A model generated the notes under the pieces. It was given only the letters and a program-made list of their open reading frames with translations. It was not told the DNA's origin and searched no databases. The position numbers were made by a program, and so were the translations under genes. 64,000 nucleotides of DNA, from contig NZ_LR134287.1 of NCBI RefSeq assembly GCF_900636515.1, positions 1,922,001 to 1,986,000 of the forward strand, in the 5' to 3' direction. The first letter of the stretch is position 1. Every line of letters begins with the position of its first letter. The DNA is from Neisseria animalis (GTDB taxonomy: Bacteria; Pseudomonadota; Gammaproteobacteria; Burkholderiales; Neisseriaceae). Below, piece after piece: positions 1 through 64,000 of this stretch.

Positions 1-657
1 GGCGAGGTGCGCGACATCAAAATCGAACGCGTTACCCAGTATCAGGAGCGCGATGTCGAGTTTCTGACGCGGCTGGCGCGGCAGTACGGGCATACGTTTA
101 AAATCGTCGGCGACAAGTTGGTGTTTACCGACAATGTGAAGCTGGCCGAACGAGAGGCGGTGGCGGTATTGCTGCCCGAAGACATCACGCGCCTGCGACT
201 GCGCGATTTGATTAAGGGTGTGCCGGACAAGGCGGTGGTGTCGGGCTACGATGCCAAAAAGAAAAAGGCTTTTACCGCCACGCGCAAAGCCAAGCCGCGC
301 CGGGCGAAAGCCAAGCGCGCAGCCAGCGGCGACACGCTGCGGATTATACCTAACAAGGGCGAGAGCCAAGACCAGACCAACGCCCGCGCCGATGCCGCCC
401 TTGCCGCCGCGCAGGACGAGCAAATCGCGGGCAACGTGTCGTTGTTCGGCAACGCGCTCTTGGTGGCCGGACAGGTGGTGGAGCTTAAAAACCAAGGCAA
501 ATTCAGCGGCCGCTATCTGGTCAAACAGGCGCGGCACGATTTCAGACGGCATTCCGGCTACACCACGGAATTGGAAATCAAAATGGTGGAATACATTCCC
601 GAAACCCCCGAACCCCCCGAAACGGAGCGCAATAATGAAACAGCAGACAACCCATGA
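1..657 (+). CDS. Mu gpP / P2 gpD-like phage tail protein, 5'-truncated by window edge
   Basis: The frame is open from base 1, so the N-terminus lies outside the window; about 218 residues remain. It belongs to the P2 late-control D / Mu P (gp44) type, a hub protein of the contractile-tail baseplate. I infer this from position directly before gpV, gpW, gpJ and gpI homologues, and from the C-terminal part, which has a Lys/Arg-rich linker (about residues 84-105 here), an Ala-rich helix and a beta-rich end (GRYLVKQARHDF). The 3' end overlaps the next gene by 23 bp, as in tightly packed late phage operons. A GCCGTCTGAA-type uptake sequence lies inside the gene near 541. The family call is by context and general resemblance. 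Confidence 0.75.
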   Translation, partial: GEVRDIKIERVTQYQERDVEFLTRLARQYGHTFKIVGDKLVFTDNVKLAEREAVAVLLPEDITRLRLRDLIKGVPDKAVVSGYDAKKKKAFTATRKAKPRRAKAKRAASGDTLRIIPNKGESQDQTNARADAALAAAQDEQIAGNVSLFGNALLVAGQVVELKNQGKFSGRYLVKQARHDFRRHSGYTTELEIKMVEYIPETPEPPETERNNETADNP

Positions 658-1219
658 TTTCGGCGCAACCCTGCAATTCGGTATTGTGGCGGCGGTGGAC
701 GAAGCCGGCCACAACCTGCGCGTGCGCCTACCCGCCTTGGAAGACATGGAAACCGACTGGCTGCCGATGATTACCTTTGCGGCGGGCGGCAATCAATTTT
801 ACAGCCTGCCCGACGAGGGCGAGCAGGTGGTGTGCCTCTTGGACGCACAGGGAGAGAGCGGCGCGGTGCTGGGTGCGACCTACAACGCCGCCGACAAACC
901 GCCCGCCGCGAGCAAAGATATGTGGGTGCGCCGGTTTAAAAACGGCACGGTCATCGAACATGACCGCAAAACGGGTGATGTGCGGGTCAAGACTTCGGGC
1001 GTGGTTACGATTGATGCCGATGCGGTGGTGGAAAAAACGCTGACGGTAAACGGTCTGCTCACTTATACCGCAGGCATGAGCGGTTCGGGCGGCGGCGGAG
1101 CTTCGGCCATGATTGACGGTGCGGTTCATGCGACGGGCGACATTACGTCCGGCGGCATCAGCCTGCCCAACCACACCCATCCGGGCGATTCGGGCGGTAC
1201 CACCGGCAAACCTCAATAA
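635..1219 (+). CDS. Phage baseplate assembly protein V (Mu gp45 / P2 gpV-like)
   Basis: A 194-residue protein starting at the ATG inside the end of the preceding gene. It has the gpV layout: an N-terminal OB-fold-like domain (about residues 10-95, with LRVRLPALED and LPDEGEQVVCLLD), then a repetitive beta-rich region, a Gly-rich stretch (SGSGGGG) and the terminal NHTHPGDSGG. The HxH pair is the metal-binding signature of gpV spike tips, which bind iron at the apex of the membrane-piercing needle. Length is close to Mu gp45 and P2 gpV (about 200). Its stop codon abuts the A-run that forms the U-tract of a minus-strand terminator, so the late operon is interrupted immediately after this gene. 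Confidence 0.88.
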   Translation: MKQQTTHDFGATLQFGIVAAVDEAGHNLRVRLPALEDMETDWLPMITFAAGGNQFYSLPDEGEQVVCLLDAQGESGAVLGATYNAADKPPAASKDMWVRRFKNGTVIEHDRKTGDVRVKTSGVVTIDADAVVEKTLTVNGLLTYTAGMSGSGGGGASAMIDGAVHATGDITSGGISLPNHTHPGDSGGTTGKPQ

Positions 1220-1224
1220 AAAAA

Positions 1225-1246
1225 CCGCCCGCATGGGTGCGGGCGG
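1225..1246 (-). terminator. Intrinsic terminator of the minus-strand small-ORF unit
   Basis: A perfect 9-bp GC-rich stem with a 4-nt loop (arms 1225-1233 and 1238-1246). On the minus strand it is followed at once by seven U (A-run at 1218-1224). That orientation suits a transcript coming from the small ORF at 1270-1374, not the phage late transcript. Confidence 0.75.
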
Positions 1247-1269
1247 AAAACAGATGTTTTTTTATGCGG

Positions 1270-1374
1270 TTATTGACTGAAATACAGGATTAGGGCTAAT
1301 ATTGCTTTCAAGGCATCAGCCTTAACCGTGATTTTCAGAACAAACCGCTTTGACCGTAGGTAGATCTGAATCAC
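1270..1374 (-). CDS. Candidate 34-residue hydrophobic-tailed peptide (phage moron)
   Basis: A GTG-started ORF of 34 codons antisense to the prophage late operon. It is preceded by an excellent Shine-Dalgarno (AAAGGAGGTGA, 8 nt from GTG). The peptide starts MIQIYLRSKRF, with alternating polar and hydrophobic residues, and ends in a helix-like hydrophobic tail (ALILYFSQ). It has its own promoter-like hexamers upstream and a U7 terminator downstream, so it reads as a complete independent unit between gpV and gpW. Both the ribosome site and the start codon fall inside a nested hairpin, as in many type I toxin mRNAs. I do not recognise the family; toxin, superinfection or lysis-modulating roles are possible and unproven. 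The alternative is a non-coding RNA with a chance ORF. Confidence 0.45.
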   Translation of the reverse strand: MIQIYLRSKRFVLKITVKADALKAILALILYFSQ

Positions 1375-1403
1375 ATATCTCACCTCCTTTAAGGGGTGTG
1401 ATT
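1369..1403 (-). promoter_or_regulatory. Nested hairpin sequestering SD and start codon of the small ORF
   Basis: On the minus-strand RNA a 7-bp perfect outer stem (1397-1403 with 1369-1375) encloses an inner stem (1391-1398 with 1381-1389, one bulge). The inner stem contains the GGAGG ribosome site and the outer 3' arm contains the GUG start. Such occlusion would keep translation low until the RNA is processed or refolded. Inner and outer stems share two bases, so they may alternate rather than form together. Confidence 0.5.
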
Positions 1404-1411
1404 TGCAAACC

Positions 1412-1438
1412 AGCCCCGACGGCCATCGGGGCTTTTTT
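1412..1438 (+). terminator. Intrinsic terminator, rightward
   Basis: An 8-bp GC-rich stem (1412-1419 with 1426-1433) followed by six T on the plus strand. It would stop late transcripts that read past gpV, or act as a stable 5' hairpin in the opposing minus-strand RNA. Confidence 0.6.
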
Positions 1439-1452
1439 GCAACCCCGTACGG

Positions 1453-1482
1453 ATTATCATACAAACAGATAGAACCACGCAA
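1453..1482 (-). promoter_or_regulatory. Candidate promoter of the small-ORF unit
   Basis: On the minus strand TTGCGT (1482-1477) and GATAAT (1458-1453) are separated by 18 bp, a fair sigma-70 match. Transcription would begin near 1447, giving a 5' UTR of about 70 nt before the GTG. Confidence 0.35.
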
Positions 1483-1524
1483 TCTTTAAAGCCGTTTAAA
1501 AGCCTTTCAGACGGCATTTTGCCA

Positions 1525-1560
1525 AAATCCCTGCAACCGATTATTCAGTTGCAGGGATTT
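1525..1560. terminator. 13-bp perfect hairpin ending 3 bases before the gpW start
   Basis: Arms 1525-1537 and 1548-1560 pair perfectly around a 10-nt loop and run into a T-rich tract directly upstream of the gpW ATG at 1564. It resembles a terminator but leaves no room for a normal ribosome site for gpW. It may instead be a translational or processing element. Confidence 0.5.
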
Positions 1561-1563
1561 TTT

Positions 1564-1941
1564 ATGCGCTTCGACCACCCCGTATCCACCCACTGGCAGA
1601 TTGCCCCCGACGGCAGCGGCATCACGCAGGGTGCGGACGACATCGGCCTGTGCATTCACAACATTTTGTCCACCCGCAAAGGTGCGGACGTAACCCGTCC
1701 CGATTTCGGCAGCAGCCATTTTGATTACATCGATACGCCGGAAGACGTGTTTGTCCCCAATGCCGTGCGCGAAGTGGTGCGGGCGGTGCAGACATGGGAG
1801 CAACGCGCGGTAGTGGAAGAGGTAACGTTTGGCGGTAATGCGCCGCACATCGTGATGACCGTGCATTGGCGCGTGGCGGACGATGTGGGCGGCGAAGTGT
1901 ACCGCACCGGTTTGGATTTGGAGGCGGCGGCATGGATTTGA
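1564..1941 (+). CDS. Baseplate protein W, gp25-like (Mu gp46 / P2 gpW)
   Basis: A 125-residue protein of the GPW/gp25 family, a wedge component of contractile-tail baseplates. The family pattern is clear: early THWQIAPDGSGITQG, the central arginine-containing LSTRKGADVTRPDFGSS and the C-terminal beta strand. Length is typical (about 110-135). I chose ATG 1564 because the protein then begins where family members do. The ribosome site is poor because a 13-bp hairpin ends just upstream, so translation may depend on coupling or on RNA refolding. The gene overlaps the next by 10 bp. Confidence 0.85.
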   Translation: MRFDHPVSTHWQIAPDGSGITQGADDIGLCIHNILSTRKGADVTRPDFGSSHFDYIDTPEDVFVPNAVREVVRAVQTWEQRAVVEEVTFGGNAPHIVMTVHWRVADDVGGEVYRTGLDLEAAAWI

Positions 1942-3083
1942 GCAAACTGAAGCGCGAAGACGTAAAAGCGGTGGAAGACGATTTGGCGGCGGTACTGGCC
2001 GCAACCATCGCCGATTACGAAGCGCGCAGCGGCAAAACCCTGCAACCGGCTCATATCGAGCGGCTGCTGATTAACACCTATGCCTACCGCGAAACCCTGA
2101 CCCGCAAGGCACTCAACGAAGCCTACCGCCAGCAGCACCCGCGCTTTGCCACGGGGCTGATGCTCGACATCTGCGGCGACGATGTGAACACGCCGCGCCT
2201 GCAGGCTTCCGCCGCACGCTGCACCATCCGCTTTTCGGCGGATGCGGCGGCATTGGCAGGGATTCAGACGGCCTTTATCCCGGCCGGCACTCCGGTATCG
2301 GCGGGCGAAGTATCGTTTGCCACCGCAGAAGCGGCGGTACTGACCGCCGAACGCCCCACAGCATCGGTAGAGGCCGTCTGCACCCAGAGCGGCGCAATCG
2401 GCAACGGCTGGTCGGCCGGACAAATCAACTCATTGGAAACACAGCCCGCAGCCGGAGTGGAAATCAAAGCCGCCAACATTACCGTACCGTCGGGCGGCGC
2501 GGATGTGGAAAGCGACGAAGACTACCGCCGCCGCATCCTGCTCGCGCCCGAGAGTTTCAGCGTGGCCGGGCCCGTGGGTGCGTATGAGTATTTCGCCCGC
2601 GCCGTCAACCAAACCATCTGTGACGTGTACGTCGACAACCCCAAAACTGCAGACGGCCAGCCCGTCGGCGGGCAGGTGCGCGTAACCGTACTGACCAAAA
2701 CCGGTATGCCGTCCGAAGAACTGCTGAACCAAGTACGCGAAGCCTTATCCGCCGAACGCCGCCGCCCCTTGTGCGATTCGGTTACGGTGGCCGCCCCGAC
2801 GGCGGTGGATTACGCGCTGGATGCCGAGCTGGTTTTATACACCGGAGCCGACCCCGACAAAGTCGTTGCAGCCGCCAAAAGCGCATGGGCGGAATACGAA
2901 GCCGCAAGACGTGAAAAACTGGGGCTGGACATCGTACCGCTGGATATTCAGACGGCATTGAAAGTAGACGGCGTGTACAACGTCATCCTGCGTTCCCCGA
3001 CCCTGCGCGTGGTGGCATCCGGCCAATGGGCGCGCTGCACGTCGGTACGCATCACCGCCGCCGCGCAGCAGCAGGAGGGGTAA
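1932..3083 (+). CDS. Baseplate J-like protein (Mu gp47 / P2 gpJ)
   Basis: A 383-residue protein of the baseplate J family, the wedge subunit that bridges the tail tube region and the fibres. The ATG at 1932 lies inside the end of gpW and begins MDLSKLKRED; an in-frame upstream extension is only the shadow of gpW. Family features are the central Ala/Gly-rich domain, the conserved block SGGADVESDEDYRRRIL followed by GPVGAYEYFAR, and a C-terminal region with VYNVILRSP. Two uptake-like words (near 2265 and 2948) fall inside the gene. It is followed after 3 bp by gpI. Confidence 0.88.
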   Translation: MDLSKLKREDVKAVEDDLAAVLAATIADYEARSGKTLQPAHIERLLINTYAYRETLTRKALNEAYRQQHPRFATGLMLDICGDDVNTPRLQASAARCTIRFSADAAALAGIQTAFIPAGTPVSAGEVSFATAEAAVLTAERPTASVEAVCTQSGAIGNGWSAGQINSLETQPAAGVEIKAANITVPSGGADVESDEDYRRRILLAPESFSVAGPVGAYEYFARAVNQTICDVYVDNPKTADGQPVGGQVRVTVLTKTGMPSEELLNQVREALSAERRRPLCDSVTVAAPTAVDYALDAELVLYTGADPDKVVAAAKSAWAEYEAARREKLGLDIVPLDIQTALKVDGVYNVILRSPTLRVVASGQWARCTSVRITAAAQQQEG

Positions 3084-3086
3084 ACC

Positions 3087-3665
3087 GTGGCCAAACTCTC
3101 CTACGCCGACATCATCGAACGCGACCAACGCTACAAAATGCTGGCCGACTTGGGTTTGCGCCTGTCCGACATCGAAGCGGCGAAACTCATGCCGCGGCTG
3201 GTACATCTGGTTGCACCCGAACATCTGGACCTGCTGGCCGAGAGCCGCAGCATTTTGGGTGCGGACGGCTACTGGCTGGCGGAATCCGACCAAGCCCGCC
3301 GCCGTCTGATTAAAGGCGCGTACGAGCTGCACCGCTACAAAGGCACGCCGTGGGCCATCCGCGAAATTGTGCGACGGCTGGGCTTCGGCGAAGTGGAAAT
3401 CATCGAAGGCATGGGCAACAAACGGCACGACGGCGAAATCACGCGCAACGGCCGCTACGCCCACGGCCACAGCGACCGCTGGGCGCACTACCGCGTCATC
3501 ATGAGCCACCCGGTTACCAACGGACAGGCAGCCCTGCTGCGCCACACCCTGCGCGCTTTCGCTCCCGCCCGCTGCGTACTGGCCGCGCTCGACTATCAGG
3601 CATCCGCCGTACGCCACAACGGAAAAATCACCCGCGACGGCCGCTTCAACCGCGGCACGGCGTAA
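3087..3665 (+). CDS. Phage tail protein I (Mu gp48 / P2 gpI-like)
   Basis: A 192-residue protein, three bases after gpJ. The core matches the tail protein I family: LVAPEHLDLLAESRS, then LIKGAYELHRYKGTPWAIREIVRRLG, which is the conserved helix preceding the domain that joins tail fibre to baseplate. The C-terminal third is rich in His, Arg and Gly with a repeated NGRY/DGRFNRG pattern (about residues 115-130 and 180-190), likely the fibre-binding part. Order J-I-fibre is that of Mu and P2. Confidence 0.85.
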   Translation: MAKLSYADIIERDQRYKMLADLGLRLSDIEAAKLMPRLVHLVAPEHLDLLAESRSILGADGYWLAESDQARRRLIKGAYELHRYKGTPWAIREIVRRLGFGEVEIIEGMGNKRHDGEITRNGRYAHGHSDRWAHYRVIMSHPVTNGQAALLRHTLRAFAPARCVLAALDYQASAVRHNGKITRDGRFNRGTA

Positions 3666-3681
3666 CACAAGGAAAGAAAAC

Positions 3682-6039
3682 ATGGCAAACCTAGTAGAAA
3701 CCAACCGCTGGGAAGCGGGCATTTACCAGTTTGAAACCTCCGACCCCGTGATGGGCGGCCCCAACGGCATCGACAACCGCCCCACGCGCGAGCTGGCCAA
3801 CCGCACCCTGTGGCTCAAAACCGAGCTGGCGAAAGCCGTACAGAGCATAGGCAGCAACAAAACCGCCGCCGATGCCGCCTACGCCCGCAAAACCACCGCA
3901 TTGACCGCAGGCGCGGGGCTGACGGGTGGCGGCACGCTGGGCGGCAACGTCTCGTTCTCGCTCGGCACACCGTCCGACCTGACCGAAAACAGCACCAGCG
4001 AATCCGTCAGCAATACCCACAGCCACAAGCTGCCACGCGCCTCCACCTCTGCACGAGGCATCGTCAAGCTCAACAACACCCTGACCGGCACCGCTGCCGA
4101 CGAAGCCCTGACCGCTGCACAGGGCAAAGCCCTCAAAGCCCTGATTGACGGCGTATCAGACGGCAGCTTCAAGCTGCGCGGCGAAATCCCCGCTACCCAA
4201 AACCTCAATGGATTGAGCGCGCCCGACCAAACCGGCGTATGGCACCAGTCGGCCAATGCACGCTCGCTGCCCGGGCTGAATTATCCCGTGCAATACGCGG
4301 GTACGTTGTTTGTTTTACCCGCCGTGGCAGGCGGTACACAAGTCTATATCCCGTACAACAATACGGGTATTTGGACGCGCACCCAAACATCGGGCAGCAG
4401 CGGCTGGAACGCATGGAAGCAACTCGGCAGCGACAAAGCCGCCCAATCCGTCGTGATGAATGCCGGAAACGGTCTGACCGGTGGCGGCGATTTGAGTCAA
4501 AGCCGTACCCTGACACTCGGCATACCGTCAAGTATCGGCGCAACCAGTACCAACAGTGTCGGCAGCAACACCCACAGCCATGCCGTCGATAAGGCCAGCA
4601 CCACACAGGCAGGCATCGTCAAACTGAACAACAGCCTGACTTCGGACAGTACGGTTGAAGCACTGACAGCCGCACAGGGTAAGGCTTTAAAAGGCTTAAC
4701 CGACGGCAAACTTGGCAACAGTGGCAACCAAACCCTGACTAACGGCGTACTCAATATCCAGCGCAATGCATGGGAAAAACTGCGTTTTACCAATCCGGAC
4801 GGCAGCTTCTGGCGGTTTGAAGCGGAGCCTGTCGGTAACAATGCGAACGGCGCACGGTTTAACTTCGTCTTCAACGGTGCGGGAGGCGGTTCCGAAGTCG
4901 GCCGCGTAGCTTTTCCGCGCGTAGAGGGCGGAGAGACGGCAGCGTATCAGAGTTGGGTCAATGCGCGTATTACTGCTGAAAAGCCTTATCTGCAAACCAT
5001 TAACTACTACGACGACCAAAGCGGCGGCTACGCCCAAACCGGCTTCTATCGCGGCAACGGCGCACAAATCGACGGCAAAAACACGTCGCCGATGGAAATC
5101 CACATCGCCCACCCGTCTTACACAAACAATGCCTACGCCCGAGGTATCGGTTTTGCCTACGGCGGCAACTTCGGTTTGTACACCACTTCGTGGGACAAAG
5201 ACGGCGTGTATCAGGGCATGAAAACCGTGCTGACCGAAGAAAACGGCGTGATGCTCACAGGCAATCAGACAATAGGCGGCGTGAAAACATTGAGCGGCGG
5301 CATGCTGAAAATCGACCGTTCCGGCCGCCTTGCCGAAATAGGCGTTGGTGCTGCCGATACCTATTTGATGAACCGCACCAGCAACAAAGCCCTGCAACTC
5401 AAAGACGACGGCACGCTCGCATACAGCAACGACAAAATCATGCTGTATTCCGACCGCTCCGATGCGGTAAACCTGAACGACACGTCCAAACTCGCCACCA
5501 GCCGCGCCGTCAAAACCGCCTACGACAAAGCGGCGGCAGCCGAAACCGCAGCCGGTTTAGCCGGTCCGGCAGGCACAGTTGCTTTCATTGCAGGTGCTTA
5601 TGCTCCCGCAGGCTGGCTCAAATGCAACGGCGCGGCAGTCTCCCGTACAACCTACGCCAAACTGTTCGCCGCCATCGGTACGCATTACGGCGCAGGCAAC
5701 GGCTCGACCACCTTCAACCTGCCCGATTTGCGCGGCGAGTTTATCCGCTGTTTGGATGATGGGCGAGGAGTGGATGTCGGACGTGTTTTAGGCACAGTAC
5801 AAACCGATGCCATGCAGCAATGGTTTGCGGAACTGACCCTGCAGCGCGCCCAAGTTAACAGGGAAGAAATCGTAAACGGGGCAGTGCAGTTTTTGTCCAG
5901 CGACAAAAGTAATGCCATTCCCGGCGGTGGTTGGGCGGTTTCGCGCACCATCATCGGTCCGGCTGTAAATAACTCCGCGCGTACTGCTGCCGAAACCCGC
6001 CCGCGCAACATCGCTTTACTGCCCATCATCAAAATCTAA
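3682..6039 (+). CDS. Phage tail fibre protein with collar domain (Mu S-like)
   Basis: A 785-residue receptor-binding fibre. The N-terminus (EAGIYQFETSDPVMGGPNG) is the baseplate-attachment type seen in Mu S-like fibres. Two internal repeats at about residues 110-160 and 295-345 each contain THSH, GIVKLNN and ALTAAQGKALK, the phage-fibre repeat motif. Near the C-terminus (about 640-690) is a tail-collar domain (GWLKCNGAAVSR, then FNLPDLRGEFIR). The middle is beta-rich and likely determines host range. A DUS-like word lies near 4150. The fibre assembly gene follows after 18 bp. No inverted duplicate S'/U' cassette and no gin invertase are seen. Confidence 0.88.
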   Translation: MANLVETNRWEAGIYQFETSDPVMGGPNGIDNRPTRELANRTLWLKTELAKAVQSIGSNKTAADAAYARKTTALTAGAGLTGGGTLGGNVSFSLGTPSDLTENSTSESVSNTHSHKLPRASTSARGIVKLNNTLTGTAADEALTAAQGKALKALIDGVSDGSFKLRGEIPATQNLNGLSAPDQTGVWHQSANARSLPGLNYPVQYAGTLFVLPAVAGGTQVYIPYNNTGIWTRTQTSGSSGWNAWKQLGSDKAAQSVVMNAGNGLTGGGDLSQSRTLTLGIPSSIGATSTNSVGSNTHSHAVDKASTTQAGIVKLNNSLTSDSTVEALTAAQGKALKGLTDGKLGNSGNQTLTNGVLNIQRNAWEKLRFTNPDGSFWRFEAEPVGNNANGARFNFVFNGAGGGSEVGRVAFPRVEGGETAAYQSWVNARITAEKPYLQTINYYDDQSGGYAQTGFYRGNGAQIDGKNTSPMEIHIAHPSYTNNAYARGIGFAYGGNFGLYTTSWDKDGVYQGMKTVLTEENGVMLTGNQTIGGVKTLSGGMLKIDRSGRLAEIGVGAADTYLMNRTSNKALQLKDDGTLAYSNDKIMLYSDRSDAVNLNDTSKLATSRAVKTAYDKAAAAETAAGLAGPAGTVAFIAGAYAPAGWLKCNGAAVSRTTYAKLFAAIGTHYGAGNGSTTFNLPDLRGEFIRCLDDGRGVDVGRVLGTVQTDAMQQWFAELTLQRAQVNREEIVNGAVQFLSSDKSNAIPGGGWAVSRTIIGPAVNNSARTAAETRPRNIALLPIIKI

Positions 6040-6057
6040 TCCCGAAAGGACGACACC

Positions 6058-6804
6058 ATGAACACCCAAATCCAATGGACCAAACCCGTCTGCCAGCTTG
6101 ACTCTGAAGGCATTTATATCGGACAAACTGAAGCCGAACTGGACGTTTACGCCAAAGACGGCAGCTATCTTGTCCCCGGAGGCTGCATCGAAGCCGAAGC
6201 CCCGTCCGAAATCCCCGCAGGCAAAGCCGCCAAATGGAACGGAGAAGGCTGGGACTTTATCGATGACCACCGCGGCCAAACCGCCTACGACACCGCCACC
6301 GGCGAAGCCGTCATCATCGAAAAAGCCGGTGCGCTTTCAGACGGCCTCACGCTCGAGCTGCGCCCGTCGGAGTGTCACAAGTGGAACGCTAAAAAGAAAC
6401 AGTGGCAGCCCGACCCCGACAAACAGGCCGCCAAAAAAGCCACGCTGCAAGCCGCCGCATGGGAACGCATCAAAACGCGCCGCAGCGAAGCCGTGCAGTC
6501 GGGCGTGTACGTCGCATCCGTGCAGAAATGGTTTCACAGCGACGCGCCCAGCCGCCAGCAGTACATCTTTTTACGCACCTTGCCCGCGCTGCCCGACAAC
6601 CTGCAATGGAAAACCATCGACGGCAGCTTCGTACAGATGACCAAGCCGCTGCTGGACGAACTTTCCATGACGCTTTTAACGGCGGAGCAGGCAGACTTTG
6701 CCAACGCCGAACGCCACCGCACCGCCATGTTGCAGGCCGACAAGCCCGAAGAATACGACTTCTCCGGCGGTTGGTCGGCCGCCCCCGATATTCAGACGGC
6801 CTGA
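6058..6804 (+). CDS. Tail fibre assembly-type protein with DUF4376-like C-terminus
   Basis: A 248-residue protein directly after the fibre gene. The N-terminal part (IQWTKPVCQLDSEGIYIGQT and AKWNGEGWDF) resembles the small beta domains of Mu U/Tfa-like proteins. The C-terminal part (about 140-235: AAAWERIKTRRSEAV, SVQKWFHSD, FANAERHRTAML) fits the DUF4376 domain often fused to fibre chaperones. By position it should help fold or trimerise the fibre. The last codons and the TGA stop are supplied by a DNA uptake word (ATTCAGACGGCCTGA), so the uptake sequence ends the gene. A short hairpin (6814-6833) follows. Confidence 0.75.
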   Translation: MNTQIQWTKPVCQLDSEGIYIGQTEAELDVYAKDGSYLVPGGCIEAEAPSEIPAGKAAKWNGEGWDFIDDHRGQTAYDTATGEAVIIEKAGALSDGLTLELRPSECHKWNAKKKQWQPDPDKQAAKKATLQAAAWERIKTRRSEAVQSGVYVASVQKWFHSDAPSRQQYIFLRTLPALPDNLQWKTIDGSFVQMTKPLLDELSMTLLTAEQADFANAERHRTAMLQADKPEEYDFSGGWSAAPDIQTA

Positions 6805-6861
6805 AAACCGTAGGTCGGGCATTTCTGCCCGACACCACCTAAAAAAACAAAGGAAACCGAC

Positions 6862-7332
6862 ATGACCCGAGTTTATCTGGCCTGCTACAAAGGCGGCCGC
6901 GACTGGACGGGCTGGCAAAACGCGTGGCCGTACCTCAAAGCCCGCACCGCCGACTACCTGATCCGCCTGTTCACGCGCGGGCCGTACAGCCATTGCGAGA
7001 TTGCCGTATCGGACGGCGGCAGACAATACCGCTGCTACTCCAGCTCCGTGCGCGACGGCGGCGTGCGCCTCAAAACCATGCCGCTGCCGTCTGCAAAATG
7101 GGACTTAATCCCGCTGCCGCCCGAAACCGCCGCCCATGCCGCATATCTGTACGAACAAACCCGAGGTGCGGGCTACGACTGGCGCGGCGCATTGGGCACG
7201 GTATTGCGCCTGCGCCAAAGCGGCACCCGCTGGTTCTGCTCCGAATGGTGCGCCCGGGCATTACGCCTGCCCGGAGCGTGGACGTACAGCCCGAACGCGC
7301 TGGCGGCACGGATGCGGCAACCCGATTTTTAA
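6862..7332 (+). CDS. Permuted papain-like (NlpC/P60, YiiX-type) protein
   Basis: A 156-residue protein with an upstream AAAGGAAACC ribosome site. The permuted NlpC/P60 signature is visible: a His in GPYSHCEIAV (about residue 47) and a Cys in RWFCSEWCARAL (about residues 123-130), in the His-before-Cys order of the permuted families. Such proteins hydrolyse amide or ester bonds, for example in peptidoglycan or lipids. In Mu-like prophages a gene at this place could be a structural hydrolase or an accessory cargo gene. No signal peptide is seen. A strong terminator lies 25 bp downstream, closing the tail-gene unit. Confidence 0.65.
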   Translation: MTRVYLACYKGGRDWTGWQNAWPYLKARTADYLIRLFTRGPYSHCEIAVSDGGRQYRCYSSSVRDGGVRLKTMPLPSAKWDLIPLPPETAAHAAYLYEQTRGAGYDWRGALGTVLRLRQSGTRWFCSEWCARALRLPGAWTYSPNALAARMRQPDF

Positions 7333-7357
7333 ACCGCTTTAAAAGCTCCAAAGCAAA

Positions 7358-7385
7358 AGCCCTGTCAAACTGACAGGGCTTTCTT
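7358..7385 (+). terminator. Terminator of the tail-gene operon
   Basis: A perfect 10-bp stem with a 3-nt loop (7358-7367 with 7371-7380) followed by TTCTT on the plus strand. Confidence 0.8.
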
Positions 7386-7522
7386 AACGGAAAGACGGCA
7401 ACGCGGCAGGTGTTGGAGCACCCACCGCGCCGGCCGAGCAGAGTAAGCCTGCATTGACCTAAGCCGCCACCTCGCGAGGCAGGGCGGATTGTATCACTAA
7501 CCAATGTGGGAGACACCAAAAA

Positions 7523-7705
7523 ATGCAATTCCGTTGCAAAAACTGTAACAAACTGTTGGCCGTCGGCAGCGGCGACTTCGAAATCAAATGCCCGCGCTGC
7601 AAGGAAACCAACAGCTGCCGCTCTTTAACAACCGGGAATGCCGTCGAGCATCGTGACCCGAAAGGAAACCATGAATGCCCGACCATCCGAACTCCAAACC
7701 GGTAA
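7523..7705 (+). CDS. com: Com zinc-finger translational regulator (Mu Com homologue)
   Basis: A 60-residue protein that starts MQFRCKNCNKLL and continues FEIKCPRCKE, giving the paired CxxC zinc ligands and the RCKNCNKLL core of Mu Com. In Mu, Com binds the leader of the mom mRNA and opens the mom start site for translation. Here it overlaps the following cytosine-methylase reading frame by 35 bp and so probably controlled DNA-modification genes rather than mom. A DUS-like word lies near 7640. About 137 bp before it carry no gene; they presumably hold the promoter. Confidence 0.85.
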   Translation: MQFRCKNCNKLLAVGSGDFEIKCPRCKETNSCRSLTTGNAVEHRDPKGNHECPTIRTPNR

Positions 7706-8496
7706 ACCCGCCGTCGGCAGCCTCTTTGCCGGCATCGGCGGCTTCGACCTCGGCTTCGAGCAAGCCGGATTTCAGACAGCATGGCAGGTCGAAATCGACC
7801 CCGTCTGCCGCGCCGTACTCGCCGACCGCTTCCCCCATGCCCGACAGCACGAAGACGTGCGCACCTGCCTGCAGGAGCTTGCTGCCGTCGATGTTGTCGT
7901 CGGCGGCTTCCCCTGCCAAGACGTTTCACAAATGGGCAAACGGCGCGGCCTTGCCGGAGAACGCACGGGTCTGTTCTTCGACGCGGTGCGTATCGTGCAA
8001 GCCCTTCAACCGCGCCGGTCTGCTCTTTTCAAACGATGGCCGCGACTTCCAAACAGTCCTTGAAACGCTTGCCGAATGCGGGTATGTGGGATACTGGCGC
8101 GTGCTGGACAGCCGTTATTTCGGAGTCCCCACAAAACGCCGCAGAGTATTCGTGGTCGCAGGTCTTCGAGAGCTGCCCCCCGCAGAGCTGCTGGGTGATG
8201 CCGGACCAATGGAACGCCTATCTGGCCAGACGGAAGCGGGCAGTCCGTGGGCGGACGCTCATCCTACGCTGCTTGCAGGTTTCCGCGACGGGACAAGTAT
8301 CGACCTCTCGGGCGGAAATGTCGTCGCTGTCGCCGACAGCAGGGATAAGATGGCTGAGCGGGCGCGAGAGGCTGAGGATTATGGGCTTCGACGGGGACTG
8401 GATGCGGCCGGCGCTGCGGAAGCTCGGGCTGCCGGAAACGCCGTCTGTCCGCAAGTCGCCCACTGGATTGCCGAAAAACTCATCAAAACATTCTGA
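7671..8496 (+). pseudogene. Decayed cytosine-C5 DNA methyltransferase
   Basis: ATG 7671 has a ribosome site (AAAGGAAACC). Frame one carries motif I (GSLFAGIGGFDLGFEQAG), motif II (VEIDP) and the catalytic motif IV (GGFPCQDVS), then is lost near 8020. A second frame carries RDFQTVLETLAECGY, motif VIII (YFGVPTKRRRVFVVAG) and, near the end, motif X (AGNAVCPQVAHWI). A third frame is needed for motif IX (LSGRERLRIMGFDGDW, about 8345-8405). The ENV motif VI expected after motif IV is missing, so there is a small deletion at about 8015-8035 besides at least two further frameshifts. The enzyme cannot be active as read, unless the sequence itself contains errors. Confidence 0.85.
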
Positions 8497-8561
8497 TTGA
8501 ATCCTATCGAACGCCTCGAGCGTCTTCCTCTCTCTATATATTAAGATAAGGAAGATACGAT

Positions 8562-9335
8562 ATGCGTACCGACACACCCCTGCCGATTATCCCGTGGATG
8601 GGCGGCAAACGCCGTCTGGCAAAACGCCTGCTGCCCATGTTTCCCGAACATACCTGCTATGTAGAACCCTTCTGCGGCGGCGCAGCCTTATTCTTTCTGC
8701 GCCCCGAACCCGCCAAAGCCGAAGTGCTCAACGACATCAACGGCCAGCTTATCAACCTCTACCGCGTGGTGCAGCACCATTTCGACGAGTTCGTGCGCCA
8801 ATTCGAGTGGACACTGACCGGTCGCGAAGTATTCGCCCGTCTCCAATCCACACCGCCCGAAGCGATGACCGACATCCAACGCGCCGCACGCTTCTTCTAC
8901 CTGCAACACAACGCTTTCGGCGGCAAAACCGCCGGCCAACATTTCGGTACCGCCACCACCGCCCGCGCATGGAACGCCGCCGACATCGCAGGCCGTCTGA
9001 AAGCCGCACAGCAACGCTTGGGCGGCGTCATCATCGAAAACGAAGCGTGGGACAAATGCTTCAAACGCTACGACCGCGAACACACCTTCTTCTACCTCGA
9101 CCCGCCGTACTGGCAGACTGCAGGCTACGACCGCGCCTTCGATTGGCCGCAATACGAACTGCTGGCCAAAATGATGGCCGGGAGCAAAGGCAAAGCCATG
9201 CTCTCCATCAACGACCATCCCGACATCAGAGAACTGTTCAAAGACTTCCGTACCGAAAGACTGGAGTTGGCCTACAGCGTTTCCCGTGACAAAACGCCCA
9301 AAACCAGCGGCGAACTGGTCATCTGCAACTGGTAG
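8562..9335 (+). CDS. Dam-like adenine-N6 DNA methyltransferase (D12 class)
   Basis: A 257-residue protein of the alpha-class adenine methylases. It shows the N-terminal PWMGGKRRLAKRLLP (SAM-binding start), motif I (EPFCGGAALFF) at about residues 35-45 and the catalytic DPPY (YLDPPYWQTAGYD) at about 177. It methylates the exocyclic amino group of adenine in an unknown site. It replaces mom downstream of com in this prophage and would protect phage DNA from restriction or alter its packaging. It appears intact, unlike the cytosine methylase just upstream. A terminator follows. Confidence 0.88.
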   Translation: MRTDTPLPIIPWMGGKRRLAKRLLPMFPEHTCYVEPFCGGAALFFLRPEPAKAEVLNDINGQLINLYRVVQHHFDEFVRQFEWTLTGREVFARLQSTPPEAMTDIQRAARFFYLQHNAFGGKTAGQHFGTATTARAWNAADIAGRLKAAQQRLGGVIIENEAWDKCFKRYDREHTFFYLDPPYWQTAGYDRAFDWPQYELLAKMMAGSKGKAMLSINDHPDIRELFKDFRTERLELAYSVSRDKTPKTSGELVICNW

Positions 9336-9355
9336 GCCGTCTGCAACAGACAAAA

Positions 9356-9381
9356 CAAAAGCGACGCCGCCGTCGCTTTTG
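9356..9381. terminator. Terminator after the adenine methylase
   Basis: A perfect 11-bp stem (9356-9366 with 9371-9381), just after an AGGCCGTCTGCAA uptake word at about 9335-9347. It may serve both the methylase and the converging minus-strand gene at 9412. Confidence 0.75.
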
Positions 9382-9411
9382 TTGTCTCGATTCTATATTC
9401 TCCGCCCCTTA

Positions 9412-9762
9412 TCAATGACACGCCGCCACAACAACAACCAACCCGTGCAAATAAGGCGTACCCGCAGGCAACCCCGTTTCCCGAGCCAGTTCCTTGCCGA
9501 ACGACCAGTCCAGCCATCTGTCCACCGCCGCAGCCACCGCAGCACGCCCATCCAAACCGTTTAATAAACCACCCACCACATCATCCGCAAAATGCCGCCC
9601 GTGGCGCGTATCCAAAAACAAAGCCGCATCTTCGAGAGATTCGCCGGTTGCCGCCGCAATCCCAAGTACCGCAGCATTCCACAACTCCTGCGGCTCGTCA
9701 TGGTGCAGGGCGACCGTACCGAAAAAACCATAATCTTCATTTTGGGTTTGCGGGATATTCAT
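9412..9762 (-). CDS. Conserved hypothetical protein of mobile elements (116 aa)
   Basis: A 116-residue acidic, Ala-rich protein starting MNIPQTQNEDYGFFGT, with AGGAGCATGAT before the ATG (the frame extends 40 codons upstream, but this start has the ribosome site). The internal block LFLDTRHGRHFADDV and the terminal GLPAGTPYLHGLVVV resemble a family of unnamed proteins I associate with plasmids and integrative elements of beta- and gamma-proteobacteria. The function is unknown. It converges on the adenine methylase across a shared hairpin and is probably cargo of the prophage end. Confidence 0.6.
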   Translation of the reverse strand: MNIPQTQNEDYGFFGTVALHHDEPQELWNAAVLGIAAATGESLEDAALFLDTRHGRHFADDVVGGLLNGLDGRAAVAAAVDRWLDWSFGKELARETGLPAGTPYLHGLVVVVAACH

Positions 9763-9851
9763 ATCATGCTCCTTATTTAAGTCAGACACATGATGCCGTA
9801 CATCCTCCCCAAAGCCGAGCAACCCGATTGCTTTGTTCCGGCATAAATAAA

Positions 9852-9878
9852 AATTCCTGCCTTTGTCCGGCAGGAATT
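9852..9878 (-). terminator. Leftward intrinsic terminator
   Basis: A 10-bp stem (9852-9861 with 9869-9878) with a T-rich tract following on the minus strand. It would shield the 9412-9762 gene from leftward transcripts. Confidence 0.5.
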
Positions 9879-10252
9879 GCAACTTTATTGCACATAGTCA
9901 ACAAAATCAAAAACGATTTATCTCAAAAAATACGGAGATTTTTCGCGCGCGGCTTCACAATGCCGCCGTCAAACAAAACTACCTGAACCTGCTCAACCAA
10001 CCGGCGGCAGATGAATGCGGTGGCAGATATTGCGCTGTTAGGCGAACAAGAAATTTGCAGACGGCCTTTCATCGGCAAAAGCCGTCTGTAAAATCCCAAA
10101 GCCAAGCAAAAAGCCGTCTGTAAATGGTTAAGACAACTGTTTACAGACGGCTTTTACCGTTAGAGCTGTTTAACCGCATGATACGACGTTGCTGCGGCTT
10201 TGCTTGATATTGCGTTAACTCAATATATCTTTATTCAAACAAATCAAATAAT
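9879..10252. other. Gene-free prophage/chromosome boundary region with uptake-sequence pairs
   Basis: No supported gene. Two inverted pairs of uptake words are present at about 10053-10091 and 10108-10155; the second forms a long hairpin with a T-rich end. The prophage right end probably lies here or just to the left, but I could not identify Mu-type terminal sequences or a 5-bp target duplication. Confidence 0.5.
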
Positions 10253-10359
10253 TATAGTCTTTTAAAAAGAAAATGATACTGCGTTGCTTTGCCTTGTCGT
10301 ACTATCTGTACTGTCTGCGGCTTCGCTGCCTTGTCTCATTCTCATTTTATTCGACTATA
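10253..10359. repeat. Correia-like miniature element, copy 1 (diverged)
   Basis: A 107-bp near-palindromic element from TATAGTC to GACTATA. It has the internal CAGTA...TACTG-type core and the GCTTCGCTGCCTTGTC block that recurs in all copies. This is the most diverged of the twelve full copies (for example AAAAAGAAAATGATACTGCG). It lies 8-10 bp from the left end of the IS630 element. Confidence 0.9.
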
Positions 10360-10369
10360 AATAAATATA

Positions 10370-11271
10370 TAGTTAATTAAAATAAAAATAGGACATTAAT
10401 GCAGCAGTAAAATTATCTGAACCGGGCAAAACCGAACGCATATATTTTTTAATATTTGCCCATGTTTTCTCTATCGGATTCAATTCGGGAGAATAAGGTG
10501 CAAGCGGTAGAATTTCATGTCCGCAACGATGTGCCATCTCTTGCAAAATACTTATTCTGTGAAATCTTGCATTATCTAAAATAATCAATGATTTTGGTGT
10601 CAAATCAGGTAACAGCATGGTTTCAAACCATGCTTCAAAAAAAGTACTGGTCATGGTGTTTTGATAAACCATGGGTGCAATCAGTTTTTGCCCGATTTGT
10701 GCAGCAACCAATGACAACCGTTGATATTTCTTCCCACTTATCTTGGTTTTAACCATTTGCCCTTTGGGGTTGCGGGCGTAGGGGCGAAAGAAATAGGTAT
10801 CGAATCCTGTTTCGTCCAAATAAACCGGTTGATAATCCGAAAATTGAGCTAATCGGGCTAAATAATGCGCTACTTTCGAAGGGTCTTGTTCTCTGTAAGT
10901 GGTGGTCTTTTTTTACGTGTGATACCCAGCTTTTTGAGTGCATAAAAAACAGCTTGGGCTGTGCAGTTAAACACTTGGGCGATTTCATGTAAATGGGCAT
11001 CAGGATTCTGACCGACATATTGTTTGAGTTTTCCTGTATCCAGCTTGGCAGCATTTTGTCCTTTCACTTGATGTTTCAGGCTGCCTGTTTGCTTTTCCAG
11101 TTGTATCCAAAGATAGAGTGTATTTCTTGATATGCCGTAGGTCTTGGCTGTTTGGCTGGCGTTATTACACTGCTTGTAATGGTTCAATGCTTTTTCCCGC
11201 AAATCTATTGAATATGCCATTTTTTACTCAAAATAAATCAAAATTGTACTGTTTTATTTTTAAATTACTAT
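10370..11271 (-). mobile_element. IS630-family insertion sequence
   Basis: An element of about 900 bp bounded by TATAG...CTATA ends, consistent with the TA target duplication of the IS630/Tc1-mariner group. The outer bases on the left (TATAGTTAATTAAAATAA) and on the right, read inward (TATAGTAATTTAAAAATAA), are imperfect inverted repeats. They closely resemble the two ends of the Correia-like elements in this window. It encodes one transposase spread over two reading frames. The exact ends cannot be fixed to the base because of the A/T richness. Confidence 0.8.
10373..11220 (-). CDS. IS630-family transposase, two overlapping frames joined by -1 slippage
   Basis: The first frame (11220-10870) begins MAYSIDLREKALNHY and holds the HTH domain. 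It ends after RKKRPPLTENK. A run of seven A on the minus strand (T-run 10908-10914) lies where a -1 shift yields RKKKTTTYREQDPSKV and continues to 10373. The second frame carries the DDE triad: YLDETGFD, IILDNARFH and NPIEKTW. Programmed -1 frameshifting at such A-runs is common in IS630 elements, so the transposase may be functional. The C-terminus (FYFN) is encoded in the terminal repeat. If slippage does not occur this is a pseudogene. Confidence 0.8.
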
Positions 11272-11336
11272 AAATTCAAAAAACGGCAGCCTCTGCAAAC
11301 CTGCCGCCGTCAGGCCGACACTCACCAAACAAACTC

Positions 11337-11876
11337 CTATTTGCTTTCGGGCGTACATTCCTGCACCAGCAAATTATCGACAATCTGTTCGCCTTCCGCG
11401 CTGTCAAACTGCTCGTGGCGCACCAGAAAACCGTTTGCCTCGCGGTAATAATCTTGGCCGAACTCTTTACCGATGGTCCATGTTTCATTGCCGTTGCTGA
11501 ACGCGGTCAAATCCTCATTGCTCAACTCGGGGCTGTACGGCGCGGTAAACGTAGTACCTTGAAATTTAACTTGCGCTGCTACCCCCGCGCTGCTCTGATA
11601 ATAGCGCACCTCGATTTTACCTTCTTCACAGCGGTAACTCTGCCACTTCGCCTGATTCAATTCAGACAAAGTCTGTTCCGCAGTCTTCTGTTCCGCCGCA
11701 GAGGCAGCAATATCCGAAGCAGCCTCCGACTTCGGCATTTCAACAACCGATTCTGAAGCTGCCGTCTGCACTTCGGTATCCGGCAAAGCAGACGACGCTG
11801 CAACTTTCTGCCCGTCATCACCCGCACTACACGCCGCCAACAAGACCACAACAGCCAAAGAAATCATCTGCTTCAT
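11337..11876 (-). CDS. Lipoprotein with MliC-like lysozyme-inhibitor domain
   Basis: A 179-residue lipoprotein starting MKQMISLAVVVLLAACSAG; the LAAC lipobox predicts cleavage and lipidation at Cys, so it acts at the cell envelope. A low-complexity Ala/Ser/Glu linker (about 20-75) leads to a C-terminal beta-barrel-like domain: YRCEEGKIEVRYY, AQVKFQGTTFTAPY and terminal VQECTPESK, the Cys-pair layout of the MliC family. MliC proteins inhibit C-type lysozyme, and neisserial relatives (adhesin complex protein) also aid host-cell binding. It is divergent from dxs. The ATG at 11876 is preferred to one five codons upstream because the signal peptide then starts at its basic end. Confidence 0.72.
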   Translation of the reverse strand: MKQMISLAVVVLLAACSAGDDGQKVAASSALPDTEVQTAASESVVEMPKSEAASDIAASAAEQKTAEQTLSELNQAKWQSYRCEEGKIEVRYYQSSAGVAAQVKFQGTTFTAPYSPELSNEDLTAFSNGNETWTIGKEFGQDYYREANGFLVRHEQFDSAEGEQIVDNLLVQECTPESK

Positions 11877-11957
11877 GAGCCATTCCACCATGTATCAATC
11901 TCAATGCAAGCGAGTGTAACACGAAGCCGCCGCAGTTTACACCTGCCGTATGCCCCT

Positions 11958-11992
11958 ATGCCGTCTGCAAAATGCCGTTTTGCAGACGGCAT
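11958..11992. terminator. Inverted uptake-sequence hairpin
   Basis: ATGCCGTCTGCAAAA and its exact complement, 15-bp arms with a 5-nt loop, in the 307-bp gap between the lipoprotein and dxs. The gap otherwise holds the two divergent promoters. Confidence 0.75.
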
Positions 11993-12183
11993 AATTGACC
12001 GCTACCGCGCTTACCCTTATATTCCATACTCAAGCAGACTATTTTTCCGTCAAACCGTAATCTCTTGCTATAATGACCCGAAAAACCGACCGTTTGCCCA
12101 CCGCGCAAACCGCAGGAAAAGATAACATACACGGCTGAACCGCCCTACCGTATCAGCCCCGCCATACTGATAAAGAATCTGCC

Positions 12184-14076
12184 ATGAGCCACACCCCGTT
12201 ATTGGATTTAATCGATACGCCGCCACAGTTGCGCGCGCTGGATAAAGCACAGCTGCCGCAGCTGGCCGCCGAATTGCGGAGCTTTCTGTTGGAGTCCGTC
12301 GGCAAAACCGGCGGGCATTTCGCCAGCAACCTCGGCGCCGTCGAATTAACCGTTGCCCTGCATTATGTGTACGACACGCCGAACGACAAACTGGTGTGGG
12401 ATGTCGGCCACCAGAGCTATCCGCACAAAATCCTGACCGGCCGAAAAAACCAGATGCACACCATGCGCCAATACGGCGGCTTGGCGGGTTTCCCCAAGCG
12501 CAGCGAGTCGGCATACGACGCATTCGGCGTGGGGCATTCCTCCACTTCCATCGGTGCGGCTCTGGGCATGGCGGTTGCCGACAAACTGGCCTGCAAGTCC
12601 AACCGCAGCGTCGCCATCATCGGCGACGGCGCGATGACTGCCGGACAAGCCTTTGAAGCACTCAACTGTGCGGGCGATATGGATGTGGATTTGCTGGTTA
12701 TCCTCAACGACAATGAAATGTCGATTTCCCCCAATGTCGGCGCGCTGCCGAAATATCTGGCCAGCAACGTCGTGCGCGATATGCACGGCCTGCTCTCCAC
12801 CATCAAGGCGCAATCCAGCAAAGTTTTGGACAAACTGCCCGGTGCGATGGAAATCGCCCAAAAAGTCGAACACAAAATCAAATCGCTGGCCAGCGAAGCC
12901 GATCATGTCAAACAATCGCTGTCGCTGTTTGAAAACTTCGGTTTCGACTACACCGGCCCCGTGGACGGCCACGATGTCGTGCAACTCGTCGGCGTATTGA
13001 AAGAATTGCGCGGCAAAAAAGGCCCGCAGCTTCTGCACGTCATCACCAAAAAAGGCAACGGCTACAAACTGGCGGAAAACGACCCGGTCAAATACCACGC
13101 CGTGGCCAACCTGCCCAAAGACGGCATGCCGTCTGAAAACAAACCTGCCGCCGTGGTAAAGCCCACTTATACGCAGGTTTTCGGCCAATGGCTGTGCGAT
13201 CAGGCAGCGGCAGATTCCCGCCTTATCGCCATTACCCCCGCTATGCGCGAGGGCAGCGGCTTGGTGGCGTTCGAGCAGCAGTTTCCCGACCGTTATTTCG
13301 ATGTCGGCATCGCCGAACAACACGCCGTCACGTTTGCGGGCGGCTTGGCCTGCGAAGGCGCAAAACCGGTGGTGGCGATTTATTCCACCTTCCTGCAACG
13401 CGCTTACGACCAACTGGTGCATGACGTTGCCCTGCAAAACCTGCCGGTCATGTTTGCCGTCGACCGCGCCGGCATCGTCGGTGCCGACGGTCCGACACAT
13501 GCAGGTTTGTACGATTTGAGCTTTTTGCGCTGCATACCCAATATGGTGATTGCCGCACCCAGCGACGAAAACGAATGCCGTCTGCTGCTTTCCACCTGCT
13601 ACCGTCTCGACACGCCGAGCGTGGTGCGCTATCCGCGCGGTTCGGGTTGCGGCGCAACGGTTTCAGACGGCCTCGATACGGTAGCCGTCGGCAAAGGCAT
13701 CATCAAACGCCGTGGCAGCCGGACCGCCGTCATCGCCTTCGGCAGCATGGTTCAGCCCGCCCTGCAGGCCGCCGCCGCACTGGATGCCACCGTTGCCGAC
13801 ATGCGCTTTGTGAAGCCGCTGGACGAAGAGCTGATTCTCGAATTGGCGCAGTCGCACGACTATATCGTTACCGCCGAAGAAAACGCCGAACAAGGCGGCG
13901 CGGGCAGCGCGGTATTGGAAGTATTGGCGAAACACGGCATCTGCAAGCCGGTGCTGCTGCTTGGCGTAGCCGATGTCGTTACCGAACACGGTGCCGCCGA
14001 CAAGCTCTTGGACGACTTGGGCTTGAGCGCAGCAGCCATGCGGCAGCGCATCAGCACTTGGCAGCAATCGCTGTAA
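12184..14076 (+). CDS. dxs: 1-deoxy-D-xylulose-5-phosphate synthase
   Basis: A 630-residue thiamine-diphosphate enzyme that condenses pyruvate and glyceraldehyde-3-phosphate to DXP, the first step of the MEP isoprenoid pathway and a precursor for thiamine and pyridoxal. Seen: [17 protein letters not shown] near residue 70, the ThDP motif [15 protein letters not shown] (about 145-160) with LNDNEMSIS, the transketolase pyrimidine domain ([17 protein letters not shown], about 380) and the C-terminal domain ending [12 protein letters not shown]. Length is that of E. coli Dxs (620). It is monocistronic; an uptake-sequence terminator follows 32 bp after the stop. Confidence 0.97.
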
Positions 14077-14108
14077 TACCCTCGCCGCCATCTCTGAAAC
14101 ACAACAAA

Positions 14109-14171
14109 AGGCCGTCTGCAAAACGCATGAAATCAATGCCGTGAGCATTCATGCTGTTTTGCAGACGGCCT
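14109..14171. terminator. DUS-pair terminator after dxs
   Basis: AGGCCGTCTGCAAAAC at 14109 and its complement ending at 14171, with an inner partial stem (CATGAA/TTCATG). Confidence 0.75.
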
Positions 14172-14340
14172 GATGCCTTTGTCAAAACAGGAAACAAACC
14201 CAAACTGACGGTAGGGCAGTTTTTACCCCCGCCCGAAAATTGAATACCTTGAAAAAGCTACCACTTCAAAAAAACCAAGCAAGCAGGCGGGTATCAAACC
14301 CGCCCCTACCAACCCTTGTCATGAATGGTGCAAAGGTCTC
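14172..14340. repeat. ~168-bp TIR repeat, copy A
   Basis: Member of a second intergenic repeat family bounded by imperfect inverted repeats of GAGACCTTTGCAAAA. The interior has GGGGCGGGTTTTA-type and complementary blocks and CCAAGCAAGC. This copy has a degraded left end (GATGCCTTTGTCAAAA). No ORF is evident. The terminal repeat is like the ends I recall for neisserial IS5-group elements (IS1106), which suggests a miniature derivative. Confidence 0.7.
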
Positions 14341-14355
14341 TGCCTTGAAGCAATT

Positions 14356-14467
14356 TATAGTCGAATAAAATAAGAATGAGACAAGGCAGCGAAGCCGCAG
14401 ACAGTACACATAGTACGGCAAGGCAAGGCAAAGCAACGCTGTATCATTCTTATTTTAAATGACTATA
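14356..14467. repeat. Correia-like miniature element, copy 2
   Basis: TATAGTCGAATAAAA ... AAATGACTATA. This copy is 112 bp because AGGCA is duplicated in the core. It abuts the truncated 3' end of the porin remnant. Confidence 0.92.
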
Positions 14468-14485
14468 TTTTCCGTCAAACATCAA

Positions 14486-14803
14486 TCAACGGCTGATACC
14501 GATAAAACTTTCCCCGCCGTTTTTCCGTTCGCGCCATTGTTTCCGCAGCGAACCGTCGGAGCGACCGTCTGTCGGTACATCTTGCTCAAACTGCCACAAT
14601 ACATTCGCTCCCCCGCCTATCGGGTACGAGCCGCGCAAACCAACATGACTGCCGAAATCCGCCACGCCGTTTTGCGAAGCACTTTTCCCGTCAAAACGGA
14701 TTTGTGCCGCTTCCACACCCGCAGCCACCTTACCGTACCACTGCACGTCCGACCAAGCCGGTGCCGCCGCAAAAACCAGCAAAGGCAGAAAAATCATCTT
14801 CAT
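14486..14803 (-). pseudogene. Porin remnant (N-terminal fragment)
   Basis: The fragment starts MKMIFLPLLVFAAAPAWSD, a signal peptide, followed by VQWYGKVAAGVEAAQ, the first strand of neisserial trimeric porins. It continues with GLRGSYPIGGGANVLWQFEQ, which matches the porin constriction-strand region. It stops after about 105 residues (SFIGISR), where a full porin would have over 300. It lies between Correia-like copies 2 and 3, so insertion or recombination between the copies probably removed the rest. Confidence 0.75.
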
Positions 14804-14835
14804 CGTTTGGTTCCTGAAAAAAATAAGTGTGATAG

Positions 14836-14942
14836 TATAGTCGAATAAAATAAGAATGAGACAAGGCAGCGAAGCCGCAGACAGTACACATAGTACGGCA
14901 AGGCAAAGCAACGCCGTATCATTCTTATTTTAAATGACTATA
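14836..14942. repeat. Correia-like miniature element, copy 3
   Basis: TATAGTCGAATAAAA to GACTATA, 107 bp. The right end runs into ATCAG and so creates TATAAT at 14941-14946, a possible -10 box 60 bp upstream of the nitrilase-family gene. Confidence 0.92.
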
Positions 14943-15005
14943 TAATCAGAATGCCCGTAAACAAATCATAATTCAGGCAAATACCGGTATCAACAAGGAG
15001 AGCAG

Positions 15006-15809
15006 ATGAAAACCTTACGCGCCGCCGCCATACAAATGGTTTCCGGCATCAATCCCGAAGTCAATATCCGCACCATGCAACGCTTGGTACGCGAAGCCGC
15101 CGCCCAAGGTGCCGATTGGGTATTGCTGCCGGAATACTGGCCGATAATGGGGCGGCAGGACACCGACAAACTCGCCATAGCCGAAACCCTCGGCAACGGC
15201 CGTCTGCAAAACGCATTAAGCGAAACCGCACGGGAATGCCGCGTTACCCTGTTTGGCGGCACGATTCCGCTGCAAAGCCCCGACCCCGGCAAAGTCATGA
15301 ACACCCTGCCTGTTTACAACCGCAACGGCGAGCTGATTCACCATTACCACAAAATGCACCTATTCGGCTTTTCCGGCTTGAGCGAACGCTATTCCGAAGC
15401 CGACACCATCAGCGCCGGAACCAGCGTTCCCGATTGCCGCGCCGATGACATTAAAACCGCACTCGGCACCTGCTACGATTTGCGCTTCCCCGAATTTTTC
15501 CGTGCCCAACAGCCGTTTGACATTCTGCTGCTGCCGGCCGCATTCACCTACACCACCGGCAAAGCCCATTGGGAACTGCTACTGCGCGCGCGCGCGGTAG
15601 AAAACCAATGCTATATTGTTGCCGCAGGGCAAGGCGGCATACACGAAAGCGGCCGCCGAACATTCGGCCACAGCATGATTATCGACCCTTGGGGCGATGT
15701 ACTTGCTGTTCTCCCCGAAGGAGAAGGCGTGATTACCGCCGAACTCGATGCCACCCGCCTGCAAAGCGTCCGCACCCGCCTGCCCGCGCTGCAACACCGT
15801 ATTTTGTGA
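15006..15809 (+). CDS. Carbon-nitrogen hydrolase, Nit-type amidase
   Basis: A 267-residue member of the nitrilase superfamily. The catalytic triad is visible: Glu in VLLPEYW (about residue 41), Lys in HYHKMHLF (about 118) and Cys in LGTCYDLRFPE (about 156). The block after Cys, RFPEFFRAQ, is typical of the Nit1/Nit2-like branch, which hydrolyses deaminated glutathione or omega-amides such as alpha-ketoglutaramate, a metabolite-repair role in the cytoplasm. The exact substrate is not decided by sequence. It has an AAGGAGAGCAG ribosome site and ends at a uptake-sequence terminator shared with the converging permease gene. Confidence 0.85.
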   Translation: MKTLRAAAIQMVSGINPEVNIRTMQRLVREAAAQGADWVLLPEYWPIMGRQDTDKLAIAETLGNGRLQNALSETARECRVTLFGGTIPLQSPDPGKVMNTLPVYNRNGELIHHYHKMHLFGFSGLSERYSEADTISAGTSVPDCRADDIKTALGTCYDLRFPEFFRAQQPFDILLLPAAFTYTTGKAHWELLLRARAVENQCYIVAAGQGGIHESGRRTFGHSMIIDPWGDVLAVLPEGEGVITAELDATRLQSVRTRLPALQHRIL

Positions 15810-15819
15810 TCAAAACGCC

Positions 15820-15871
15820 AAAGGCCGTCTGCAAAAACAATCCCGAAAGCAAGATTTTGCAGACGGCCTTT
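15820..15871. terminator. DUS-pair terminator between convergent genes
   Basis: AAAGGCCGTCTGCAAAA and its complement, separated by about 18 nt, with T-runs at both outer ends. Confidence 0.8.
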
Positions 15872-15881
15872 TCTTGCGCGG

Positions 15882-16655
15882 TCAAACTGTCTGCGCCCAC
15901 AAATCCCAAGCAAATTTGCCGATAATCAGACAGAGCAGCGCCATAAAGCCGTAGCGCAGAAACACCGTACCGCCGCGTATCGCCAACCTTGCCCCGATGA
16001 TGCCGCCGCACAGATTGGCCAGCGCCAACGGAACTGCCCACGCCCAGACAACATGGCCGTTTGGCACGAAAAATGTCAGCGCGGCAAAATTGGTGGTAAG
16101 GTTGATGACTTTGCCCGAAGCGTTGGCCGTCAGAAAATCGTAGCCGTAAAAACGTACGAATACAAAGGCCAACAGGCTGCCTGTGCCGGGGCCGAAAATG
16201 CCGTCATAAAATCCGATAAGTCCGCCGAAAAACAAACCCCATAAAGTTTCCTTACGGGTTAATGCGCGGGTGCGGACGGTTTGCCCCAAATCCTTTTTCC
16301 AAAAAGTGTAGGCAAACATGGCCAGCATAATCAGCAGCATTACCGGCTTCATGTATTCCGTCGGGAAATACGCAACGGATTTTGCGCCTAAATACGAAGC
16401 AGCAAAAGCCAGCAATGCGGCAGGCAGCAACATTTTCCACGGCACGGGTATTTTGCGGACATACTGCCATGTTGCCGTTGCCGTACCGGAAAACGACGCG
16501 ACTTTACCGACACCCAATACGGTCGGCACCGGCGTATGGTGCGGCAGGATATTGAACAGGCCGGGAATCTGCAACAATCCGCCACCGCCGACTGCCGCGT
16601 CCATTAGTCCGGCCAGAAAGCCGATGAGTACCAGAAAATAAAGTGTCGTTTCCAT
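15882..16655 (-). CDS. TauE/SafE-family membrane permease
   Basis: A 257-residue inner-membrane protein with about eight hydrophobic segments. The duplicated family motif is clear: GFLAGLMDAAVGGGGLLQIP near the start and GGLIGFYDGIFGPGTGSLL in the middle. Members export sulfite, sulfoacetate or other small organic anions; the substrate here is unknown. It converges with the nitrilase-family gene. The upstream region is the DUS-rich tandem repeat, so its promoter must lie within about 75 bp. Confidence 0.85.
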   Translation of the reverse strand: METTLYFLVLIGFLAGLMDAAVGGGGLLQIPGLFNILPHHTPVPTVLGVGKVASFSGTATATWQYVRKIPVPWKMLLPAALLAFAASYLGAKSVAYFPTEYMKPVMLLIMLAMFAYTFWKKDLGQTVRTRALTRKETLWGLFFGGLIGFYDGIFGPGTGSLLAFVFVRFYGYDFLTANASGKVINLTTNFAALTFFVPNGHVVWAWAVPLALANLCGGIIGARLAIRGGTVFLRYGFMALLCLIIGKFAWDLWAQTV

Positions 16656-16730
16656 TGCTTGCCCGCGCTGCCGCCAAATGGCAAACAGTTTAACAAAGCC
16701 GTCTGCAACCGTCTATTTGCAGACGGCCTT

Positions 16731-17122
16731 TTGAGTAAGATTAAGAGCAGTCGGCACTTATCCGCCCAAAACACGGGCAGTTCCAATCTGATTACCGCTG
16801 CCATGTGAATAACCGCCGAACAGCAAACCGCAGGTAATGCCCGTCAAGGCGCGAAAATGCCCTACCAAACCAAATGGGAACGGCCATATCCGTGCAAAGG
16901 CCGTCTGTATTTTTGCAGACGGCCTTTTGAGCAAGATTAAGAGCAGTCGGTACTTATCCGCCCAAAACACGGGCAGCTCCAACCTGATAACTGCTGCCAT
17001 GTGAATAACCGCCGAACAGCAAACCGCAGGTAATGCCCGTCAAGGCGCGGAAATGCCCTGTCAAACCGAATGGAAGCGGCCATATCTGTGCAAAGGCCGT
17101 CTGTATTTTGCAGACGGCCTTT
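16731..17122. repeat. 196-bp tandem duplication with uptake sequences
   Basis: Two direct copies (16731-16926 and 16927-17122), each beginning TTGAGYAAGATTAAGAGCAGTCGG and ending in an AAAGGCCGTCTG...CAGACGGCCTTT hairpin; a third hairpin precedes the first copy (16695-16732). They differ at about a dozen positions. On the minus strand both copies keep an open frame ending GHFRALTGITCGLLFGG...ARVLGG and a stop, so they may descend from the 3' end of a coding sequence. I do not recognise it. This fills the 480-bp gap before exbD. Confidence 0.8.
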
Positions 17123-17138
17123 GTTTGTATCGCCATGA

Positions 17139-17573
17139 TTATTGCGTTTTGGTTTCCGTAACAAAACCGATTTTGCTGATTCCGGCTTCCCGTGCCGCGC
17201 CAAGGGCTTTGTTGACATAATCATATGCTACCGATTTGTCGGCGGCGATGGCAACGATAAGGTCTTCATTGGCGGCTTTGGCTTCTTTCAAGCGTCCGGC
17301 AATGTCTTCCGCGCTGAGTTTGACGCCGGATTCCGCGCCAATATAATACGCGCCTTCGGCATCAATGGTCAGACGCAGCGGTTCTTTGGGCTGCTGCTCT
17401 TTTTTCGCCGCCTGTTCGGAAGCGGTCGGCAACTCCAGCGGAATCGAGTGCGTCAATACCGGCATGGTAATCATAAATACAATCAACAACACCAGCATCA
17501 CGTCAACCAGCGGCGTAACGTTGATGTCGGACATGGGTGCGTCATCATCGTGATTCATCGAACCGAATGCCAT
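17139..17573 (-). CDS. exbD: Biopolymer transport protein ExbD
   Basis: A 144-residue protein with one N-terminal membrane helix (VDVMLVLLIVFMITMPV, about residues 26-45). It carries the family signature DINVTPLVDVMLVLLIVF with the proton-path Asp at about residue 27. The periplasmic domain follows. With ExbB it forms the proton-driven motor that energises TonB for uptake of iron complexes through outer-membrane receptors. It is the last gene of tonB-exbB-exbD, 3 bp after exbB. Confidence 0.95.
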   Translation of the reverse strand: MAFGSMNHDDDAPMSDINVTPLVDVMLVLLIVFMITMPVLTHSIPLELPTASEQAAKKEQQPKEPLRLTIDAEGAYYIGAESGVKLSAEDIAGRLKEAKAANEDLIVAIAADKSVAYDYVNKALGAAREAGISKIGFVTETKTQ

Positions 17574-17576
17574 GAC

Positions 17577-18236
17577 TTAATCCTTTTGGTTCAACAGGCG
17601 GACGTGCAAATCGTGGGCGAATGCGTCCAAGTCCTGTTTGATGGTTTTATTGCTGCGGTTGAGGAAGTTGTAGGCCAGCACGGCGGGGATGGCGACAAAC
17701 AAACCGGCTGCGGTGGCAACCAAGGCTTCGCCAATCGGGCCTGCTACGGCGGCAATACTCATTTGTCCGCTTTGGCTGATATTGATTAAGGCATGGTAAA
17801 TCCCCCAAACCGTACCAAACAGCCCGATAAACGGCGCGGTCGCACCAATCGAGGCTAAGGAAGTCATGCCGCCGTCAAACTGCCGCATACTCCGGCTCAT
17901 GCTGCTGCGGATTTGCGACACCAGATATTCGTTGAGCGGCAGGGCTTCCGCCAGCGTTTTGGCTTCAGTGTTCCGATAATTGCGGTAGGCGGCGATGGCA
18001 TCGGCGGTCAACGTGCCGATTGGGGCGGTCATGCCCTGCACTTTCTTGGCCGCTTCTTCCAGCGACGCCGATTCCATGACTGCCTGCTTGGCGGCAGTAT
18101 TGCCCTGCTTGGCCTGATACAGCTTGATGATACGCAGGATAACCACGCTCCACGTTACCACGCTCATCAACACCATCACCAAAAATACGCCGATAAGAAC
18201 GTAATCGCCTGATTCAAATACTAAAGCTAAATTCAT
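17577..18236 (-). CDS. exbB: Biopolymer transport protein ExbB
   Basis: A 219-residue inner-membrane protein with three hydrophobic segments: near the N-terminus ([19 protein letters not shown]), in the middle ([21 protein letters not shown], the conserved MotA/TolQ/ExbB core) and after [21 protein letters not shown]. It is the pentameric channel part of the TonB motor. It sits between tonB and exbD and is almost fused to exbD by spacing, so the two are translated from one message. Confidence 0.95.
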
Positions 18237-18303
18237 GTTGTTTTCCGAAAATCATCTGTTGGATTGAAATATTGGGTCGGTATACCTGTTTGCAGACGGC
18301 ATA

Positions 18304-19254
18304 TCAGTTCAAACTGAAATTGACCGGTATGGTGTAAAGCGTCCATGCTGCGGCATTGAAACCGCCTTTCTTCGCGGCATTGCGTGCGGCTCTGTCCAAG
18401 CTCGACGAACCGCTGCTTTTTACCACTTTTACGCTGTTCACCTTACCGCCCGGGGCAACCAGCACTTCCAAGACAACCCTACCCTCTTCGCCGTTTTCCA
18501 ATGCCGACGGCGGATAAGGCGGTCTCGGGATACTGCCGCCGGATTTTATCGGGTTGCTTTTACTGCTTCCTACACTGCCGCCGCTGCCGCCGTTTCCTGC
18601 CCCGTGTTCGCCTTTTTTGCCGCCGCTGCCGCCGCCCGAACCTTCTCCTCTGCCGCTGCCTTCGCCTTTGATACCGCTGCCGCTGCCTTTATGTTCGTTT
18701 GCGCCGCCTCCTGCTCCGCCTGCATTGTCCGACTTGGCGGCCGGTTTGCCTTCTGCTTTAGCCGATACGGGTTTGCCTTCGGGTTTGGCCACTGCAGGTT
18801 TTTCCGCTTTCGGCGCAGGCTCTGCTTGGGGCTTGGGCTCGGGCGTATTGTGCTGTTTGGTTTCGGTTGGAACTTTTTCAGCCGGTTTCGGTTTGGCCGC
18901 CGGTTTTGGAGCGGGTTTTGGCTGCTGTATGTCGGCATCCGCTTTTTTACTGATTACCGGCTTGATAACCGGCTTTTCCGGTGCGGCTGCTTTGGGCTTG
19001 GGCTGCTCCGCTTTGGTTTTGGGCTTAGGCTTAGGCTGCTCGGAACGCAGTGCTACTTTCTCCGCAACGGGCATACCGGCACCTTCCGCCGCGCCGTTGC
19101 CGCCGCCGAAATCGCCCAATTCAATAAATTCGATGTGCTCTATCACCTCCTGCCGGAGCGGGACGGCACGCCACAGCAATGCCAGCAGTCCGATGTGCAA
19201 AAGTGCCACCACTGCCACAACGGTAGGATTGATTATTTGTTCATGTTTCATCAT
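18304..19254 (-). CDS. tonB: Energy transducer TonB with long Gly-rich linker
   Basis: A 316-residue protein. The N-terminal helix (VVAVVALLHIGLLALLWR) contains the His needed to couple to ExbB/ExbD. A long Pro/Lys-rich spacer (about 70-190) crosses the periplasm. It is followed by an unusual stretch of about 50 residues rich in Gly, Ser and Lys (KGSGSGIKGEG, GSGGGSGG). The C-terminal TonB domain begins IPRPPYPPSALENGEEG and ends in VNFSLN. E. coli TonB is 239 residues; the excess is mostly linker. Two adjacent Met codons are possible starts. A Fur-box-like sequence lies a few bases upstream, so iron regulation is likely. Confidence 0.93.
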   Translation of the reverse strand: MMKHEQIINPTVVAVVALLHIGLLALLWRAVPLRQEVIEHIEFIELGDFGGGNGAAEGAGMPVAEKVALRSEQPKPKPKTKAEQPKPKAAAPEKPVIKPVISKKADADIQQPKPAPKPAAKPKPAEKVPTETKQHNTPEPKPQAEPAPKAEKPAVAKPEGKPVSAKAEGKPAAKSDNAGGAGGGANEHKGSGSGIKGEGSGRGEGSGGGSGGKKGEHGAGNGGSGGSVGSSKSNPIKSGGSIPRPPYPPSALENGEEGRVVLEVLVAPGGKVNSVKVVKSSGSSSLDRAARNAAKKGGFNAAAWTLYTIPVNFSLN

Positions 19255-19260
19255 CGCAAT

Positions 19261-19279
19261 ATATTAATAGTAATTATTT
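19261..19279 (-). promoter_or_regulatory. Fur-box-like sequence upstream of tonB
   Basis: Three consecutive hexamers of the NATWAT kind (AATAAT, TACTAT, TAATAT on the minus strand) lie 7-25 bases before the tonB start. The location overlaps the expected ribosome-site region, so the site may be only part of the operator. Recognition is by pattern alone. Confidence 0.4.
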
Positions 19280-19650
19280 ACGTTTGCAATCTATTTCTGC
19301 GGCAGCGCGGTTTTTCATTTCCATACCATCGAGAAACCGTCTTTTTCTGCCAAACAGTCTCTGCGGCGCTCGGCAATCCTGTTGGGCATCAAGCAAACCA
19401 CCGATATGCCGTCTGCATTTTTAATGCAACACACTTTGACCGCCGCGTTCAGGTGTTGCCCGCTGTACAAACGCCTGCCAACCGCCTGCGGTTTGCCGAT
19501 GATTCATGAAAAAAGGCCGTCTGAAACTGATTTTCAAACGACCTTTCAAAGGCTTTAATCCGGCACATTCGGCCACGCATATCACTGATACGGTTTGCCG
19601 CTCAAGCGTTTTGCCGCAAACCGCTCATTTTGCAGACGGCCTTACACTGT
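19280..19650. other. Gene-poor gap between tonB and nsrR
   Basis: About 370 bp. It holds several uptake words (near 19410, 19515 and 19632) and an imperfect DUS hairpin at about 19512-19547. A minus-strand frame of 60 codons (19323-19505; ...IAERRRDCLAEKDGFSMVWK) looks protein-like but has no ATG or GTG near its beginning, so I do not call it a gene. Confidence 0.4.
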
Positions 19651-20100
19651 TCAGGCGCTTTCTACCATGATGTCGATTTTGGGAAAATACAACAAATCGC
19701 AAGTCGGTTTGTTCAACAAATCCTGCAAGGTAAAACCGTCCAGATAATTGAAAAATGCTTTGACCGCACCGCTTAAAATACCGGTTAAACGGCAGGAAGG
19801 CGTAATCAGGCATTCGTTGTTTTCGCTCATGCATTCGACAAGCTGCATCGGCTCCAGATGGCGGACAACCGCGCCGATGTTGATTTTCTCGGGCGGCATG
19901 GCAAGTTTCAAACCGCCGCCCTTACCGCGTATGCTGGTCAGAAAACCGCCTTTTACCAAGGCAGTAACCACTTTCATCAGGTGGCTTTTGGAAATACCGT
20001 AAGTATCGGCGATGGTGGCAATGTTGACCAAAGAATCGTCGTTGACGGCAGTGTAAATCAATACGCGCAAACCATAATCGGTATGTTGGGTCAGGTACAT
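19651..20100 (-). CDS. nsrR: Nitric-oxide-sensing Rrf2-family repressor NsrR
   Basis: A 149-residue Rrf2 regulator. It has the N-terminal winged helix (MYLTQHTDYGLRVLIYTAV, SKSHLMKVVTALVKGGFL) and three cluster cysteines at positions 90, 97 and 103 (VECMSENNECLITPSC), the spacing of gonococcal NsrR. Its Fe-S cluster reacts with NO, relieving repression of NO-detoxification genes. A Correia-like element ends 20 bp upstream of the start codon. The neighbours on the other side of that element, a hemerythrin-type protein and NnrS, fit an NO-response regulon. Confidence 0.92.
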   Translation of the reverse strand: MYLTQHTDYGLRVLIYTAVNDDSLVNIATIADTYGISKSHLMKVVTALVKGGFLTSIRGKGGGLKLAMPPEKINIGAVVRHLEPMQLVECMSENNECLITPSCRLTGILSGAVKAFFNYLDGFTLQDLLNKPTCDLLYFPKIDIMVESA

Positions 20101-20119
20101 TTTTTGCCCTATTCTGATT

Positions 20120-20226
20120 TATAGTCGAATAAAATAAGAATGAGACAAGGCAGCGAAGCCGCAGACAGTACACATAGTACGGCAAGGCAAAGCAACGCTG
20201 TATCATTCTTATTTTAAATGACTATA
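20120..20226. repeat. Correia-like miniature element, copy 4
   Basis: TATAGTCGAATAAAA to AAATGACTATA, 107 bp, in the nsrR promoter region. Its left end would place TATAAA-type sequence just before nsrR on the minus strand. Confidence 0.93.
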
Positions 20227-20310
20227 TTTTATTCTTCTGTCCGGCAGGAATACAGTCGGATTGCCGTTTTGAAGCAGAAAACGGCATGGATATTTGACTT
20301 TCTGCTGCAC

Positions 20311-20335
20311 TAAGTTTCATAATATATGAAACTTA
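20311..20335. promoter_or_regulatory. 25-bp palindrome, candidate NsrR-type operator
   Basis: Arms TAAGTTTCAT (20311-20320) and ATGAAACTTA (20326-20335) are perfectly inverted around AATAT. The 11-3-11 geometry and A/T content suit an Rrf2-family dimer site. It lies between nsrR and the hemerythrin gene, about 145 bp before the latter. Assignment to NsrR is inference from location. Confidence 0.4.
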
Positions 20336-20479
20336 TTATTTAAGCTAGTATCCGATGTGAATTTATTTGTATTATCCGCATCTTTTTATATCATATCCCC
20401 ATCTGCCGCCGCCGAATTATTAAGATGATAACCTTATTTCCTAGCCGGCAGACTGCTTTGATGATTCCGAGGATCCGCC

Positions 20480-20857
20480 ATGAAACCGCTCAAACGTCAT
20501 TCCGCCCTGATTGAATTATCGCGCGAACACCATCATTCGCTGGCTCTGTGCCTGCGGATTCTGCGTGCGCCGTCCGAAAGCCATCAGGCGGAAATCGAGC
20601 CGCATGCTGCCGAGCTGGCGGTGCATTTCCAAGAAGAGGAGCAGCAGTTTGCGCCGTATTGGGCTCATATCGATCCTGCCTTGCGCGAGCGGTTTGAAAA
20701 CGATCATGCCAAACTGCGCGGCATGATGGCCGAGCCGCGCTATACCGATGAAGCGTGGAATACTGATTTTGCCACCACTTTGCGCGAACACGCCCGCTTT
20801 GAAGAGCGCGAGCTGTTCCCCGCCGTCGAGCCGTATCTGCCCGAAGCGTCTGCATAG
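20480..20857 (+). CDS. Hemerythrin HHE-domain protein
   Basis: A 125-residue all-helical protein with the hemerythrin-like pattern of His and Glu: REHHHSLAL (about residues 16-23), HFQEEEQQF (about 53-60), ENDHAKLRG (about 73-80) and REHARFEERELFPAVE (about 103-118). These residues bind a di-iron site. Such proteins bind O2 or NO or repair damaged Fe-S centres. Being next to nsrR and nnrS favours a nitrosative-stress role. An uptake-sequence hairpin closes the gene. Confidence 0.85.
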   Translation: MKPLKRHSALIELSREHHHSLALCLRILRAPSESHQAEIEPHAAELAVHFQEEEQQFAPYWAHIDPALRERFENDHAKLRGMMAEPRYTDEAWNTDFATTLREHARFEERELFPAVEPYLPEASA

Positions 20858-20861
20858 CGGC

Positions 20862-20898
20862 AAGGCCGTCTGCTTTTTTGCAGGGTGCAGACGGCCTT
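20862..20898. terminator. DUS-pair terminator after the hemerythrin gene
   Basis: AAGGCCGTCTGC and GCAGACGGCCTT around a T-rich loop. Confidence 0.7.
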
Positions 20899-20964
20899 AT
20901 CGCCAAAACTGCCCGATTTGCCTGCCCGCATCGACTTGCCGAGATTCAGCATTATCGTTGAAGC

Positions 20965-21058
20965 ACGCAACATCAGGCAAAACGGCAAAACCGCAGGCGG
21001 TACAGATTCATACGACAAGGTATGGCAACGCCGCATCATTCTGTATTACATGACTATT
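20965..21058. repeat. Degenerate Correia-like element
   Basis: The right two-thirds of a Correia-like element is recognisable (ACCGCAG...GGTACAG...CAACGCCGCATCATTCTGTAT...TGACTAT) with many substitutions. An old insertion just upstream of nnrS. Confidence 0.55.
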
Positions 21059-21074
21059 TTTAAGGATTTCACTC

Positions 21075-22232
21075 ATGACTTCCCTCCTCAAGCACCCTGT
21101 TTGGGCAATGGCTTTCCGACCGTTTTACTCGCTTGCCGCACTATACGGCGCATTGTCGGTGCTGTTGTGGGGCTTCGGCTACCGCGGCACGCCCGAATTG
21201 CCCAATTTTTTCTGGCACGCCCATGAAATGATTTGGGGTTATGCGGGTTTGGTCGTTGTCGCATTCCTGCTGACCGCCGTCGCCACTTGGACGGGGCAGC
21301 CGCCCACACGCGGCAAAGCATTAATCGGCTTAACGGTATTTTGGCTGCTGGCGCGTATCTGCGTATTTATTCCCGGCTGGGGGGCGGCAGCCGGCGGCGT
21401 GTTCGGCACAATATTTTTCTGGTATGCCGCCGTGTGCATGGCCTTACCCGTTTTCCGCACCCAAAACAAGCGCAATTATGTTGCCGTATTCGCCATTTTC
21501 GTTTTGGGCGGAACGCATTTGATGTTCCACCGCCAACTTGCCCAGTTTGACGCACAATCCATGCTGGAAGGCTTGCAGGCCGGTTTGATGATGGTTGCCG
21601 GCTTTATCGGCTTGGTCGGTATGCGGATTATTTCGTTTTTTACCGCCAAACGCCTGAACGTGCCGCAAATCGCCAGCCCGCAATGGGTGGGACACGCTTC
21701 GCTGTGGCTGCCGATGATTGCCGCCATGCTGATGGCGCACCAAATCCTGCTGCCGCTGGCCGCGCTGGCCGCCTTTGCCGCCGGCATCATCAGCATGGTG
21801 CAGGTGTACCGATGGTGGTATCCGGCCGTATTGAAAGAGCCGATGTTGTGGATATTGTTTGCCGGCTACTTCTTTACCGGACTGGGTTTGAGTGCGACAG
21901 GGCTGGCATACTGGTTTCCCTCCTACCTCAGCTTGGGCATACACCTGATTGGTGTGGGCGGTATCGGCGTACTCACGCTCGGCATGATGGCGCGCACCGC
22001 ATTGGGGCATACCGGCAATGCCATCTACCCTCCGCCCAAATCCGTACCCGTGGCATTTTGGCTGATGATTGCCGCCACGCTGGTACGCGCTTTCGCCGCC
22101 TTTGCAAGCGGCACGGCATACACCCACAGTATCCGGACTTCCGCCGTATTATTTGCTGCTGCCCTGCTGGTTTACGCATGGCGTTATATCCCGTGGCTGC
22201 TGCGCCCGCGTGCAGACGGCAAACCGGGTTGA
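21075..22232 (+). CDS. nnrS: NnrS-family heme-copper membrane protein
   Basis: A 385-residue integral membrane protein with about twelve hydrophobic segments. It begins HPVWAMAFRPFYSLAALYG and has FFWHAHEMIWGYAG (about residues 43-56), GGTHLMFHRQLAQF and GHASLWLPMIAAMLMAH, conserved His-containing blocks of NnrS. The family binds heme and copper and protects against NO stress arising in denitrification. It is likely part of the NsrR regulon with the neighbouring hemerythrin gene. Length is typical (about 390). A DUS terminator follows. Confidence 0.92.
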   Translation: MTSLLKHPVWAMAFRPFYSLAALYGALSVLLWGFGYRGTPELPNFFWHAHEMIWGYAGLVVVAFLLTAVATWTGQPPTRGKALIGLTVFWLLARICVFIPGWGAAAGGVFGTIFFWYAAVCMALPVFRTQNKRNYVAVFAIFVLGGTHLMFHRQLAQFDAQSMLEGLQAGLMMVAGFIGLVGMRIISFFTAKRLNVPQIASPQWVGHASLWLPMIAAMLMAHQILLPLAALAAFAAGIISMVQVYRWWYPAVLKEPMLWILFAGYFFTGLGLSATGLAYWFPSYLSLGIHLIGVGGIGVLTLGMMARTALGHTGNAIYPPPKSVPVAFWLMIAATLVRAFAAFASGTAYTHSIRTSAVLFAAALLVYAWRYIPWLLRPRADGKPG

Positions 22233-22250
22233 CCATAATTTGAAACGATA

Positions 22251-22313
22251 AAAGGCCGTCTGCAAAAAGCATGGAAACCATGATTTCCATATCGCTTTTT
22301 GCAGACGGCCTTT
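22251..22313. terminator. DUS-pair terminator after nnrS
   Basis: AAAGGCCGTCTGCAAAAAGC and its complement; an inner stem (GGAAA/TTTCC) strengthens the hairpin. Confidence 0.8.
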
Positions 22314-22360
22314 CGGTATCTTTTTTATCGATATTGCCTACGAAACCGGAACAAGCGCGT

Positions 22361-22467
22361 TATAGTCATTTAAAATAAGAATGATACAGCGTTGCTTTGC
22401 CTTGCCGTACTATGTGTACTGTCTGCGGCTTCGCTGCCTTGTCTCATTCTTATTTTATTCGACTATA
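22361..22467. repeat. Correia-like miniature element, copy 5
   Basis: TATAGTCATTTAAAATAAG to TTCGACTATA, opposite orientation to copies 2-4. It sits between nnrS and the 3' end of tyrA. Confidence 0.93.
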
Positions 22468-22538
22468 TATTCAGCACGCCACCCTGCCTGCTTCAGACTT
22501 TCCGTTGCACCGTTTCGACCACTGCCGCCGAAAGCTGC

Positions 22539-23420
22539 TTACTGTCCTTTCAACCATTCGTCCCGCGTGTTTTTCGCTTCTTCAAAATAACGGTACAAGG
22601 CCGCAGTATCGCCCTTTTCCAACATATCGCGCAACACCGCCAACTGCGCTTCCACTCCGGACAGCAGCCCGAGCAGGCTGTTTTTGTTTGCCATACAAAT
22701 ATCCGTCCAAATCGCCGGGTGGCTGGAGGCAATGCGGGTAAAGTCCCGAAAGCCGGAAGCGGCAAACTGCAAAAAACGCTGCCCGTCGGGGTGGTCAAAC
22801 ATTTCATGCACAAAGGCAAACGCCAATAAATGCGGCAAATGCGATACCGCGGCGAAAATTGCATCATGCTCCGCCGCACTCATGCGGAAAGTTTTTGCGC
22901 CCACCGCCTGCCACAACGCCTCCACACGCTCGATACCGCCTGCCTGTTCCCTGCCGTGCGGCGTAATAATCAGCTTTTTATCCTGATACAAACCAAATTG
23001 CGCCGCCAACGCACCATGACGGTCCGAACCCGCAATCGGATGGGTGGCAATACAATTCGGAAGAAATTCGGGCAGATAAGATTCAAATGCCGCCAATGCC
23101 GACTGCTTGGTACTGCCCACATCGGACACCAGCGTATCCTGCCGTAAAAAAGGCTTGATGGCACGGCAAATCTGCGGCAGCGTTGAAACCGGCGTCGCAA
23201 TCAGCACCAAATCCGCATTGCCTATGCTTGCTTCGCTGATTTCGGTAAAAGCCTCGTCAATCACCTTCCGCTCCAACGCGCGTTCGAGATTGTCGCGGCT
23301 CAAATCCACGCCCGCTACACGCTCCACCAGCCCCAAGCGTTTCAAATCCAATACAAACGATCCCCCGATCAGGCCAACGCCTATCAGGGTAATATGCTTG
23401 AGCGGGAGAGAGACGGACAT
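22539..23420 (-). CDS. tyrA: Prephenate dehydrogenase
   Basis: A 293-residue NAD(P)-dependent enzyme that oxidatively decarboxylates prephenate to 4-hydroxyphenylpyruvate in tyrosine synthesis. It shows the Rossmann start ITLIGVGLIGGSFVLDLKR, then DVGSTKQSALAAFE, the substrate-site block THPIAGSDRHG (about residues 130-140) and SHLPHLLAFAFV (about 205). No chorismate-mutase or ACT domain is fused. Length is normal for the monofunctional type. It is apparently monocistronic, with repeats at both ends. Confidence 0.93.
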   Translation of the reverse strand: MSVSLPLKHITLIGVGLIGGSFVLDLKRLGLVERVAGVDLSRDNLERALERKVIDEAFTEISEASIGNADLVLIATPVSTLPQICRAIKPFLRQDTLVSDVGSTKQSALAAFESYLPEFLPNCIATHPIAGSDRHGALAAQFGLYQDKKLIITPHGREQAGGIERVEALWQAVGAKTFRMSAAEHDAIFAAVSHLPHLLAFAFVHEMFDHPDGQRFLQFAASGFRDFTRIASSHPAIWTDICMANKNSLLGLLSGVEAQLAVLRDMLEKGDTAALYRYFEEAKNTRDEWLKGQ

Positions 23421-23480
23421 AAATATGCTTTGTCAAAACGGAAAAGCCTAGTTTACCCGATTGGCACGCAATCCGAAAGA

Positions 23481-23517
23481 AAAGCCGTCTGCAAATTCAG
23501 CATTTTGCAGACGGCTT
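23481..23517. terminator. DUS-pair hairpin
   Basis: AAAGCCGTCTGCAAA and TTTGCAGACGGCTT. It directly abuts repeat copy B at 23518. Confidence 0.7.
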
Positions 23518-23684
23518 GAGACCTTGGCAAAAACAGGAAGCGTACCCAAACTGATGGCAGGGGCGGGTTTTATACCCGCCAGAAAATTTAATACCTTGAA
23601 AAAGTTACAACTTCCAAAAGCCCAAGCAAGCGGACGGTGTCAAACCCGCCCACAAGTCCTTGCAATGAATTTTGCAAAAGTCTC
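23518..23684. repeat. ~168-bp TIR repeat, copy B
   Basis: The least degraded copy in plus orientation: GAGACCTTGGCAAAA at the left and TTTTGCAAAAGTCTC at the right. Interior GGGGCGGGTTTTATACCCGCC is itself palindromic. No gene is present. Confidence 0.75.
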
Positions 23685-23802
23685 GGACTTTACGGAACAC
23701 TCAGCAAACCGCAGACGGCACGAAGCATACAGGGCAGCGGATTTTCGGCTTCCCGCCCCCCTCTTTGAGCAAAGCGACAATGCCGTATCGCGGCGTATCA
23801 AA

Positions 23803-23909
23803 TATAGTCGAATAAAATAAGAATGAGACAAGGCAGCGAAGCCGCAGACAGTACACATAGTACGGCAAGGCAAAGCAACGCTGTAGCATTCTTATTTTAA
23901 ATGACTATA
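23803..23909. repeat. Correia-like miniature element, copy 6
   Basis: TATAGTCGAATAAAA to AAATGACTATA, 107 bp, between repeat copy B and the katA terminator. One difference is GTAGCATTC for GTATCATTC. Nothing else is seen in the 699-bp gap except repeats. Confidence 0.93.
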
Positions 23910-23969
23910 ATCATAAATGCAGGAAATAACCACACACCACGTTTCACACCGTTTCCACACGAAAAAGAA

Positions 23970-24001
23970 AAACCCCGACAACCTGAAGATTGTCGGGGTT
24001 T
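23970..24001 (-). terminator. Terminator of katA
   Basis: A perfect 12-bp stem (23970-23981 with 23990-24001) and, on the minus strand, a following T-rich tract. It lies about 120 bp beyond the katA stop. Confidence 0.8.
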
Positions 24002-24119
24002 CGGCGGTTTACCGTCTCACGGAAAACCGATTATTATCCTGCCAGACGGTTATCCGCGCCTGACGGTTTTTTGAACCGCTTGGCAGTCTCGCTTAACAGG
24101 GTTTCGATTTCCAACCACA

Positions 24120-25628
24120 TTACAGCAGTCCCGGATTGCCTTGTGCCGGATCGGTGGCGCGTGCGGCTTCTGCATCGGCAACGGTCAGACCCAATGCTTT
24201 GGCAACGCCTTCGCCGTAAGCCGGATCACATTTGACGCAGTTGCGGATGTGGCGGTATTTGATGAAGTCCGGCGCATCGCCCATGGCGGCGGCGGTATTG
24301 TCGAACAGGGCCTGTTTCTGCTTGCCGCTCATCAGGTTGAACAGCGCGCGGGGCTGGCTGAAGTAGTCGGCATCATCTTCGCGGTAGTTCCAGTGTGCGG
24401 CATCGCCGTTGATTTTCAAAGGCGGCTCGGCAAATTGCGGCTGCTCCTGCCATTGTTGGTAGCTGTTCGGCTCGTAATGCAGCGTGCTGCCGTAGTTGCC
24501 GTCCACGCGGCCTTGTCCGTCGCGGGCGTTGCTGTGTACGGGGCAGCGCGGCGCATTCACCGGAATCTGGTTGCGGTTTACGCCCAAGCGGTAGCGTTGC
24601 GCGTCGGCGTAGTTGAACAGACGTGCCTGCAGCATTTTGTCGGGTGATGCACCGATACCGGGTACGAGGTTGCTCGGTGCGAAGGCTGATTGTTCCACAT
24701 CGGCAAAGAAGTTTTCCGGATTTTTGTTCAGCTCGAACTCGCCCACTTCAATCAGCGGATAGTCTTTTTTCGGCCATACTTTGGTCAGGTCAAACGGATG
24801 GTAAGGCACTTTTTCGGCATCGGCTTCCGGCATAACCTGCACATACATGGTCCATTTCGGGAAGTCGCCGCGTTCGATGGCTTCGTACAAGTCTTTCTGA
24901 TGGCTTTCGCGGTCTTGGCCGATGATTTTTTCCGCTTCTTCGTTAGACAGGTTTTCAATGCCCTGCCGGGTGCGGAAGTGGAATTTCACCCAGAAACGCT
25001 CGCCCGCTTCGTTCCAGAAGCTGTAAGTGTGGCTGCCGAAACCGTGCATATGGCGGTAAGACTTCGGAATGCCGCGGTCGCTCATGACGATGGTCACTTG
25101 GTGGAAGGCTTCGGGCAGCAGCGTCCAGAAATCCCAGTTGTTGGTTGCGCTGCGCATATTGGTGTGCGGGTCGCGTTTGACGGCTTTGTTCAAATCGGGG
25201 AATTTGCGCGGGTCGCGCAGGAAGAATACGGGGGTGTTGTTGCCCACCATATCCCAGTTGCCCTCTTCGGTGTAGAACTTCAGTGCGAAGCCGCGGATGT
25301 CGCGTTCGGCATCCGCCGCACCGCGCTCGCCGGCCACGGTAGTGAAGCGGGCGAACATTTCGGTTTTCTTGCCGACTTGGCTGAAAATTTTGGCACGGGT
25401 GTATTTAGTGATGTCGTTGGTTACGGTAAAAGTACCGAAAGCGCCGCTGCCTTTGGCGTGCATACGGCGCTCGGGAATCACTTCGCGCACAAAGTCGGCC
25501 AGTTTTTCGTTCAGCCACAAATCCTGCGCCAGCAAGGGGCCGCGCGAACCGGCGGTGAGGCTGTTTTGGTTGTCGGCAACGGGTGCGCCGTTGCTCATGG
25601 TGAGGTGGGTAACTGGACATTTGTTCAT
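24120..25628 (-). CDS. katA: Catalase, small-subunit heme type
   Basis: A 502-residue monofunctional catalase that dismutates hydrogen peroxide. Seen: the distal-side block [14 protein letters not shown] with the essential His (about residue 55), the Asn in [11 protein letters not shown], and the proximal heme ligand Tyr in [14 protein letters not shown] (about residue 338). The size fits the clade-3 small-subunit enzymes found in Neisseria. The ribosome site AAGGAG lies in a 12-bp palindrome (25637-25648). A 22-codon ORF precedes the gene. The upstream A/T-rich region with ATAG/CTAT words could hold OxyR sites, but I could not fix one. Confidence 0.97.
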
Positions 25629-25668
25629 GGTATTGCTCCTTATAAGGAATAAAACAGACTTCGGGGAT

Positions 25669-25737
25669 TTAATTTACAATTTGTCGGAAAGCGTATTCGT
25701 AACCGGTTTCCTGATGGAATAATTCTTCAATCGTCAC
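25669..25737 (-). CDS. Candidate 22-residue upstream ORF in the katA leader
   Basis: A GTG start preceded by AAAGGAGCAGGAC (AGGAG 7 nt away) and followed by 22 codons, beginning [10 protein letters not shown] and ending FRQIVN, then TAA. It ends 40 bp before katA, which has its own ribosome site. It could be a leader peptide or a small protein made with catalase. The good ribosome site is the main support; there is no family evidence. Confidence 0.35.
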
Positions 25738-25903
25738 GTCCTGCTCCTTTGTTTCAAACTATGAAAAACATCATAACCTAAAATTTTCTCTATTAAAACT
25801 ATGAAACCGATTTTGTTTAGCTATTTTAAATTGGTTTTTCATTTTTGATAGCTTTAAGAAATTACCTCCTACTATAACGCTTACTCCCGAGTATTTCAAC
25901 ATT

Positions 25904-25932
25904 TCATCTTTTCAGCAGTTTGACTATATAAT
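25904..25932 (+). promoter_or_regulatory. Candidate promoter of ruvC giving a nearly leaderless mRNA
   Basis: A perfect -10 TATAAT at 25927-25932 with a weak -35 (near 25904) 17 bp upstream. The -10 ends six bases before the ruvC ATG at 25939, and no Shine-Dalgarno is present, so transcription would begin at or near the start codon. Confidence 0.4.
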
Positions 25933-25938
25933 GAGTCC

Positions 25939-26484
25939 ATGAATATCCCCAAAACCACCCGCATTCTCGGTATCGACCCCGGCAGCCGCGTTACCGGCTT
26001 CGGCGTGATTGATGTATGCGGACGCGAACATTTTTATGTTGCTTCCGGCTGTATTAAAACCATACCCGGGGACGAGCTGGCGGGACGGATTGCCATCATC
26101 TGCGAACATATCGGCGAAATCATCGATACCTACCGCCCCAATCATGCGGCGGTGGAGCAGGTTTTTGTCAACGTCAATCCGGCGGCAACCCTGATGCTCG
26201 GTCAGGCACGCGGCGCGGCCATTGCAGCGCTGACCATGCGCGGCCTGCCCGTTTACGAATATACTGCATTGCAGGTCAAACAGGCGGTTGTCGGGCAAGG
26301 CAAGGCTGCAAAAGAGCAGGTGCAGCACATGGTGGTGCGTATGCTCGGTTTGTCGGGCACTCCGCAGGCAGATGCGGCAGACGGCCTTGCCGTCGCGCTG
26401 ACCCACGCGCTACGCAACCACGGCCTTGCCGCGCAACTCAACCCCAACGGTATGCAAATCAAACGCGGACGGTTTCAAGGTTGA
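25939..26484 (+). CDS. ruvC: Holliday junction resolvase RuvC
   Basis: A 181-residue endonuclease that cuts Holliday junctions symmetrically with RuvAB. The four acidic catalytic positions are recognisable: Asp in [15 protein letters not shown] (residue 13), Glu in [10 protein letters not shown] (about 73) and the Asp pair in [15 protein letters not shown] (about 145-149). The C-terminus is slightly longer than E. coli RuvC (173). No ribosome site is seen; see the promoter entry. It is followed 59 bp later by a nitroreductase gene. Confidence 0.96.
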
Positions 26485-26543
26485 CCTCATGCCGTCTGCA
26501 AAACCGCTGCCGTACCAACATTTACCCACCCGAAGGAAAACCC

Positions 26544-27311
26544 ATGAACGAAACCATTCAAACCCTGTTGCAACACCGCAGCATACGCAAATTCAAACCG
26601 CAACCTTTAGACAAAGCAACGATTGACCTGCTGGTCGAAGTTGCACAGCGCGCCTCCACCAGCAGCTATATGCAGGCCTGCACCATCATCAGCGTGACCG
26701 ACGAAACCATCAAACACGAATTGGCGGTTCTCGGTATGCAGGAATATGTGCGCGACAACGGCCATCTGTTTATCTTCGTTGCCGACACCGCCCGCAACTC
26801 TGCCATTGCCGAAACACAAGGTCTCGACCCCGTGTACCAAAGCAGCGCCGACCGCTTTCTTGCCGGCGTGTACGACTGTGCCATCGCCGCACAAAATATG
26901 GTTGCCGCCGCCGAAAGCATGGGCTTGGGCGCAGTCTATCTCGGTACGATTTTGAACGATGCCGCCAAAGTCATCGAACTGCTCGGCCTGCCGCCGCGCA
27001 CCTTCCCCGTATTCGGTCTCGCGCTCGGCTATCCCGAATTTCAACCGCGTCTCAAACCGCGTCTGCCGTCTGCAATCGTACACATGGAAAACCGCTACGT
27101 TCCCGTAACCGAAACCGCACAACAGCAGGCGCTGGCAGAATACGATGCGGAAATGGCAGAGTATTACAGCAAACGCGGCAGCGGCAGCCGTGAAGAAACC
27201 TTCAGCCGCATGGCGGGAAAATACACCCACACCCAACAGGCAAAACGTACCCAATTAGGCAAATTAATCCGCCAACAGGGATTCTTTACCGAACTGGACA
27301 ACCAAGACTAG
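26544..27311 (+). CDS. Oxygen-insensitive NAD(P)H nitroreductase / flavin reductase (NfsA/FRP-like)
   Basis: A 255-residue FMN enzyme. It starts MNETIQTLLQHRSIRKF, where HRSIRKF is the FMN-phosphate signature; an in-frame ATG 63 bp upstream lacks a ribosome site. Later blocks VYDCAIAAQNMVAAAESMGLGAVYLGTI and VFGLALGYPE fit the NfsA/FRP branch, and the C-terminal Arg-rich tail is also typical. These proteins reduce nitro compounds, quinones or free flavin with two electrons, in the cytoplasm. The natural substrate is not decided by sequence. Confidence 0.85.
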   Translation: MNETIQTLLQHRSIRKFKPQPLDKATIDLLVEVAQRASTSSYMQACTIISVTDETIKHELAVLGMQEYVRDNGHLFIFVADTARNSAIAETQGLDPVYQSSADRFLAGVYDCAIAAQNMVAAAESMGLGAVYLGTILNDAAKVIELLGLPPRTFPVFGLALGYPEFQPRLKPRLPSAIVHMENRYVPVTETAQQQALAEYDAEMAEYYSKRGSGSREETFSRMAGKYTHTQQAKRTQLGKLIRQQGFFTELDNQD

Positions 27312-27455
27312 CCCGACCGTCCGCCCATGCCGTCTGCAAATTGCTGCACCGCTTCCGCACACGCTTCCTGAAGCCGCAGCATTGGCCGCATACCGGTTTG
27401 CAGACGGCCTTTTCCGCCCCACTCCCGCCCAAGCGCCCGCTTTTTGCCGAACACC

Positions 27456-28328
27456 ATGATGAAATTCGCCTTTTTCCTGCTCTATTTAATCCAACTGCTG
27501 CCCTTCAAACTCCTCCACCGGATTGCAGACAGCATAGGCATACTGGCTTATTACGCCGTCAAACCTCGCCGCAAAGTGGGAGAAACCAACTTACGCAAAT
27601 GCTTTCCCGAGTGGAGCGAAGCGCAACGCAAAGCCGTGTTGAAACGCCATTTCCAACACATGGGCAAGCTGTTGTTTGAATACGGGCTGTACTGGTATGC
27701 CCCCGCCGAACGCCTGCGGAAATTCGTGCGCTATCAAGACAAACACCATCTCGACAACGCGCTGGCGGCAGGAGAAAAAGTAATTTTGCTCTACCCGCAC
27801 TTTACCGCTTTTGAAATGGCGGTTTACACGCTCAACCAAGACATCCCGCTGACCAGCATGTATTCCCACCAGAAAAACAAAGCGATGGACGAGCAAATCC
27901 TCAAAGGCCGCCACCGCTACGACAACGTCTTCCTCATCGGGCGTACCGAAGGCTTGCGGGCAATCATCAAACACCTCCGCAAGAGCGATGCACCGTTTCT
28001 TTACCTGCCCGATCAAGATTTCGGGCGCAACGATTCGATATTCGTCAACTTCTTCGGCATTCAAACCGCCACCATTACCGGCTTGAGCCGTATTGCCGCC
28101 CTAACCGGTGCGAAAGTCATTCCCGCCATTCCCTTCCGCGAGGCCGACAATACCGTAACCCTGCGTTTTTACCCCGCATGGGAACACTTCCCCGGCGAAG
28201 ACATCACCGCCGATACCCAACGCATGAACGACTTCATCGAAGCCCGCATACGCGAAATCCCCGAACAATATTTCTGGCTGCACAAGCGTTTCAAAACCCG
28301 TCCCGAAGGCGAAGCAGGTTTCTATTAA
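27456..28328 (+). CDS. Lipid A late acyltransferase (LpxL/HtrB family)
   Basis: A 290-residue protein with an N-terminal membrane anchor (FAFFLLYLIQLLPFKLLHRI). It carries the catalytic HxxxxE motif in LLYPHFTAFEM (His at about residue 112) and the following block FLIGRTEGLRAIIKHLRK and PDQDFGRNDSIFVNFFG. It transfers a secondary acyl chain, likely laurate, onto lipid A at the inner leaflet of the inner membrane. Neisseria has two such enzymes; which one this is cannot be decided here. TTG 27444 is a possible alternative start. A inverted uptake pair precedes the gene (about 27329-27415). Confidence 0.88.
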   Translation: MMKFAFFLLYLIQLLPFKLLHRIADSIGILAYYAVKPRRKVGETNLRKCFPEWSEAQRKAVLKRHFQHMGKLLFEYGLYWYAPAERLRKFVRYQDKHHLDNALAAGEKVILLYPHFTAFEMAVYTLNQDIPLTSMYSHQKNKAMDEQILKGRHRYDNVFLIGRTEGLRAIIKHLRKSDAPFLYLPDQDFGRNDSIFVNFFGIQTATITGLSRIAALTGAKVIPAIPFREADNTVTLRFYPAWEHFPGEDITADTQRMNDFIEARIREIPEQYFWLHKRFKTRPEGEAGFY

Positions 28329-28353
28329 AACTACAAAAAAATTACATTTTCCC

Positions 28354-28383
28354 ACAGCCCGAAGCGTTTTCGGGCTGTTTTAT
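28354..28383 (+). terminator. Terminator of the acyltransferase gene
   Basis: A perfect 10-bp stem (28354-28363 with 28369-28378) followed by TTTTATTT. Confidence 0.8.
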
Positions 28384-28534
28384 TTCCTTCTAAACCAATC
28401 CCGCTCCCATTATCTTTCCCGCTACCCCTGTCGCTTACGCCAGCACGCAAAATACCCAAACCATAGGGATTATGAAGGCCGTCTGCAAAACGCGCCTCTT
28501 CTCCGTGCCGAATAAAATTCCCAAAAGATGAATT

Positions 28535-28740
28535 TTTAATTAACATATTAAATTAAATTTACTTTAAAATCATATATTTATAAAATAGTCGCAATTTTCG
28601 GCAATCCTCACCAAAACAGATTGTTTTTATAAAATTTCAAAATATTTTTAAATTTGGATTTTAATTTTAAAAATAAATAATATAAATAAAAATATTTTAA
28701 AAAATTAAAATAAACAGCATATAATAAATATACATCAAGC
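28535..28740. other. Extremely A/T-rich intergenic block
   Basis: About 200 bp consisting almost wholly of A and T, in sharp contrast to the G/C-rich surroundings. No credible gene. It ends in TATAAT at 28720-28725. It could act as an UP-type promoter region, a nucleoid-protein binding stretch or a scar of foreign DNA. Confidence 0.6.
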
Positions 28741-29023
28741 AAGATTTTTAACAACGAACCGCTTGCCAAGCCAATTTTTTTCGCGTACATTTCACTACAT
28801 CGAATTACACATTTTCAGACGGCATAACAGCCGTGTTGGAAATTACGGAATCTCCCTTACGGGGCGTTTCGACAAACCCTTACTGCTGTCGGAACGAATT
28901 CTTTGTCCGCGTGGAGTTGAGCCGCGCAGATAAAGCCGCAGGTGCAAGCCTGCATTGTTTGTGAAGCGTAAATCTCTGATTTGAGGTATTGGGGCAATCC
29001 TGTGGGGGATTGCCTCTTTTTTT
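28732..29023 (+). ncRNA. Candidate small RNA with own promoter and terminator
   Basis: A -10 TATAAT (28720-28725) sits at the end of the A/T-rich block. The downstream 290 bp contain several hairpins: CGCG...CGCG near 28910-28935 and GCAGG...CCTGC near 28940-28957. They end in a clear terminator (stem 28993-29000 with 29007-29014, then a run of eight T). No ORF with a ribosome site fits. It stops 52 bp before the exonuclease gene. I do not recognise the RNA; 6S-like RNA was considered, but the central bubble was not convincing. The 5' end is uncertain. Confidence 0.35.
28993..29023 (+). terminator. Terminator upstream of the PolB-like exonuclease gene
   Basis: Stem GGCAATCC/GGATTGCC with a 6-nt loop, followed by CTCTTTTTTT. 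It supports the presence of a short transcript ending here. Confidence 0.8.
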
Positions 29024-29075
29024 ATCTGCGGCTTCATGCCACAATGCCGTTATATCCAAAAGACGGAGTACAGCC

Positions 29076-29870
29076 ATGACCCCGATACTTGCTTTCGACA
29101 TCGAAACCGTACCCGATGTACACGGTATCCGCCTGCTCTACGACCTGCCCGCCGATGTACCCGACAACGATGTGGTGCTGTTTGCCCAACAAAAACGCCG
29201 CGCCCAAACCGGCGGCGATTTTATGCAGCACCATCTGCACCAAGTTGTCGCGATTTCCTGCTGTATGCGCTGGGGCTCGGAAAAAATCCACGTCGGCACC
29301 ATCGGCGAACCGAACGACAGCGAAGAAACCGTGATTGCCAAGTTTTTCGAGCTGGTTGAAAACCATACGCCGCAACTGGTCAGTTGGAACGGCGGCGGCT
29401 TTGATTTACCCGTACTGCATTACCGCGCCCTGATTCACGGTATTGCCGCCGCCCGTTATTGGGACATGGGCGAAGGCGATTTCGGCGACAGCCGCGATTT
29501 CAAATGGAACAACTACATCAGCCGCTACCACAACCGCCATTGCGATTTGATGGATTTGCTCGCCCTCTACCAGCCGCGTGCCAGCGTACCGCTTGATGAC
29601 ATGGCGAAATTGTGCGGTTTCCCCGGAAAACTCGGCATGGACGGCAGCAAAGTATGGGAGGCTTACCACCAAGGCCGTCTGAAAGACATCCGCGATTATT
29701 GCGAAACCGATGCCGCCAATACCTATCTGATGTATCTGCGTTTCCGACTGATGAGCGGCGCGCTCGACGGCGACGAATACGAAGTCGAAGTCAAACGCCT
29801 GAAAAATTATTTGAAAGAGCAGGCCGAAAGCAAGCAGCATTGGCGGGAATTTATCGCTGCATGGCGGTAA
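29076..29870 (+). CDS. PolB-like 3'-5' exonuclease (DNA_pol_B_exo2 type)
   Basis: A 264-residue protein of the DnaQ-like fold. Exo I is PILAFDIETVPDV (Asp and Glu about residues 7-9), Exo II is LVSWNGGGFDLPVLHYRA (Asp near 118) and Exo III is IRDYCETDAANTYLMYLRF (Asp near 210). This arrangement matches the stand-alone predicted exonucleases related to the proofreading domain of B-family polymerases. Its biological role is unknown, perhaps DNA or RNA end processing. The ATG at 29076 is preferred; an in-frame upstream extension overlaps the terminator. A DUS terminator follows. Confidence 0.8.
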   Translation: MTPILAFDIETVPDVHGIRLLYDLPADVPDNDVVLFAQQKRRAQTGGDFMQHHLHQVVAISCCMRWGSEKIHVGTIGEPNDSEETVIAKFFELVENHTPQLVSWNGGGFDLPVLHYRALIHGIAAARYWDMGEGDFGDSRDFKWNNYISRYHNRHCDLMDLLALYQPRASVPLDDMAKLCGFPGKLGMDGSKVWEAYHQGRLKDIRDYCETDAANTYLMYLRFRLMSGALDGDEYEVEVKRLKNYLKEQAESKQHWREFIAAWR

Positions 29871-29889
29871 TGCCGTCTGCAAAATCACA

Positions 29890-29937
29890 AAAAGCCGTCT
29901 GCAAAACGCTTTCCCGCGTATTTGCAGACGGCTTTTT
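29890..29937. terminator. DUS-pair terminator
   Basis: AAAAGCCGTCTGCAAAACGC and TATTTGCAGACGGCTTTTT around CTTTCCCGCG. Confidence 0.75.
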
Positions 29938-30011
29938 CTCCATACGGCAAAACAGCACGGCAACGGCATAGCCGTTTCCATTTGCTTCGATACCGCATGA
30001 CTGCGCCTTGT

Positions 30012-30118
30012 TATAGTCGAATAAAATGAGAATGAGACAAGGCAGCGAAGCCGCAGACAGTACAAATAGTACGGCAAGGCAAAGCAACGCTGTATCATTC
30101 TTATTTTAAATGACTATA
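30012..30118. repeat. Correia-like miniature element, copy 7
   Basis: TATAGTCGAATAAAATGAG to AAATGACTATA, 107 bp. Confidence 0.92.
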
Positions 30119-30309
30119 TCGACTTGATGGAAGCGGCTATATTTTTCGGCAAAAGCAGCCGTACCCGCCACCGCCTTCTCCGGCAGTAAACAAATTCCAT
30201 TCCGAATATGTCATCATGGAATACCGAAAGGCGTTACTGCGCCTTGCCCACAAAATGTACCTGCCCAAACTGTTCAGACCGTTCAAGCAGCCGCCCCGCC
30301 CTCCCATCT

Positions 30310-30416
30310 TATAGTCGAATAAAATAAGAATGAGACAAGGCAACGAAGCCGCAGACAGTACACATAGTACGGCAAGGCAAAGCAACGCTGTATCATTCTT
30401 ATTTTAAATGACTATA
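30310..30416. repeat. Correia-like miniature element, copy 8
   Basis: TATAGTCGAATAAAA to AAATGACTATA, 107 bp, same orientation as copy 7. The 191 bp between copies 7 and 8 hold only short open stretches, perhaps gene debris. Confidence 0.92.
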
Positions 30417-30490
30417 TCTGTGGCGTTACCGCCTTGTCTGATTGGATATTGGCCGATGATACAGACGGCCTTTCCGCTCCAGCCGGTACT

Positions 30491-33178
30491 TTATGCCGCC
30501 GAAAAACGTACTTCCTCCCCGAACACTTCCGCCCACAAACGGCGTACATATTGATAATGTTCGGTCAACGTATCGGCAACCACCGCCGCATCGCGCAATT
30601 TCGCATGGTGTTGCTGCTGACGGTAACAGCGGTAAGCCGTCCGGCATTGTTCTGCCAACTCCTTATCAATCAAACCGCAATCGGCGGCAATCCCCAACAG
30701 CGCGATGTTGCCGTAATTATCGAGCAGTTCGGGATAGCGGCGGGCGTAAGCAAGAATCAGGTATTGCACGATAAATTCCACATCAACCACACCGCCCCGC
30801 GCATACTTGACATCGCTGTCTGCGGGCGGGTGGGTGGCAAACATTTTCTCCCGCATTTCAATAATTTCCCGCGCCAGCTCTTCACTATCGCGTTCGGCGG
30901 TCAGCACTTCGCTGCGGATACGATCGAATGCCGTCTGCATATTTTCCGCACCGCAAATAAAGCGGGCGCGGGTCAGCGACTGGTGCTCCCACGTCCACGC
31001 ATTTTCGCGCTGGTATTTTTCAAATGCGGCCATGCTGTGCGCCAGAAAACCGCTGTCGCCGTTCGGCCGCAAACGCAAATCGACTTCATAGAGCGTCCCC
31101 GCTCCGGTGGCCGTGGAAAGCCAACTGGTCAGACGGCGGGCGAAACGGGTATAGACATCGGGCGCATCGGGGTGCGGGTCGTCATACACATAAACCAAGT
31201 CCAAATCCGAGGCATAGCCCAATTCCTTACCACCCAGCTTGCCGTAACCCGTTACCGCAAACAGCGGTTGCTCGCGGTGTTTCTTCGGCATATCCGCCCA
31301 AACATACGGCAGCGCGGCGGCAATCACAGTATCGGCCAGCAGAGAAAGCTCGTCCGACAAGGACTCCACCGTCCATAATCCGGCCAAGTCCTGAACGGCA
31401 AGACGGAATATCTGGGCGTGCTGGAAATGGCGCAAAACGTCCATCTGCGCTTCGGTGTCGCCGTTACAGTTGTTCATGCCGTCTGCAAGTTCGGCCGCAA
31501 GTTTCGGCCAGTCGAAATGTGTTTCCAATAATTGCGTACTGATCAGCTCGTCAAGCAGAATCGGATAACGGGTCAGATAACCGGCCACCCATTCGCTCTG
31601 CCCCATGATTTCGGCAAGGTGTTGCAAGGTTTGCGGGTGTTCGTTCAAAAAGGCCAGATAAGCGGAACGGCGGCTGATGTGTTCGAGAAAATCCAACAGG
31701 CGCAACAGCGTGCCGGTAGGATTGTCCTGCATGGCGGCGGCCTGCACCAGTCGGGGAACGGCAGCATCGAAACGCGGTTGGGCGTGTGCCGAAAGATGGC
31801 GGTATTTATTGCCGTGCCGGATTTGGTTCAACCGCCCGACAACCGCTTCCGCATCGAAACCGGCATTTTGCAGACGGCCTGAACGCTCTTCTTCATCAAG
31901 TGTATCCTGCCACACCCACTGCCATTCGTGTCCCGCCGCTTCATCTGCATCTTCCGGCTCGCTGAGAATATCGTTAAACAACTTGTTGACTTGCCGGCGG
32001 TGGGCATTCAGGCCGTCTGTAAATGCGGCATAATCGGCAAAACCCATGCTTTCGGCAAGAAGCTGCTGCTGTTCGGGATTTTCCGGCAGGGTTTGCGTTT
32101 GCCGGTCGTCCCAATATTGCAGCCGGTGTTCGACATCGCGCAAAAAGCAGTAAGCCGACAACAACATCTCCACCTGCTCCGCCGGCATGATTTCCAACTC
32201 GGCCAGTTTGTGCAGGGTCTCGCGCGTACCCTTCAACTGCAAGGCGCGCACCTGCCCGCCGCGTATCATTTGGAAAATCTGCGCGACAAATTCTACTTCG
32301 CGGATACCGCCCGCGCCGAGTTTCACATTGTTTGCCATACCCTTTCTGCTGACTTCGTCACGGATTTGGCGGTGCAGACGGCGCATACCTTCATACGCGC
32401 TATAATCCAGATATTTGCGGAACACAAACGGCCTTACCAGCGCGGCGATGTCGTTCGGATAAGGCGTAACCACACGTCCCTTACACCAAGCATAACGCTC
32501 CCACTCCCTCCCCTGCTGAATCAGATACTGCTCCAGCGCGGTTTCGCTCAACACCAGCGGCCCCGAATCGCCGTCCGGCCGCAAACGCATATCCACTCGG
32601 AAAACCTGCCCGTCGGCGGTAATATCGTTCAGCAGAGTAATCAGCTTCTGCCCGACTTTGGTAAAAAACTCCTGATTTTCGCGCTCGCGGCGGCCATCGG
32701 TTGCCCCCGATTCAGGATAAACAAAAATCAAATCAATATCGGACGATACGTTCAACTCATAACCGCCCGCCTTACCCATCGCCACCACGCTCAAATGCTG
32801 CGGCGTTTGCGTGTATCTGCCTACAGGCGTGCCGTACAAACCCTGATAATAAGCATACGCAAATTCCAGCGCGGTATTGACAGCAAAATCGGCAAACAGC
32901 GTGATGGTTCGCGTTACCTCTTCCAAACTGCTGATACGGTTGACATCGCGCACGATGATTTGCGACACCACATAACGGCGCAACAGGCGCAACTGCCGCG
33001 CCAACGTTTCTTCGTCTTCCTCCGCACGGATTTTTTCCCAATCGGCAAACGCCTGAAAATCATCAAGCGTCAGCTCTTTTTCCAGCATCGGCAGAAAAAT
33101 TTCCGGCTTGAGGTTGCCGTTATCAAGATGGCGGGCGAGATATTGGGAATAGCGGCGGGCAGTATCGAGTATGGTCAT
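30491..33178 (-). CDS. glnE: Bifunctional glutamine synthetase adenylyltransferase / deadenylase
   Basis: An 895-residue enzyme that adds or removes AMP on glutamine synthetase to match nitrogen supply, under PII control. The two nucleotidyltransferase domains are both seen: AMGKAGGYELNVSSDIDLIFVY (N-terminal, removal; about residue 135) and TGYGKLGGKELGYASDLDLVYVY (C-terminal, addition; about residue 660), each with the SDxD metal site. The ATG at 33178 was chosen because MTILDTARRYSQ begins the conserved region. The 5' gap of about 310 bp to dusA contains mainly uptake words. Confidence 0.95.
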   Translation of the reverse strand: MTILDTARRYSQYLARHLDNGNLKPEIFLPMLEKELTLDDFQAFADWEKIRAEEDEETLARQLRLLRRYVVSQIIVRDVNRISSLEEVTRTITLFADFAVNTALEFAYAYYQGLYGTPVGRYTQTPQHLSVVAMGKAGGYELNVSSDIDLIFVYPESGATDGRRERENQEFFTKVGQKLITLLNDITADGQVFRVDMRLRPDGDSGPLVLSETALEQYLIQQGREWERYAWCKGRVVTPYPNDIAALVRPFVFRKYLDYSAYEGMRRLHRQIRDEVSRKGMANNVKLGAGGIREVEFVAQIFQMIRGGQVRALQLKGTRETLHKLAELEIMPAEQVEMLLSAYCFLRDVEHRLQYWDDRQTQTLPENPEQQQLLAESMGFADYAAFTDGLNAHRRQVNKLFNDILSEPEDADEAAGHEWQWVWQDTLDEEERSGRLQNAGFDAEAVVGRLNQIRHGNKYRHLSAHAQPRFDAAVPRLVQAAAMQDNPTGTLLRLLDFLEHISRRSAYLAFLNEHPQTLQHLAEIMGQSEWVAGYLTRYPILLDELISTQLLETHFDWPKLAAELADGMNNCNGDTEAQMDVLRHFQHAQIFRLAVQDLAGLWTVESLSDELSLLADTVIAAALPYVWADMPKKHREQPLFAVTGYGKLGGKELGYASDLDLVYVYDDPHPDAPDVYTRFARRLTSWLSTATGAGTLYEVDLRLRPNGDSGFLAHSMAAFEKYQRENAWTWEHQSLTRARFICGAENMQTAFDRIRSEVLTAERDSEELAREIIEMREKMFATHPPADSDVKYARGGVVDVEFIVQYLILAYARRYPELLDNYGNIALLGIAADCGLIDKELAEQCRTAYRCYRQQQHHAKLRDAAVVADTLTEHYQYVRRLWAEVFGEEVRFSAA

Positions 33179-33489
33179 GGCATTGTGCAGAAAAAAAGCA
33201 ATAAAAGTTATCATAACAACAAAGTATGCCGCACGAAAGAGCCGCCGCCACAAACAACAAACCGACAGCCTGAATCCCCTAAAATGCAGACGGCCTTTAC
33301 CGCAAACCACTCAACCCAAACCCAATAAAAAGCAGCCCGCGCCCCCTAAAATACAGACGGCCTTTCCCGCCTGTTTGACCGTTTCCATCAGAAAAACCGG
33401 CCAAGGCCGTCTGCAAAAACAGGCAGCCTTTTACTAAATGCCCTGCTTTCGCTAAAATCAAAACCTTTGCACCTTTTATCTTTCCTTTT
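33179..33489. other. Divergent glnE-dusA intergenic region with uptake words
   Basis: No gene. Three uptake words lie at about 33286-33300, 33352-33366 and 33403-33420. The two promoters must lie here. Confidence 0.6.
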
Positions 33490-34503
33490 ATGCACCACAA
33501 CGATACCGATTACATCGGCACACGCCGTCTCTCCGTGGCTCCCATGCTCGACTGGACCGACCGCCACTACCGCTACATGGCGCGCCAAATCACCCGCCAC
33601 ACATGGCTGTACAGCGAAATGGTCAACGCCGGCGCCATCAACTACGGCGACAAAGACCGCTTTTTAATGTTCAACGAAGGCGAACAGCCCGTCGCTCTGC
33701 AACTGGGCGGCAGCGAACCCTCCGAACTGGCGCGTGCCGCCAAAACCGCCGAACAATACGGCTACAACGAAATCAACCTCAACTGCGGCTGCCCCAGCCC
33801 GCGCGTGCAGAAAGGCGCGTTCGGCGCGTGTTTGATGAACGAAGCCGATTTGGTGGCCGACTGCCTCAACGCCATGCAGGACGCGGTCAACATTCCCGTT
33901 ACCGTCAAACACCGCATCGGTATCGACCGCCAAACCGAATATCAGGTTGTCGCGGATTTTGTCGGCACGCTGCGCGGCAAAACCGCCTGCAAAACCTTTA
34001 TTGTCCACGCCCGCAACGCTTGGCTCGACGGCCTTTCGCCCAAAGAAAACCGCGATATTCCGCCCTTGAAATACGACTATGTTTACCGCCTCAAGCAGGA
34101 ATTTCCCGATTTGGAAATCATCATCAACGGCGGCATCACCACCAACGAACAAATTGCCGAACATTTAAACCATGTCGATGGCGTGATGATCGGACGCGAG
34201 GCCTACCACAACCCGATGATGATGCGCGACTGGGACAGCCTGTTTTACGGCGACACCGCCACCCCGGTTGCCTATCAAGACTTAGTACAGCGGCTGTTTG
34301 CATACAGTCAGGCACAAATCCGGGCCGGACGCGGCACGACACTGCGCCACATCGTCCGCCACAGCCTCGGCCTCATGCACGGCCTGAACAAAGCGCGAGT
34401 ATGGCGGCGTATGCTCTCCGATGCCGCGCTCTTGAAAGACAACGACGGCAGCCTGATTCTCGAAGCGTGGAAAGAAGTCGAACAAGCCAACCGTTGGGAC
34501 TGA
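33490..34503 (+). CDS. dusA: tRNA-dihydrouridine(20/20a) synthase DusA
   Basis: A 337-residue FMN-dependent enzyme that reduces U20 and U20a in the tRNA D-loop. DusA-specific features are RLSVAPMLDWTDRHYRY at the start, LQLGGSEPSELARAA, the catalytic Cys in NEINLNCGCPSPRVQKGAFGA (about residues 92-108), KHRIGID, and the FMN-phosphate region IIINGGITT and DGVMIGREAYHNP. Length is normal (E. coli DusA 330). It is divergent from glnE. Confidence 0.95.
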   Translation: MHHNDTDYIGTRRLSVAPMLDWTDRHYRYMARQITRHTWLYSEMVNAGAINYGDKDRFLMFNEGEQPVALQLGGSEPSELARAAKTAEQYGYNEINLNCGCPSPRVQKGAFGACLMNEADLVADCLNAMQDAVNIPVTVKHRIGIDRQTEYQVVADFVGTLRGKTACKTFIVHARNAWLDGLSPKENRDIPPLKYDYVYRLKQEFPDLEIIINGGITTNEQIAEHLNHVDGVMIGREAYHNPMMMRDWDSLFYGDTATPVAYQDLVQRLFAYSQAQIRAGRGTTLRHIVRHSLGLMHGLNKARVWRRMLSDAALLKDNDGSLILEAWKEVEQANRWD

Positions 34504-34723
34504 TTTTGCAGACGGCCATACCGACGACAACATGGCGGCACAGCAAGCCGCATACGGCTTGACCGCACCGTACCTGCTGATGCGGCACGCTGTCATCTTT
34601 ACCAGCGGGATTTTCCAAACAGCTGCCGCCGCTTCAGACAGCATAACCGCGCCCTGTTCGACCACAAACTTCATCAAACTGCCGCAAAAGCCGTCTGCAA
34701 AATGTTGCCTGCAACTTGAGCCC

Positions 34724-34993
34724 GAAACCTTTGCAAAACTCATTATAGTCATTTAAAATAAGAATGATACAGCGTTGCTTTGCCTTGCCGTACTATGTGT
34801 ACTGTCTGCGGCTTCGCTGCCTTGTCTCATTCTTATTTTATTCGACTATACAACGGCTTGTAAGGGCGGGTTTTACACCTATCCGCTTGCTTAGGCTTGT
34901 GGAAGTTGAAACGTTCAAGGTATTCAATTTTCGGGCAGATGTAACCCCCCTGCCATCCGTTTTGGTTCGTTTCCTGTTTTTTGCAAAGGTCTC
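34724..34993. repeat. ~168-bp TIR repeat, copy C, interrupted by a Correia-like element
   Basis: The left end GAAACCTTTGCAAAACTCAT (34724-34743) continues at 34851 with CAACGGCTTGTAAGGGCGGG and ends TTGCAAAGGTCTC at 34993. The insertion of copy 9 at a TA splits it. Orientation is opposite to copies A and B. Confidence 0.75.
34744..34850. repeat. Correia-like miniature element, copy 9, nested in repeat copy C
   Basis: TATAGTCATTTAAAATAAG to TTCGACTATA, 107 bp. Sequence matching the other repeat family is present on both sides, so this element jumped into it. Confidence 0.93.
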
Positions 34994-35030
34994 TGCCCGT
35001 CTGCGCAAAACAAATCACGCGCACCAACAA

Positions 35031-35078
35031 AAAAGCCGTCTGCAAAACGCATTCCTGATACGTTTTGCAGACGGCTTT
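35031..35078. terminator. DUS-pair terminator of the lipoprotein gene
   Basis: AAAAGCCGTCTGCAAAACGC and CGTTTTGCAGACGGCTTT, 15 bp beyond the stop of the minus-strand lipoprotein gene. Confidence 0.75.
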
Positions 35079-35092
35079 GTCGTGAGGATATT

Positions 35093-35581
35093 TTATTTCA
35101 GCGGCGTCATGTTCATGTATTCCAACAAGAAATTGGTAAATGCAGGATTATTCGGCTTGCTGTCCATGTTTTTCCAGCGTTGCTGCCAACCGCGCAAGGT
35201 ACTTTGAATTTGGGTTTTAGATTGCTCGGAGCTGATGACTCCGCGTTGGCTGTCTATCGCGGAGCGCAGGTACACATCGTACACCGCATCATCTACGGAA
35301 TTGCGGCCAACCAATTGGATACGGAAACGGTTGAGCAGTTGCGCCGCCTGAACCTTGGTCAGCTTGCCTTGGCTGACTTGGCTCACCAAGCGTGTTGCTT
35401 CATCGCGGAGTTTGGCAACGTCCGTCCAATGCGAAGCAGCCAAACGGTAATCTGCTGCGGGAATGTCGGCAACTCTGGTGTTGGTGGGATTAACCGGCAC
35501 TTCTTTCAAAGTCGGCAGGTAGATGGTTTCACAACCTGCCAGTGCCGCCAATGCAACTAAAAGGGGGATATGTTTTTTCAT
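35093..35581 (-). CDS. Conserved neisserial lipoprotein of unknown function
   Basis: A 162-residue protein whose first 19 residues (MKKHIPLLVALAALAGCET) are a lipoprotein signal with the LAGC lipobox. The remainder is mostly helical and contains no recognised enzyme motif (DVAKLRDEATRLVSQVSQGKLTKVQAAQLLNR in pieces suggests two amphipathic helices). I do not recognise a family. It lies between a DUS terminator and cysK, with its own promoter in the 145-bp upstream gap. Confidence 0.7.
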   Translation of the reverse strand: MKKHIPLLVALAALAGCETIYLPTLKEVPVNPTNTRVADIPAADYRLAASHWTDVAKLRDEATRLVSQVSQGKLTKVQAAQLLNRFRIQLVGRNSVDDAVYDVYLRSAIDSQRGVISSEQSKTQIQSTLRGWQQRWKNMDSKPNNPAFTNFLLEYMNMTPLK

Positions 35582-35725
35582 GGGTGCTATTATAATGGAT
35601 TCTGCCGTTAAACCAAACTATTGAACGCTGTCGAAATCGCTATTTGTCGAATTACAACAGATTGCAGACGGCCTGAGCTGCAAAAAAGGCCGTCTGTAAA
35701 ACGGCCTTTTTCGTCAACGGGGAAA

Positions 35726-36658
35726 TTATGCCAAATCGGCAAACAGCGGAGTAGAAAGGTAACGCTCGCCGTAAGACGGAATCACCACAACAATCAGCTT
35801 GCCGGCGTTTTCCGGTTTCTTCGCCAACTGCAGCGCGCTCCATACGGCGGCACCGGAAGAAATACCCACCAAAATGCCTTCTTTTTCCGCCATGGCGCGG
35901 GCGGTTTCAAAAGCAGCTTCGTTAGGAGCTTTAATCACGCCGTCGTACACTTTGGTATTCAGTACGGCCGGAACGAAACCTGCGCCGATACCCTGAATCG
36001 GGTGCGGGCCTTTTTCGCCGCCGCTCAATACCGGAGAGGCTTCAGGTTCTACGGCAAATACTTGAACTTCAGGCTTGCGCTGTTTCAACACTTCGCCCAC
36101 GCCGGTAATCGTACCGCCCGTACCTACGCCGGCCACGAAAATATCCACATTGCCGTCGGTATCGCGCCAAATTTCTTCGGCAGTGGTTTCACGGTGGATT
36201 TCAGGGTTGGCTTCATTGTCAAACTGGCGTGCCAAGAAGTAAACGTCCGGTTTTTCATCAACCAAAGCCTGAGCCTTGGCAATCGCTCCGCCCATGCCTT
36301 CAGCCGCAGGCGTCAGAATCAGCTCCGCACCGAAAGCACGCAGCAGCATTTTGCGCTCTTTACTCATGCTTTCCGGCATGGTAATGGCCAGCTTGTAGCC
36401 GCGCGCCGCACACACCATGGCCAAACCGATACCGGTATTGCCGCTGGTCGCTTCGAGAATAACGGTGTTTTTGTTGATTTTGCCGGCTTTTTCCGCCGCA
36501 TCAATCATGGCTTCGGCAATACGGTCTTTCACGCTGTTACCCGGATTGAAAAACTCCAGCTTTACGGCAACCTGCGCCTGCAAGCCTTCGGTTAAGCGGT
36601 TTAATTTGACCAAGGGGGTGTTGCCGATTAAATCGGTAATGCTGTTTGCAATATTCAT
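35726..36658 (-). CDS. cysK: O-acetylserine sulfhydrylase A (cysteine synthase)
   Basis: A 310-residue PLP enzyme that makes cysteine from O-acetylserine and sulfide. It begins [21 protein letters not shown]. The PLP Lys is in [16 protein letters not shown] (about residue 42), the phosphate loop is [12 protein letters not shown] with [15 protein letters not shown] upstream, and [12 protein letters not shown] (about 70) is the substrate loop. The ATG at 36658 has CAGGAGTTGGAC before it. An inverted uptake pair (about 35662-35701) is the likely terminator. Confidence 0.96.
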
Positions 36659-36819
36659 GTCCAACTCCTGATTTATCTGTTTGTCGTCAAAATACGGATT
36701 TGCAGACGGCATGGCCAAGCCGCAACCCTACTCCGACCGTCTTATCATACAGGTTTCATCATACGGGCAAGCCGTCTGAAAAACCAATATTAAATACTTC
36801 TGAATTTATAACTTTTGGT

Positions 36820-37422
36820 TTACATCCTTCCGTCCAGCGCGATGCCGATGATGCAGCCCCATTGCAGCACAAACGCCAACAGGCAGCCCGCATACCACTG
36901 CCGCAGGCTGAAACAATAGGCAGGCCGCCGCTCGATCAGACGGCGGTGAACGTAAAACACAGCCATCAAAACCGCCTGCAATACAAACCAATCCAGCGGC
37001 TGCAACGCATAAAACTGCAGCATCGCAGGCAACACCGCCAGCGTCAGGCCGTTCGGATAATGATACCACATCAGTCCGAGCGTCAGCACAAAGGCCGCGG
37101 TCATGACCATATTGCTCAAGGCAAACAAAGCCAGCCATTCAAACCGCCTGTCCGGTTTGACCGCCGCATCTTCCGCCGTTGCCTGCCGGAAATCAATCCA
37201 AAAAAACACGCTTGCCACAGTCAGATAAAAATGCGGCAGCATCAAAGGCCCGATATGCGTCATGCCCCAAATGCCCAGCAGCAGCCGCGAGCCGAGTACC
37301 GAAACCCCCAGCCACAACAACACGCTGCCCCAAAACCATTGGAACATTCCCGCACGAAATATCAGCAGCAGCCAAATCAAACCGTAAACCGCCGCCGACC
37401 ATACATTCCAATCCGCAACCAT
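36820..37422 (-). CDS. Six- to seven-helix membrane protein, unknown
   Basis: A 200-residue, strongly hydrophobic protein with about six or seven membrane segments (for example AAVYGLIWLLLIFRAGMF, WFWGSVLLWLGVSVLG, LALFALSNMVMTAAFVLTLG). No catalytic motif is visible and I do not recognise the family. Its ATG overlaps the dapF stop (ATGA), so it is translationally coupled to dapF and expressed from the same message. Confidence 0.75.
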   Translation of the reverse strand: MVADWNVWSAAVYGLIWLLLIFRAGMFQWFWGSVLLWLGVSVLGSRLLLGIWGMTHIGPLMLPHFYLTVASVFFWIDFRQATAEDAAVKPDRRFEWLALFALSNMVMTAAFVLTLGLMWYHYPNGLTLAVLPAMLQFYALQPLDWFVLQAVLMAVFYVHRRLIERRPAYCFSLRQWYAGCLLAFVLQWGCIIGIALDGRM

Positions 37423-38270
37423 CAGTAGCGCAACTCACCTTCAAATACCGTTTCCACAGGGCCGGTCATCAACACATGCCCGCCCGGCTGCCACTCGATA
37501 AACAAATCTCCGCCCGGCAGCGTTACCTTAACCGGCACACCCGCGTCCAACAACCCCAAACGCACGCCTGCCACCACCGCCGCGCACGCCCCCGTACCGC
37601 AGGCCTGCGTTTCACCCGCACCGCGCTCGTACACGCGCAAACGCACGGCTTGTCGGTCAACCACCTGCATAAAGCCCACGTTTACCCTGTCGGGAAACTG
37701 CTTGTTCGGTTCGATTGCCGCACCCAAACGCTCTACCGGCGCACGCTGCACATCTTCCACCAGCAGCACCGCATGGGGATTGCCCATGTTCACGCACGAT
37801 ACCGGCACGCTCTCCAAACCGGTCTGCACCTGATACGTCAACGCATCGTCCGCCTCGCCCGCTACCGCCACAAACGGAATTTCAGACGGCCGGAAACGCG
37901 GTTTGCCCATGTTTACCGTCACCAAACCGTTGTCCAACAGCTTGGGTACAATCACGCCGCCTGCGGTTTCCACCACAATTTCTTTCTTATCGGTCAAACC
38001 CTTATCCGCAACAAAGCGCACAAAACAACGCGCCCCGTTACCGCACTGCTCCACTTCGCCGCCATCGGCATTGAAAATCCGATAACGGAAATCCGCCGCA
38101 TCGGAAACCGGCTTTTCCACCACCAGCAACTGATCGAAGCCCACCCCGCGAAAACGGTCAGCCCACTGCGCCAACGGAGCTTCCAGCGGATTAAAATCCT
38201 GATTCACGGCGTCCACCACCACAAAATCATTACCCAAACCGTGCATTTTGGTAAATTTCAGCGTTTTCAA
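37422..38270 (-). CDS. dapF: Diaminopimelate epimerase
   Basis: A 282-residue, cofactor-independent epimerase converting LL- to meso-diaminopimelate for lysine and peptidoglycan. It has the N-terminal [14 protein letters not shown] and the two catalytic Cys: [10 protein letters not shown] (about residue 78) and [16 protein letters not shown] (about residue 222). The duplicated fold is reflected in their symmetric positions. It forms an operon with the membrane-protein gene that overlaps its stop codon. Confidence 0.96.
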
Positions 38271-38544
38271 TACAATATCTTTCTTCGCAAATTACAGTTT
38301 CAGCCGAACCCGCCGGCCATCACGATACCCAAACGTCCGACTACCCGAACGCCGTATTCTACCATTCCCCGCGCTCCCATTATACGGGCAACCCGCATAT
38401 AAATAAAAAAGCCGGTGCAGACAGCAGTTTCCCACCCGAAAATCCCGTCCTGTTGCCGTTTTTACCCAAGCTAACATTTTCAAACCGTCAAAACCGATAT
38501 ACTGGCGAATGCAACAAATCCTACAAAAATATTCGGAAACAACC

Positions 38545-39027
38545 ATGAAACACATTATCGCACCCGTTTTACTGACCGCCTTGCTCAGCGCCTGCACCGC
38601 CACCCCTTCCGGTATGTCTGTCGGCCTCGGCATCGGCTCACGCCTCGGCAGCCACATCGGTTTGGGCACATCGCTCAATATCCCCATCGACTTCGACCGC
38701 CGTAAAACCGGCAACATCGACAGCCCGAACATTCTCGACGAGCAAATCATTACCTACTTCGATGCCAAAGGCAATGCTTCCAACAGCGCCGTCAAAGGCG
38801 GCTACTACCGCCAATTACTCAACAAACGCGGCAACGACTACATCGTACAGGACTTCTACGGCGACAACGGCCGCAAACGTACCGACCCCTACACGCTCAG
38901 CCGCAACCAACTGATGCAGTTCCACGCCCTGCCCGAAAACGGCTCGCTGACCACCTACGCTTACAACGGCAATGTCATGCAGCAGCAGGTTTTCCAAAAC
39001 GGCAGACTGATCAGCGCGAAATACTGA
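38545..39027 (+). CDS. Putative lipoprotein, unknown function
   Basis: A 160-residue protein with a lipoprotein signal (MKHIIAPVLLTALLSACTAT; lipobox LSAC). A Gly-rich segment (SVGLGIGSRLGSHIGLG) suggests membrane association or a glycine-zipper-like region. The C-terminal half is beta-rich (DYIVQDFYGDNGRKRTDPYTL). No enzyme motif is seen. An in-frame ATG 36 bp upstream is possible but would spoil the signal peptide. A DUS terminator follows the stop. Confidence 0.7.
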   Translation: MKHIIAPVLLTALLSACTATPSGMSVGLGIGSRLGSHIGLGTSLNIPIDFDRRKTGNIDSPNILDEQIITYFDAKGNASNSAVKGGYYRQLLNKRGNDYIVQDFYGDNGRKRTDPYTLSRNQLMQFHALPENGSLTTYAYNGNVMQQQVFQNGRLISAKY

Positions 39028-39031
39028 TGCA

Positions 39032-39077
39032 AAGGCCGTCTGCAAATGCTGCAAACCCGTATTTTGCAGACGGCCTT
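39032..39077. terminator. DUS-pair terminator
   Basis: AAGGCCGTCTGCAAA and TTTTGCAGACGGCCTT after the lipoprotein gene. Confidence 0.75.
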
Positions 39078-39179
39078 GCTTAAATAAATTATCTTCTCAT
39101 TCAAATATTTGTAAGATAACTACGATTTTTCCGCATTTTTTCGATTGACACATTTCCTCCAGACGATATAATACGCCCC

Positions 39180-39301
39180 ATTCCCCGATAGCTCAGTCGG
39201 TAGAGCGACGGACTGTTAATCCGCAGGTCCCTGGTTCGAGCCCAGGTCGGGGAGCCAAATTTTACAAGCCCTAAACAAGAAATTGTTTAGGGCTTGTTTG
39301 C
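39180..39301 (+). repeat. Left arm of a 122-bp perfect inverted repeat carrying tRNA-Asn
   Basis: The tRNA gene plus its terminator hairpin (AAGCCCTAAACAA...TTGTTTAGGGCTT) are repeated exactly, in reverse, at 39807-39928. About 505 bp without a gene separate the arms. Confidence 0.9.
39182..39257 (+). tRNA. tRNA-Asn (GTT)
   Basis: A 76-nt cloverleaf with encoded CCA. Acceptor stem TCCCCGA/TCGGGGA, discriminator G, anticodon loop CTGTTAA with anticodon GTT at 39215-39217, and T-loop GGTTCGAGCC. It is followed by a palindromic terminator. Confidence 0.97.
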
Positions 39302-39806
39302 TTTTCCGCGCAAGCAATCAGGATACGGATACCGATTTATACCCGCATCAAAACAGCAATCATCACGGGCAGGCGTTGATACAGTCGAACCACGCTGCAT
39401 AAGGCAAGTCGGTCAAACCGCAAACAATACAGGCAATACAGGGTGGTAAACTTGCTTCAACAGCTTGTCAAACTTTCTTGGGCAAAGCCCAGCAACGCTG
39501 CATCATTCCGTATTCAATAAGCCCTCAAGAAAATATCCCGAAAATTAAGCAACAAGCAAAAACATATTGGGCCGCGCAACAACCGAATAACCGTCCCTTT
39601 GAACTGCCCCGAATAAGCAGACGGCAATCAAACCGCTCCGCTGCTTCGCTATACCCACCAAACCGCTTGCCAGCATACCAAAGTATCAAACGCCGACAAT
39701 ACTCTTCCAAACAACGTTCCCCTTGTTTTATCAGCCGCCGAAAACCGGTCTATGCTTTGCAAACTTACCGCTTGCTGTTTACAGCTTTTCAGCAACTGCT
39801 TTCAAC
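39302..39806. other. Spacer between the inverted tRNA-Asn copies
   Basis: No supported gene. Fragments resembling degenerate Correia-like elements are present (for example GCAACGCTGCATCATTCCGTAT near 39492). If the flanking repeats recombine, this segment would invert. Confidence 0.5.
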
Positions 39807-39928
39807 GCAAACAAGCCCTAAACAATTTCTTGTTTAGGGCTTGTAAAATTTGGCTCCCCGACCTGGGCTCGAACCAGGGACCTGCGGATTAACAGTCCGT
39901 CGCTCTACCGACTGAGCTATCGGGGAAT
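39807..39928 (-). repeat. Right arm of the 122-bp perfect inverted repeat
   Basis: Exact reverse complement of 39180-39301, including the terminator and the whole tRNA gene. Confidence 0.9.
39851..39926 (-). tRNA. tRNA-Asn (GTT), second identical copy
   Basis: Same 76 nt as the copy at 39182 but on the other strand; anticodon at 39893-39891. The two genes are transcribed toward each other. Confidence 0.97.
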
Positions 39929-40015
39929 TAAGAAAAGAATTATATCCGCCAACATTCCTACTGTCAAGCATTTTATCGCAACTTGCCGCCAAAGCAGTAT
40001 CATCTTACTGAATTA

Positions 40016-40591
40016 TCAGCTTTTATCGTTTTCCCAAGTAAACGGCAAACCCTCATCTTCCGGTATGCTTTCCATGCGGACATAGCCCTGCGCCCTGCCG
40101 ATTTCCTGTAAGCGTTGTGCAGACGGCTGCTTGGCCAATTCATCAAATACGGAATGTTTGCCCAAACTGCTGCCCCAAACGCGCATTCGTTCTTTGACTT
40201 CGTTGCCGCTGCTGCCCAGCTCCACATACAGCAGCCATAAATGTTCCGCATAGCCCTGAAGATTTCGGTGGCGGTAATCCATGCTCAACAAATCAATAAT
40301 TCTTGCCGCCGGTTTGTCAGATTGCCGGATAGCCTGTTCGTAATACTGCAATGCCGTCTGATAATCGGCATCATTTTGTTTGCTGTCAACAGTCTGCCGC
40401 GCCATGCCCTGCTGCATAAAATCGCCTGCCGCCGATACCTCGCCGTTACCGTTGCTCCAAGAAGAAACAGCCGGCACGCTGCTCCCCGTCCGCTCCAACG
40501 GCAGGGGTTGCCCGTGGTTCCGGCGGTAACGCAAATACAGCAATACCAGCAGCAACACCAACAATAAAATCATCAACAGGGAGTAATCCAA
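40016..40591 (-). CDS. Membrane-anchored protein with TPR-like helices, unknown
   Basis: About 191 residues from a TTG start (40591) that has GAGGAAG eight bases upstream; ATG 40573 is an alternative. One strong membrane helix near the N-terminus (LLMILLLVLLLVLLYLRY) is followed by a basic stop-transfer (RRNHGQ). The cytoplasmic part has a helical repeat-like segment (DADYQTALQYYEQAI, about residues 95-110). It resembles the C-terminal part of FimV-like or other TPR proteins only in general form. The function is not known. Confidence 0.6.
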   Translation of the reverse strand: MDYSLLMILLLVLLLVLLYLRYRRNHGQPLPLERTGSSVPAVSSWSNGNGEVSAAGDFMQQGMARQTVDSKQNDADYQTALQYYEQAIRQSDKPAARIIDLLSMDYRHRNLQGYAEHLWLLYVELGSSGNEVKERMRVWGSSLGKHSVFDELAKQPSAQRLQEIGRAQGYVRMESIPEDEGLPFTWENDKS

Positions 40592-40706
40592 AACAACTTC
40601 CTCAAGCGCCAACACCCACCGCCATCGGGCGGCAGGCCGTGCCAAACAAAGCAAACATCATACCACAACCTTATCCGCCCCGTTCTGCACGGCTGATTTC
40701 CCCGAC

Positions 40707-42044
40707 CTACCGGCTCCGCTCAAATACGCCGATGGATTCCACATGCGCCGTTTGGGCAAACATATTCATCACACCTGCCGTCTGCAAAACATAACCTTTT
40801 GCCACCAACACCGCCGCGTCGCGGGCAAATGTTGCCGGATTGCACGAAACATACACGATTTTCTGCGGCAGATACGGTTCGTGCAATGCCTGAACCACCG
40901 CATAAGCACCGCTGCGCGGCGGATCGAGCAGCATTTTGTCGAACCGCCCCCACGAAGCCAGCGTTTGCCGATCGGTTTCAAACAAATCAGCAACCATAAA
41001 TTCCGTTTGCGCCGCACAGCCGTTGTGTGCCGCATTTTCCGTCGCACGCGCCGCCAGCGTTGCCGAACCTTCAATGCCCACTACTTTCGCACCACATTTT
41101 GCCATCGGCAGGCTGAAATTGCCCAAACCGCAAAACAAATCGGCAACCCGCTCCCCTTGCCGAATCTCCAGCAACCGCAATGCTCTGCCGACCATCAGCG
41201 CATTGGTTTCGGCATTGATTTGGGTAAAATCTCCCGGGCGGTACGGCATCACAACATCAAACTCCGGCAGCGTATAAGCCAACTGCGGCACATGGTGCGG
41301 ATAAAACGCTTGAGCCTGCTCCCTGCCGCATTGCAGCCAAATCTGCCAGCACTGTTCCGCCGAGGCATAATGGCGGTCAAACCACTCGCGCAAACGGGCA
41401 AGGCTTTTTGCAGACGGCCCTTTGCCCCAACCGATATTGGCCAGCGTTACCTCATTACTGCGGTAAAACTCGATAAATTTCGCGGTATCGCCATAATCCG
41501 ATAATGTTTGCAGCACCGCCTTCCAATCCGGCAACGCCGCCGAAACATATTCCGGCAAAACGGCACAAGACTCTATATCCACCACATCATGACTTTTCTG
41601 CGCTTGGAATCCCAACTGCAGACGGCCTTTCCCGTCCGCCGAGATACTCAGACGCGCCCTGTCGCGGTAATGCCACGGCGTACCGTATATCGGCGGCAAA
41701 AGCTGCTGCGGCACAACCTTACCGATGCGCGCCAACTGTTCTTCCATTATCCGCTGCTTATACGCCACCTGCGCCGTCGCTTCCGCGTGTTGCAGCACAC
41801 AGCCGCCGCATATGCCGAAATGGCGGCAGCGCGGTTCTACACGCTCGTTTGCCGTCTGCAAAACCTCCGTGGTTTCCGCTTCGTCAAACTGCTTTTTGCT
41901 CCTGACAACCCGAAACCTGACTTTTTCAGACGGCAGCGCGCCACGCACAAATACCGTTTTGCCACCGACACGCGCCACCCCGCGCCCTTCGTAATCCAAC
42001 GAATAAATTTCCGCCACACCGCTGTTTTGTTGGTTTTGCTGCAT
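40707..42044 (-). CDS. rlmD: 23S rRNA (uracil-1939-C5) methyltransferase
   Basis: A 445-residue enzyme with an N-terminal TRAM domain (YSLDYEGRGVARVGGKTVFV), a 4Fe-4S site (CRHFGICGGCVLQH plus Cys in DIESCAVLPEY), SAM motif VADLFCGLGNFSLPMA (about residue 295) and the catalytic Cys in YVSCNPATFARD after LLDPPRSGA. RlmD methylates U1939 of 23S rRNA. The sequence gives this subgroup rather than RlmC or TrmA, because the iron-sulfur cluster and TRAM domain are both present. It is divergent from the transpeptidase gene. Confidence 0.94.
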   Translation of the reverse strand: MQQNQQNSGVAEIYSLDYEGRGVARVGGKTVFVRGALPSEKVRFRVVRSKKQFDEAETTEVLQTANERVEPRCRHFGICGGCVLQHAEATAQVAYKQRIMEEQLARIGKVVPQQLLPPIYGTPWHYRDRARLSISADGKGRLQLGFQAQKSHDVVDIESCAVLPEYVSAALPDWKAVLQTLSDYGDTAKFIEFYRSNEVTLANIGWGKGPSAKSLARLREWFDRHYASAEQCWQIWLQCGREQAQAFYPHHVPQLAYTLPEFDVVMPYRPGDFTQINAETNALMVGRALRLLEIRQGERVADLFCGLGNFSLPMAKCGAKVVGIEGSATLAARATENAAHNGCAAQTEFMVADLFETDRQTLASWGRFDKMLLDPPRSGAYAVVQALHEPYLPQKIVYVSCNPATFARDAAVLVAKGYVLQTAGVMNMFAQTAHVESIGVFERSR

Positions 42045-42175
42045 ATTGTCCGACCGTTTCCATCAAAATCTTTACGGCTTCTGCCGTACCACCGCATATT
42101 TTCGCACAAAAACACACAATATTAGGGTATGATTTACACCAAACAATCTTAAAATTCCCACTACAGCAAACCACC

Positions 42176-43117
42176 ATGAAAAAACTGTTTTCCGGCATTT
42201 TCGCACTCGGTATCGCGGCGGCCGCCCATGCCAACACACCCCTGCCAGACGTATCGCCCGTATCCGAAGGGCAGCACGTCTTCATCAACATTCCCCAACA
42301 GCGGCTGTTTCTCTATACCGACGGCAAGCTCACCAAAGCCTACCCCGTTGCTGTCGGCAAAGCGGCCACCCAAACCAATTTGGGCGAACACAAAATCGGC
42401 GTCAAAGCCTACAACCCTACTTGGCACATTCCCAAGTCTATTCAAAAAGAGCGCGGCGACGGTGTCAAAACCATACCGCCCGGCCCGAAAAACCCGCTCG
42501 GACCGGTATTTGTACGCCTCGGCGATCCCAAGCTGGGCTTGGGCATACACGGTACCAACGCCCCCTCCAGCGTACCCGGTGTCCTCAGCCACGGCTGTGT
42601 CCGCATGAAATCTCCGGACGCGCTTGAATTTGCCAAAACCATCAGCACCGGCGCGCCGGCTTCCGTGATTTACCAAATGGCAACGCTCAACGAAGATGCC
42701 AACAAAAACCTTTGGCTGGCCGCCTACCGCGACCCTTACAAGCAAAAAAACCTCGACACCGCGGCCTTGAAAAAAAGTATTGCCGCATGGGCGAAAGCCA
42801 ACGGTAAAACCATCAACGCCAAGCGTGTCGATGCCGTGTTGAAAAACCGTACCGGCGCGGCAAACTGCCTGACCTGTGCGCCGAAAGTCAAAATGAAAAC
42901 CCCGCTGAAATCCCTTGCGTGGAACAGCGGCAGCGGCGCATACAGCAAGCCCAAAGCCGTGGCCAAGCCTGCGCCGGTCAAAGACGAAACCCTGCCGGAC
43001 GGCAGCGGTGTAGAAGTCAATGTCGGCGATATGCTGCCGGATAGCGGCATGAGCCTGCCGCGCCTTCCAATCCCCGCCGGCACATCTGCCGATGAAGCGG
43101 TGGAAACCTTGTTCTGA
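42176..43117 (+). CDS. Periplasmic L,D-transpeptidase (YkuD domain)
   Basis: A 313-residue secreted protein. It has a signal peptide (MKKLFSGIFALGIAAAAHA), a YkuD domain (about residues 35-170) and the catalytic motif SHGCVRM (Cys about 142) preceded by HGTNAPSS. These enzymes form 3-3 peptidoglycan cross-links or attach proteins to the wall. The C-terminal extension is Lys- and Pro-rich and contains CLTC; its role is unknown. It stands alone, with a DUS terminator after it. Confidence 0.88.
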   Translation: MKKLFSGIFALGIAAAAHANTPLPDVSPVSEGQHVFINIPQQRLFLYTDGKLTKAYPVAVGKAATQTNLGEHKIGVKAYNPTWHIPKSIQKERGDGVKTIPPGPKNPLGPVFVRLGDPKLGLGIHGTNAPSSVPGVLSHGCVRMKSPDALEFAKTISTGAPASVIYQMATLNEDANKNLWLAAYRDPYKQKNLDTAALKKSIAAWAKANGKTINAKRVDAVLKNRTGAANCLTCAPKVKMKTPLKSLAWNSGSGAYSKPKAVAKPAPVKDETLPDGSGVEVNVGDMLPDSGMSLPRLPIPAGTSADEAVETLF

Positions 43118-43145
43118 TGCTCTCAACAGCCGAACAAACCGCCTG

Positions 43146-43188
43146 AGGCCGTCTGTAAAACCGCAAGCAGCCGTTTTGCAGACGGCCT
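43146..43188. terminator. DUS-pair terminator after the transpeptidase gene
   Basis: AGGCCGTCTGTAAAAC and GTTTTGCAGACGGCCT. The remaining 290 bp before argC carry a degenerate Correia-like remnant (about 43262-43400) and no gene. Confidence 0.75.
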
Positions 43189-43477
43189 TTCCATACTGTC
43201 TTGCCCAAGCGTATAAAAAACTTTTCAGGCAAGCCGCTTGGGCTTACACTATCGCCTTGAAATATAGTTATTTCACACAACACGATAAGGCGTTGCCGCG
43301 TCTTGCCCGAAGAGGGAACGGATTAAACTGCCGAAGCAGCCAGTCCGCCAACCCCAGCCTGCGGTTTTGGTCTCATTCCGCATGATTCGGCCATACTGCT
43401 GAAACAAACATCGCGGCTGATGCTGCCATACGGCTTGTTTCCCACACTTCACCCATACAACCCCACGGAGCCTCCCC

Positions 43478-44524
43478 ATGACTGCAAAAATCAAAGCCGG
43501 TATCGTCGGCGCGACCGGTTATACCGGTGTCGAACTGCTGCGCCTGTTGAGCACCCACCCCAATGTCAAAGTAACCGCCGTAACCAGCCGCAGCGAGGCC
43601 GGAACGTCTGTTGCCGATTATTTCCCCAGCCTGCGGGGAATTTACGATTTGGTTTTCCAAACGCCCGATGAAGCGGCACTCGAGCAATGCGATGTTGTCT
43701 TTTTTGCCACGCCCAACGGCGTTGCCATGAACGAAGCGCCGGCATTATTGGCAAAAGGCGTGCGTATCGTAGATTTGTCTGCCGACTTCCGCATCAAAGA
43801 TATTGCCGTGTGGGAACAATGGTACGGCATGAAACACGCCAGCCCCGATGCGGTTGCACAAGCGGTGTACGGTTTGTGTGAAATGAACCGTGAGCATATC
43901 GCTGCCGCACAACTGGTGGCCAACCCGGGCTGTTACCCGACCTGCGTTTCCCTGCCGCTGCTGCCGCTGCTGCGTGCAGGCCGTCTGCAAAAAGGCATGC
44001 CGCTGATTGCCGACTGCAAATCAGGCGTTTCCGGTGCGGGGCGCAAAGCCAGCGTCGGCTCTTTATTGTGCGAAGCAGGCGATAATTTCAAAGCCTACGG
44101 CATCGGCGGACACCGCCACCTCCCCGAAATCAAGCAAACCCTCTCCTCCCTGCAGGACGGCATAGCAGACGGCTTCGTATTCGTGCCGCACCTCACGCCG
44201 ATGATTCGCGGCATGCACGCCACGGTTTACCTGCATTTGGAAGACGGCACCCGGCCCGACGAAATCCTGCGCGAGTTCTATCGAAGCAGCCCGTTTGTCG
44301 ATGTCATGAATCCCGGCTCGACCCCCGAAACCCGCAGCGTTCGCGGTGCCAACCTCTGCCGCATCAGCATTCAAAAAGCCGCCGGCAATGAAAATGTTTG
44401 GATTATCCTTTCCGTTATCGACAATCTGGTTAAAGGCGCGGCAGGACAAGCCGTTCAAAACATGAACATCATGTTTGGCTTTGCCGACAACGCCGGCTTG
44501 CAACAAGCACCGTTACTGCCGTAA
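43478..44524 (+). CDS. argC: N-acetyl-gamma-glutamyl-phosphate reductase
   Basis: A 348-residue enzyme of arginine biosynthesis that reduces N-acetylglutamyl phosphate. Seen: NADP-binding [19 protein letters not shown] at the N-terminus, the catalytic Cys in [16 protein letters not shown] (about residue 151), [15 protein letters not shown] and [11 protein letters not shown]. The length is that of type-1 ArgC. No other arg gene is adjacent. A DUS terminator follows and is itself followed at once by a Correia-like element. Confidence 0.96.
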
Positions 44525-44555
44525 TCGCCGACATCAAACACCAAGTATTCAAGGC

Positions 44556-44594
44556 AAAAGCCGTCTGCAAATCGCTGTTTTGCAGACGGCTTTT
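44556..44594. terminator. DUS-pair terminator of argC
   Basis: AAAAGCCGTCTGCAAA and TTTTGCAGACGGCTTTT. Its T-run leads directly into TATAG of the next element. Confidence 0.8.
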
Positions 44595-44701
44595 TATAGT
44601 CATTTAAAATAAGAATGATACAGCGTTGCTTTGCCTTGCCGTACTATGTGTACTGTCTGCGGCTTCGCTGCCTTGTCTCATTCTTATTTTATTCGACTAT
44701 A
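44595..44701. repeat. Correia-like miniature element, copy 10
   Basis: TATAGTCATTTAAAATAAG to TTCGACTATA, 107 bp. The 300 bp after it (44702-45009) hold no supported gene. Confidence 0.93.
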
Positions 44702-45009
44702 TAAAAAATGATGATGCGGATTGGTATCGTCAACAACAACCGCACCGATTTATTGGGCAAAGTGTTGCCAAGGCTTACGACATTGTCCCCATTGCCGTTA
44801 TGCCGTTAAAACGACCGTGCTGCCATATCAAATAAGACAGCGCCGCAAAACATACAAACCATACTTCACGGCGCAGCAGCCGCATTCAAAAAAACAAAAA
44901 CATATACAGCAGCGACTTCCTGTCTACTGCCCGATACACCCGACTTGCCCGCTACACTCCTATCAGCCGCAACAAGCATCCGCAATCGGCAACACTGTAT
45001 TAAGCCTGT

Positions 45010-45261
45010 TTAAAAACTTTCCAGAATCTCCTCCGGCACGCTGCCATAATGCTCCAGCAAAGTTGTCCGCCCCATTTCCCCGCTATCTTCGTCATATTCT
45101 TGGGCTACCGCCAGCACACCGGCGTGTTTTTCCGACAAACGCCCTGCACGGCGCAAAGCCTCATCTTCACGGTTAAACTGCATTACCGCAGCAGATTCCA
45201 ATACGGTTCTGCTTTTTATTGTTTTTTCATCAAAGGCCTGAACGATATATGTTGTTTGCAT
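45010..45261 (-). CDS. Small acidic hypothetical protein (83 aa)
   Basis: An 83-residue protein starting MQTTYIVQAFDEKTIKS. It is Glu-rich with a central helix (EDEALRRAGRLSEKHAG) and no signal peptide. No family is recognised. It is preceded by a GGGAGAGAATC ribosome site and lies 35 bp after another small gene on the same strand, so the two may be co-transcribed. Confidence 0.6.
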   Translation of the reverse strand: MQTTYIVQAFDEKTIKSRTVLESAAVMQFNREDEALRRAGRLSEKHAGVLAVAQEYDEDSGEMGRTTLLEHYGSVPEEILESF

Positions 45262-45296
45262 GATTCTCTCCCGTGTTTTTTATCCGAAAATAAAAA

Positions 45297-45572
45297 TTAC
45301 TCGTACACAACACCGGCCAGCATCTCGCCTTCATCCAAATGCCCGTAAAACTGCTCCCAATCATGCGAAGCCTCTACCATGTCGCATTGACGGGCAAGCT
45401 CCTGCTGCTTCGTACTCATATTTTCCAATACCAGATAGCCCAACTGCTCGCACTCGTATGCCGACAAGGTCATTTGAGCCGATTGTGCTTCCGAATAGCT
45501 CACAGGGAATGCCACCAAACCCAAAGCCAATGCAGCCACAGCCAACCAAGTATTTTTACGATAGCCGGTCAT
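45297..45572 (-). CDS. Small secreted hypothetical protein (91 aa)
   Basis: A 91-residue protein with a probable signal peptide (about residues 1-30; WLAVAALALGLVAFPVSYSEAQS). The mature part has two Cys (YECEQLGYLVLE and ARQCDMVEAS) that could form a periplasmic disulfide. The function is unknown. The ribosome site AAAGAAGGAATC is adequate. It is upstream of the 83-aa gene. Confidence 0.6.
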   Translation of the reverse strand: MTGYRKNTWLAVAALALGLVAFPVSYSEAQSAQMTLSAYECEQLGYLVLENMSTKQQELARQCDMVEASHDWEQFYGHLDEGEMLAGVVYE

Positions 45573-45865
45573 TTTCCGATTCCTTCTTTAAAAGACAAAA
45601 CAATCAAACTAAGATTTTTCTTACAAATATTTTATTTCAGTACTCTAAACATAATCCTGATTGTAAAACAGGCATAAAAATAAAGTTTTTCATATAAATT
45701 ACGAATAACTTAACCCCACCTGAATAATACTCAGAAAAAACATAAATTGCAATACTTTTTCTTAGGATTGCTAATTTTTTTCTTACATTTTTTTAAAAAC
45801 TAAAGTAAAATAACATTCAACGCAACAAGGTGTATAAAAAAGCACACCCTATATCAAGGATTACC
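45573..45865. promoter_or_regulatory. A/T-rich promoter region between the small genes and the repressor
   Basis: About 290 bp with low G/C. It presumably contains the repressor promoter and operators. I could not single out a clear operator. Confidence 0.4.
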
Positions 45866-46552
45866 ATGAATACCTTTAAAGACCGCCTTGCTTTCTTATG
45901 GAAAGACGAAGCCCGGCAAGCAAAAATTGCCGCCGATATTGACATGACCATCGCAGGATTCAGCCGAATTTGGAATGAAGGCGGTTTACCGAAATCCGAA
46001 ACCCTGAAAAAAATCAAACAACTGAAAGGTTGCAGCATCGATTGGCTGCTCACCGGTGAAGGAGAACCCTTCCCCAACTCCACCATACAAAACACCACCG
46101 CCTACGACACCTTGGGCAATACGGTTGATGTCGATGAGTTTATTTTCGTCCCCCTCTACGATATTCAAGCCGCAGCGGGACACGGCCGCTTGGTGGATAA
46201 CGAACAGCCCCTGTTTACGCTGGCTTTCCGCCGCGACTGGGTTGAAACCTATGTTACCCGCGATACGAAAAACCTTTCCGTTATTTCCGTAAAAGGCGAT
46301 TCGATGGAAGGCGTACTGAATGACGGCGACACCATCTTGGTCAACCACAACCACACCACGCCCCGAGACGGCCTGTATGTATTGCGGCTGAATGAAAACC
46401 TGTTGGTAAAACGCTTGCAACTGATGCCCGGCGGCATCATCAATGTCATCTCCGCCAACGAAGCCTACCCTGCTTTTGAAATCGACTTAAAAAACCCCGA
46501 AGACGACGTGGCCATTATCGGGCGCGTGGAATGGTTCGGTCGCATGATTTAA
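45866..46552 (+). CDS. LexA/CI-like repressor with S24 auto-cleavage domain
   Basis: A 228-residue regulator. The N-terminal helix-turn-helix region (QAKIAADIDMTIAGFSRIWNEG) differs from LexA and is phage-repressor-like. The C-terminal S24 domain has the Ala-Gly cleavage site (QAAAGHG, about residue 105), the Ser nucleophile in VKGDSMEGVLNDGD (about 153) and the Lys in LLVKRLQ (about 190). It should be inactivated by RecA-stimulated self-cleavage. No prophage genes are next to it, so it may be a domesticated stress regulator. Targets are unknown. Confidence 0.85.
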   Translation: MNTFKDRLAFLWKDEARQAKIAADIDMTIAGFSRIWNEGGLPKSETLKKIKQLKGCSIDWLLTGEGEPFPNSTIQNTTAYDTLGNTVDVDEFIFVPLYDIQAAAGHGRLVDNEQPLFTLAFRRDWVETYVTRDTKNLSVISVKGDSMEGVLNDGDTILVNHNHTTPRDGLYVLRLNENLLVKRLQLMPGGIINVISANEAYPAFEIDLKNPEDDVAIIGRVEWFGRMI

Positions 46553-46671
46553 ATCTGTTGCAGATTTAAATCACAGCAGCGGCGCTTGAATTTTAAGCAT
46601 TTGACCAAACTTGCTTTCATAAAGTGTTTGCGCGACAATACACATAACATTCATATCAAAGGAAACACATC

Positions 46672-47010
46672 ATGTCAGATGAAAGCCCGATTATCTTTAC
46701 CGACAGCTGCTGCACCAAAGTAGCTGATTTGATTGCAGAAGAAAACAATCCCGAATTGAAACTGCGCGTCTTTGTCAACGGTGGCGGCTGTTCCGGCTTC
46801 CAATATGGTTTTACTTTCGATGAAATCAAAAACGACGATGACTTTGAAATCACCAAAAACGGCTTGACTTTCCTCGTTGATCCGATGAGTTATCAATATC
46901 TGGTCGGTGCCGAAATCGACTACACCGAAAGCCTGCAAGGTTCGCAATTCGTTATCCGCAACCCTAATGCGGAAACCACTTGCGGTTGCGGTTCGTCGTT
47001 CTCGGTATAA
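46672..47010 (+). CDS. erpA: Iron-sulfur cluster insertion protein ErpA
   Basis: A 112-residue A-type carrier. The three conserved Cys are at 40 ([13 protein letters not shown]), 104 and 106 ([11 protein letters not shown]). It delivers 4Fe-4S clusters to apo-enzymes such as IspG and IspH, linking it to the isoprenoid pathway whose first enzyme, Dxs, is also in this window. ErpA is preferred over IscA because of length and sequence; it stands alone. A DUS terminator follows. Confidence 0.9.
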
Positions 47011-47018
47011 AACGCTTG

Positions 47019-47058
47019 AAAGGCCGTCTGCAAAATGCCGATTTTGCAGACGGCCTTT
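47019..47058. terminator. DUS-pair terminator after erpA
   Basis: An 18-bp stem built on AAAGGCCGTCTGCAAAAT with a 4-nt loop. Confidence 0.85.
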
Positions 47059-47189
47059 TTGATTAATATGCTACCGATACCGCATTGCACCATCTCTTAA
47101 TACACGCTCCCAATCCCCTTCCCCGCCATAGTAAAAGTTAAATTTACCGACTATAATGCCGATTTATCCAGCCTTCCCGAATGACCGTT

Positions 47190-48701
47190 ATGAAATGGTT
47201 CAACCGCATTAAAACCATCTTCCGCACCCTTTATCTTTTCAACTTGTCGGAGCTGTTTGTTCCATATATCCGGCAAGACTGGCTGCGCCGTCTGATTGGA
47301 AAATTGCCACAGTCTGCCGAATATGCCGGCGAACCGCTGCCCGTCCGCCTCCGCCTTGCTCTCGAAAGTCTTGGACCGATTTTCATCAAATTCGGACAGG
47401 TTCTCTCCACACGCCCCGACCTGATTCCTCACCCCTATGCGGTCGAATTGGCCAAACTACAAGACAAAGTTCCACCGTTTGACGCCCAACTTTCCCGCAC
47501 CCAAATTGAAAAATCTCTCGGGCGCGCCATTGGCGATTTGTATGCAGAATTTGAAACCGAACCGGTTGCCAGCGCCTCCATTGCCCAAGTGCACAAAGCA
47601 CGGCTGTACAGCGGCGAAACCGTAGCAGTCAAAGTATTGCGCCCGAACTTGGTTCCCGTTATCGAACAAGACCTTGCTTTAATGCGTTTTGGAGCTGCTT
47701 GGATCGAACGGCTGTTTGCAGACGGCAAACGCTTGAAGCCGCGCGAAGTGGTTGCCGAATTTGATAAATATCTGCACGACGAATTGGACTTGATGCGAGA
47801 GGCGGCCAATGCCAGCCAGTTGTACCGCAATTTTCAAAACAGCGATATGCTGATTGTGCCGAAAGTCTTTTACGACTATTGCTCTCAAGACGTATTGACC
47901 ATCGAATGGATGGACGGTACGCCGGTATCAGATGTTGCCACGCTCAAATCCGGCGGCATCGACTTGGAAAAACTTGCCGATTACGGTGTAGAAATCTTCT
48001 TTACCCAAGTGTTCCGCGACGGCTTTTTCCATGCCGATATGCACCCCGGCAATATTCTCGTTGCCCCCGACAACCGCTACATCGCCTTGGATTTCGGTAT
48101 CGTCGGCACTTTAACCGATTACGACAAACGCTATCTGGCCATTAACTTCCTCGCGTTTTTCAACCGTGACTATCATCGGGTTGCCACGGCACACATCGAG
48201 TCGGGCTGGGTTCCTGCCGATACCCGCGCGGAAGAATTGGAGGCCGCCGTCCGCTCGGTATGCGAACCGATTTTCAATAAGCCGATTTCCCAGATTTCCT
48301 TCGGCTTGGTTTTAATGCGCTTGTTTGAAGTCAGCCGCCGTTTCAATGTAGAAATCCAACCTCAGCTCGTTTTACTGCAAAAAACTCTGCTGAACATCGA
48401 AGGACTGGGGCGGCAACTCAATCCCGATTTGGATTTGTGGGCAACCGCCAAGCCGTTCCTGACCAAATGGATGAATGAGCAAATCGGCCCCAAAGCCCTG
48501 CTCAACAATCTGAAAAACGAAGCTCCCGATTGGGCACAAATCCTGCCTGCCCTACCGCGCAAACTCAACGCATTGGTTGATGAAAACCGTCAGCAGGAAA
48601 TGCGCGATGCCTATATTCATTTGGTTAAGGTACAGCAACGGCAAAGTTTATGGCTGGCGGCAATCGCCATTACCTTGTTGTTGATTTTGCTGTTTAAATA
48701 A
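47190..48701 (+). CDS. ubiB: Ubiquinone biosynthesis regulatory protein UbiB
   Basis: A 503-residue atypical kinase of the ABC1/ADCK family. It shows the KxGQ motif ([16 protein letters not shown], about residue 70), the Ala-rich nucleotide loop ([11 protein letters not shown]), VAVKVLRP, the catalytic loop [13 protein letters not shown] (about 285) and the metal-binding LDFGIVG. Two C-terminal membrane helices are typical ([15 protein letters not shown]). It promotes coenzyme Q synthesis at the inner membrane. An in-frame ATG three codons upstream (47181) is also possible. Confidence 0.94.
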
Positions 48702-48705
48702 AAAA

Positions 48706-48735
48706 AGCGGTTGGAGCGCACCAACCGCTTTTTTC
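48706..48735 (+). terminator. Terminator of ubiB
   Basis: A perfect 9-bp stem (48706-48714 with 48721-48729), flanked by A-run and T-run. Confidence 0.85.
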
Positions 48736-48753
48736 GATACCAATGTTCCCAAC

Positions 48754-48908
48754 AGGCCGTCTGCAAATCATCGTTATTGTTATAGTCATTTAAAATAAGA
48801 ATGATACAGCGTTGCTTTGCCTTGCCGTACTATGTGTACTGTCTGCGGCTTCGCTGCCTTGTCTCATTCTTATTTTATTCGACTATATCGATAATTTGCA
48901 GACGGCCT
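48754..48908. terminator. DUS pair split by a Correia-like element
   Basis: AGGCCGTCTGCAAAT (from 48754) and TTTGCAGACGGCCT (to 48908) would be 20-30 bp apart, as elsewhere, if the 107-bp element were removed together with one TA. Confidence 0.7.
48781..48887. repeat. Correia-like miniature element, copy 11
   Basis: TATAGTCATTTAAAATAAG to TTCGACTATA, 107 bp, in the loop of an uptake-sequence hairpin. Confidence 0.93.
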
Positions 48909-49076
48909 GCCTATGATGAAAAACCCAAGCCGTGAAACCATCGTCAAATAACGCAATACAAAAGCAAAACAATAAGCAATCAGTATAAACTGCTATCGGT
49001 AAACTTACTGCTTCAACTGTGTCCCGTCCAATTCTTTATTTCATTCGGGTGAAATAATGCCCTTTAAATATAGCTT

Positions 49077-49249
49077 GAAACCTTGGCAAAATTCATGACA
49101 AGAGAGCTTGTAGGGGCGGGTTTTACACCCTCCCGCTTGCTTGGGCTTTTGAAGTGATAACTTCCAAGGTATGTATTAACTTCAGGCGGGCGTAAAGCCT
49201 GCCCCTACAATCAGCTTTGATTCGTTTCCTGTTTTTTTGCAAAGGTCTA
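49077..49249. repeat. ~168-bp TIR repeat, copy D
   Basis: GAAACCTTGGCAAAATTCATGA at the left and TTTTTTTGCAAAGGTCT at the right, opposite in orientation to copies A and B; the interior GGGGCGGGTTTTACACCC and GGCGGGCGTAAAGCC blocks are kept. A further degraded Correia-like stretch follows to about 49345. The rest of the 780-bp gap between ubiB and rmpM holds no gene. Confidence 0.75.
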
Positions 49250-49434
49250 AGCCATTTCACACAGAATGATTTGTTGTACCTTTCTATATTATCCGTACCG
49301 CCTGCGGCTTTGCAGCCTTGTCTTATTTCGTGTGGTTCGGCCAGATATGGCATACCTGCTCCCAACCCGAACATTCATTATTTTTTGATTTGCATCGTTC
49401 TGAATCAACTCTGTTTGGCTTTGTCTTTTGAACA

Positions 49435-49465
49435 AAAAAGCCCTGCTTTTCAACAGGGCTTTTTC
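49435..49465. terminator. Terminator of rmpM
   Basis: An 11-bp stem (49435-49445 with 49454-49464) flanked by A-run and T-run, 20 bp beyond the rmpM stop. Confidence 0.85.
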
Positions 49466-49485
49466 AAACTGTTCAAACCTTTAAA

Positions 49486-50244
49486 TTAAGGCTTGGCGAA
49501 ACCGTGTACGCCGTTGTATGGAGACGGAATCCATTGGTCGCCGGTAGCCGGAGAGTCAGTCAGGGCGCGTTCGCCTTGTACTTGGCCCGGAGCAACTTGA
49601 CGGGTTACCAAGCTGCGGATTTTCACGTCAACGCGACGGTCAGGCTCGATACATGCAATCAGAGCTTCACGACGTTTGGCTTTAGAAACTTTTTTACCCA
49701 GTTTGGCTACTTCTGCTTCACAAGCAGCAGTCATGCGGGCTTGAGATTCACCCAGACCGGCAGCAGAGATTTTGCTTGAAGCAACGCCACGGCTTACCAA
49801 GTAGTTGGCAACGGCGTAAGCACGACGCTCAGACAGGGCTTGGTTGTATTGTTCGGAACCCATGAAGTCGGTGTGGCCTTCAACACGTACGGCTTGTACG
49901 TTGGTGTTGCTCAGGCGTTGAGCCAGAGTGGTCAGGGTTTCTTGAGCTTGCGGACGCAGGTTGTCTTTGTCGAAGCCGAACAGGGTAGCGGCAGACAGAG
50001 AAACGGTTTCATCGGCATACTCAGGAGCTTGTTCTACTGCAACAGCGTCGCCACACTCGATACGGCCTTGGTTGGCTTTGTCGAAGTAGCTGTTTTTCCA
50101 GCATTCGCCGTAGCTGTTACGGACAACTTCTTGAGATTGGCTGCTTACAGTGTAACCGTGTTTGGTGTGCGCTTCGCTTGCCATTGCAGTACCTGAAGCT
50201 ACCAAGGCAACGAACAGTGCGCTTAATTTCAGCTGTTTGGTCAT
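49486..50244 (-). CDS. rmpM: OmpA-family outer-membrane protein RmpM
   Basis: A 252-residue protein with a signal peptide ([22 protein letters not shown]). The OmpA-like peptidoglycan-binding domain is at about residues 85-210 ([62 protein letters not shown]). RmpM anchors neisserial porins and TonB-dependent receptors to peptidoglycan. A Cys pair (AACEAEVAK...ALIACIE) is as in the family. The C-terminal tail of about 35 residues after the domain makes it slightly longer than the meningococcal protein (about 242). Confidence 0.93.
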
Positions 50245-50662
50245 TTTATTCCCTCATCAAAATTGTTATGTAACGGATACTGAGCAGCCGTTACAGCTTT
50301 AACAATCACAGGCCGTCTGAAAACGGCGGTAAATTGGATGTTTCAGGCTGAACTATAAAGAAGCCTGAGGCAAATTGTCAACTTAAACGCTGATTTACCG
50401 CCCTCAAACTGCCTGTTTCCTAATAGTGAATCATGCCGAAAAATCAATGCCGTGTCATTTATTTGCTTGAAAAACAGGGGGAAACCGCTGCATTCGTTGC
50501 ACAAAAGCAACAAGCATTTTGCAGACGGCTTTTTAGGCCGGCTGGAGAACAGATGATAGTTTGAGTAAAAACAAAAACTTCGCTAACAACACCACAGCTT
50601 TCGCCAAAATATGTTAAATTACCCTGCCTTTGTCGCACATAATCCACACAACCCGACCCGCC
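50245..50662. promoter_or_regulatory. Divergent rmpM/CysB-like regulator intergenic region
   Basis: About 418 bp, no gene. It has uptake words at about 50312 (GCCGTCTGAAAA) and 50516 (TTTGCAGACGGC). Promoters of both genes must lie here; I could not single them out. Confidence 0.5.
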
Positions 50663-51613
50663 ATGAAATTACAACAACTCCGCTATGCTCTTGAAGTTTA
50701 CCGCCATAATCTGAATGTATCCGAAGCTGCCGAAGCCCTTTATACTTCGCAGCCGGGGATTTCCAAGCAAATCCGCCTGTTGGAGGAGGAATTGGGCGTT
50801 CAGATTTTTATCCGCAGCGGCAAGCGGGTGGTTTCGGTATCGCAGCCGGGAAAGGCTGTATTGGAAATTTCCGAACGGATTTTGCGCGATGTGCAAAACA
50901 TTAAAAACATCGGCAGCGAGTTTACCGAATTCGACTGCGGATCGCTGACGATAGCCACCACGCACACACAAGCCCGTTATGCCCTGCCGAACATTGTTGC
51001 AGAATTTGTGAAGCGTTACCCGAAAGTCCATCTGACCATCAAGCAGGGCAGCCCTGCTGCGATTGCACAAATGGTCAGCAACGGTGAAGCAGATATTGCC
51101 ATCATCACCGAAAAGCTGGACGACCACCCCGAGTTGCGCCGTCTGCACTGTACGGAGTGGACTCATGCCGTGGTTGTGCCACACAACCACCCGCTGCTCG
51201 AATGCAGAAATCCGCTCAGTATCGAAGATTTGGCTTCTTTTCCGCTGATTACTTACGAATTTGCCTTTACTTCCGGCAGCAGTATCGCCCGCGCGTTCAA
51301 CAAAGCCAAGCTGGAGCAGCCCGAAATCGTTTTGTCGGCGGCAGATACGGATGTTTTGAAAACTTACGTCAAACTGGGCTTGGGTGTCGGCTTGATGGCG
51401 AAAATGGCATACCACGCCCAAAACGACCAAGATTTGCAGCTTGTCGATGCGGCGCATTTGTTTGAACCATCGCCAATTTGGATTGCCGTCCGCTCCGATA
51501 CCTATCTGCGCGGCTATACTTACGATTTTATTGAAATGTTCGCCCCCAAACTCAACAGGGAAGCCGTCGACCGCATTTTGTACGCTCCGATTGTGGAAGA
51601 TTTCTCCATTTAA
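50663..51613 (+). CDS. cysB: CysB-family LysR-type transcriptional regulator
   Basis: A 316-residue LysR regulator. The N-terminal HTH is MKLQQLRYALEVYRHNLNVSEAAEALYTSQPGISKQIRLLE in consecutive parts. The effector domain contains TTHTQARYALP and GSPAAIAQMVSNGEADIAI, which are hallmarks of CysB/Cbl. CysB responds to N-acetylserine and activates sulfur-assimilation genes; cysK is elsewhere in this window. The ATG at 50663 begins the HTH as in homologues. CysB and Cbl cannot be separated here with certainty. Confidence 0.9.
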   Translation: MKLQQLRYALEVYRHNLNVSEAAEALYTSQPGISKQIRLLEEELGVQIFIRSGKRVVSVSQPGKAVLEISERILRDVQNIKNIGSEFTEFDCGSLTIATTHTQARYALPNIVAEFVKRYPKVHLTIKQGSPAAIAQMVSNGEADIAIITEKLDDHPELRRLHCTEWTHAVVVPHNHPLLECRNPLSIEDLASFPLITYEFAFTSGSSIARAFNKAKLEQPEIVLSAADTDVLKTYVKLGLGVGLMAKMAYHAQNDQDLQLVDAAHLFEPSPIWIAVRSDTYLRGYTYDFIEMFAPKLNREAVDRILYAPIVEDFSI

Positions 51614-51702
51614 GAAATCGGGCAAACGCTCTTCTCAACGCAAATCATGCTCCAATCAGCAAAATTGTACGCTGCCGGCAGGCAAGTTCGCCGTTTCATA
51701 TA

Positions 51703-51751
51703 AAAAGGCCGTCTGCAAAATCCGCATGATGCGTTTTGCAGACGGCCTTTT
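51703..51751. terminator. DUS-pair terminator between convergent genes
   Basis: AAAAGGCCGTCTGCAAAATC and CGTTTTGCAGACGGCCTTTT between the CysB-like gene and fnr. Confidence 0.8.
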
Positions 51752-51767
51752 CATGGAATTTTCCGCC

Positions 51768-52502
51768 TCACATGGCGTGGGCGCAACCCGATACCATTTT
51801 CTTCAAGGCTTGCGAATCTAAAATTTGAATATGCTTGTGTTCCACCTTAATCAAACCATCGTGATGGAACTTGGATAAAGTACGGCTGACCGTTTCCAAT
51901 TTCAAACCCAAATAACTGCCGATTTCCTCACGCGACATCCGCAAGATAAAATCATTGGCAGCAAAACCTCGCGAATACAGGCGGTTGGACAAATTCAGCA
52001 AAAACGCCGCCAAACGCTCTTCCGCACGCATATTGCCAAGCAGCAGCATTACCCCCTGATCGCGCACAATTTCGCGGCTCATCAAACGGAAAAAATGCGT
52101 TTGCAGACTGGGAATGTTCTGCCCCAACTCTTCCATGTGGGCAAACGGCAGCTCGCACACTTCGCTGTCTTCCAAGGCCACCGCATCGCAGCTGTGGATA
52201 TGCGAGCAAATACCGTCCATACCGACCAATTCGCCCGACATAAAAAATCCGGTTACCTGATCGCGGCCGTCTTGGCTGGCAACCGTTGTTTTAAAAAAGC
52301 CGGCACGAATGGCAAACAATGATGCAAACGGCTCTCCGGCGCGAAACAGATACTCGCCTTTTTTCAAACGGCGGCTCTGCCGGATAACTGCATCCAGTTG
52401 AGAAAACTCGCTCGGCATCAGCCCCACCGGCAAACAGAGTTCGCGCAGCGAGCAGGTCGAGCAAAGTGCTTTCATCTGATGTGCAGCGTTATGATTGGCC
52501 AT
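51768..52502 (-). CDS. fnr: Anaerobic regulator FNR
   Basis: A 244-residue CRP-family regulator. Four Cys match the E. coli FNR cluster ligands in spacing: 14, 17, 23 (LCSTCSLRELC) and 116 (SEVCELPF). The oxygen-labile 4Fe-4S cluster drives dimerisation. The DNA-recognition helix is EEIGSYLGLKLETVSRTLSKF (about residues 195-215) and includes the E..S..R residues that read TTGAT. It is divergent from hemN across a region with an FNR box. Confidence 0.95.
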   Translation of the reverse strand: MANHNAAHQMKALCSTCSLRELCLPVGLMPSEFSQLDAVIRQSRRLKKGEYLFRAGEPFASLFAIRAGFFKTTVASQDGRDQVTGFFMSGELVGMDGICSHIHSCDAVALEDSEVCELPFAHMEELGQNIPSLQTHFFRLMSREIVRDQGVMLLLGNMRAEERLAAFLLNLSNRLYSRGFAANDFILRMSREEIGSYLGLKLETVSRTLSKFHHDGLIKVEHKHIQILDSQALKKMVSGCAHAM

Positions 52503-52574
52503 AAAACACCTTTTTCAAAACAGCTTTTATGCTTATTATTGTAAAAATCCATGCCGCTTCAGACTGACCAAGAA

Positions 52575-52588
52575 TTGATTCATGTCAA
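52575..52588. promoter_or_regulatory. FNR box between fnr and hemN
   Basis: TTGATTCATGTCAA, one mismatch from TTGAT-N4-ATCAA. It lies about 92 bp before hemN and 80 bp before fnr (centre to start codon), so it may activate hemN and/or regulate fnr itself. Confidence 0.65.
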
Positions 52589-52673
52589 AGCAGCTTTATT
52601 CTGACGTGGCATTCTATCAAACTATCCCCAGTTTGCCTAATCATTACACCGTAACCACAAACACACATCCATC

Positions 52674-54089
52674 ATGAAAATTATTCCCATACAAAACCAC
52701 TCCGCTTCCGAACAGCCGGAATTCGACCGCGAATTGATTGCCAGCCTGCCCGCCAGCGGCCCCCGTTATACCTCCTACCCGACGGCAGACCGTTTTCACG
52801 ACGGTTTTCGCGAAGCAGAATACACCCACGCGCTCAGCCTGCGGAACATGGGCGCGCTGAACAAACCGCTGTCCCTGTATATCCATATTCCCTTCTGCAA
52901 CACCATCTGCTACTACTGCGGCTGCAACAAAATCATCACCAAAGACAAATCCCGCGCAGATGCCTACATCGAATATTTGGAACGGGAAATGGAACTGCTC
53001 GCGCCACATCTGGGCGGCCGCCACCAACTGGCGCAACTCCATTTCGGCGGCGGTACGCCCACCTTCCTGAGCGACGACCAGCTCGAACGTGTATTTGCCA
53101 TGATACGCAAACACTTCCAGCTCGTACCCAACGGCGAATACTCCATCGAAATCGACCCGCGCAAAGTCAGCCGTGAAACCGTACTCCATTTGGGCAGGCT
53201 CGGCTTCAACCGCATGAGTGTCGGCATTCAGGATTTCGACCCCAAAGTACAGGAAGCCGTCAACCGCATTCAAAGTTTTGAAGAAACCAAAGAAGTCATC
53301 GATGCCGCACGGGAAGCAGGTTTCAAATCCGTCAGCGTAGATTTGATTTACGGCCTGCCCCACCAATCCATCGACAGCATCAAAACCACCATCGACACGG
53401 TTTTGAGCCTCGACCCCGACCGCCTCGCCCTCTATCACTACGCCCATTTGCCGCACATTTTCAAACCGCAACGCCGTATCGACACCAATGCAGTACCCGG
53501 CAGCGAAGAAAAACTCGATATGTTGCAATATTGCGTACACACCCTTACCGACCGCGGCTATGTCTTTATCGGCATGGATCATTTTGCCAAGCCCGACGAC
53601 GAGCTGTCTGTCGCCCTCAAAGAAGGTTGGCTGCAACGCAACTTCCAAGGCTACTCAACCTATGCCGATTGCGATTTGGTTGCCATCGGCGTATCGAGCA
53701 TCGGCAAAATCGGCAGCACTTACGCCCAAAACGAACGCGACATCGAAGCCTATTACGCCGCCATCGACGAAGGCCGTCTGCCTATTATGCGCGGCTACCA
53801 GCTCAACCAAGACGACCTGCTGCGCCGCAACATCATTCAGGACTTGATGTGCCGCTTTGCCTTGGATTTCCAAATTTATGAAAATATGTTCGGCATTCCG
53901 TTTGACCGCTATTTCCAAACAGAACTTCAAGACTTGGCCAAACTTGCCGATTTGGGCTTGGTACGCCTGCAGCCGCACGGACTGACCGTTACCCCGAAAG
54001 GCCGCTTCCTGATCCGCAATATTGCCATGGTATTCGACTACCATTTGCGCCACAAAGAAACCAAAGCGCAATATTCCCAAACCGTATAA
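52674..54089 (+). CDS. hemN: Oxygen-independent coproporphyrinogen III dehydrogenase
   Basis: A 471-residue radical-SAM enzyme for anaerobic heme synthesis (coproporphyrinogen III to protoporphyrinogen IX). The cluster motif is IPFCNTICYYCGCNK (CxxxCxxC, then Cys) at about residues 66-80. LHFGGGTPTFL, EIDPRKVSRETVLHLG, GIQDFDPKVQEAVNRIQ and DLIYGLPHQ follow. The N-terminal GPRYTSYPTADRF is specific to true HemN rather than HemW. FNR control is expected and a box is present upstream. Confidence 0.96.
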   Translation: MKIIPIQNHSASEQPEFDRELIASLPASGPRYTSYPTADRFHDGFREAEYTHALSLRNMGALNKPLSLYIHIPFCNTICYYCGCNKIITKDKSRADAYIEYLEREMELLAPHLGGRHQLAQLHFGGGTPTFLSDDQLERVFAMIRKHFQLVPNGEYSIEIDPRKVSRETVLHLGRLGFNRMSVGIQDFDPKVQEAVNRIQSFEETKEVIDAAREAGFKSVSVDLIYGLPHQSIDSIKTTIDTVLSLDPDRLALYHYAHLPHIFKPQRRIDTNAVPGSEEKLDMLQYCVHTLTDRGYVFIGMDHFAKPDDELSVALKEGWLQRNFQGYSTYADCDLVAIGVSSIGKIGSTYAQNERDIEAYYAAIDEGRLPIMRGYQLNQDDLLRRNIIQDLMCRFALDFQIYENMFGIPFDRYFQTELQDLAKLADLGLVRLQPHGLTVTPKGRFLIRNIAMVFDYHLRHKETKAQYSQTV

Positions 54090-54117
54090 ACCGCTTATTC
54101 GCTTGTTTTCTTTAAAA

Positions 54118-54151
54118 AGGCCGTCTGCAAAACAGAATTTGCAGACGGCCT
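54118..54151. terminator. DUS-pair terminator of hemN
   Basis: AGGCCGTCTGCAAAAC and AATTTGCAGACGGCCT. Confidence 0.8.
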
Positions 54152-54304
54152 ATCGCTTTCGTTTTTTGAACCTGTTACACTATACTTTTCTTTACAATCG
54201 TATTTGGGTTTTCAATCCGGCGCGGCACACGCACTCCATGCCGTGTAACCGCTCCGCAACCGGAAACCCTGCCGGACATTTCCATCAAATAAGGGTTTTA
54301 TCAT

Positions 54305-55147
54305 ATGTGCCAGCTGCTCGGCATGAACTGCAACACCCCTACCGACATCATGTTTTCCTTCGAAGGCTTCCGCCGACGCGGCGGCATTACCGACCACCAT
54401 GCAGACGGCTTCGGCATCGGTTTCTTTGAAGGCAAAGGAGTGCGCCTGTTTCACGACGACAAACCCAGCGCAAACTCACCCGTCGCCGACTTGGTACGCG
54501 CCTACCAAATCAAATCGGAAAACGTCATCGCCCATATCCGCAAAGCATCGCAAGGCCAAACCTCTCTGGCAAACACCCACCCCTTTATGCGCGAACTCTG
54601 GGGCGAGTACTGGCTGTTTGCCCACAACGGCCACCTGATTGATTTCTCGCCCGAAGACGGCGGCTTTTACCGTCCTGTCGGCAGCACCGATTCCGAGCTG
54701 GCTTTCTGCCACATTCTCAACAACCTGCGCCGCCGCTTTCCGGAAAAACCCGACGAAGCCGACCTGTTTGCCGCCATTGCAGAGCTGACGCGCGAAATCC
54801 GCACCTACGGCCTGTTCAACTTCGTCCTGTCCGACGGCGACTGCCTGTTTGCCCACGCCAGCACACTGCTGCACTACATCGTCCGCAAAGCCCCGTTCGG
54901 CAAAGCGCGCCTACTGGACGACGATGTGATGATTGACTTTGCCGAAGTAACCACCCCCAGCGACAAAGTTGCCGTTATCGCCACCCTGCCGCTTACCCGT
55001 GATGAAACATGGCAGCAACTGGCTGTCAACGAATTGGCAATGTTCCGCCAAGGCGACATCGTCCGTACCGACAAACCCGACCCCCCAGTTTACATGAGCG
55101 TGGAAGAAGGTTTGGAAATCGCCCGTGCTGCCGGCGTATCCGTATAG
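54305..55147 (+). CDS. Class II glutamine amidotransferase, YafJ-type
   Basis: A 280-residue protein that begins MCQLLGMNCNTP, so Cys2 becomes the N-terminal nucleophile after Met removal. The Ntn-fold class II motifs are seen: RRRGGITDHHADGFGIGFF (about 25-43), HIRKASQG (about 78), NTHPF and FAHNGHL (about 97-112) and GSTDSELAF. This family is a stand-alone glutaminase domain of unknown acceptor. It is monocistronic and followed by a DUS terminator. Confidence 0.9.
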   Translation: MCQLLGMNCNTPTDIMFSFEGFRRRGGITDHHADGFGIGFFEGKGVRLFHDDKPSANSPVADLVRAYQIKSENVIAHIRKASQGQTSLANTHPFMRELWGEYWLFAHNGHLIDFSPEDGGFYRPVGSTDSELAFCHILNNLRRRFPEKPDEADLFAAIAELTREIRTYGLFNFVLSDGDCLFAHASTLLHYIVRKAPFGKARLLDDDVMIDFAEVTTPSDKVAVIATLPLTRDETWQQLAVNELAMFRQGDIVRTDKPDPPVYMSVEEGLEIARAAGVSV

Positions 55148-55191
55148 CTGTTGTAAAAAAACAGCACCCCCCAACACTGCTCAAAACATAC

Positions 55192-55230
55192 AAAAAGCCG
55201 TCTGCAAATCAAATTTTCAGACGGCTTTTT
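55192..55230. terminator. DUS-pair terminator between convergent genes
   Basis: AAAAAGCCGTCTGCAAAT and ATTTTCAGACGGCTTTTT; one half uses the TGAA form and the other the TGCAA form. Confidence 0.75.
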
Positions 55231-55269
55231 GCGGTTGGTCAAAACCTGCGGCACCGCACTCCGCTACAA

Positions 55270-55917
55270 TCAATCTGCTTCCCGCTCATCTGCCGTCTGC
55301 ATATTGGCCACTTCCTCATGGTGTGCAGCAAACCACCCGCCGACCACTTGATTGACCTCTTCAATCCCCTGCTTTTTCAGGCTGGAGAACAGTTGCACGC
55401 TGACAGACTGACGCTCCATATAAGGTTTGAGCGATTTCTTGACCGCACCCAGCGTTTTGATTTGGTCGTTTTTCGACAGCTTGTCCGCTTTCGACAACAA
55501 AATATGCACCGGCCTACCGGTAATGTGGAAAAAGTCCAACATCTGCACATCCAACGCCTTAAGCGGATGGCGCGCATCCATAATCAGCACCAGACCGATA
55601 AGCTGGCGGCGCGTTTGCAGATAATCGCCCAACAACTTAACCCAATGCGCGCGCACGGCTTCCGGCACCTGTGCATAACCATAACCCGGCAAATCCACCA
55701 TAAACTGCCCGCCGGCCAGCTCAAAAAAATTGATGTGCTGGGTACGCCCCGGCGTTTTGGAAACATAAGCCAAACGCACATGATTGGTCAGCGTATTGAT
55801 GGCGCTGGACTTACCCGCATTACTGCGACCGACAAAAGCAATTTCGGCAGGCGTATCGGGCAAATCTTTCAGGTGGTTGACCGTAGTAAAAAATTTTGCG
55901 TTTTGAAAGAGGTTCAT
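55270..55917 (-). CDS. engB: Ribosome-biogenesis GTPase EngB (YsxC/YihA)
   Basis: A 215-residue GTPase required for 50S subunit assembly. G1 is [11 protein letters not shown] (about residues 28-38), G3 is [13 protein letters not shown]4 is [10 protein letters not shown] and G2 is inferred at SKTPGRTQ. Length is normal. It is convergent with the amidotransferase gene and divergent from cytochrome c4, with about 185 bp between. Confidence 0.95.
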
Positions 55918-56101
55918 AGTAGTAATTTCATGTAAATTTGGTATAGAATACCACGTTTATAGAATTATCGGTTTGAATCGGGTAAAATTCCCCCGTCCGT
56001 TTTGTTTGCAAACAGGTCGGCATTTCCCGGTATTTGAATATAAAAAGGGCATTGGCAGCCGGGGCTTTCCACCCCCTTCGATGCTGTAACAGGAGCACTC
56101 C

Positions 56102-56725
56102 ATGAAACGATTGACTTTATTGGCGTTAGCCTTGACTGCAGGCGCGGTATCGGCAGCACCTAAAGCAGATATCAACAAAGGCAAAGAAATCGCCACCACC
56201 ATCTGCGCCGCCTGCCACGCAGCAGACGGCAACAGCGGCATCGCCATGTACCCGAAAATCGCCGGGCAGCACGCAGCCTATACCTATCAGCAAACCCTCG
56301 ACATTAAAGACGGCAAACGTACCAACGGTTCTGCCGCCGCCATGAAACCGATGGTGATGAGCCTGTCCGAACAGGATATCCGCGACGTATCCGCCTACTA
56401 TGCCAAACAACAGGCAAAACCGGGCGAAGCCAATCCTAAAGAAGATGTCGAATTGGGCGCGAAAATCTATCGCGGCGGCATTGCCGAGCAAAAAATTCCC
56501 GCCTGTATGTCCTGCCACGGCCCTGCCGGTGCGGGTATGCCGGCCGGTGGTACCGAGCTTTCAGGCTATCCGCGTTTGAGCGGCCAACATAAAGCCTACA
56601 TCGTAGAGCAAATGAAAGCCTATAAAGCAGGCCAACGCAGCAACACCATCATGGCAGACATCGCCAAACGTATGTCTGACGAAGAGGTCAACGCCGTGGC
56701 CAACTTTATCCAAGGTCTGCACTAA
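56102..56725 (+). CDS. Diheme cytochrome c4
   Basis: A 207-residue exported protein: signal peptide (MKRLTLLALALTAGAVSA), then two homologous cytochrome domains with CAACH (about residues 36-40) and CMSCH (about 134-138). Each half has a downstream Met axial ligand candidate (PMVMSL; MADIAKRMSD). C4 cytochromes carry electrons from the bc1 complex to terminal oxidases in the periplasm. Maturation depends on the System II genes at 58.1-61.3 kb. A DUS terminator follows. Confidence 0.95.
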   Translation: MKRLTLLALALTAGAVSAAPKADINKGKEIATTICAACHAADGNSGIAMYPKIAGQHAAYTYQQTLDIKDGKRTNGSAAAMKPMVMSLSEQDIRDVSAYYAKQQAKPGEANPKEDVELGAKIYRGGIAEQKIPACMSCHGPAGAGMPAGGTELSGYPRLSGQHKAYIVEQMKAYKAGQRSNTIMADIAKRMSDEEVNAVANFIQGLH

Positions 56726-56747
56726 TCCGGCTGCAGCATAACCTTAC

Positions 56748-56793
56748 AGGCCGTCTGAAAAATGTGATTCCGCATCAGATTTTTCAGACGGCC
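56748..56793. terminator. DUS-pair terminator of cytochrome c4
   Basis: AGGCCGTCTGAAAAAT and ATTTTTCAGACGGCCT, both of the TGAA form. The following 300 bp hold no supported gene. Confidence 0.8.
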
Positions 56794-57094
56794 TTTATCG
56801 CGACAAAACAAACAAAATACTTGCGCGCACCAACAGCCAGCCGCCTGCAACCAAACAGCAGAATACAGCCGCCGGCGTGCAGATAACATTTCTGCCAAAC
56901 CGTTCGCCCCATGCTTGTATTGCCAAACCAACGCCACAGCATGAAACCAAGCGGTGTGTAGCAGGCCGTACAAAATCAGCAAACTTGCCGCTTCAGCAAC
57001 TTCATCAAACCCACTCTTTGGGGCAAAACGCAGTAACGCTGTACACTCCGTACCAAATGACCATCAAACGATGTAAGAGATAAAGAGGAAAGCT

Positions 57095-57850
57095 GTGTTT
57101 AACGAAATAATGCTGGCGGTGCTGAATTTTCTGACCTCGCTTTTAACGGCGGTATCGGGACTTGGTGGCGGCATGATTTTAATCGGGCTGATGCCGATGT
57201 TTTTACCTGCTTTGGCGATTATTCCCGTGCATGGCGCAACGCAGCTTGCCAGCAATGCCAGCCGGGCATGGTTTGGACGGAATAAGATTGACTGGCGCAA
57301 TGTTTATCCGTTTTTGCTGGGTTCGCTGCTGGGCGTAGCAGTATTTGGCATGGCGGTGCGTTTTATCGAGCTGCAAATGATTCCGCTGTTTATCGGCGTG
57401 TATATTTTGCTGATTCAATGGTCAAAAACAGTCAACCGCTGGCTGAAAAGTATGCAGAATTTCTACCTGATCGGTTTTTTACAGACGGGTTTGGGGATTT
57501 TTGTAGGCTCTCCCGGCCCGCTGAATATGCCGCTGCTCATACAGAAATACGATGACAACGATACCGTTATCGCCATGAGTGCCATACAGCAATCGATATT
57601 GCATTCCGCCAAAGTATTGATTTATGTCGCGATGGGCTTTGCTTTTTGGGAATATTGGCAGGTGGTACTGGCGATGGTCGTCTCCGCAATACTGGGTTCT
57701 TGGGTAGGCGTGCGTATCCGCAGTTACGTTCCGGCAAGTTTTTTAAAGCGGATGTTGCCTTGGCTGTTAACAGCCCTCGCCATCAAAGTCATCATCAGCA
57801 ACTTAATCACACTGGGCTGGGTACAACTGAGTTGGTTTGGCTTGGGCTAG
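57095..57850 (+). CDS. TauE/SafE-family membrane permease (second copy)
   Basis: A 251-residue membrane protein with about eight hydrophobic segments. It starts at a GTG with AAAGAGGAAAGCT upstream. The repeated family motif is present: NFLTSLLTAVSGLGGGMILIG (N-terminal half) and GFLQTGLGIFVGSPGPLN (C-terminal half). It is distantly related to the TauE-like gene at 15.9 kb. Substrate is unknown, probably a small anion. It is monocistronic. Confidence 0.85.
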   Translation: MFNEIMLAVLNFLTSLLTAVSGLGGGMILIGLMPMFLPALAIIPVHGATQLASNASRAWFGRNKIDWRNVYPFLLGSLLGVAVFGMAVRFIELQMIPLFIGVYILLIQWSKTVNRWLKSMQNFYLIGFLQTGLGIFVGSPGPLNMPLLIQKYDDNDTVIAMSAIQQSILHSAKVLIYVAMGFAFWEYWQVVLAMVVSAILGSWVGVRIRSYVPASFLKRMLPWLLTALAIKVIISNLITLGWVQLSWFGLG

Positions 57851-58107
57851 GCTTGGGATAAAACAGCCGTGATGATGGATTTGCTCGAACAACAACCAGT
57901 GCATTTCGCCTGACGGGTATTGCATTTGCTTAATGTCCACACCTCCGATTGAAGACCAAAACAAGCAAAAAACACTCCGCCCCACCTGCACTGCCGTCTG
58001 CATATTTTCATACAAACCCCCGATAAATTTTTTCACATTGCGGCATCGCGCATTTTGCTTCATGATTACGCTTTTGCCTGCATTCCGTTTCCAGAACCGC
58101 CGACACC

Positions 58108-60135
58108 ATGAGCCAGCCTTCCAAATCAGTTCCTCTTATCCGCCGACCGTGGTTTGCCTTTCTCAGCTCCATGCGCTTTGCCGTAGCATTGTTGAGCCTG
58201 CTGGGTATCGCCTCCATTATCGGTACGGTTTTGCAGCAAAGTCAGCCGTCTGCAACTTATCTGGTCAAGTTTGGCCCATTTTGGACACAAATCTACCAGT
58301 TTCTCGGCCTGTATGACGTATATGCCTCGGCATGGTTTGTCATCATCATGCTGTTTTTGGTCATTTCCACCGGCCTGTGTCTGATTCGCAATGTTCCGCC
58401 GTTTTTGCGTGAAATCAAATCCTACCGTGAAAACGCCAAAGAAAAATCCCTCGCCTCCATGCGCCATTCCACTTTGCTGGACAAACACATTTCTCCTGAA
58501 ATTGCCGCCCGCTATTTAAAAGTACAAGGCTTCTCCAGTAAAACCGTAAACCGCGAAGACGGCTCGGTATTGGTTGCGGCCAAAAAGGGAGCAATGAACA
58601 AATGGGGCTACATCTTTGCCCATGCCGCATTAATCGTTATCTGCTTGGGCGGCCTGATAGACAGCAACCTGCTCTTGAAAGCCGGCATGCTGACCGGCCG
58701 TATCGTACCCGACAACAATGCCTTGTACGCCAAAGATTTCAAACCCGAGAGTGTCTTAAGCAAAGGCAACCCTTCATTCCGCGGCAACGTCAACATCAAC
58801 GAAGGGCAAAGTGCCGATGTTGTTTTTCTGAACGCAGACAAAGGCATGCTGGTACAAGATTTGCCGTTTGAAGTCAAACTTAAAAAATTCCACATTGATT
58901 TCTACAACACCGGTATGCCGCGCGACTTTGCCAGTGATTTGGAAGTTACCGACAAAGAAACCGGAGAAACCATCGAGCGCACTATCCGCGTCAACCACCC
59001 GCTCACTCTGCACGGCATTACCATTTACCAAGCCAGTTTTGCAGACGGCGGTTCGGATTTGAAATTCAAAGCATGGAACCTTGCCGACCCCGACCGCACC
59101 CCGGTTACCCTCAAAGCCACGTCCATGCGCGACTTCCCGCTGACCATCGGCGATACCGAATTCAAATTGGAGTTCGACCAATTCACCGCGCTCAACGTGG
59201 AAGACATGAGCCAGCCGCCTGAAAACCGGCCGCAAAGCCTGCAAAACACCCTAAACGACGTGCGTGCCGTTACGCAGGAAAACAAACGCTTTACCAATAT
59301 CGGCCCGTCCATCATATACCGCATCCGCGACAACGCCGGACAAGCAGTCGAATACAAAAACTACATGCTGCCCATCAAACAGGAAGAAGACTACTTCTTT
59401 ATTACCGGCACACGCAAAGGTTTGGAACAGCAATACCGCTGGCTGCGAATTCCGATGGATAAAAACGGCAAAGCCGACACCTTCATGGCCATGCGCGAAC
59501 TGCTGAACAACGAATCCGCGCGTCAGAAAGTCGTTGCCCAAGCTACACTCGGTGCACCTGCCGACATACGCGAACAATTCAGCACAGCCGCAGCCAACAC
59601 CCTGTCTGCTTTCGCACAAGGCGGCTATCTCGCACTGGACCGTCTGATTACCCAAAACATTCCTGCAGAAGAGCAGGAAAAAATGCAGGGCTATTTCTAC
59701 CAAATGCTTTTCGGTGTCATGAACGCCGCTTTAGACGAAACCCTGAAAACATACAATCTCGGCGAATGGCAGCAAGACGAAGCGCGCCAACGCTTCCTGC
59801 TGCACAGCATGGACGCTTACACCGGCCTGACCGAATACCCCGCCCCCATGCTGATGCAGCTCGACGGCTACACCGAAGTACGCTCGTCCGGCCTGCAAAT
59901 GACCCGCTCGCCTGGTGCCTCGCTTGTCTATCTCGGCTCGGTACTGCTGGTACTGGGTACGATTTTCATGTTTTACATTCGTGAAAAACGCGCATGGCTG
60001 CTGTTTACAGACGGCAAAATCCGTTTTGCCATGTCATCAAGCCGCAACGAACGAGACCTGCAAAAAGAATTTCCGCAACACACCCAGCGTCTGCAACAAC
60101 TGGCGGAGGATTTAAACCATGACCGACCAAACTAA
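58108..60135 (+). CDS. resB: Cytochrome c biogenesis protein ResB (Ccs1), System II
   Basis: A 675-residue membrane protein. The N-terminus has membrane helices (AFLSSMRFAVALLSLLGIASIIGTVLQQ at residues 15-40 in pieces, and ASAWFVIIMLFLVISTGLCLI), a third helix near 170 and a large periplasmic domain. A last helix (ASLVYLGSVLLVLGTIFMFYI, about residues 610-630) is followed by a cytoplasmic tail. With ResC it exports heme and attaches it to CxxCH apocytochromes. It overlaps resC by 17 bp. Confidence 0.93.
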   Translation: MSQPSKSVPLIRRPWFAFLSSMRFAVALLSLLGIASIIGTVLQQSQPSATYLVKFGPFWTQIYQFLGLYDVYASAWFVIIMLFLVISTGLCLIRNVPPFLREIKSYRENAKEKSLASMRHSTLLDKHISPEIAARYLKVQGFSSKTVNREDGSVLVAAKKGAMNKWGYIFAHAALIVICLGGLIDSNLLLKAGMLTGRIVPDNNALYAKDFKPESVLSKGNPSFRGNVNINEGQSADVVFLNADKGMLVQDLPFEVKLKKFHIDFYNTGMPRDFASDLEVTDKETGETIERTIRVNHPLTLHGITIYQASFADGGSDLKFKAWNLADPDRTPVTLKATSMRDFPLTIGDTEFKLEFDQFTALNVEDMSQPPENRPQSLQNTLNDVRAVTQENKRFTNIGPSIIYRIRDNAGQAVEYKNYMLPIKQEEDYFFITGTRKGLEQQYRWLRIPMDKNGKADTFMAMRELLNNESARQKVVAQATLGAPADIREQFSTAAANTLSAFAQGGYLALDRLITQNIPAEEQEKMQGYFYQMLFGVMNAALDETLKTYNLGEWQQDEARQRFLLHSMDAYTGLTEYPAPMLMQLDGYTEVRSSGLQMTRSPGASLVYLGSVLLVLGTIFMFYIREKRAWLLFTDGKIRFAMSSSRNERDLQKEFPQHTQRLQQLAEDLNHDRPN

Positions 60136-61306
60136 AGCCATACCCGAACACGATCTACTGACCCAGCAGTCATTTATCCGCACCTTGGGTGCTGCCGACT
60201 GGCTGTTTGCCCTGCTGATTGCCGCTTGTGCCCTGTTCGCACAAATGCATATCAACCACCACATGGACATCTACGAAGTCTTTATTCTGTGGAGCAGTGC
60301 ACTCTGCGCCATTCTGCTCGGCTGGTTTTTCAAACCCATGCGTTGGTTTACCCCCCTGACCATGGCATTGGCCTACGCCGCCGTATCCCTTTACAACGGC
60401 AGTATCCAAAATGCAGACGGCTTTCTGCTCAAATATTTCCTCAGCAGCCAATCGGCGATTATGTGGCAGTGTGCCTTTATCATCTTCGCCCTGTTTGCCT
60501 ATATGATTGGCGCAGCGTTTGCCGTCAAGAAAAACACCCAAAGCAACACCCTGCTCGGCATGGGTACGGTGTTCGGCTGGATTTCCGCCGTTGCCGGCTT
60601 TACCGGCCTCTTGGTACGCTGGCACGAAAGCTATTTGCTTCGCCCCGATGCCGGACACATTCCCGTGTCCAACCTGTATGAAGTATTCATCTTGTTTTTG
60701 GTGATTACCGCACTGATGTATCTCTACTACGAACGCAAATTTGCCGTACAGAAACTCGGCGGCTTCGTTTACACCTTTATGGCTGCCGTGGTTGCTTTTG
60801 TCTTGTGGTACAGCATTTCCCGCGAGGCGCACACCATTCAGCCGCTGATTCCCGCATTGCAGTCGTGGTGGATGAAAATCCATGTTCCCACCAACTTTAT
60901 CGGTTATGGCGCATTCTGCATCGCCGCCATGCTCGGCATAGCCGAACTGTGGGCAATCCGCAGCGAAGAGTCCGGCAAAAAATCATGGCTGCCGCCATCG
61001 CAAGTGATTGAAGAAGTTATGTACAAAGCCATCGCCGTCGGCTTCCTCTTTTTCACCATCGCTACTATTCTCGGCGCACTCTGGGCGGCCGACGCGTGGG
61101 GACGCTATTGGAGTTGGGACCCGAAAGAAACATGGGCATTTATCGTCTGGCTCAACTACGCCGTCTGGCTGCACCTGCGCCTTGTTGCCGGCTGGCGCGG
61201 CCGCGTATTGGCATGGTGGGCGATTATCGGCCTCTTCGTTACCGCCTTCGCCTTTATCGGCGTAAACATGTTCCTCAGCGGTTTACATTCTTACGGCACG
61301 TTGTAA
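60119..61306 (+). CDS. resC: Cytochrome c biogenesis protein ResC (CcsA), System II
   Basis: A 395-residue heme-handling protein with about eight to ten membrane helices. The WWD-type motif WGRYWSWDPKETWAFIVWL (about residues 327-345) is present. Conserved His (for example in WLHLRL and FLSGLHSYG) are candidate heme ligands. It starts inside the resB 3' end, so the two are translationally coupled. The pair replaces the CcmA-H system in Neisseria. Confidence 0.94.
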   Translation: MTDQTKAIPEHDLLTQQSFIRTLGAADWLFALLIAACALFAQMHINHHMDIYEVFILWSSALCAILLGWFFKPMRWFTPLTMALAYAAVSLYNGSIQNADGFLLKYFLSSQSAIMWQCAFIIFALFAYMIGAAFAVKKNTQSNTLLGMGTVFGWISAVAGFTGLLVRWHESYLLRPDAGHIPVSNLYEVFILFLVITALMYLYYERKFAVQKLGGFVYTFMAAVVAFVLWYSISREAHTIQPLIPALQSWWMKIHVPTNFIGYGAFCIAAMLGIAELWAIRSEESGKKSWLPPSQVIEEVMYKAIAVGFLFFTIATILGALWAADAWGRYWSWDPKETWAFIVWLNYAVWLHLRLVAGWRGRVLAWWAIIGLFVTAFAFIGVNMFLSGLHSYGTL

Positions 61307-61344
61307 ATCGGATGGCAACAGTGCTTCAGGCCGTCTGAAAAGCA

Positions 61345-61369
61345 GGGCGGGCAACCCGGTTGCCCGCCC
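61345..61369 (+). terminator. Terminator of resBC
   Basis: A perfect 11-bp GC-rich stem (61345-61355 with 61359-61369) followed by CGTTTTA; a GCCGTCTGAAA uptake word precedes it. Confidence 0.75.
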
Positions 61370-61374
61370 CGTTT

Positions 61375-61481
61375 TATAGTCGAATAAAATAAGAATGAGA
61401 CAAGGCAGCGAAGCCGCAGACAGTACACATAGTACGGCAAGGCAAAGCAACGCTGTATCATTCTTATTTTAAATGACTATA
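61375..61481. repeat. Correia-like miniature element, copy 12
   Basis: TATAGTCGAATAAAA to AAATGACTATA, 107 bp, directly after the resBC terminator. Confidence 0.93.
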
Positions 61482-61500
61482 TTTCCAACAAAAATAATTT

Positions 61501-61582
61501 CATAGCGTGTGCCTTGGCGCACAATCCCCGCAAACGCCCAAAGGCCGTCTGAAAACACCATAGCGTGCGCCTCGGCGCACAA
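61501..61582. repeat. Short direct repeat of 24 bp, two copies
   Basis: CATAGCGTGTGCCTTGGCGC (61501 onward) and CATAGCGTGCGCCTCGGCGC (61559 onward), each ending CACAA; two differences. An uptake word (GGCCGTCTGAAAA) lies between them. No function is evident. Confidence 0.6.
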
Positions 61583-61656
61583 AAACCGCCCGGTTGCCTT
61601 TTCAGGAAATCCTGACCAACCATTCCGGTCTGTCGGGAAGAGACGCTGAAAATGAA

Positions 61657-61683
61657 AAACGGACGGGAATCTTCCGTCCGTTT
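61657..61683 (-). terminator. Terminator of tcuAB
   Basis: A perfect 10-bp stem (61657-61666 with 61674-61683); on the minus strand it is followed by TTCATTTTC. It lies about 45 bp beyond the tcuB stop. Confidence 0.7.
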
Positions 61684-61729
61684 GTGCGTTTGGAAAAAGT
61701 TTGTGTGCGGCAGCCTGCTGCTTTACAGG

Positions 61730-62920
61730 CTACTCCGAACCCAAACCCACCGGGTTGGGTAAGCGTTTTTCCGTGTTGTGGCGCAGCAGGGCGGCACTGC
61801 GGTAGAAGCCGTGGGCGAATTTGCTGTACGGCATGGTCAGGAAAAACGTCATCACGGCGGCAAGGTGCAGGCAGAGCATCAGGGCCAGAGCGGGCGTGCC
61901 GCGTGTGAGCCAGAGGATGATGCCTGTGGCGGCAATGATAAACAGCAGGGCGATGAAGCCGCGGTCCATGGCTTTTTGCTGTGCCAATACATGTTCGGGA
62001 TGGCGGCGCGTGTGCAAACGCCATAATCCTGCGGTGCCGATAATCATCAGTGTACCACCCGCCGCGCCTAAGATTTTCGGTATGCTCGGCAAATCATAAG
62101 GTGCGCTCCAGCCAAAGAGATAGTGATACACCGTGCCCAAGGCAGTGGCGGCGAAACACAACATAAATCCGTAGAACGTGAAATGGTGGCAGCGGCGGCG
62201 CGCGAGTGTGAAAGCATCGTCTTCGTTGTTGCAGCCCGCGCCGTGTCCACCGTCTAAATATTTGAGCGACAACACGTTATGGGCGGCTTCTGCGGCGGCG
62301 GGTGGGGGGACGGGTGTGCCGCCGGTTACAGGCGTGATGTCGCGCCAGAATTGGCGCACGCCCATGGCCAACGCAACCAAGGAAAACAAAAATACCGGTG
62401 CAAACAGGCCGACCATCAGATTATGCGGGAAAAGATTGTAAAAATTACCGCCGAAATCCACCGCGCCCCACAGTGCGTCCCAGCCCTGTCCGCCCAAACC
62501 GACGGCCAGTATCAGAAAAAGTGACAATGCGGCAAAGGCAGCCAGCGTCAGCGTCAATCCGTTGCGACGGTAGAGTTTGCCCAAGGGGCGCGGCCATGAG
62601 TATTCCTGATAGGTTTGTCCGCGAACGGCGGCCATGGTTTGCGGAATGCTGATGGCGAAGCTGTGCGGCGGTGCGTATTGGCAGGAATGCAGACAGGCTC
62701 CACAGTTGTGGCAGAGGTTGGCCAGATAATTCACATCGGCTTTGCCGAATTCCAAGCGGCGCGTCATCGCGGGGAAAACGGCGCAAAAGCCTTCGCAATA
62801 GCGGCAGCCGTTGCAGATATTTAGAACGCGGGCAGCTTCTTGCTCGTCTGCGCTGAGAGGAACATGCTCGCCGTTAGCAAGTGCTTGTGCTTGCCGGGTC
62901 AGTTCTTGGAGGGTTTGCAT
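61730..62920 (-). CDS. tcuB: Tricarballylate utilisation protein TcuB (Fe-S / membrane electron carrier)
   Basis: A 396-residue protein. The N-terminal part has two 4Fe-4S motifs (CNGCRYCEGFC at about residues 36-46 and CHNCGACLHSCQYAPP at about 69-84). The C-terminal part is a membrane domain of about six helices with His residues suited to heme b. TcuB reoxidises the FADH2 of TcuA and passes electrons to the membrane quinone pool, so tricarballylate can be converted to cis-aconitate. It lies 29 bp after tcuA on the same strand. Confidence 0.9.
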   Translation of the reverse strand: MQTLQELTRQAQALANGEHVPLSADEQEAARVLNICNGCRYCEGFCAVFPAMTRRLEFGKADVNYLANLCHNCGACLHSCQYAPPHSFAISIPQTMAAVRGQTYQEYSWPRPLGKLYRRNGLTLTLAAFAALSLFLILAVGLGGQGWDALWGAVDFGGNFYNLFPHNLMVGLFAPVFLFSLVALAMGVRQFWRDITPVTGGTPVPPPAAAEAAHNVLSLKYLDGGHGAGCNNEDDAFTLARRRCHHFTFYGFMLCFAATALGTVYHYLFGWSAPYDLPSIPKILGAAGGTLMIIGTAGLWRLHTRRHPEHVLAQQKAMDRGFIALLFIIAATGIILWLTRGTPALALMLCLHLAAVMTFFLTMPYSKFAHGFYRSAALLRHNTEKRLPNPVGLGSE

Positions 62921-62949
62921 GGTGTAATCCTTTTCTTCTTGTAGATTTC

Positions 62950-64000
62950 TTATCGGACTTTATCGGAAACAGGGCCTCTTTGTGCGGGGTGTCCGAGCAC
63001 AGAGTTTGCTGCATTCACGCCGGCAATGCGCCCGAAGGCAGTTCCGATCGACAACCCTACGCCTGCGGTATAGCCCTTGCCCAACACATTACCGGCCATC
63101 ATTTCTCCGGCCACGTACAGATTGGAGCTGGCTTCGCCATTAAAACGTACGGCGGCAGTATCATCCGTGCGCAATCCAAGATAGGTAAATGTTACGCCCG
63201 GCCTCAGGGCGTAGCCGTAAAACGGCGGCTTGTCGAGCGGCAATGCCCAATGCGATTTTTCGGGCGTGATGCCTTCCGTGCGGCAATCATCCAGCACGGT
63301 ATGGTCAAACCGGCCGGGGCGGCAGGCGGCATTGTATCGGCGCACGGTTTCGGTAAACGCGGTAACATCCAACTGCAACTGTCCGGCAAGTTCTTCCAAC
63401 GTATCGGCCTTTGCGCCTTTGAATACGGGCGGCATAAAACGGCCGACTGCTTTGGAGTCGATAATCGAATAGGCAATCTGTCCCGGCTGCTGCGCCACCA
63501 AACGCCCCCAAATGGCATAACGTTTCGGCCAAAAATCTTCGCCTTCGTCGTAAAAACGTTGGGCATCACGGTTCACCACCACACCCAGCGACACACAGTC
63601 AATCCGCGTACAAATACCGCCGTCGTAAAGAGGCGCATGGGCATCAATGGCGACCATATGCGCCTGAGTGGGGTCGCCCAAACTGTCGGCACGGTGGTCT
63701 TCAATCATATGGCGCAACAACACGCCTTGGTTAAAGGCTGTGCCACGAATGATGAAATTATCCGCCGGCCACTCACCGCGCTCGTTTTGTCCCCAAGCTT
63801 CGCGCAGCCATTCGCGGTTGGACTCAAAACCGCCCGCCGCCAGCACACACGCTTTGGCGGTAATGCGCTTGCCCTTGCTCCAGGCCGCCTGAAAAACGCC
63901 GTTTTCAATCTCCAAACGGTCAACCGGCGATTCATAATGAATTTCCACACCCAGCTGCTCTGCGCTGCGGTAATACGCATTCACCAGAGCCTTGCCGCCG
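62950..64000 (-). CDS. tcuA: FAD-dependent tricarballylate dehydrogenase TcuA, N-terminus outside window
   Basis: About 350 C-terminal residues of a flavoprotein of the fumarate reductase/succinate dehydrogenase class. The frame is open to the right edge (GKALVNAYYRSAEQLGVEI), so the FAD-binding start is missing. Seen: KACVLAAGGFESNREWL, the catalytic-region blocks NRDAQRFYDEGEDFW and TFTYLGLRTDDTAAV, and the C-terminal FAD motif YVAGEMMAGNVLGKGYTAGVGLSIGTAFGR. TcuA oxidises tricarballylate to cis-aconitate. It forms an operon with tcuB. Confidence 0.88.
   Translation of the reverse strand, partial: GGKALVNAYYRSAEQLGVEIHYESPVDRLEIENGVFQAAWSKGKRITAKACVLAAGGFESNREWLREAWGQNERGEWPADNFIIRGTAFNQGVLLRHMIEDHRADSLGDPTQAHMVAIDAHAPLYDGGICTRIDCVSLGVVVNRDAQRFYDEGEDFWPKRYAIWGRLVAQQPGQIAYSIIDSKAVGRFMPPVFKGAKADTLEELAGQLQLDVTAFTETVRRYNAACRPGRFDHTVLDDCRTEGITPEKSHWALPLDKPPFYGYALRPGVTFTYLGLRTDDTAAVRFNGEASSNLYVAGEMMAGNVLGKGYTAGVGLSIGTAFGRIAGVNAANSVLGHPAQRGPVSDKVR

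Follow-up and report, generated by a model that had tools for sequence, protein, structure and literature searches.

In the Hok/Sok system a short hydrophobic peptide of plasmids or phages is under RNA control, the Shine-Dalgarno sequence (SD) lies in a stem-loop, and post-segregational killing results. The RNAs of the par locus of pAD1 are convergent. Fst/par on this Enterococcus plasmid is described as having a hydrophobic short peptide, an SD within a stem-loop, RNA control and post-segregational killing (PMC8309996). AapA/IsoA of Helicobacter pylori is described as having a 30-residue peptide, a cis-encoded antisense RNA whose -10 element lies inside the toxin ORF, an SD masked by anti-SD hairpins, and several copies per chromosome (PMC6733600).

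The locus studied here lies in a Mu-like prophage of Neisseria animalis, within the 64,000 nucleotides that were analysed as a whole (the window); the host genome is a single contig of 2.24 Mb. It resembles AapA/IsoA in its short peptide, an antisense RNA predicted to start within the ORF, an SD in a hairpin and its multiple copies, and it resembles Fst/par and Hok/Sok in combining a short hydrophobic peptide on a plasmid or phage with an SD in a stem-loop. Unlike AapA/IsoA, the locus has its whole antisense promoter at the very end of the ORF, its toxin leader hairpin doubles as the antisense terminator, and it is carried by phages and plasmids; unlike that of par, its antisense RNA would be fully overlapping. 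A profile search of PDB sequences, the comparison by which relatedness to AapA was assessed, gave no match, and the family peptides found no Fst or Hok toxin in Pfam or the PDB. We consider it probable that the locus represents a moron-borne type I toxin-antitoxin module, belonging to a new family of addiction cassettes of mobile elements. The module architecture is well supported by sequence analysis; from it we infer transcription, duplex decay, toxicity and addiction.

An earlier note on this DNA had described a complete minus-strand micro-gene, and every part of it was recovered between positions 1482 and 1218 of the minus strand (Table 1). The terminator of the predicted toxin mRNA starts directly after the stop codon of the upstream late gene. 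Because the same layout recurs in 45 other copies, the module represents more than a chance arrangement.

Table 1. Coordinates of the predicted module parts in the window
Feature	Coordinates	Strand	Basis or remark
-35-like TTGCGT, toxin mRNA	1477..1482	-	Read from sequence; 3/6 consensus; weak
-10 GATAAT, toxin mRNA	1453..1458	-	18 nt from TTGCGT
Predicted toxin mRNA, ~229 nt	1218..1446	-	Ends inferred from -10 and terminator
GC-rich 5' leader hairpin of mRNA; same bases form the antisense terminator	1412..1433	-	Sequence
Anti-SD arm CACACCCC	1393..1400	-	Folding and SD/anti-SD swap analysis
Shine-Dalgarno AAAGGAGGTGA, 11 bases, partly sequestered by anti-SD arm	1380..1390	-	Sequence and folding
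Peptide ORF, GTG start, 34 codons plus stop, VIQIYLRSKRFVLKITVKADALKAILALILYFSQ	1270..1374	-	ORF 1374-1273, stop 1272-1270
Antisense RNA -35 TTGACT, within Ser-Gln codons	1273..1278	+	Consensus scan and codon test
Antisense RNA -10 TAATAT, within Ile-Leu codons	1297..1302	+	Consensus scan and codon test
Predicted antisense RNA (antitoxin), ~132 nt; spans start codon, SD, anti-SD and leader hairpin	1309..1440	+	Ends inferred
Intrinsic terminator of antisense RNA	1412..1438	+	Terminator scan
Intrinsic terminator of toxin mRNA, 9-bp stem (1246-1225) then U7	1218..1246	-	Terminator scan
Whole module, ~266-bp insert at spike-wedge junction; right edge approximate	1220..1485	.	Junction gap comparison

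A search of the 46 genomes of the genus with the window peptide returned its own locus and one weak match, in G020 (55%, E 0.68). A DNA search of 83 Neisseriaceae genomes gave leads in G009, G015 and G017, where the same layout was found on reading, and a five-peptide profile then gave 27 matching places (E ≤ 1e-3), spread over 15 of the 83 genomes. Wider profiles and inspection raised this number to 21 of 83, distributed over 3 of 12 genera. Seven further IMG/VR viral contigs carrying the family came from a DNA-pattern scan, which also returned the window's own phage as an IMG/VR contig (not counted) and records of N. weixii and Bergeriella denitrificans that are the same copies as those of G042 and G009 (not recounted). 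When 72,556 plasmid records were searched by tblastn with the peptide of a relative, all four matches were from Neisseria: pJS-B, two other 7.2-kb plasmids of N. meningitidis, and pNL3.2 of N. lactamica. In neither pJS-B nor pNL3.2 does the annotation show a gene at the matching position; for pJS-B it includes a Zot-domain protein, a major capsid protein and a replication initiation factor.

From the 39 members collected, removal of 5 identical ones left 34 distinct copies, and 12 places found later brought the total to 46 across Neisseriaceae genomes, IMG/VR viral contigs and Neisseria plasmids. This count is exclusive of weak matches (E > 0.005) in G002, G028, G056-G058, G062, G069, G071, G077, G079, G082 and G154. 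Matches in G006, G018 and G026 were dropped, such a leader and antisense promoter being absent from the stretch inspected, as was a weak match in G067 after inspection. Beyond the family, 399 genomes of the order gave matches only in their Neisseriaceae, plus one marginal match in G154, and 369 genomes of the class gave the window's own genome alone. Searches by tblastn found nothing in phages or plasmids with the window peptide and nothing in phages with the relative's peptide; the first DNA search in phages yielded only two short matches to Streptococcus satellite phages, in the terminator stretch. The consensus peptide is M(K/Q)ITLRxGKLLLTVxIDxRxILALIMLFSQ, and that of a third subgroup resembles MKxTTxxGRSWLRLRTVVKIILALFLLLVN. 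Copies are tandem or grouped in G009, G032, G045 and G054, and G020 contains three identical ones.

The sense promoter proposed in the earlier note, TTGCGT-N18-GATAAT, is present as a sequence, but its -35 element is poor (three of six consensus positions), and a consensus scan of positions 1150-1600 did not report it. Across the copies of types I and III, a -10-like hexamer precedes the GGGG at which the leader starts in 21 of 24, and in 17 of those 21 it is an exact TATAAT placed 6 nt before the GGGG; in the window this pattern search matched another register. The -35 boxes of these copies are mostly poor, and inspection by eye identified no clear sense promoter in type II copies.

Folding of the predicted 229-nt mRNA gave -92.5 kcal/mol compared with -60.5 ± 4.4 kcal/mol for dinucleotide shuffles (z -7.2), none of 200 of which reached the native value. 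Burial of both SD and start codon in a nested hairpin, as had been claimed, is seen in the minimum free energy fold of the window, but across the ensemble the probability that the SD pairs locally with upstream bases is only about one half (0.53). When 33 copies were folded at full length, 16 of 22 type II copies had a mean probability of 0.77-1.0 that the SD pairs within the preceding 30 nt; the other six (G010, G015b, G019b, G020b, G032c and G032d) fell below 0.6, and the 11 type I copies ranged from 0 to 0.66. The translation start of the primary mRNA is thus predicted to be masked, in the window partially.

When SD and anti-SD sequences were swapped among 29 distinct copies, each copy's own pairing was stronger (-7.84 kcal/mol) than swapped pairings (-6.32 ± 0.29 kcal/mol), a value reached in 0 of 20,000 permutations overall, 38 of 20,000 within type I and 13 of 20,000 within type II, statistics that ignore relatedness and include one copy (G009c) with a misplaced SD. 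By this comparison the putative SD mask changes in step between copies. On MAFFT leader alignments, the covariation bonus computed by RNAalifold was close to nil (+0.25 and -0.12 kcal/mol). A long-distance interaction between the 5' and 3' ends of the mRNA is only suggested: many type II copies have possible pairings such as GGUGGG/CCCACG, GGCGGG/CCCGCC and GGCAGG/CCUGCC, the swap test was weak (285 of 20,000 permutations, 16 distinct copies), and the pairing is missing or poor in G015b, G032b, G032d and G019b. An SD-like AAAGG with a two-codon ORF was seen ~80-130 nt upstream of the ORF at five loci (L045, L048, L055, L060 and L079); such ORFs (ATG-NNN-stop) ahead of type II copies include ATGACTTAG, ATGATTTGA and ATGACATAG.

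On the opposite strand of the last codons, the window contains a σ70-like promoter, TTGACT-N18-TAATAT (+ strand, 1273-1302), which was the single promoter-like site reported by the consensus scan of 1150-1600, where 0.6 sites were expected by chance, a rate at which a lone site could arise by chance. The pattern TTGAC[TC]-N17-19-TANNAT lies opposite the ORF tail in 44 of 46 copies (34/34 distinct and 10/12 later ones), its -10 boxes falling short of the full consensus. Among the 34 copies the spacer is 18 nt in 32, 17 nt in one and 19 nt in one. Two degenerate later copies, G007b and G007c, have spacers of 25 and 12; their broken spacing together with a broken ORF was not taken as evidence, because one indel can cause both.

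Codon usage under the promoter was examined in the 25 copies that could be aligned in frame (27 less G015a and G039b), a set that omits eight of the 34, seven of them viral contigs or plasmids found by DNA pattern or tblastn, and includes three (G009a, G009b and G017) first found by DNA similarity. The leucine codon at the -10 element is TTA or CTA in 25 of 25, compared with 26 of 140 other leucine codons of the same peptides (Fisher 1e-15) and 9% of leucine codons in the window. The serine codon is AGT in all 23 copies that have serine (background 8%), and the remaining two have glycine GGT. Synonymous resampling of 24 copies gave a mean motif probability of 0.005 per copy; in 13 representatives at ≤70% identity the motif was found in 13, against 0.05 expected. 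Since the copies are related, these p-values overstate independence. Across much of the third subgroup the reading frame over AGTCAA is a different one, which places it within Leu-Val-Asn, and the spacer is 17; in G039b the frame is shifted and AGTCAA retained. Its persistence despite a changed reading frame argues that the antisense element is held as DNA, and the putative antisense promoter is accordingly conserved at the DNA level.

Read on the opposite strand, the 5' leader hairpin of the mRNA is followed in the window by a T run and forms an intrinsic terminator; a weaker + strand hairpin lies at 1384-1396. With permissive criteria (a hairpin and four or more T in eight), an antisense terminator-like hairpin was detected in 34 of 34 copies, with a poor T run in G032a, G017, G081a and G015a and, in G043, G004, V73 and V74, a best-scoring hairpin that differs from the obvious one. 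The sequence predicts an antisense RNA of ~130 nt over the ribosome site, with a fold z of -5.0 relative to shuffles. At the sequence level, a putative antisense gene with its own promoter and terminator therefore overlaps the predicted toxin mRNA. The likeness to type I toxin mRNAs that had been noticed before was borne out and extends further, since the antisense promoter and terminator, missed earlier, make a sense/antisense pair.

The peptide ORF is short and hydrophobic and is conserved as protein. Outside the antisense promoter (codons 2-20), pN/pS was 0.43 when 209 pairs drawn from 28 sequences were summed and 0.49 for 14 disjoint pairs, with 62, 42 and 88 substitutions at the three codon positions in the latter; the calculation omits the window copy (insertion) and G009a, G009c, G015a, G017 and G039b, where gaps were needed or the ORF is broken. 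Because synonymous sites approach saturation, the real ratio probably lies below these values, and by this measure the predicted ORF family is under purifying selection. Across 29 copies, mean hydropathy is 2.6 for the tail and 1.2 overall, and net charge runs from 0 to +5. In AlphaFold2 models, both the window peptide, modelled alone, and an N. weixii relative, modelled with eight others, have two strands, likely a hairpin, and then a C-terminal helix (pLDDT 82 and 80; pTM 0.33 and 0.31, a low fold confidence); the predicted tail helix of 11-15 residues is short for a membrane span. Scans of Pfam, NCBIfam, PHROGs, PADLOC, the PDB and Rfam, with the third subgroup represented by G009c only, gave nothing above chance, and no family of NCBIfam, PADLOC or the PDB was matched by sequence. 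For the libraries searched, the statement that no described peptide has this sequence holds. Matches to Pfam Flu_B_NS1 (3 of 15 members, best E 0.01) and phrog_28076 (1 of 15 members, E 0.15) were taken as chance.

A conserved hydrophobic tail and carriage on phages and plasmids would also suit a small membrane protein that is not toxic but is subject to antisense control, such as a membrane-altering or phage-excluding factor, and purifying selection fits any function. We regard this reading as unlikely. The ORF, read without any repair of the sequence, is broken or altered in 9 of 46 copies, by in-frame stops (G009a, G024), an insertion (G017), loss of the stop codon (G032b, G032d), or frameshift or truncation (G039b, G007b, G007c, G043b), and copies also occur in tandem arrays; every copy with an intact ORF has the antisense promoter, to which the SD mask is added. 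Decayed copies, tandem arrays, an antisense promoter and a masked SD are typical of self-harming peptides. At L050 and L062, insertions that resemble Correia elements disrupt one copy and stand in place of the 3' end in two more.

The flanking late genes match PHROGs for baseplate assembly or spike and for baseplate wedge, and the wedge gene was found at 17 loci in 13 of 46 genomes. The spike-wedge gap is 72-81 nt at 14 of the 17, compared with 344 nt in the window, which makes the module an insert of ~266 bp at a cargo site; the moron layout proposed earlier is upheld in that the module has its own promoter (the sense one weak) and terminator and is extra relative to related phages. Two further gaps are long, 733 nt (L120) and 730 nt (L130). 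That of L120 contains other sequence, with a small protein that looks secreted and a second ORF about 100 residues long, and the last 330 nt of that of L130, the part read, contain the end of an ORF resembling that in L120; neither locus yielded a copy in the peptide searches. Long gaps with other content indicate that the spike-wedge site takes up cargo. The other 16 of the 17 spike-wedge (gpV-gpW-like) loci are without the module, among them two more Mu-like wedge loci of the same genome (G000, at 1082152 and 1242182, with identical match scores). At most Neisseria Mu-like junctions examined (window 1535-1563, L116-L131), a terminator-like hairpin, T run included, stops directly at the wedge-gene ATG, without an obvious SD.

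The position of the antisense terminator on the late-gene strand would suit a reading in which RNA is the product, with the antisense RNA (same strand as the late genes) or its terminator tuning late-gene transcription at this junction and the ORF incidental. That explanation is improbable given purifying selection on the peptide family, the 16 related junctions without the module, and the setting of the other copies, whose scanned neighbours are not late tail genes. Thirty of 66 neighbouring ORFs were scanned in Pfam. The ten at type II loci comprised seven Zot proteins, one of TraG/TraD type, one UvrD helicase and one without a match; the ten at type I loci included BRO-N twice, TraG, Fic, a Zeta-like protein, housekeeping genes and one without a match; ten more, eight of them at third-subgroup loci, included AntA twice, primase/Toprim, DUF533, housekeeping genes and one without a match. 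Among these 30, the distribution lends no support to the roles suggested earlier in late-gene antisense regulation or superinfection exclusion. Matches to sRNA-Xcc1 (RF02221) were observed near BRO-N or AntA ORFs and the micro-gene (L057 1837-1924, L099 2634-2719), and a CRISPR array with RF01344 repeats is situated no more than about 250 bp from one copy, G019b (L066 31-858 and about 1028-1117).

That the ORF is a spurious one in a structured junction, as the many short ORFs of the window might suggest, is very improbable in view of 46 copies, a pN/pS below 0.5 and a conserved SD/start layout. Membership of the PtaRNA1 (RF01811) type I system, which likewise places an RNA over the leader hairpin and SD of a small ORF, has next to no probability, the antisense strand (+ strand, 1370-1438) matching at only 17.4 bits (E 0.6) against a gathering score of 47 bits that none of 83 Neisseriaceae genomes reached, and the PtaRNA1 at two of the three loci over the cut-off (L133 and L134) lying opposite the start of an unrelated ORF of ~76 codons. 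Rfam matches at the gathering score were confined to two tRNAs in the window and, at 13 loci of relatives, to CRISPR repeats and sRNA-Xcc1, none on the module; of 23 matches below that score in the window, those other than PtaRNA1, AgvB, Hrs13 and Betaproteobacteria_toxic_sRNA among them, mostly lie on terminators and were taken as chance. In the open literature searched (including passages of PMC7272453, PMC4148029, PMC4423775 and PMC8309996) and apart from reviews that mention both subjects, such as PMC3874152 and PMC5086665, no type I toxin-antitoxin system of Neisseria was found.

A toxin-antitoxin module of this kind would work as follows. The minus-strand mRNA would encode the short peptide, whose hydrophobic C-terminal helix probably harms the cell's own inner membrane, and would be poorly translatable as made, its SD being masked by a local hairpin. 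The antisense RNA, probably constitutive, would start inside the ORF tail and stop at the leader hairpin; its span takes in the start codon, SD, anti-SD and leader, so that pairing with the mRNA would shut off the ribosome site, block translation and mark the duplex for decay. Upon loss of the element the antisense RNA would decay first, the stable mRNA would remain and peptide would be made, so that the host keeps the element.

A broader proposal, to which we give roughly equal weight for and against, is that a lineage-specific superfamily of such addiction cassettes, with the antitoxin promoter overprinted on the toxin, stabilises the filamentous phages, plasmids and Mu-like prophages of Neisseriaceae, N. 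meningitidis episomes among them. AGTCAA would serve as a -35 box and encode Ser-Gln in one branch and part of Leu-Val-Asn in another, which would make toxin and antitoxin nearly inseparable by mutation, a compact example of coding sequence overprinted with a promoter and of a reading-frame change around a fixed DNA element. The family is an unannotated candidate type I toxin-antitoxin system, often multicopy, in Neisseria genomes, viral contigs and small plasmids, and it could explain the persistence of pJS-B, pNL3.2 and filamentous prophages.
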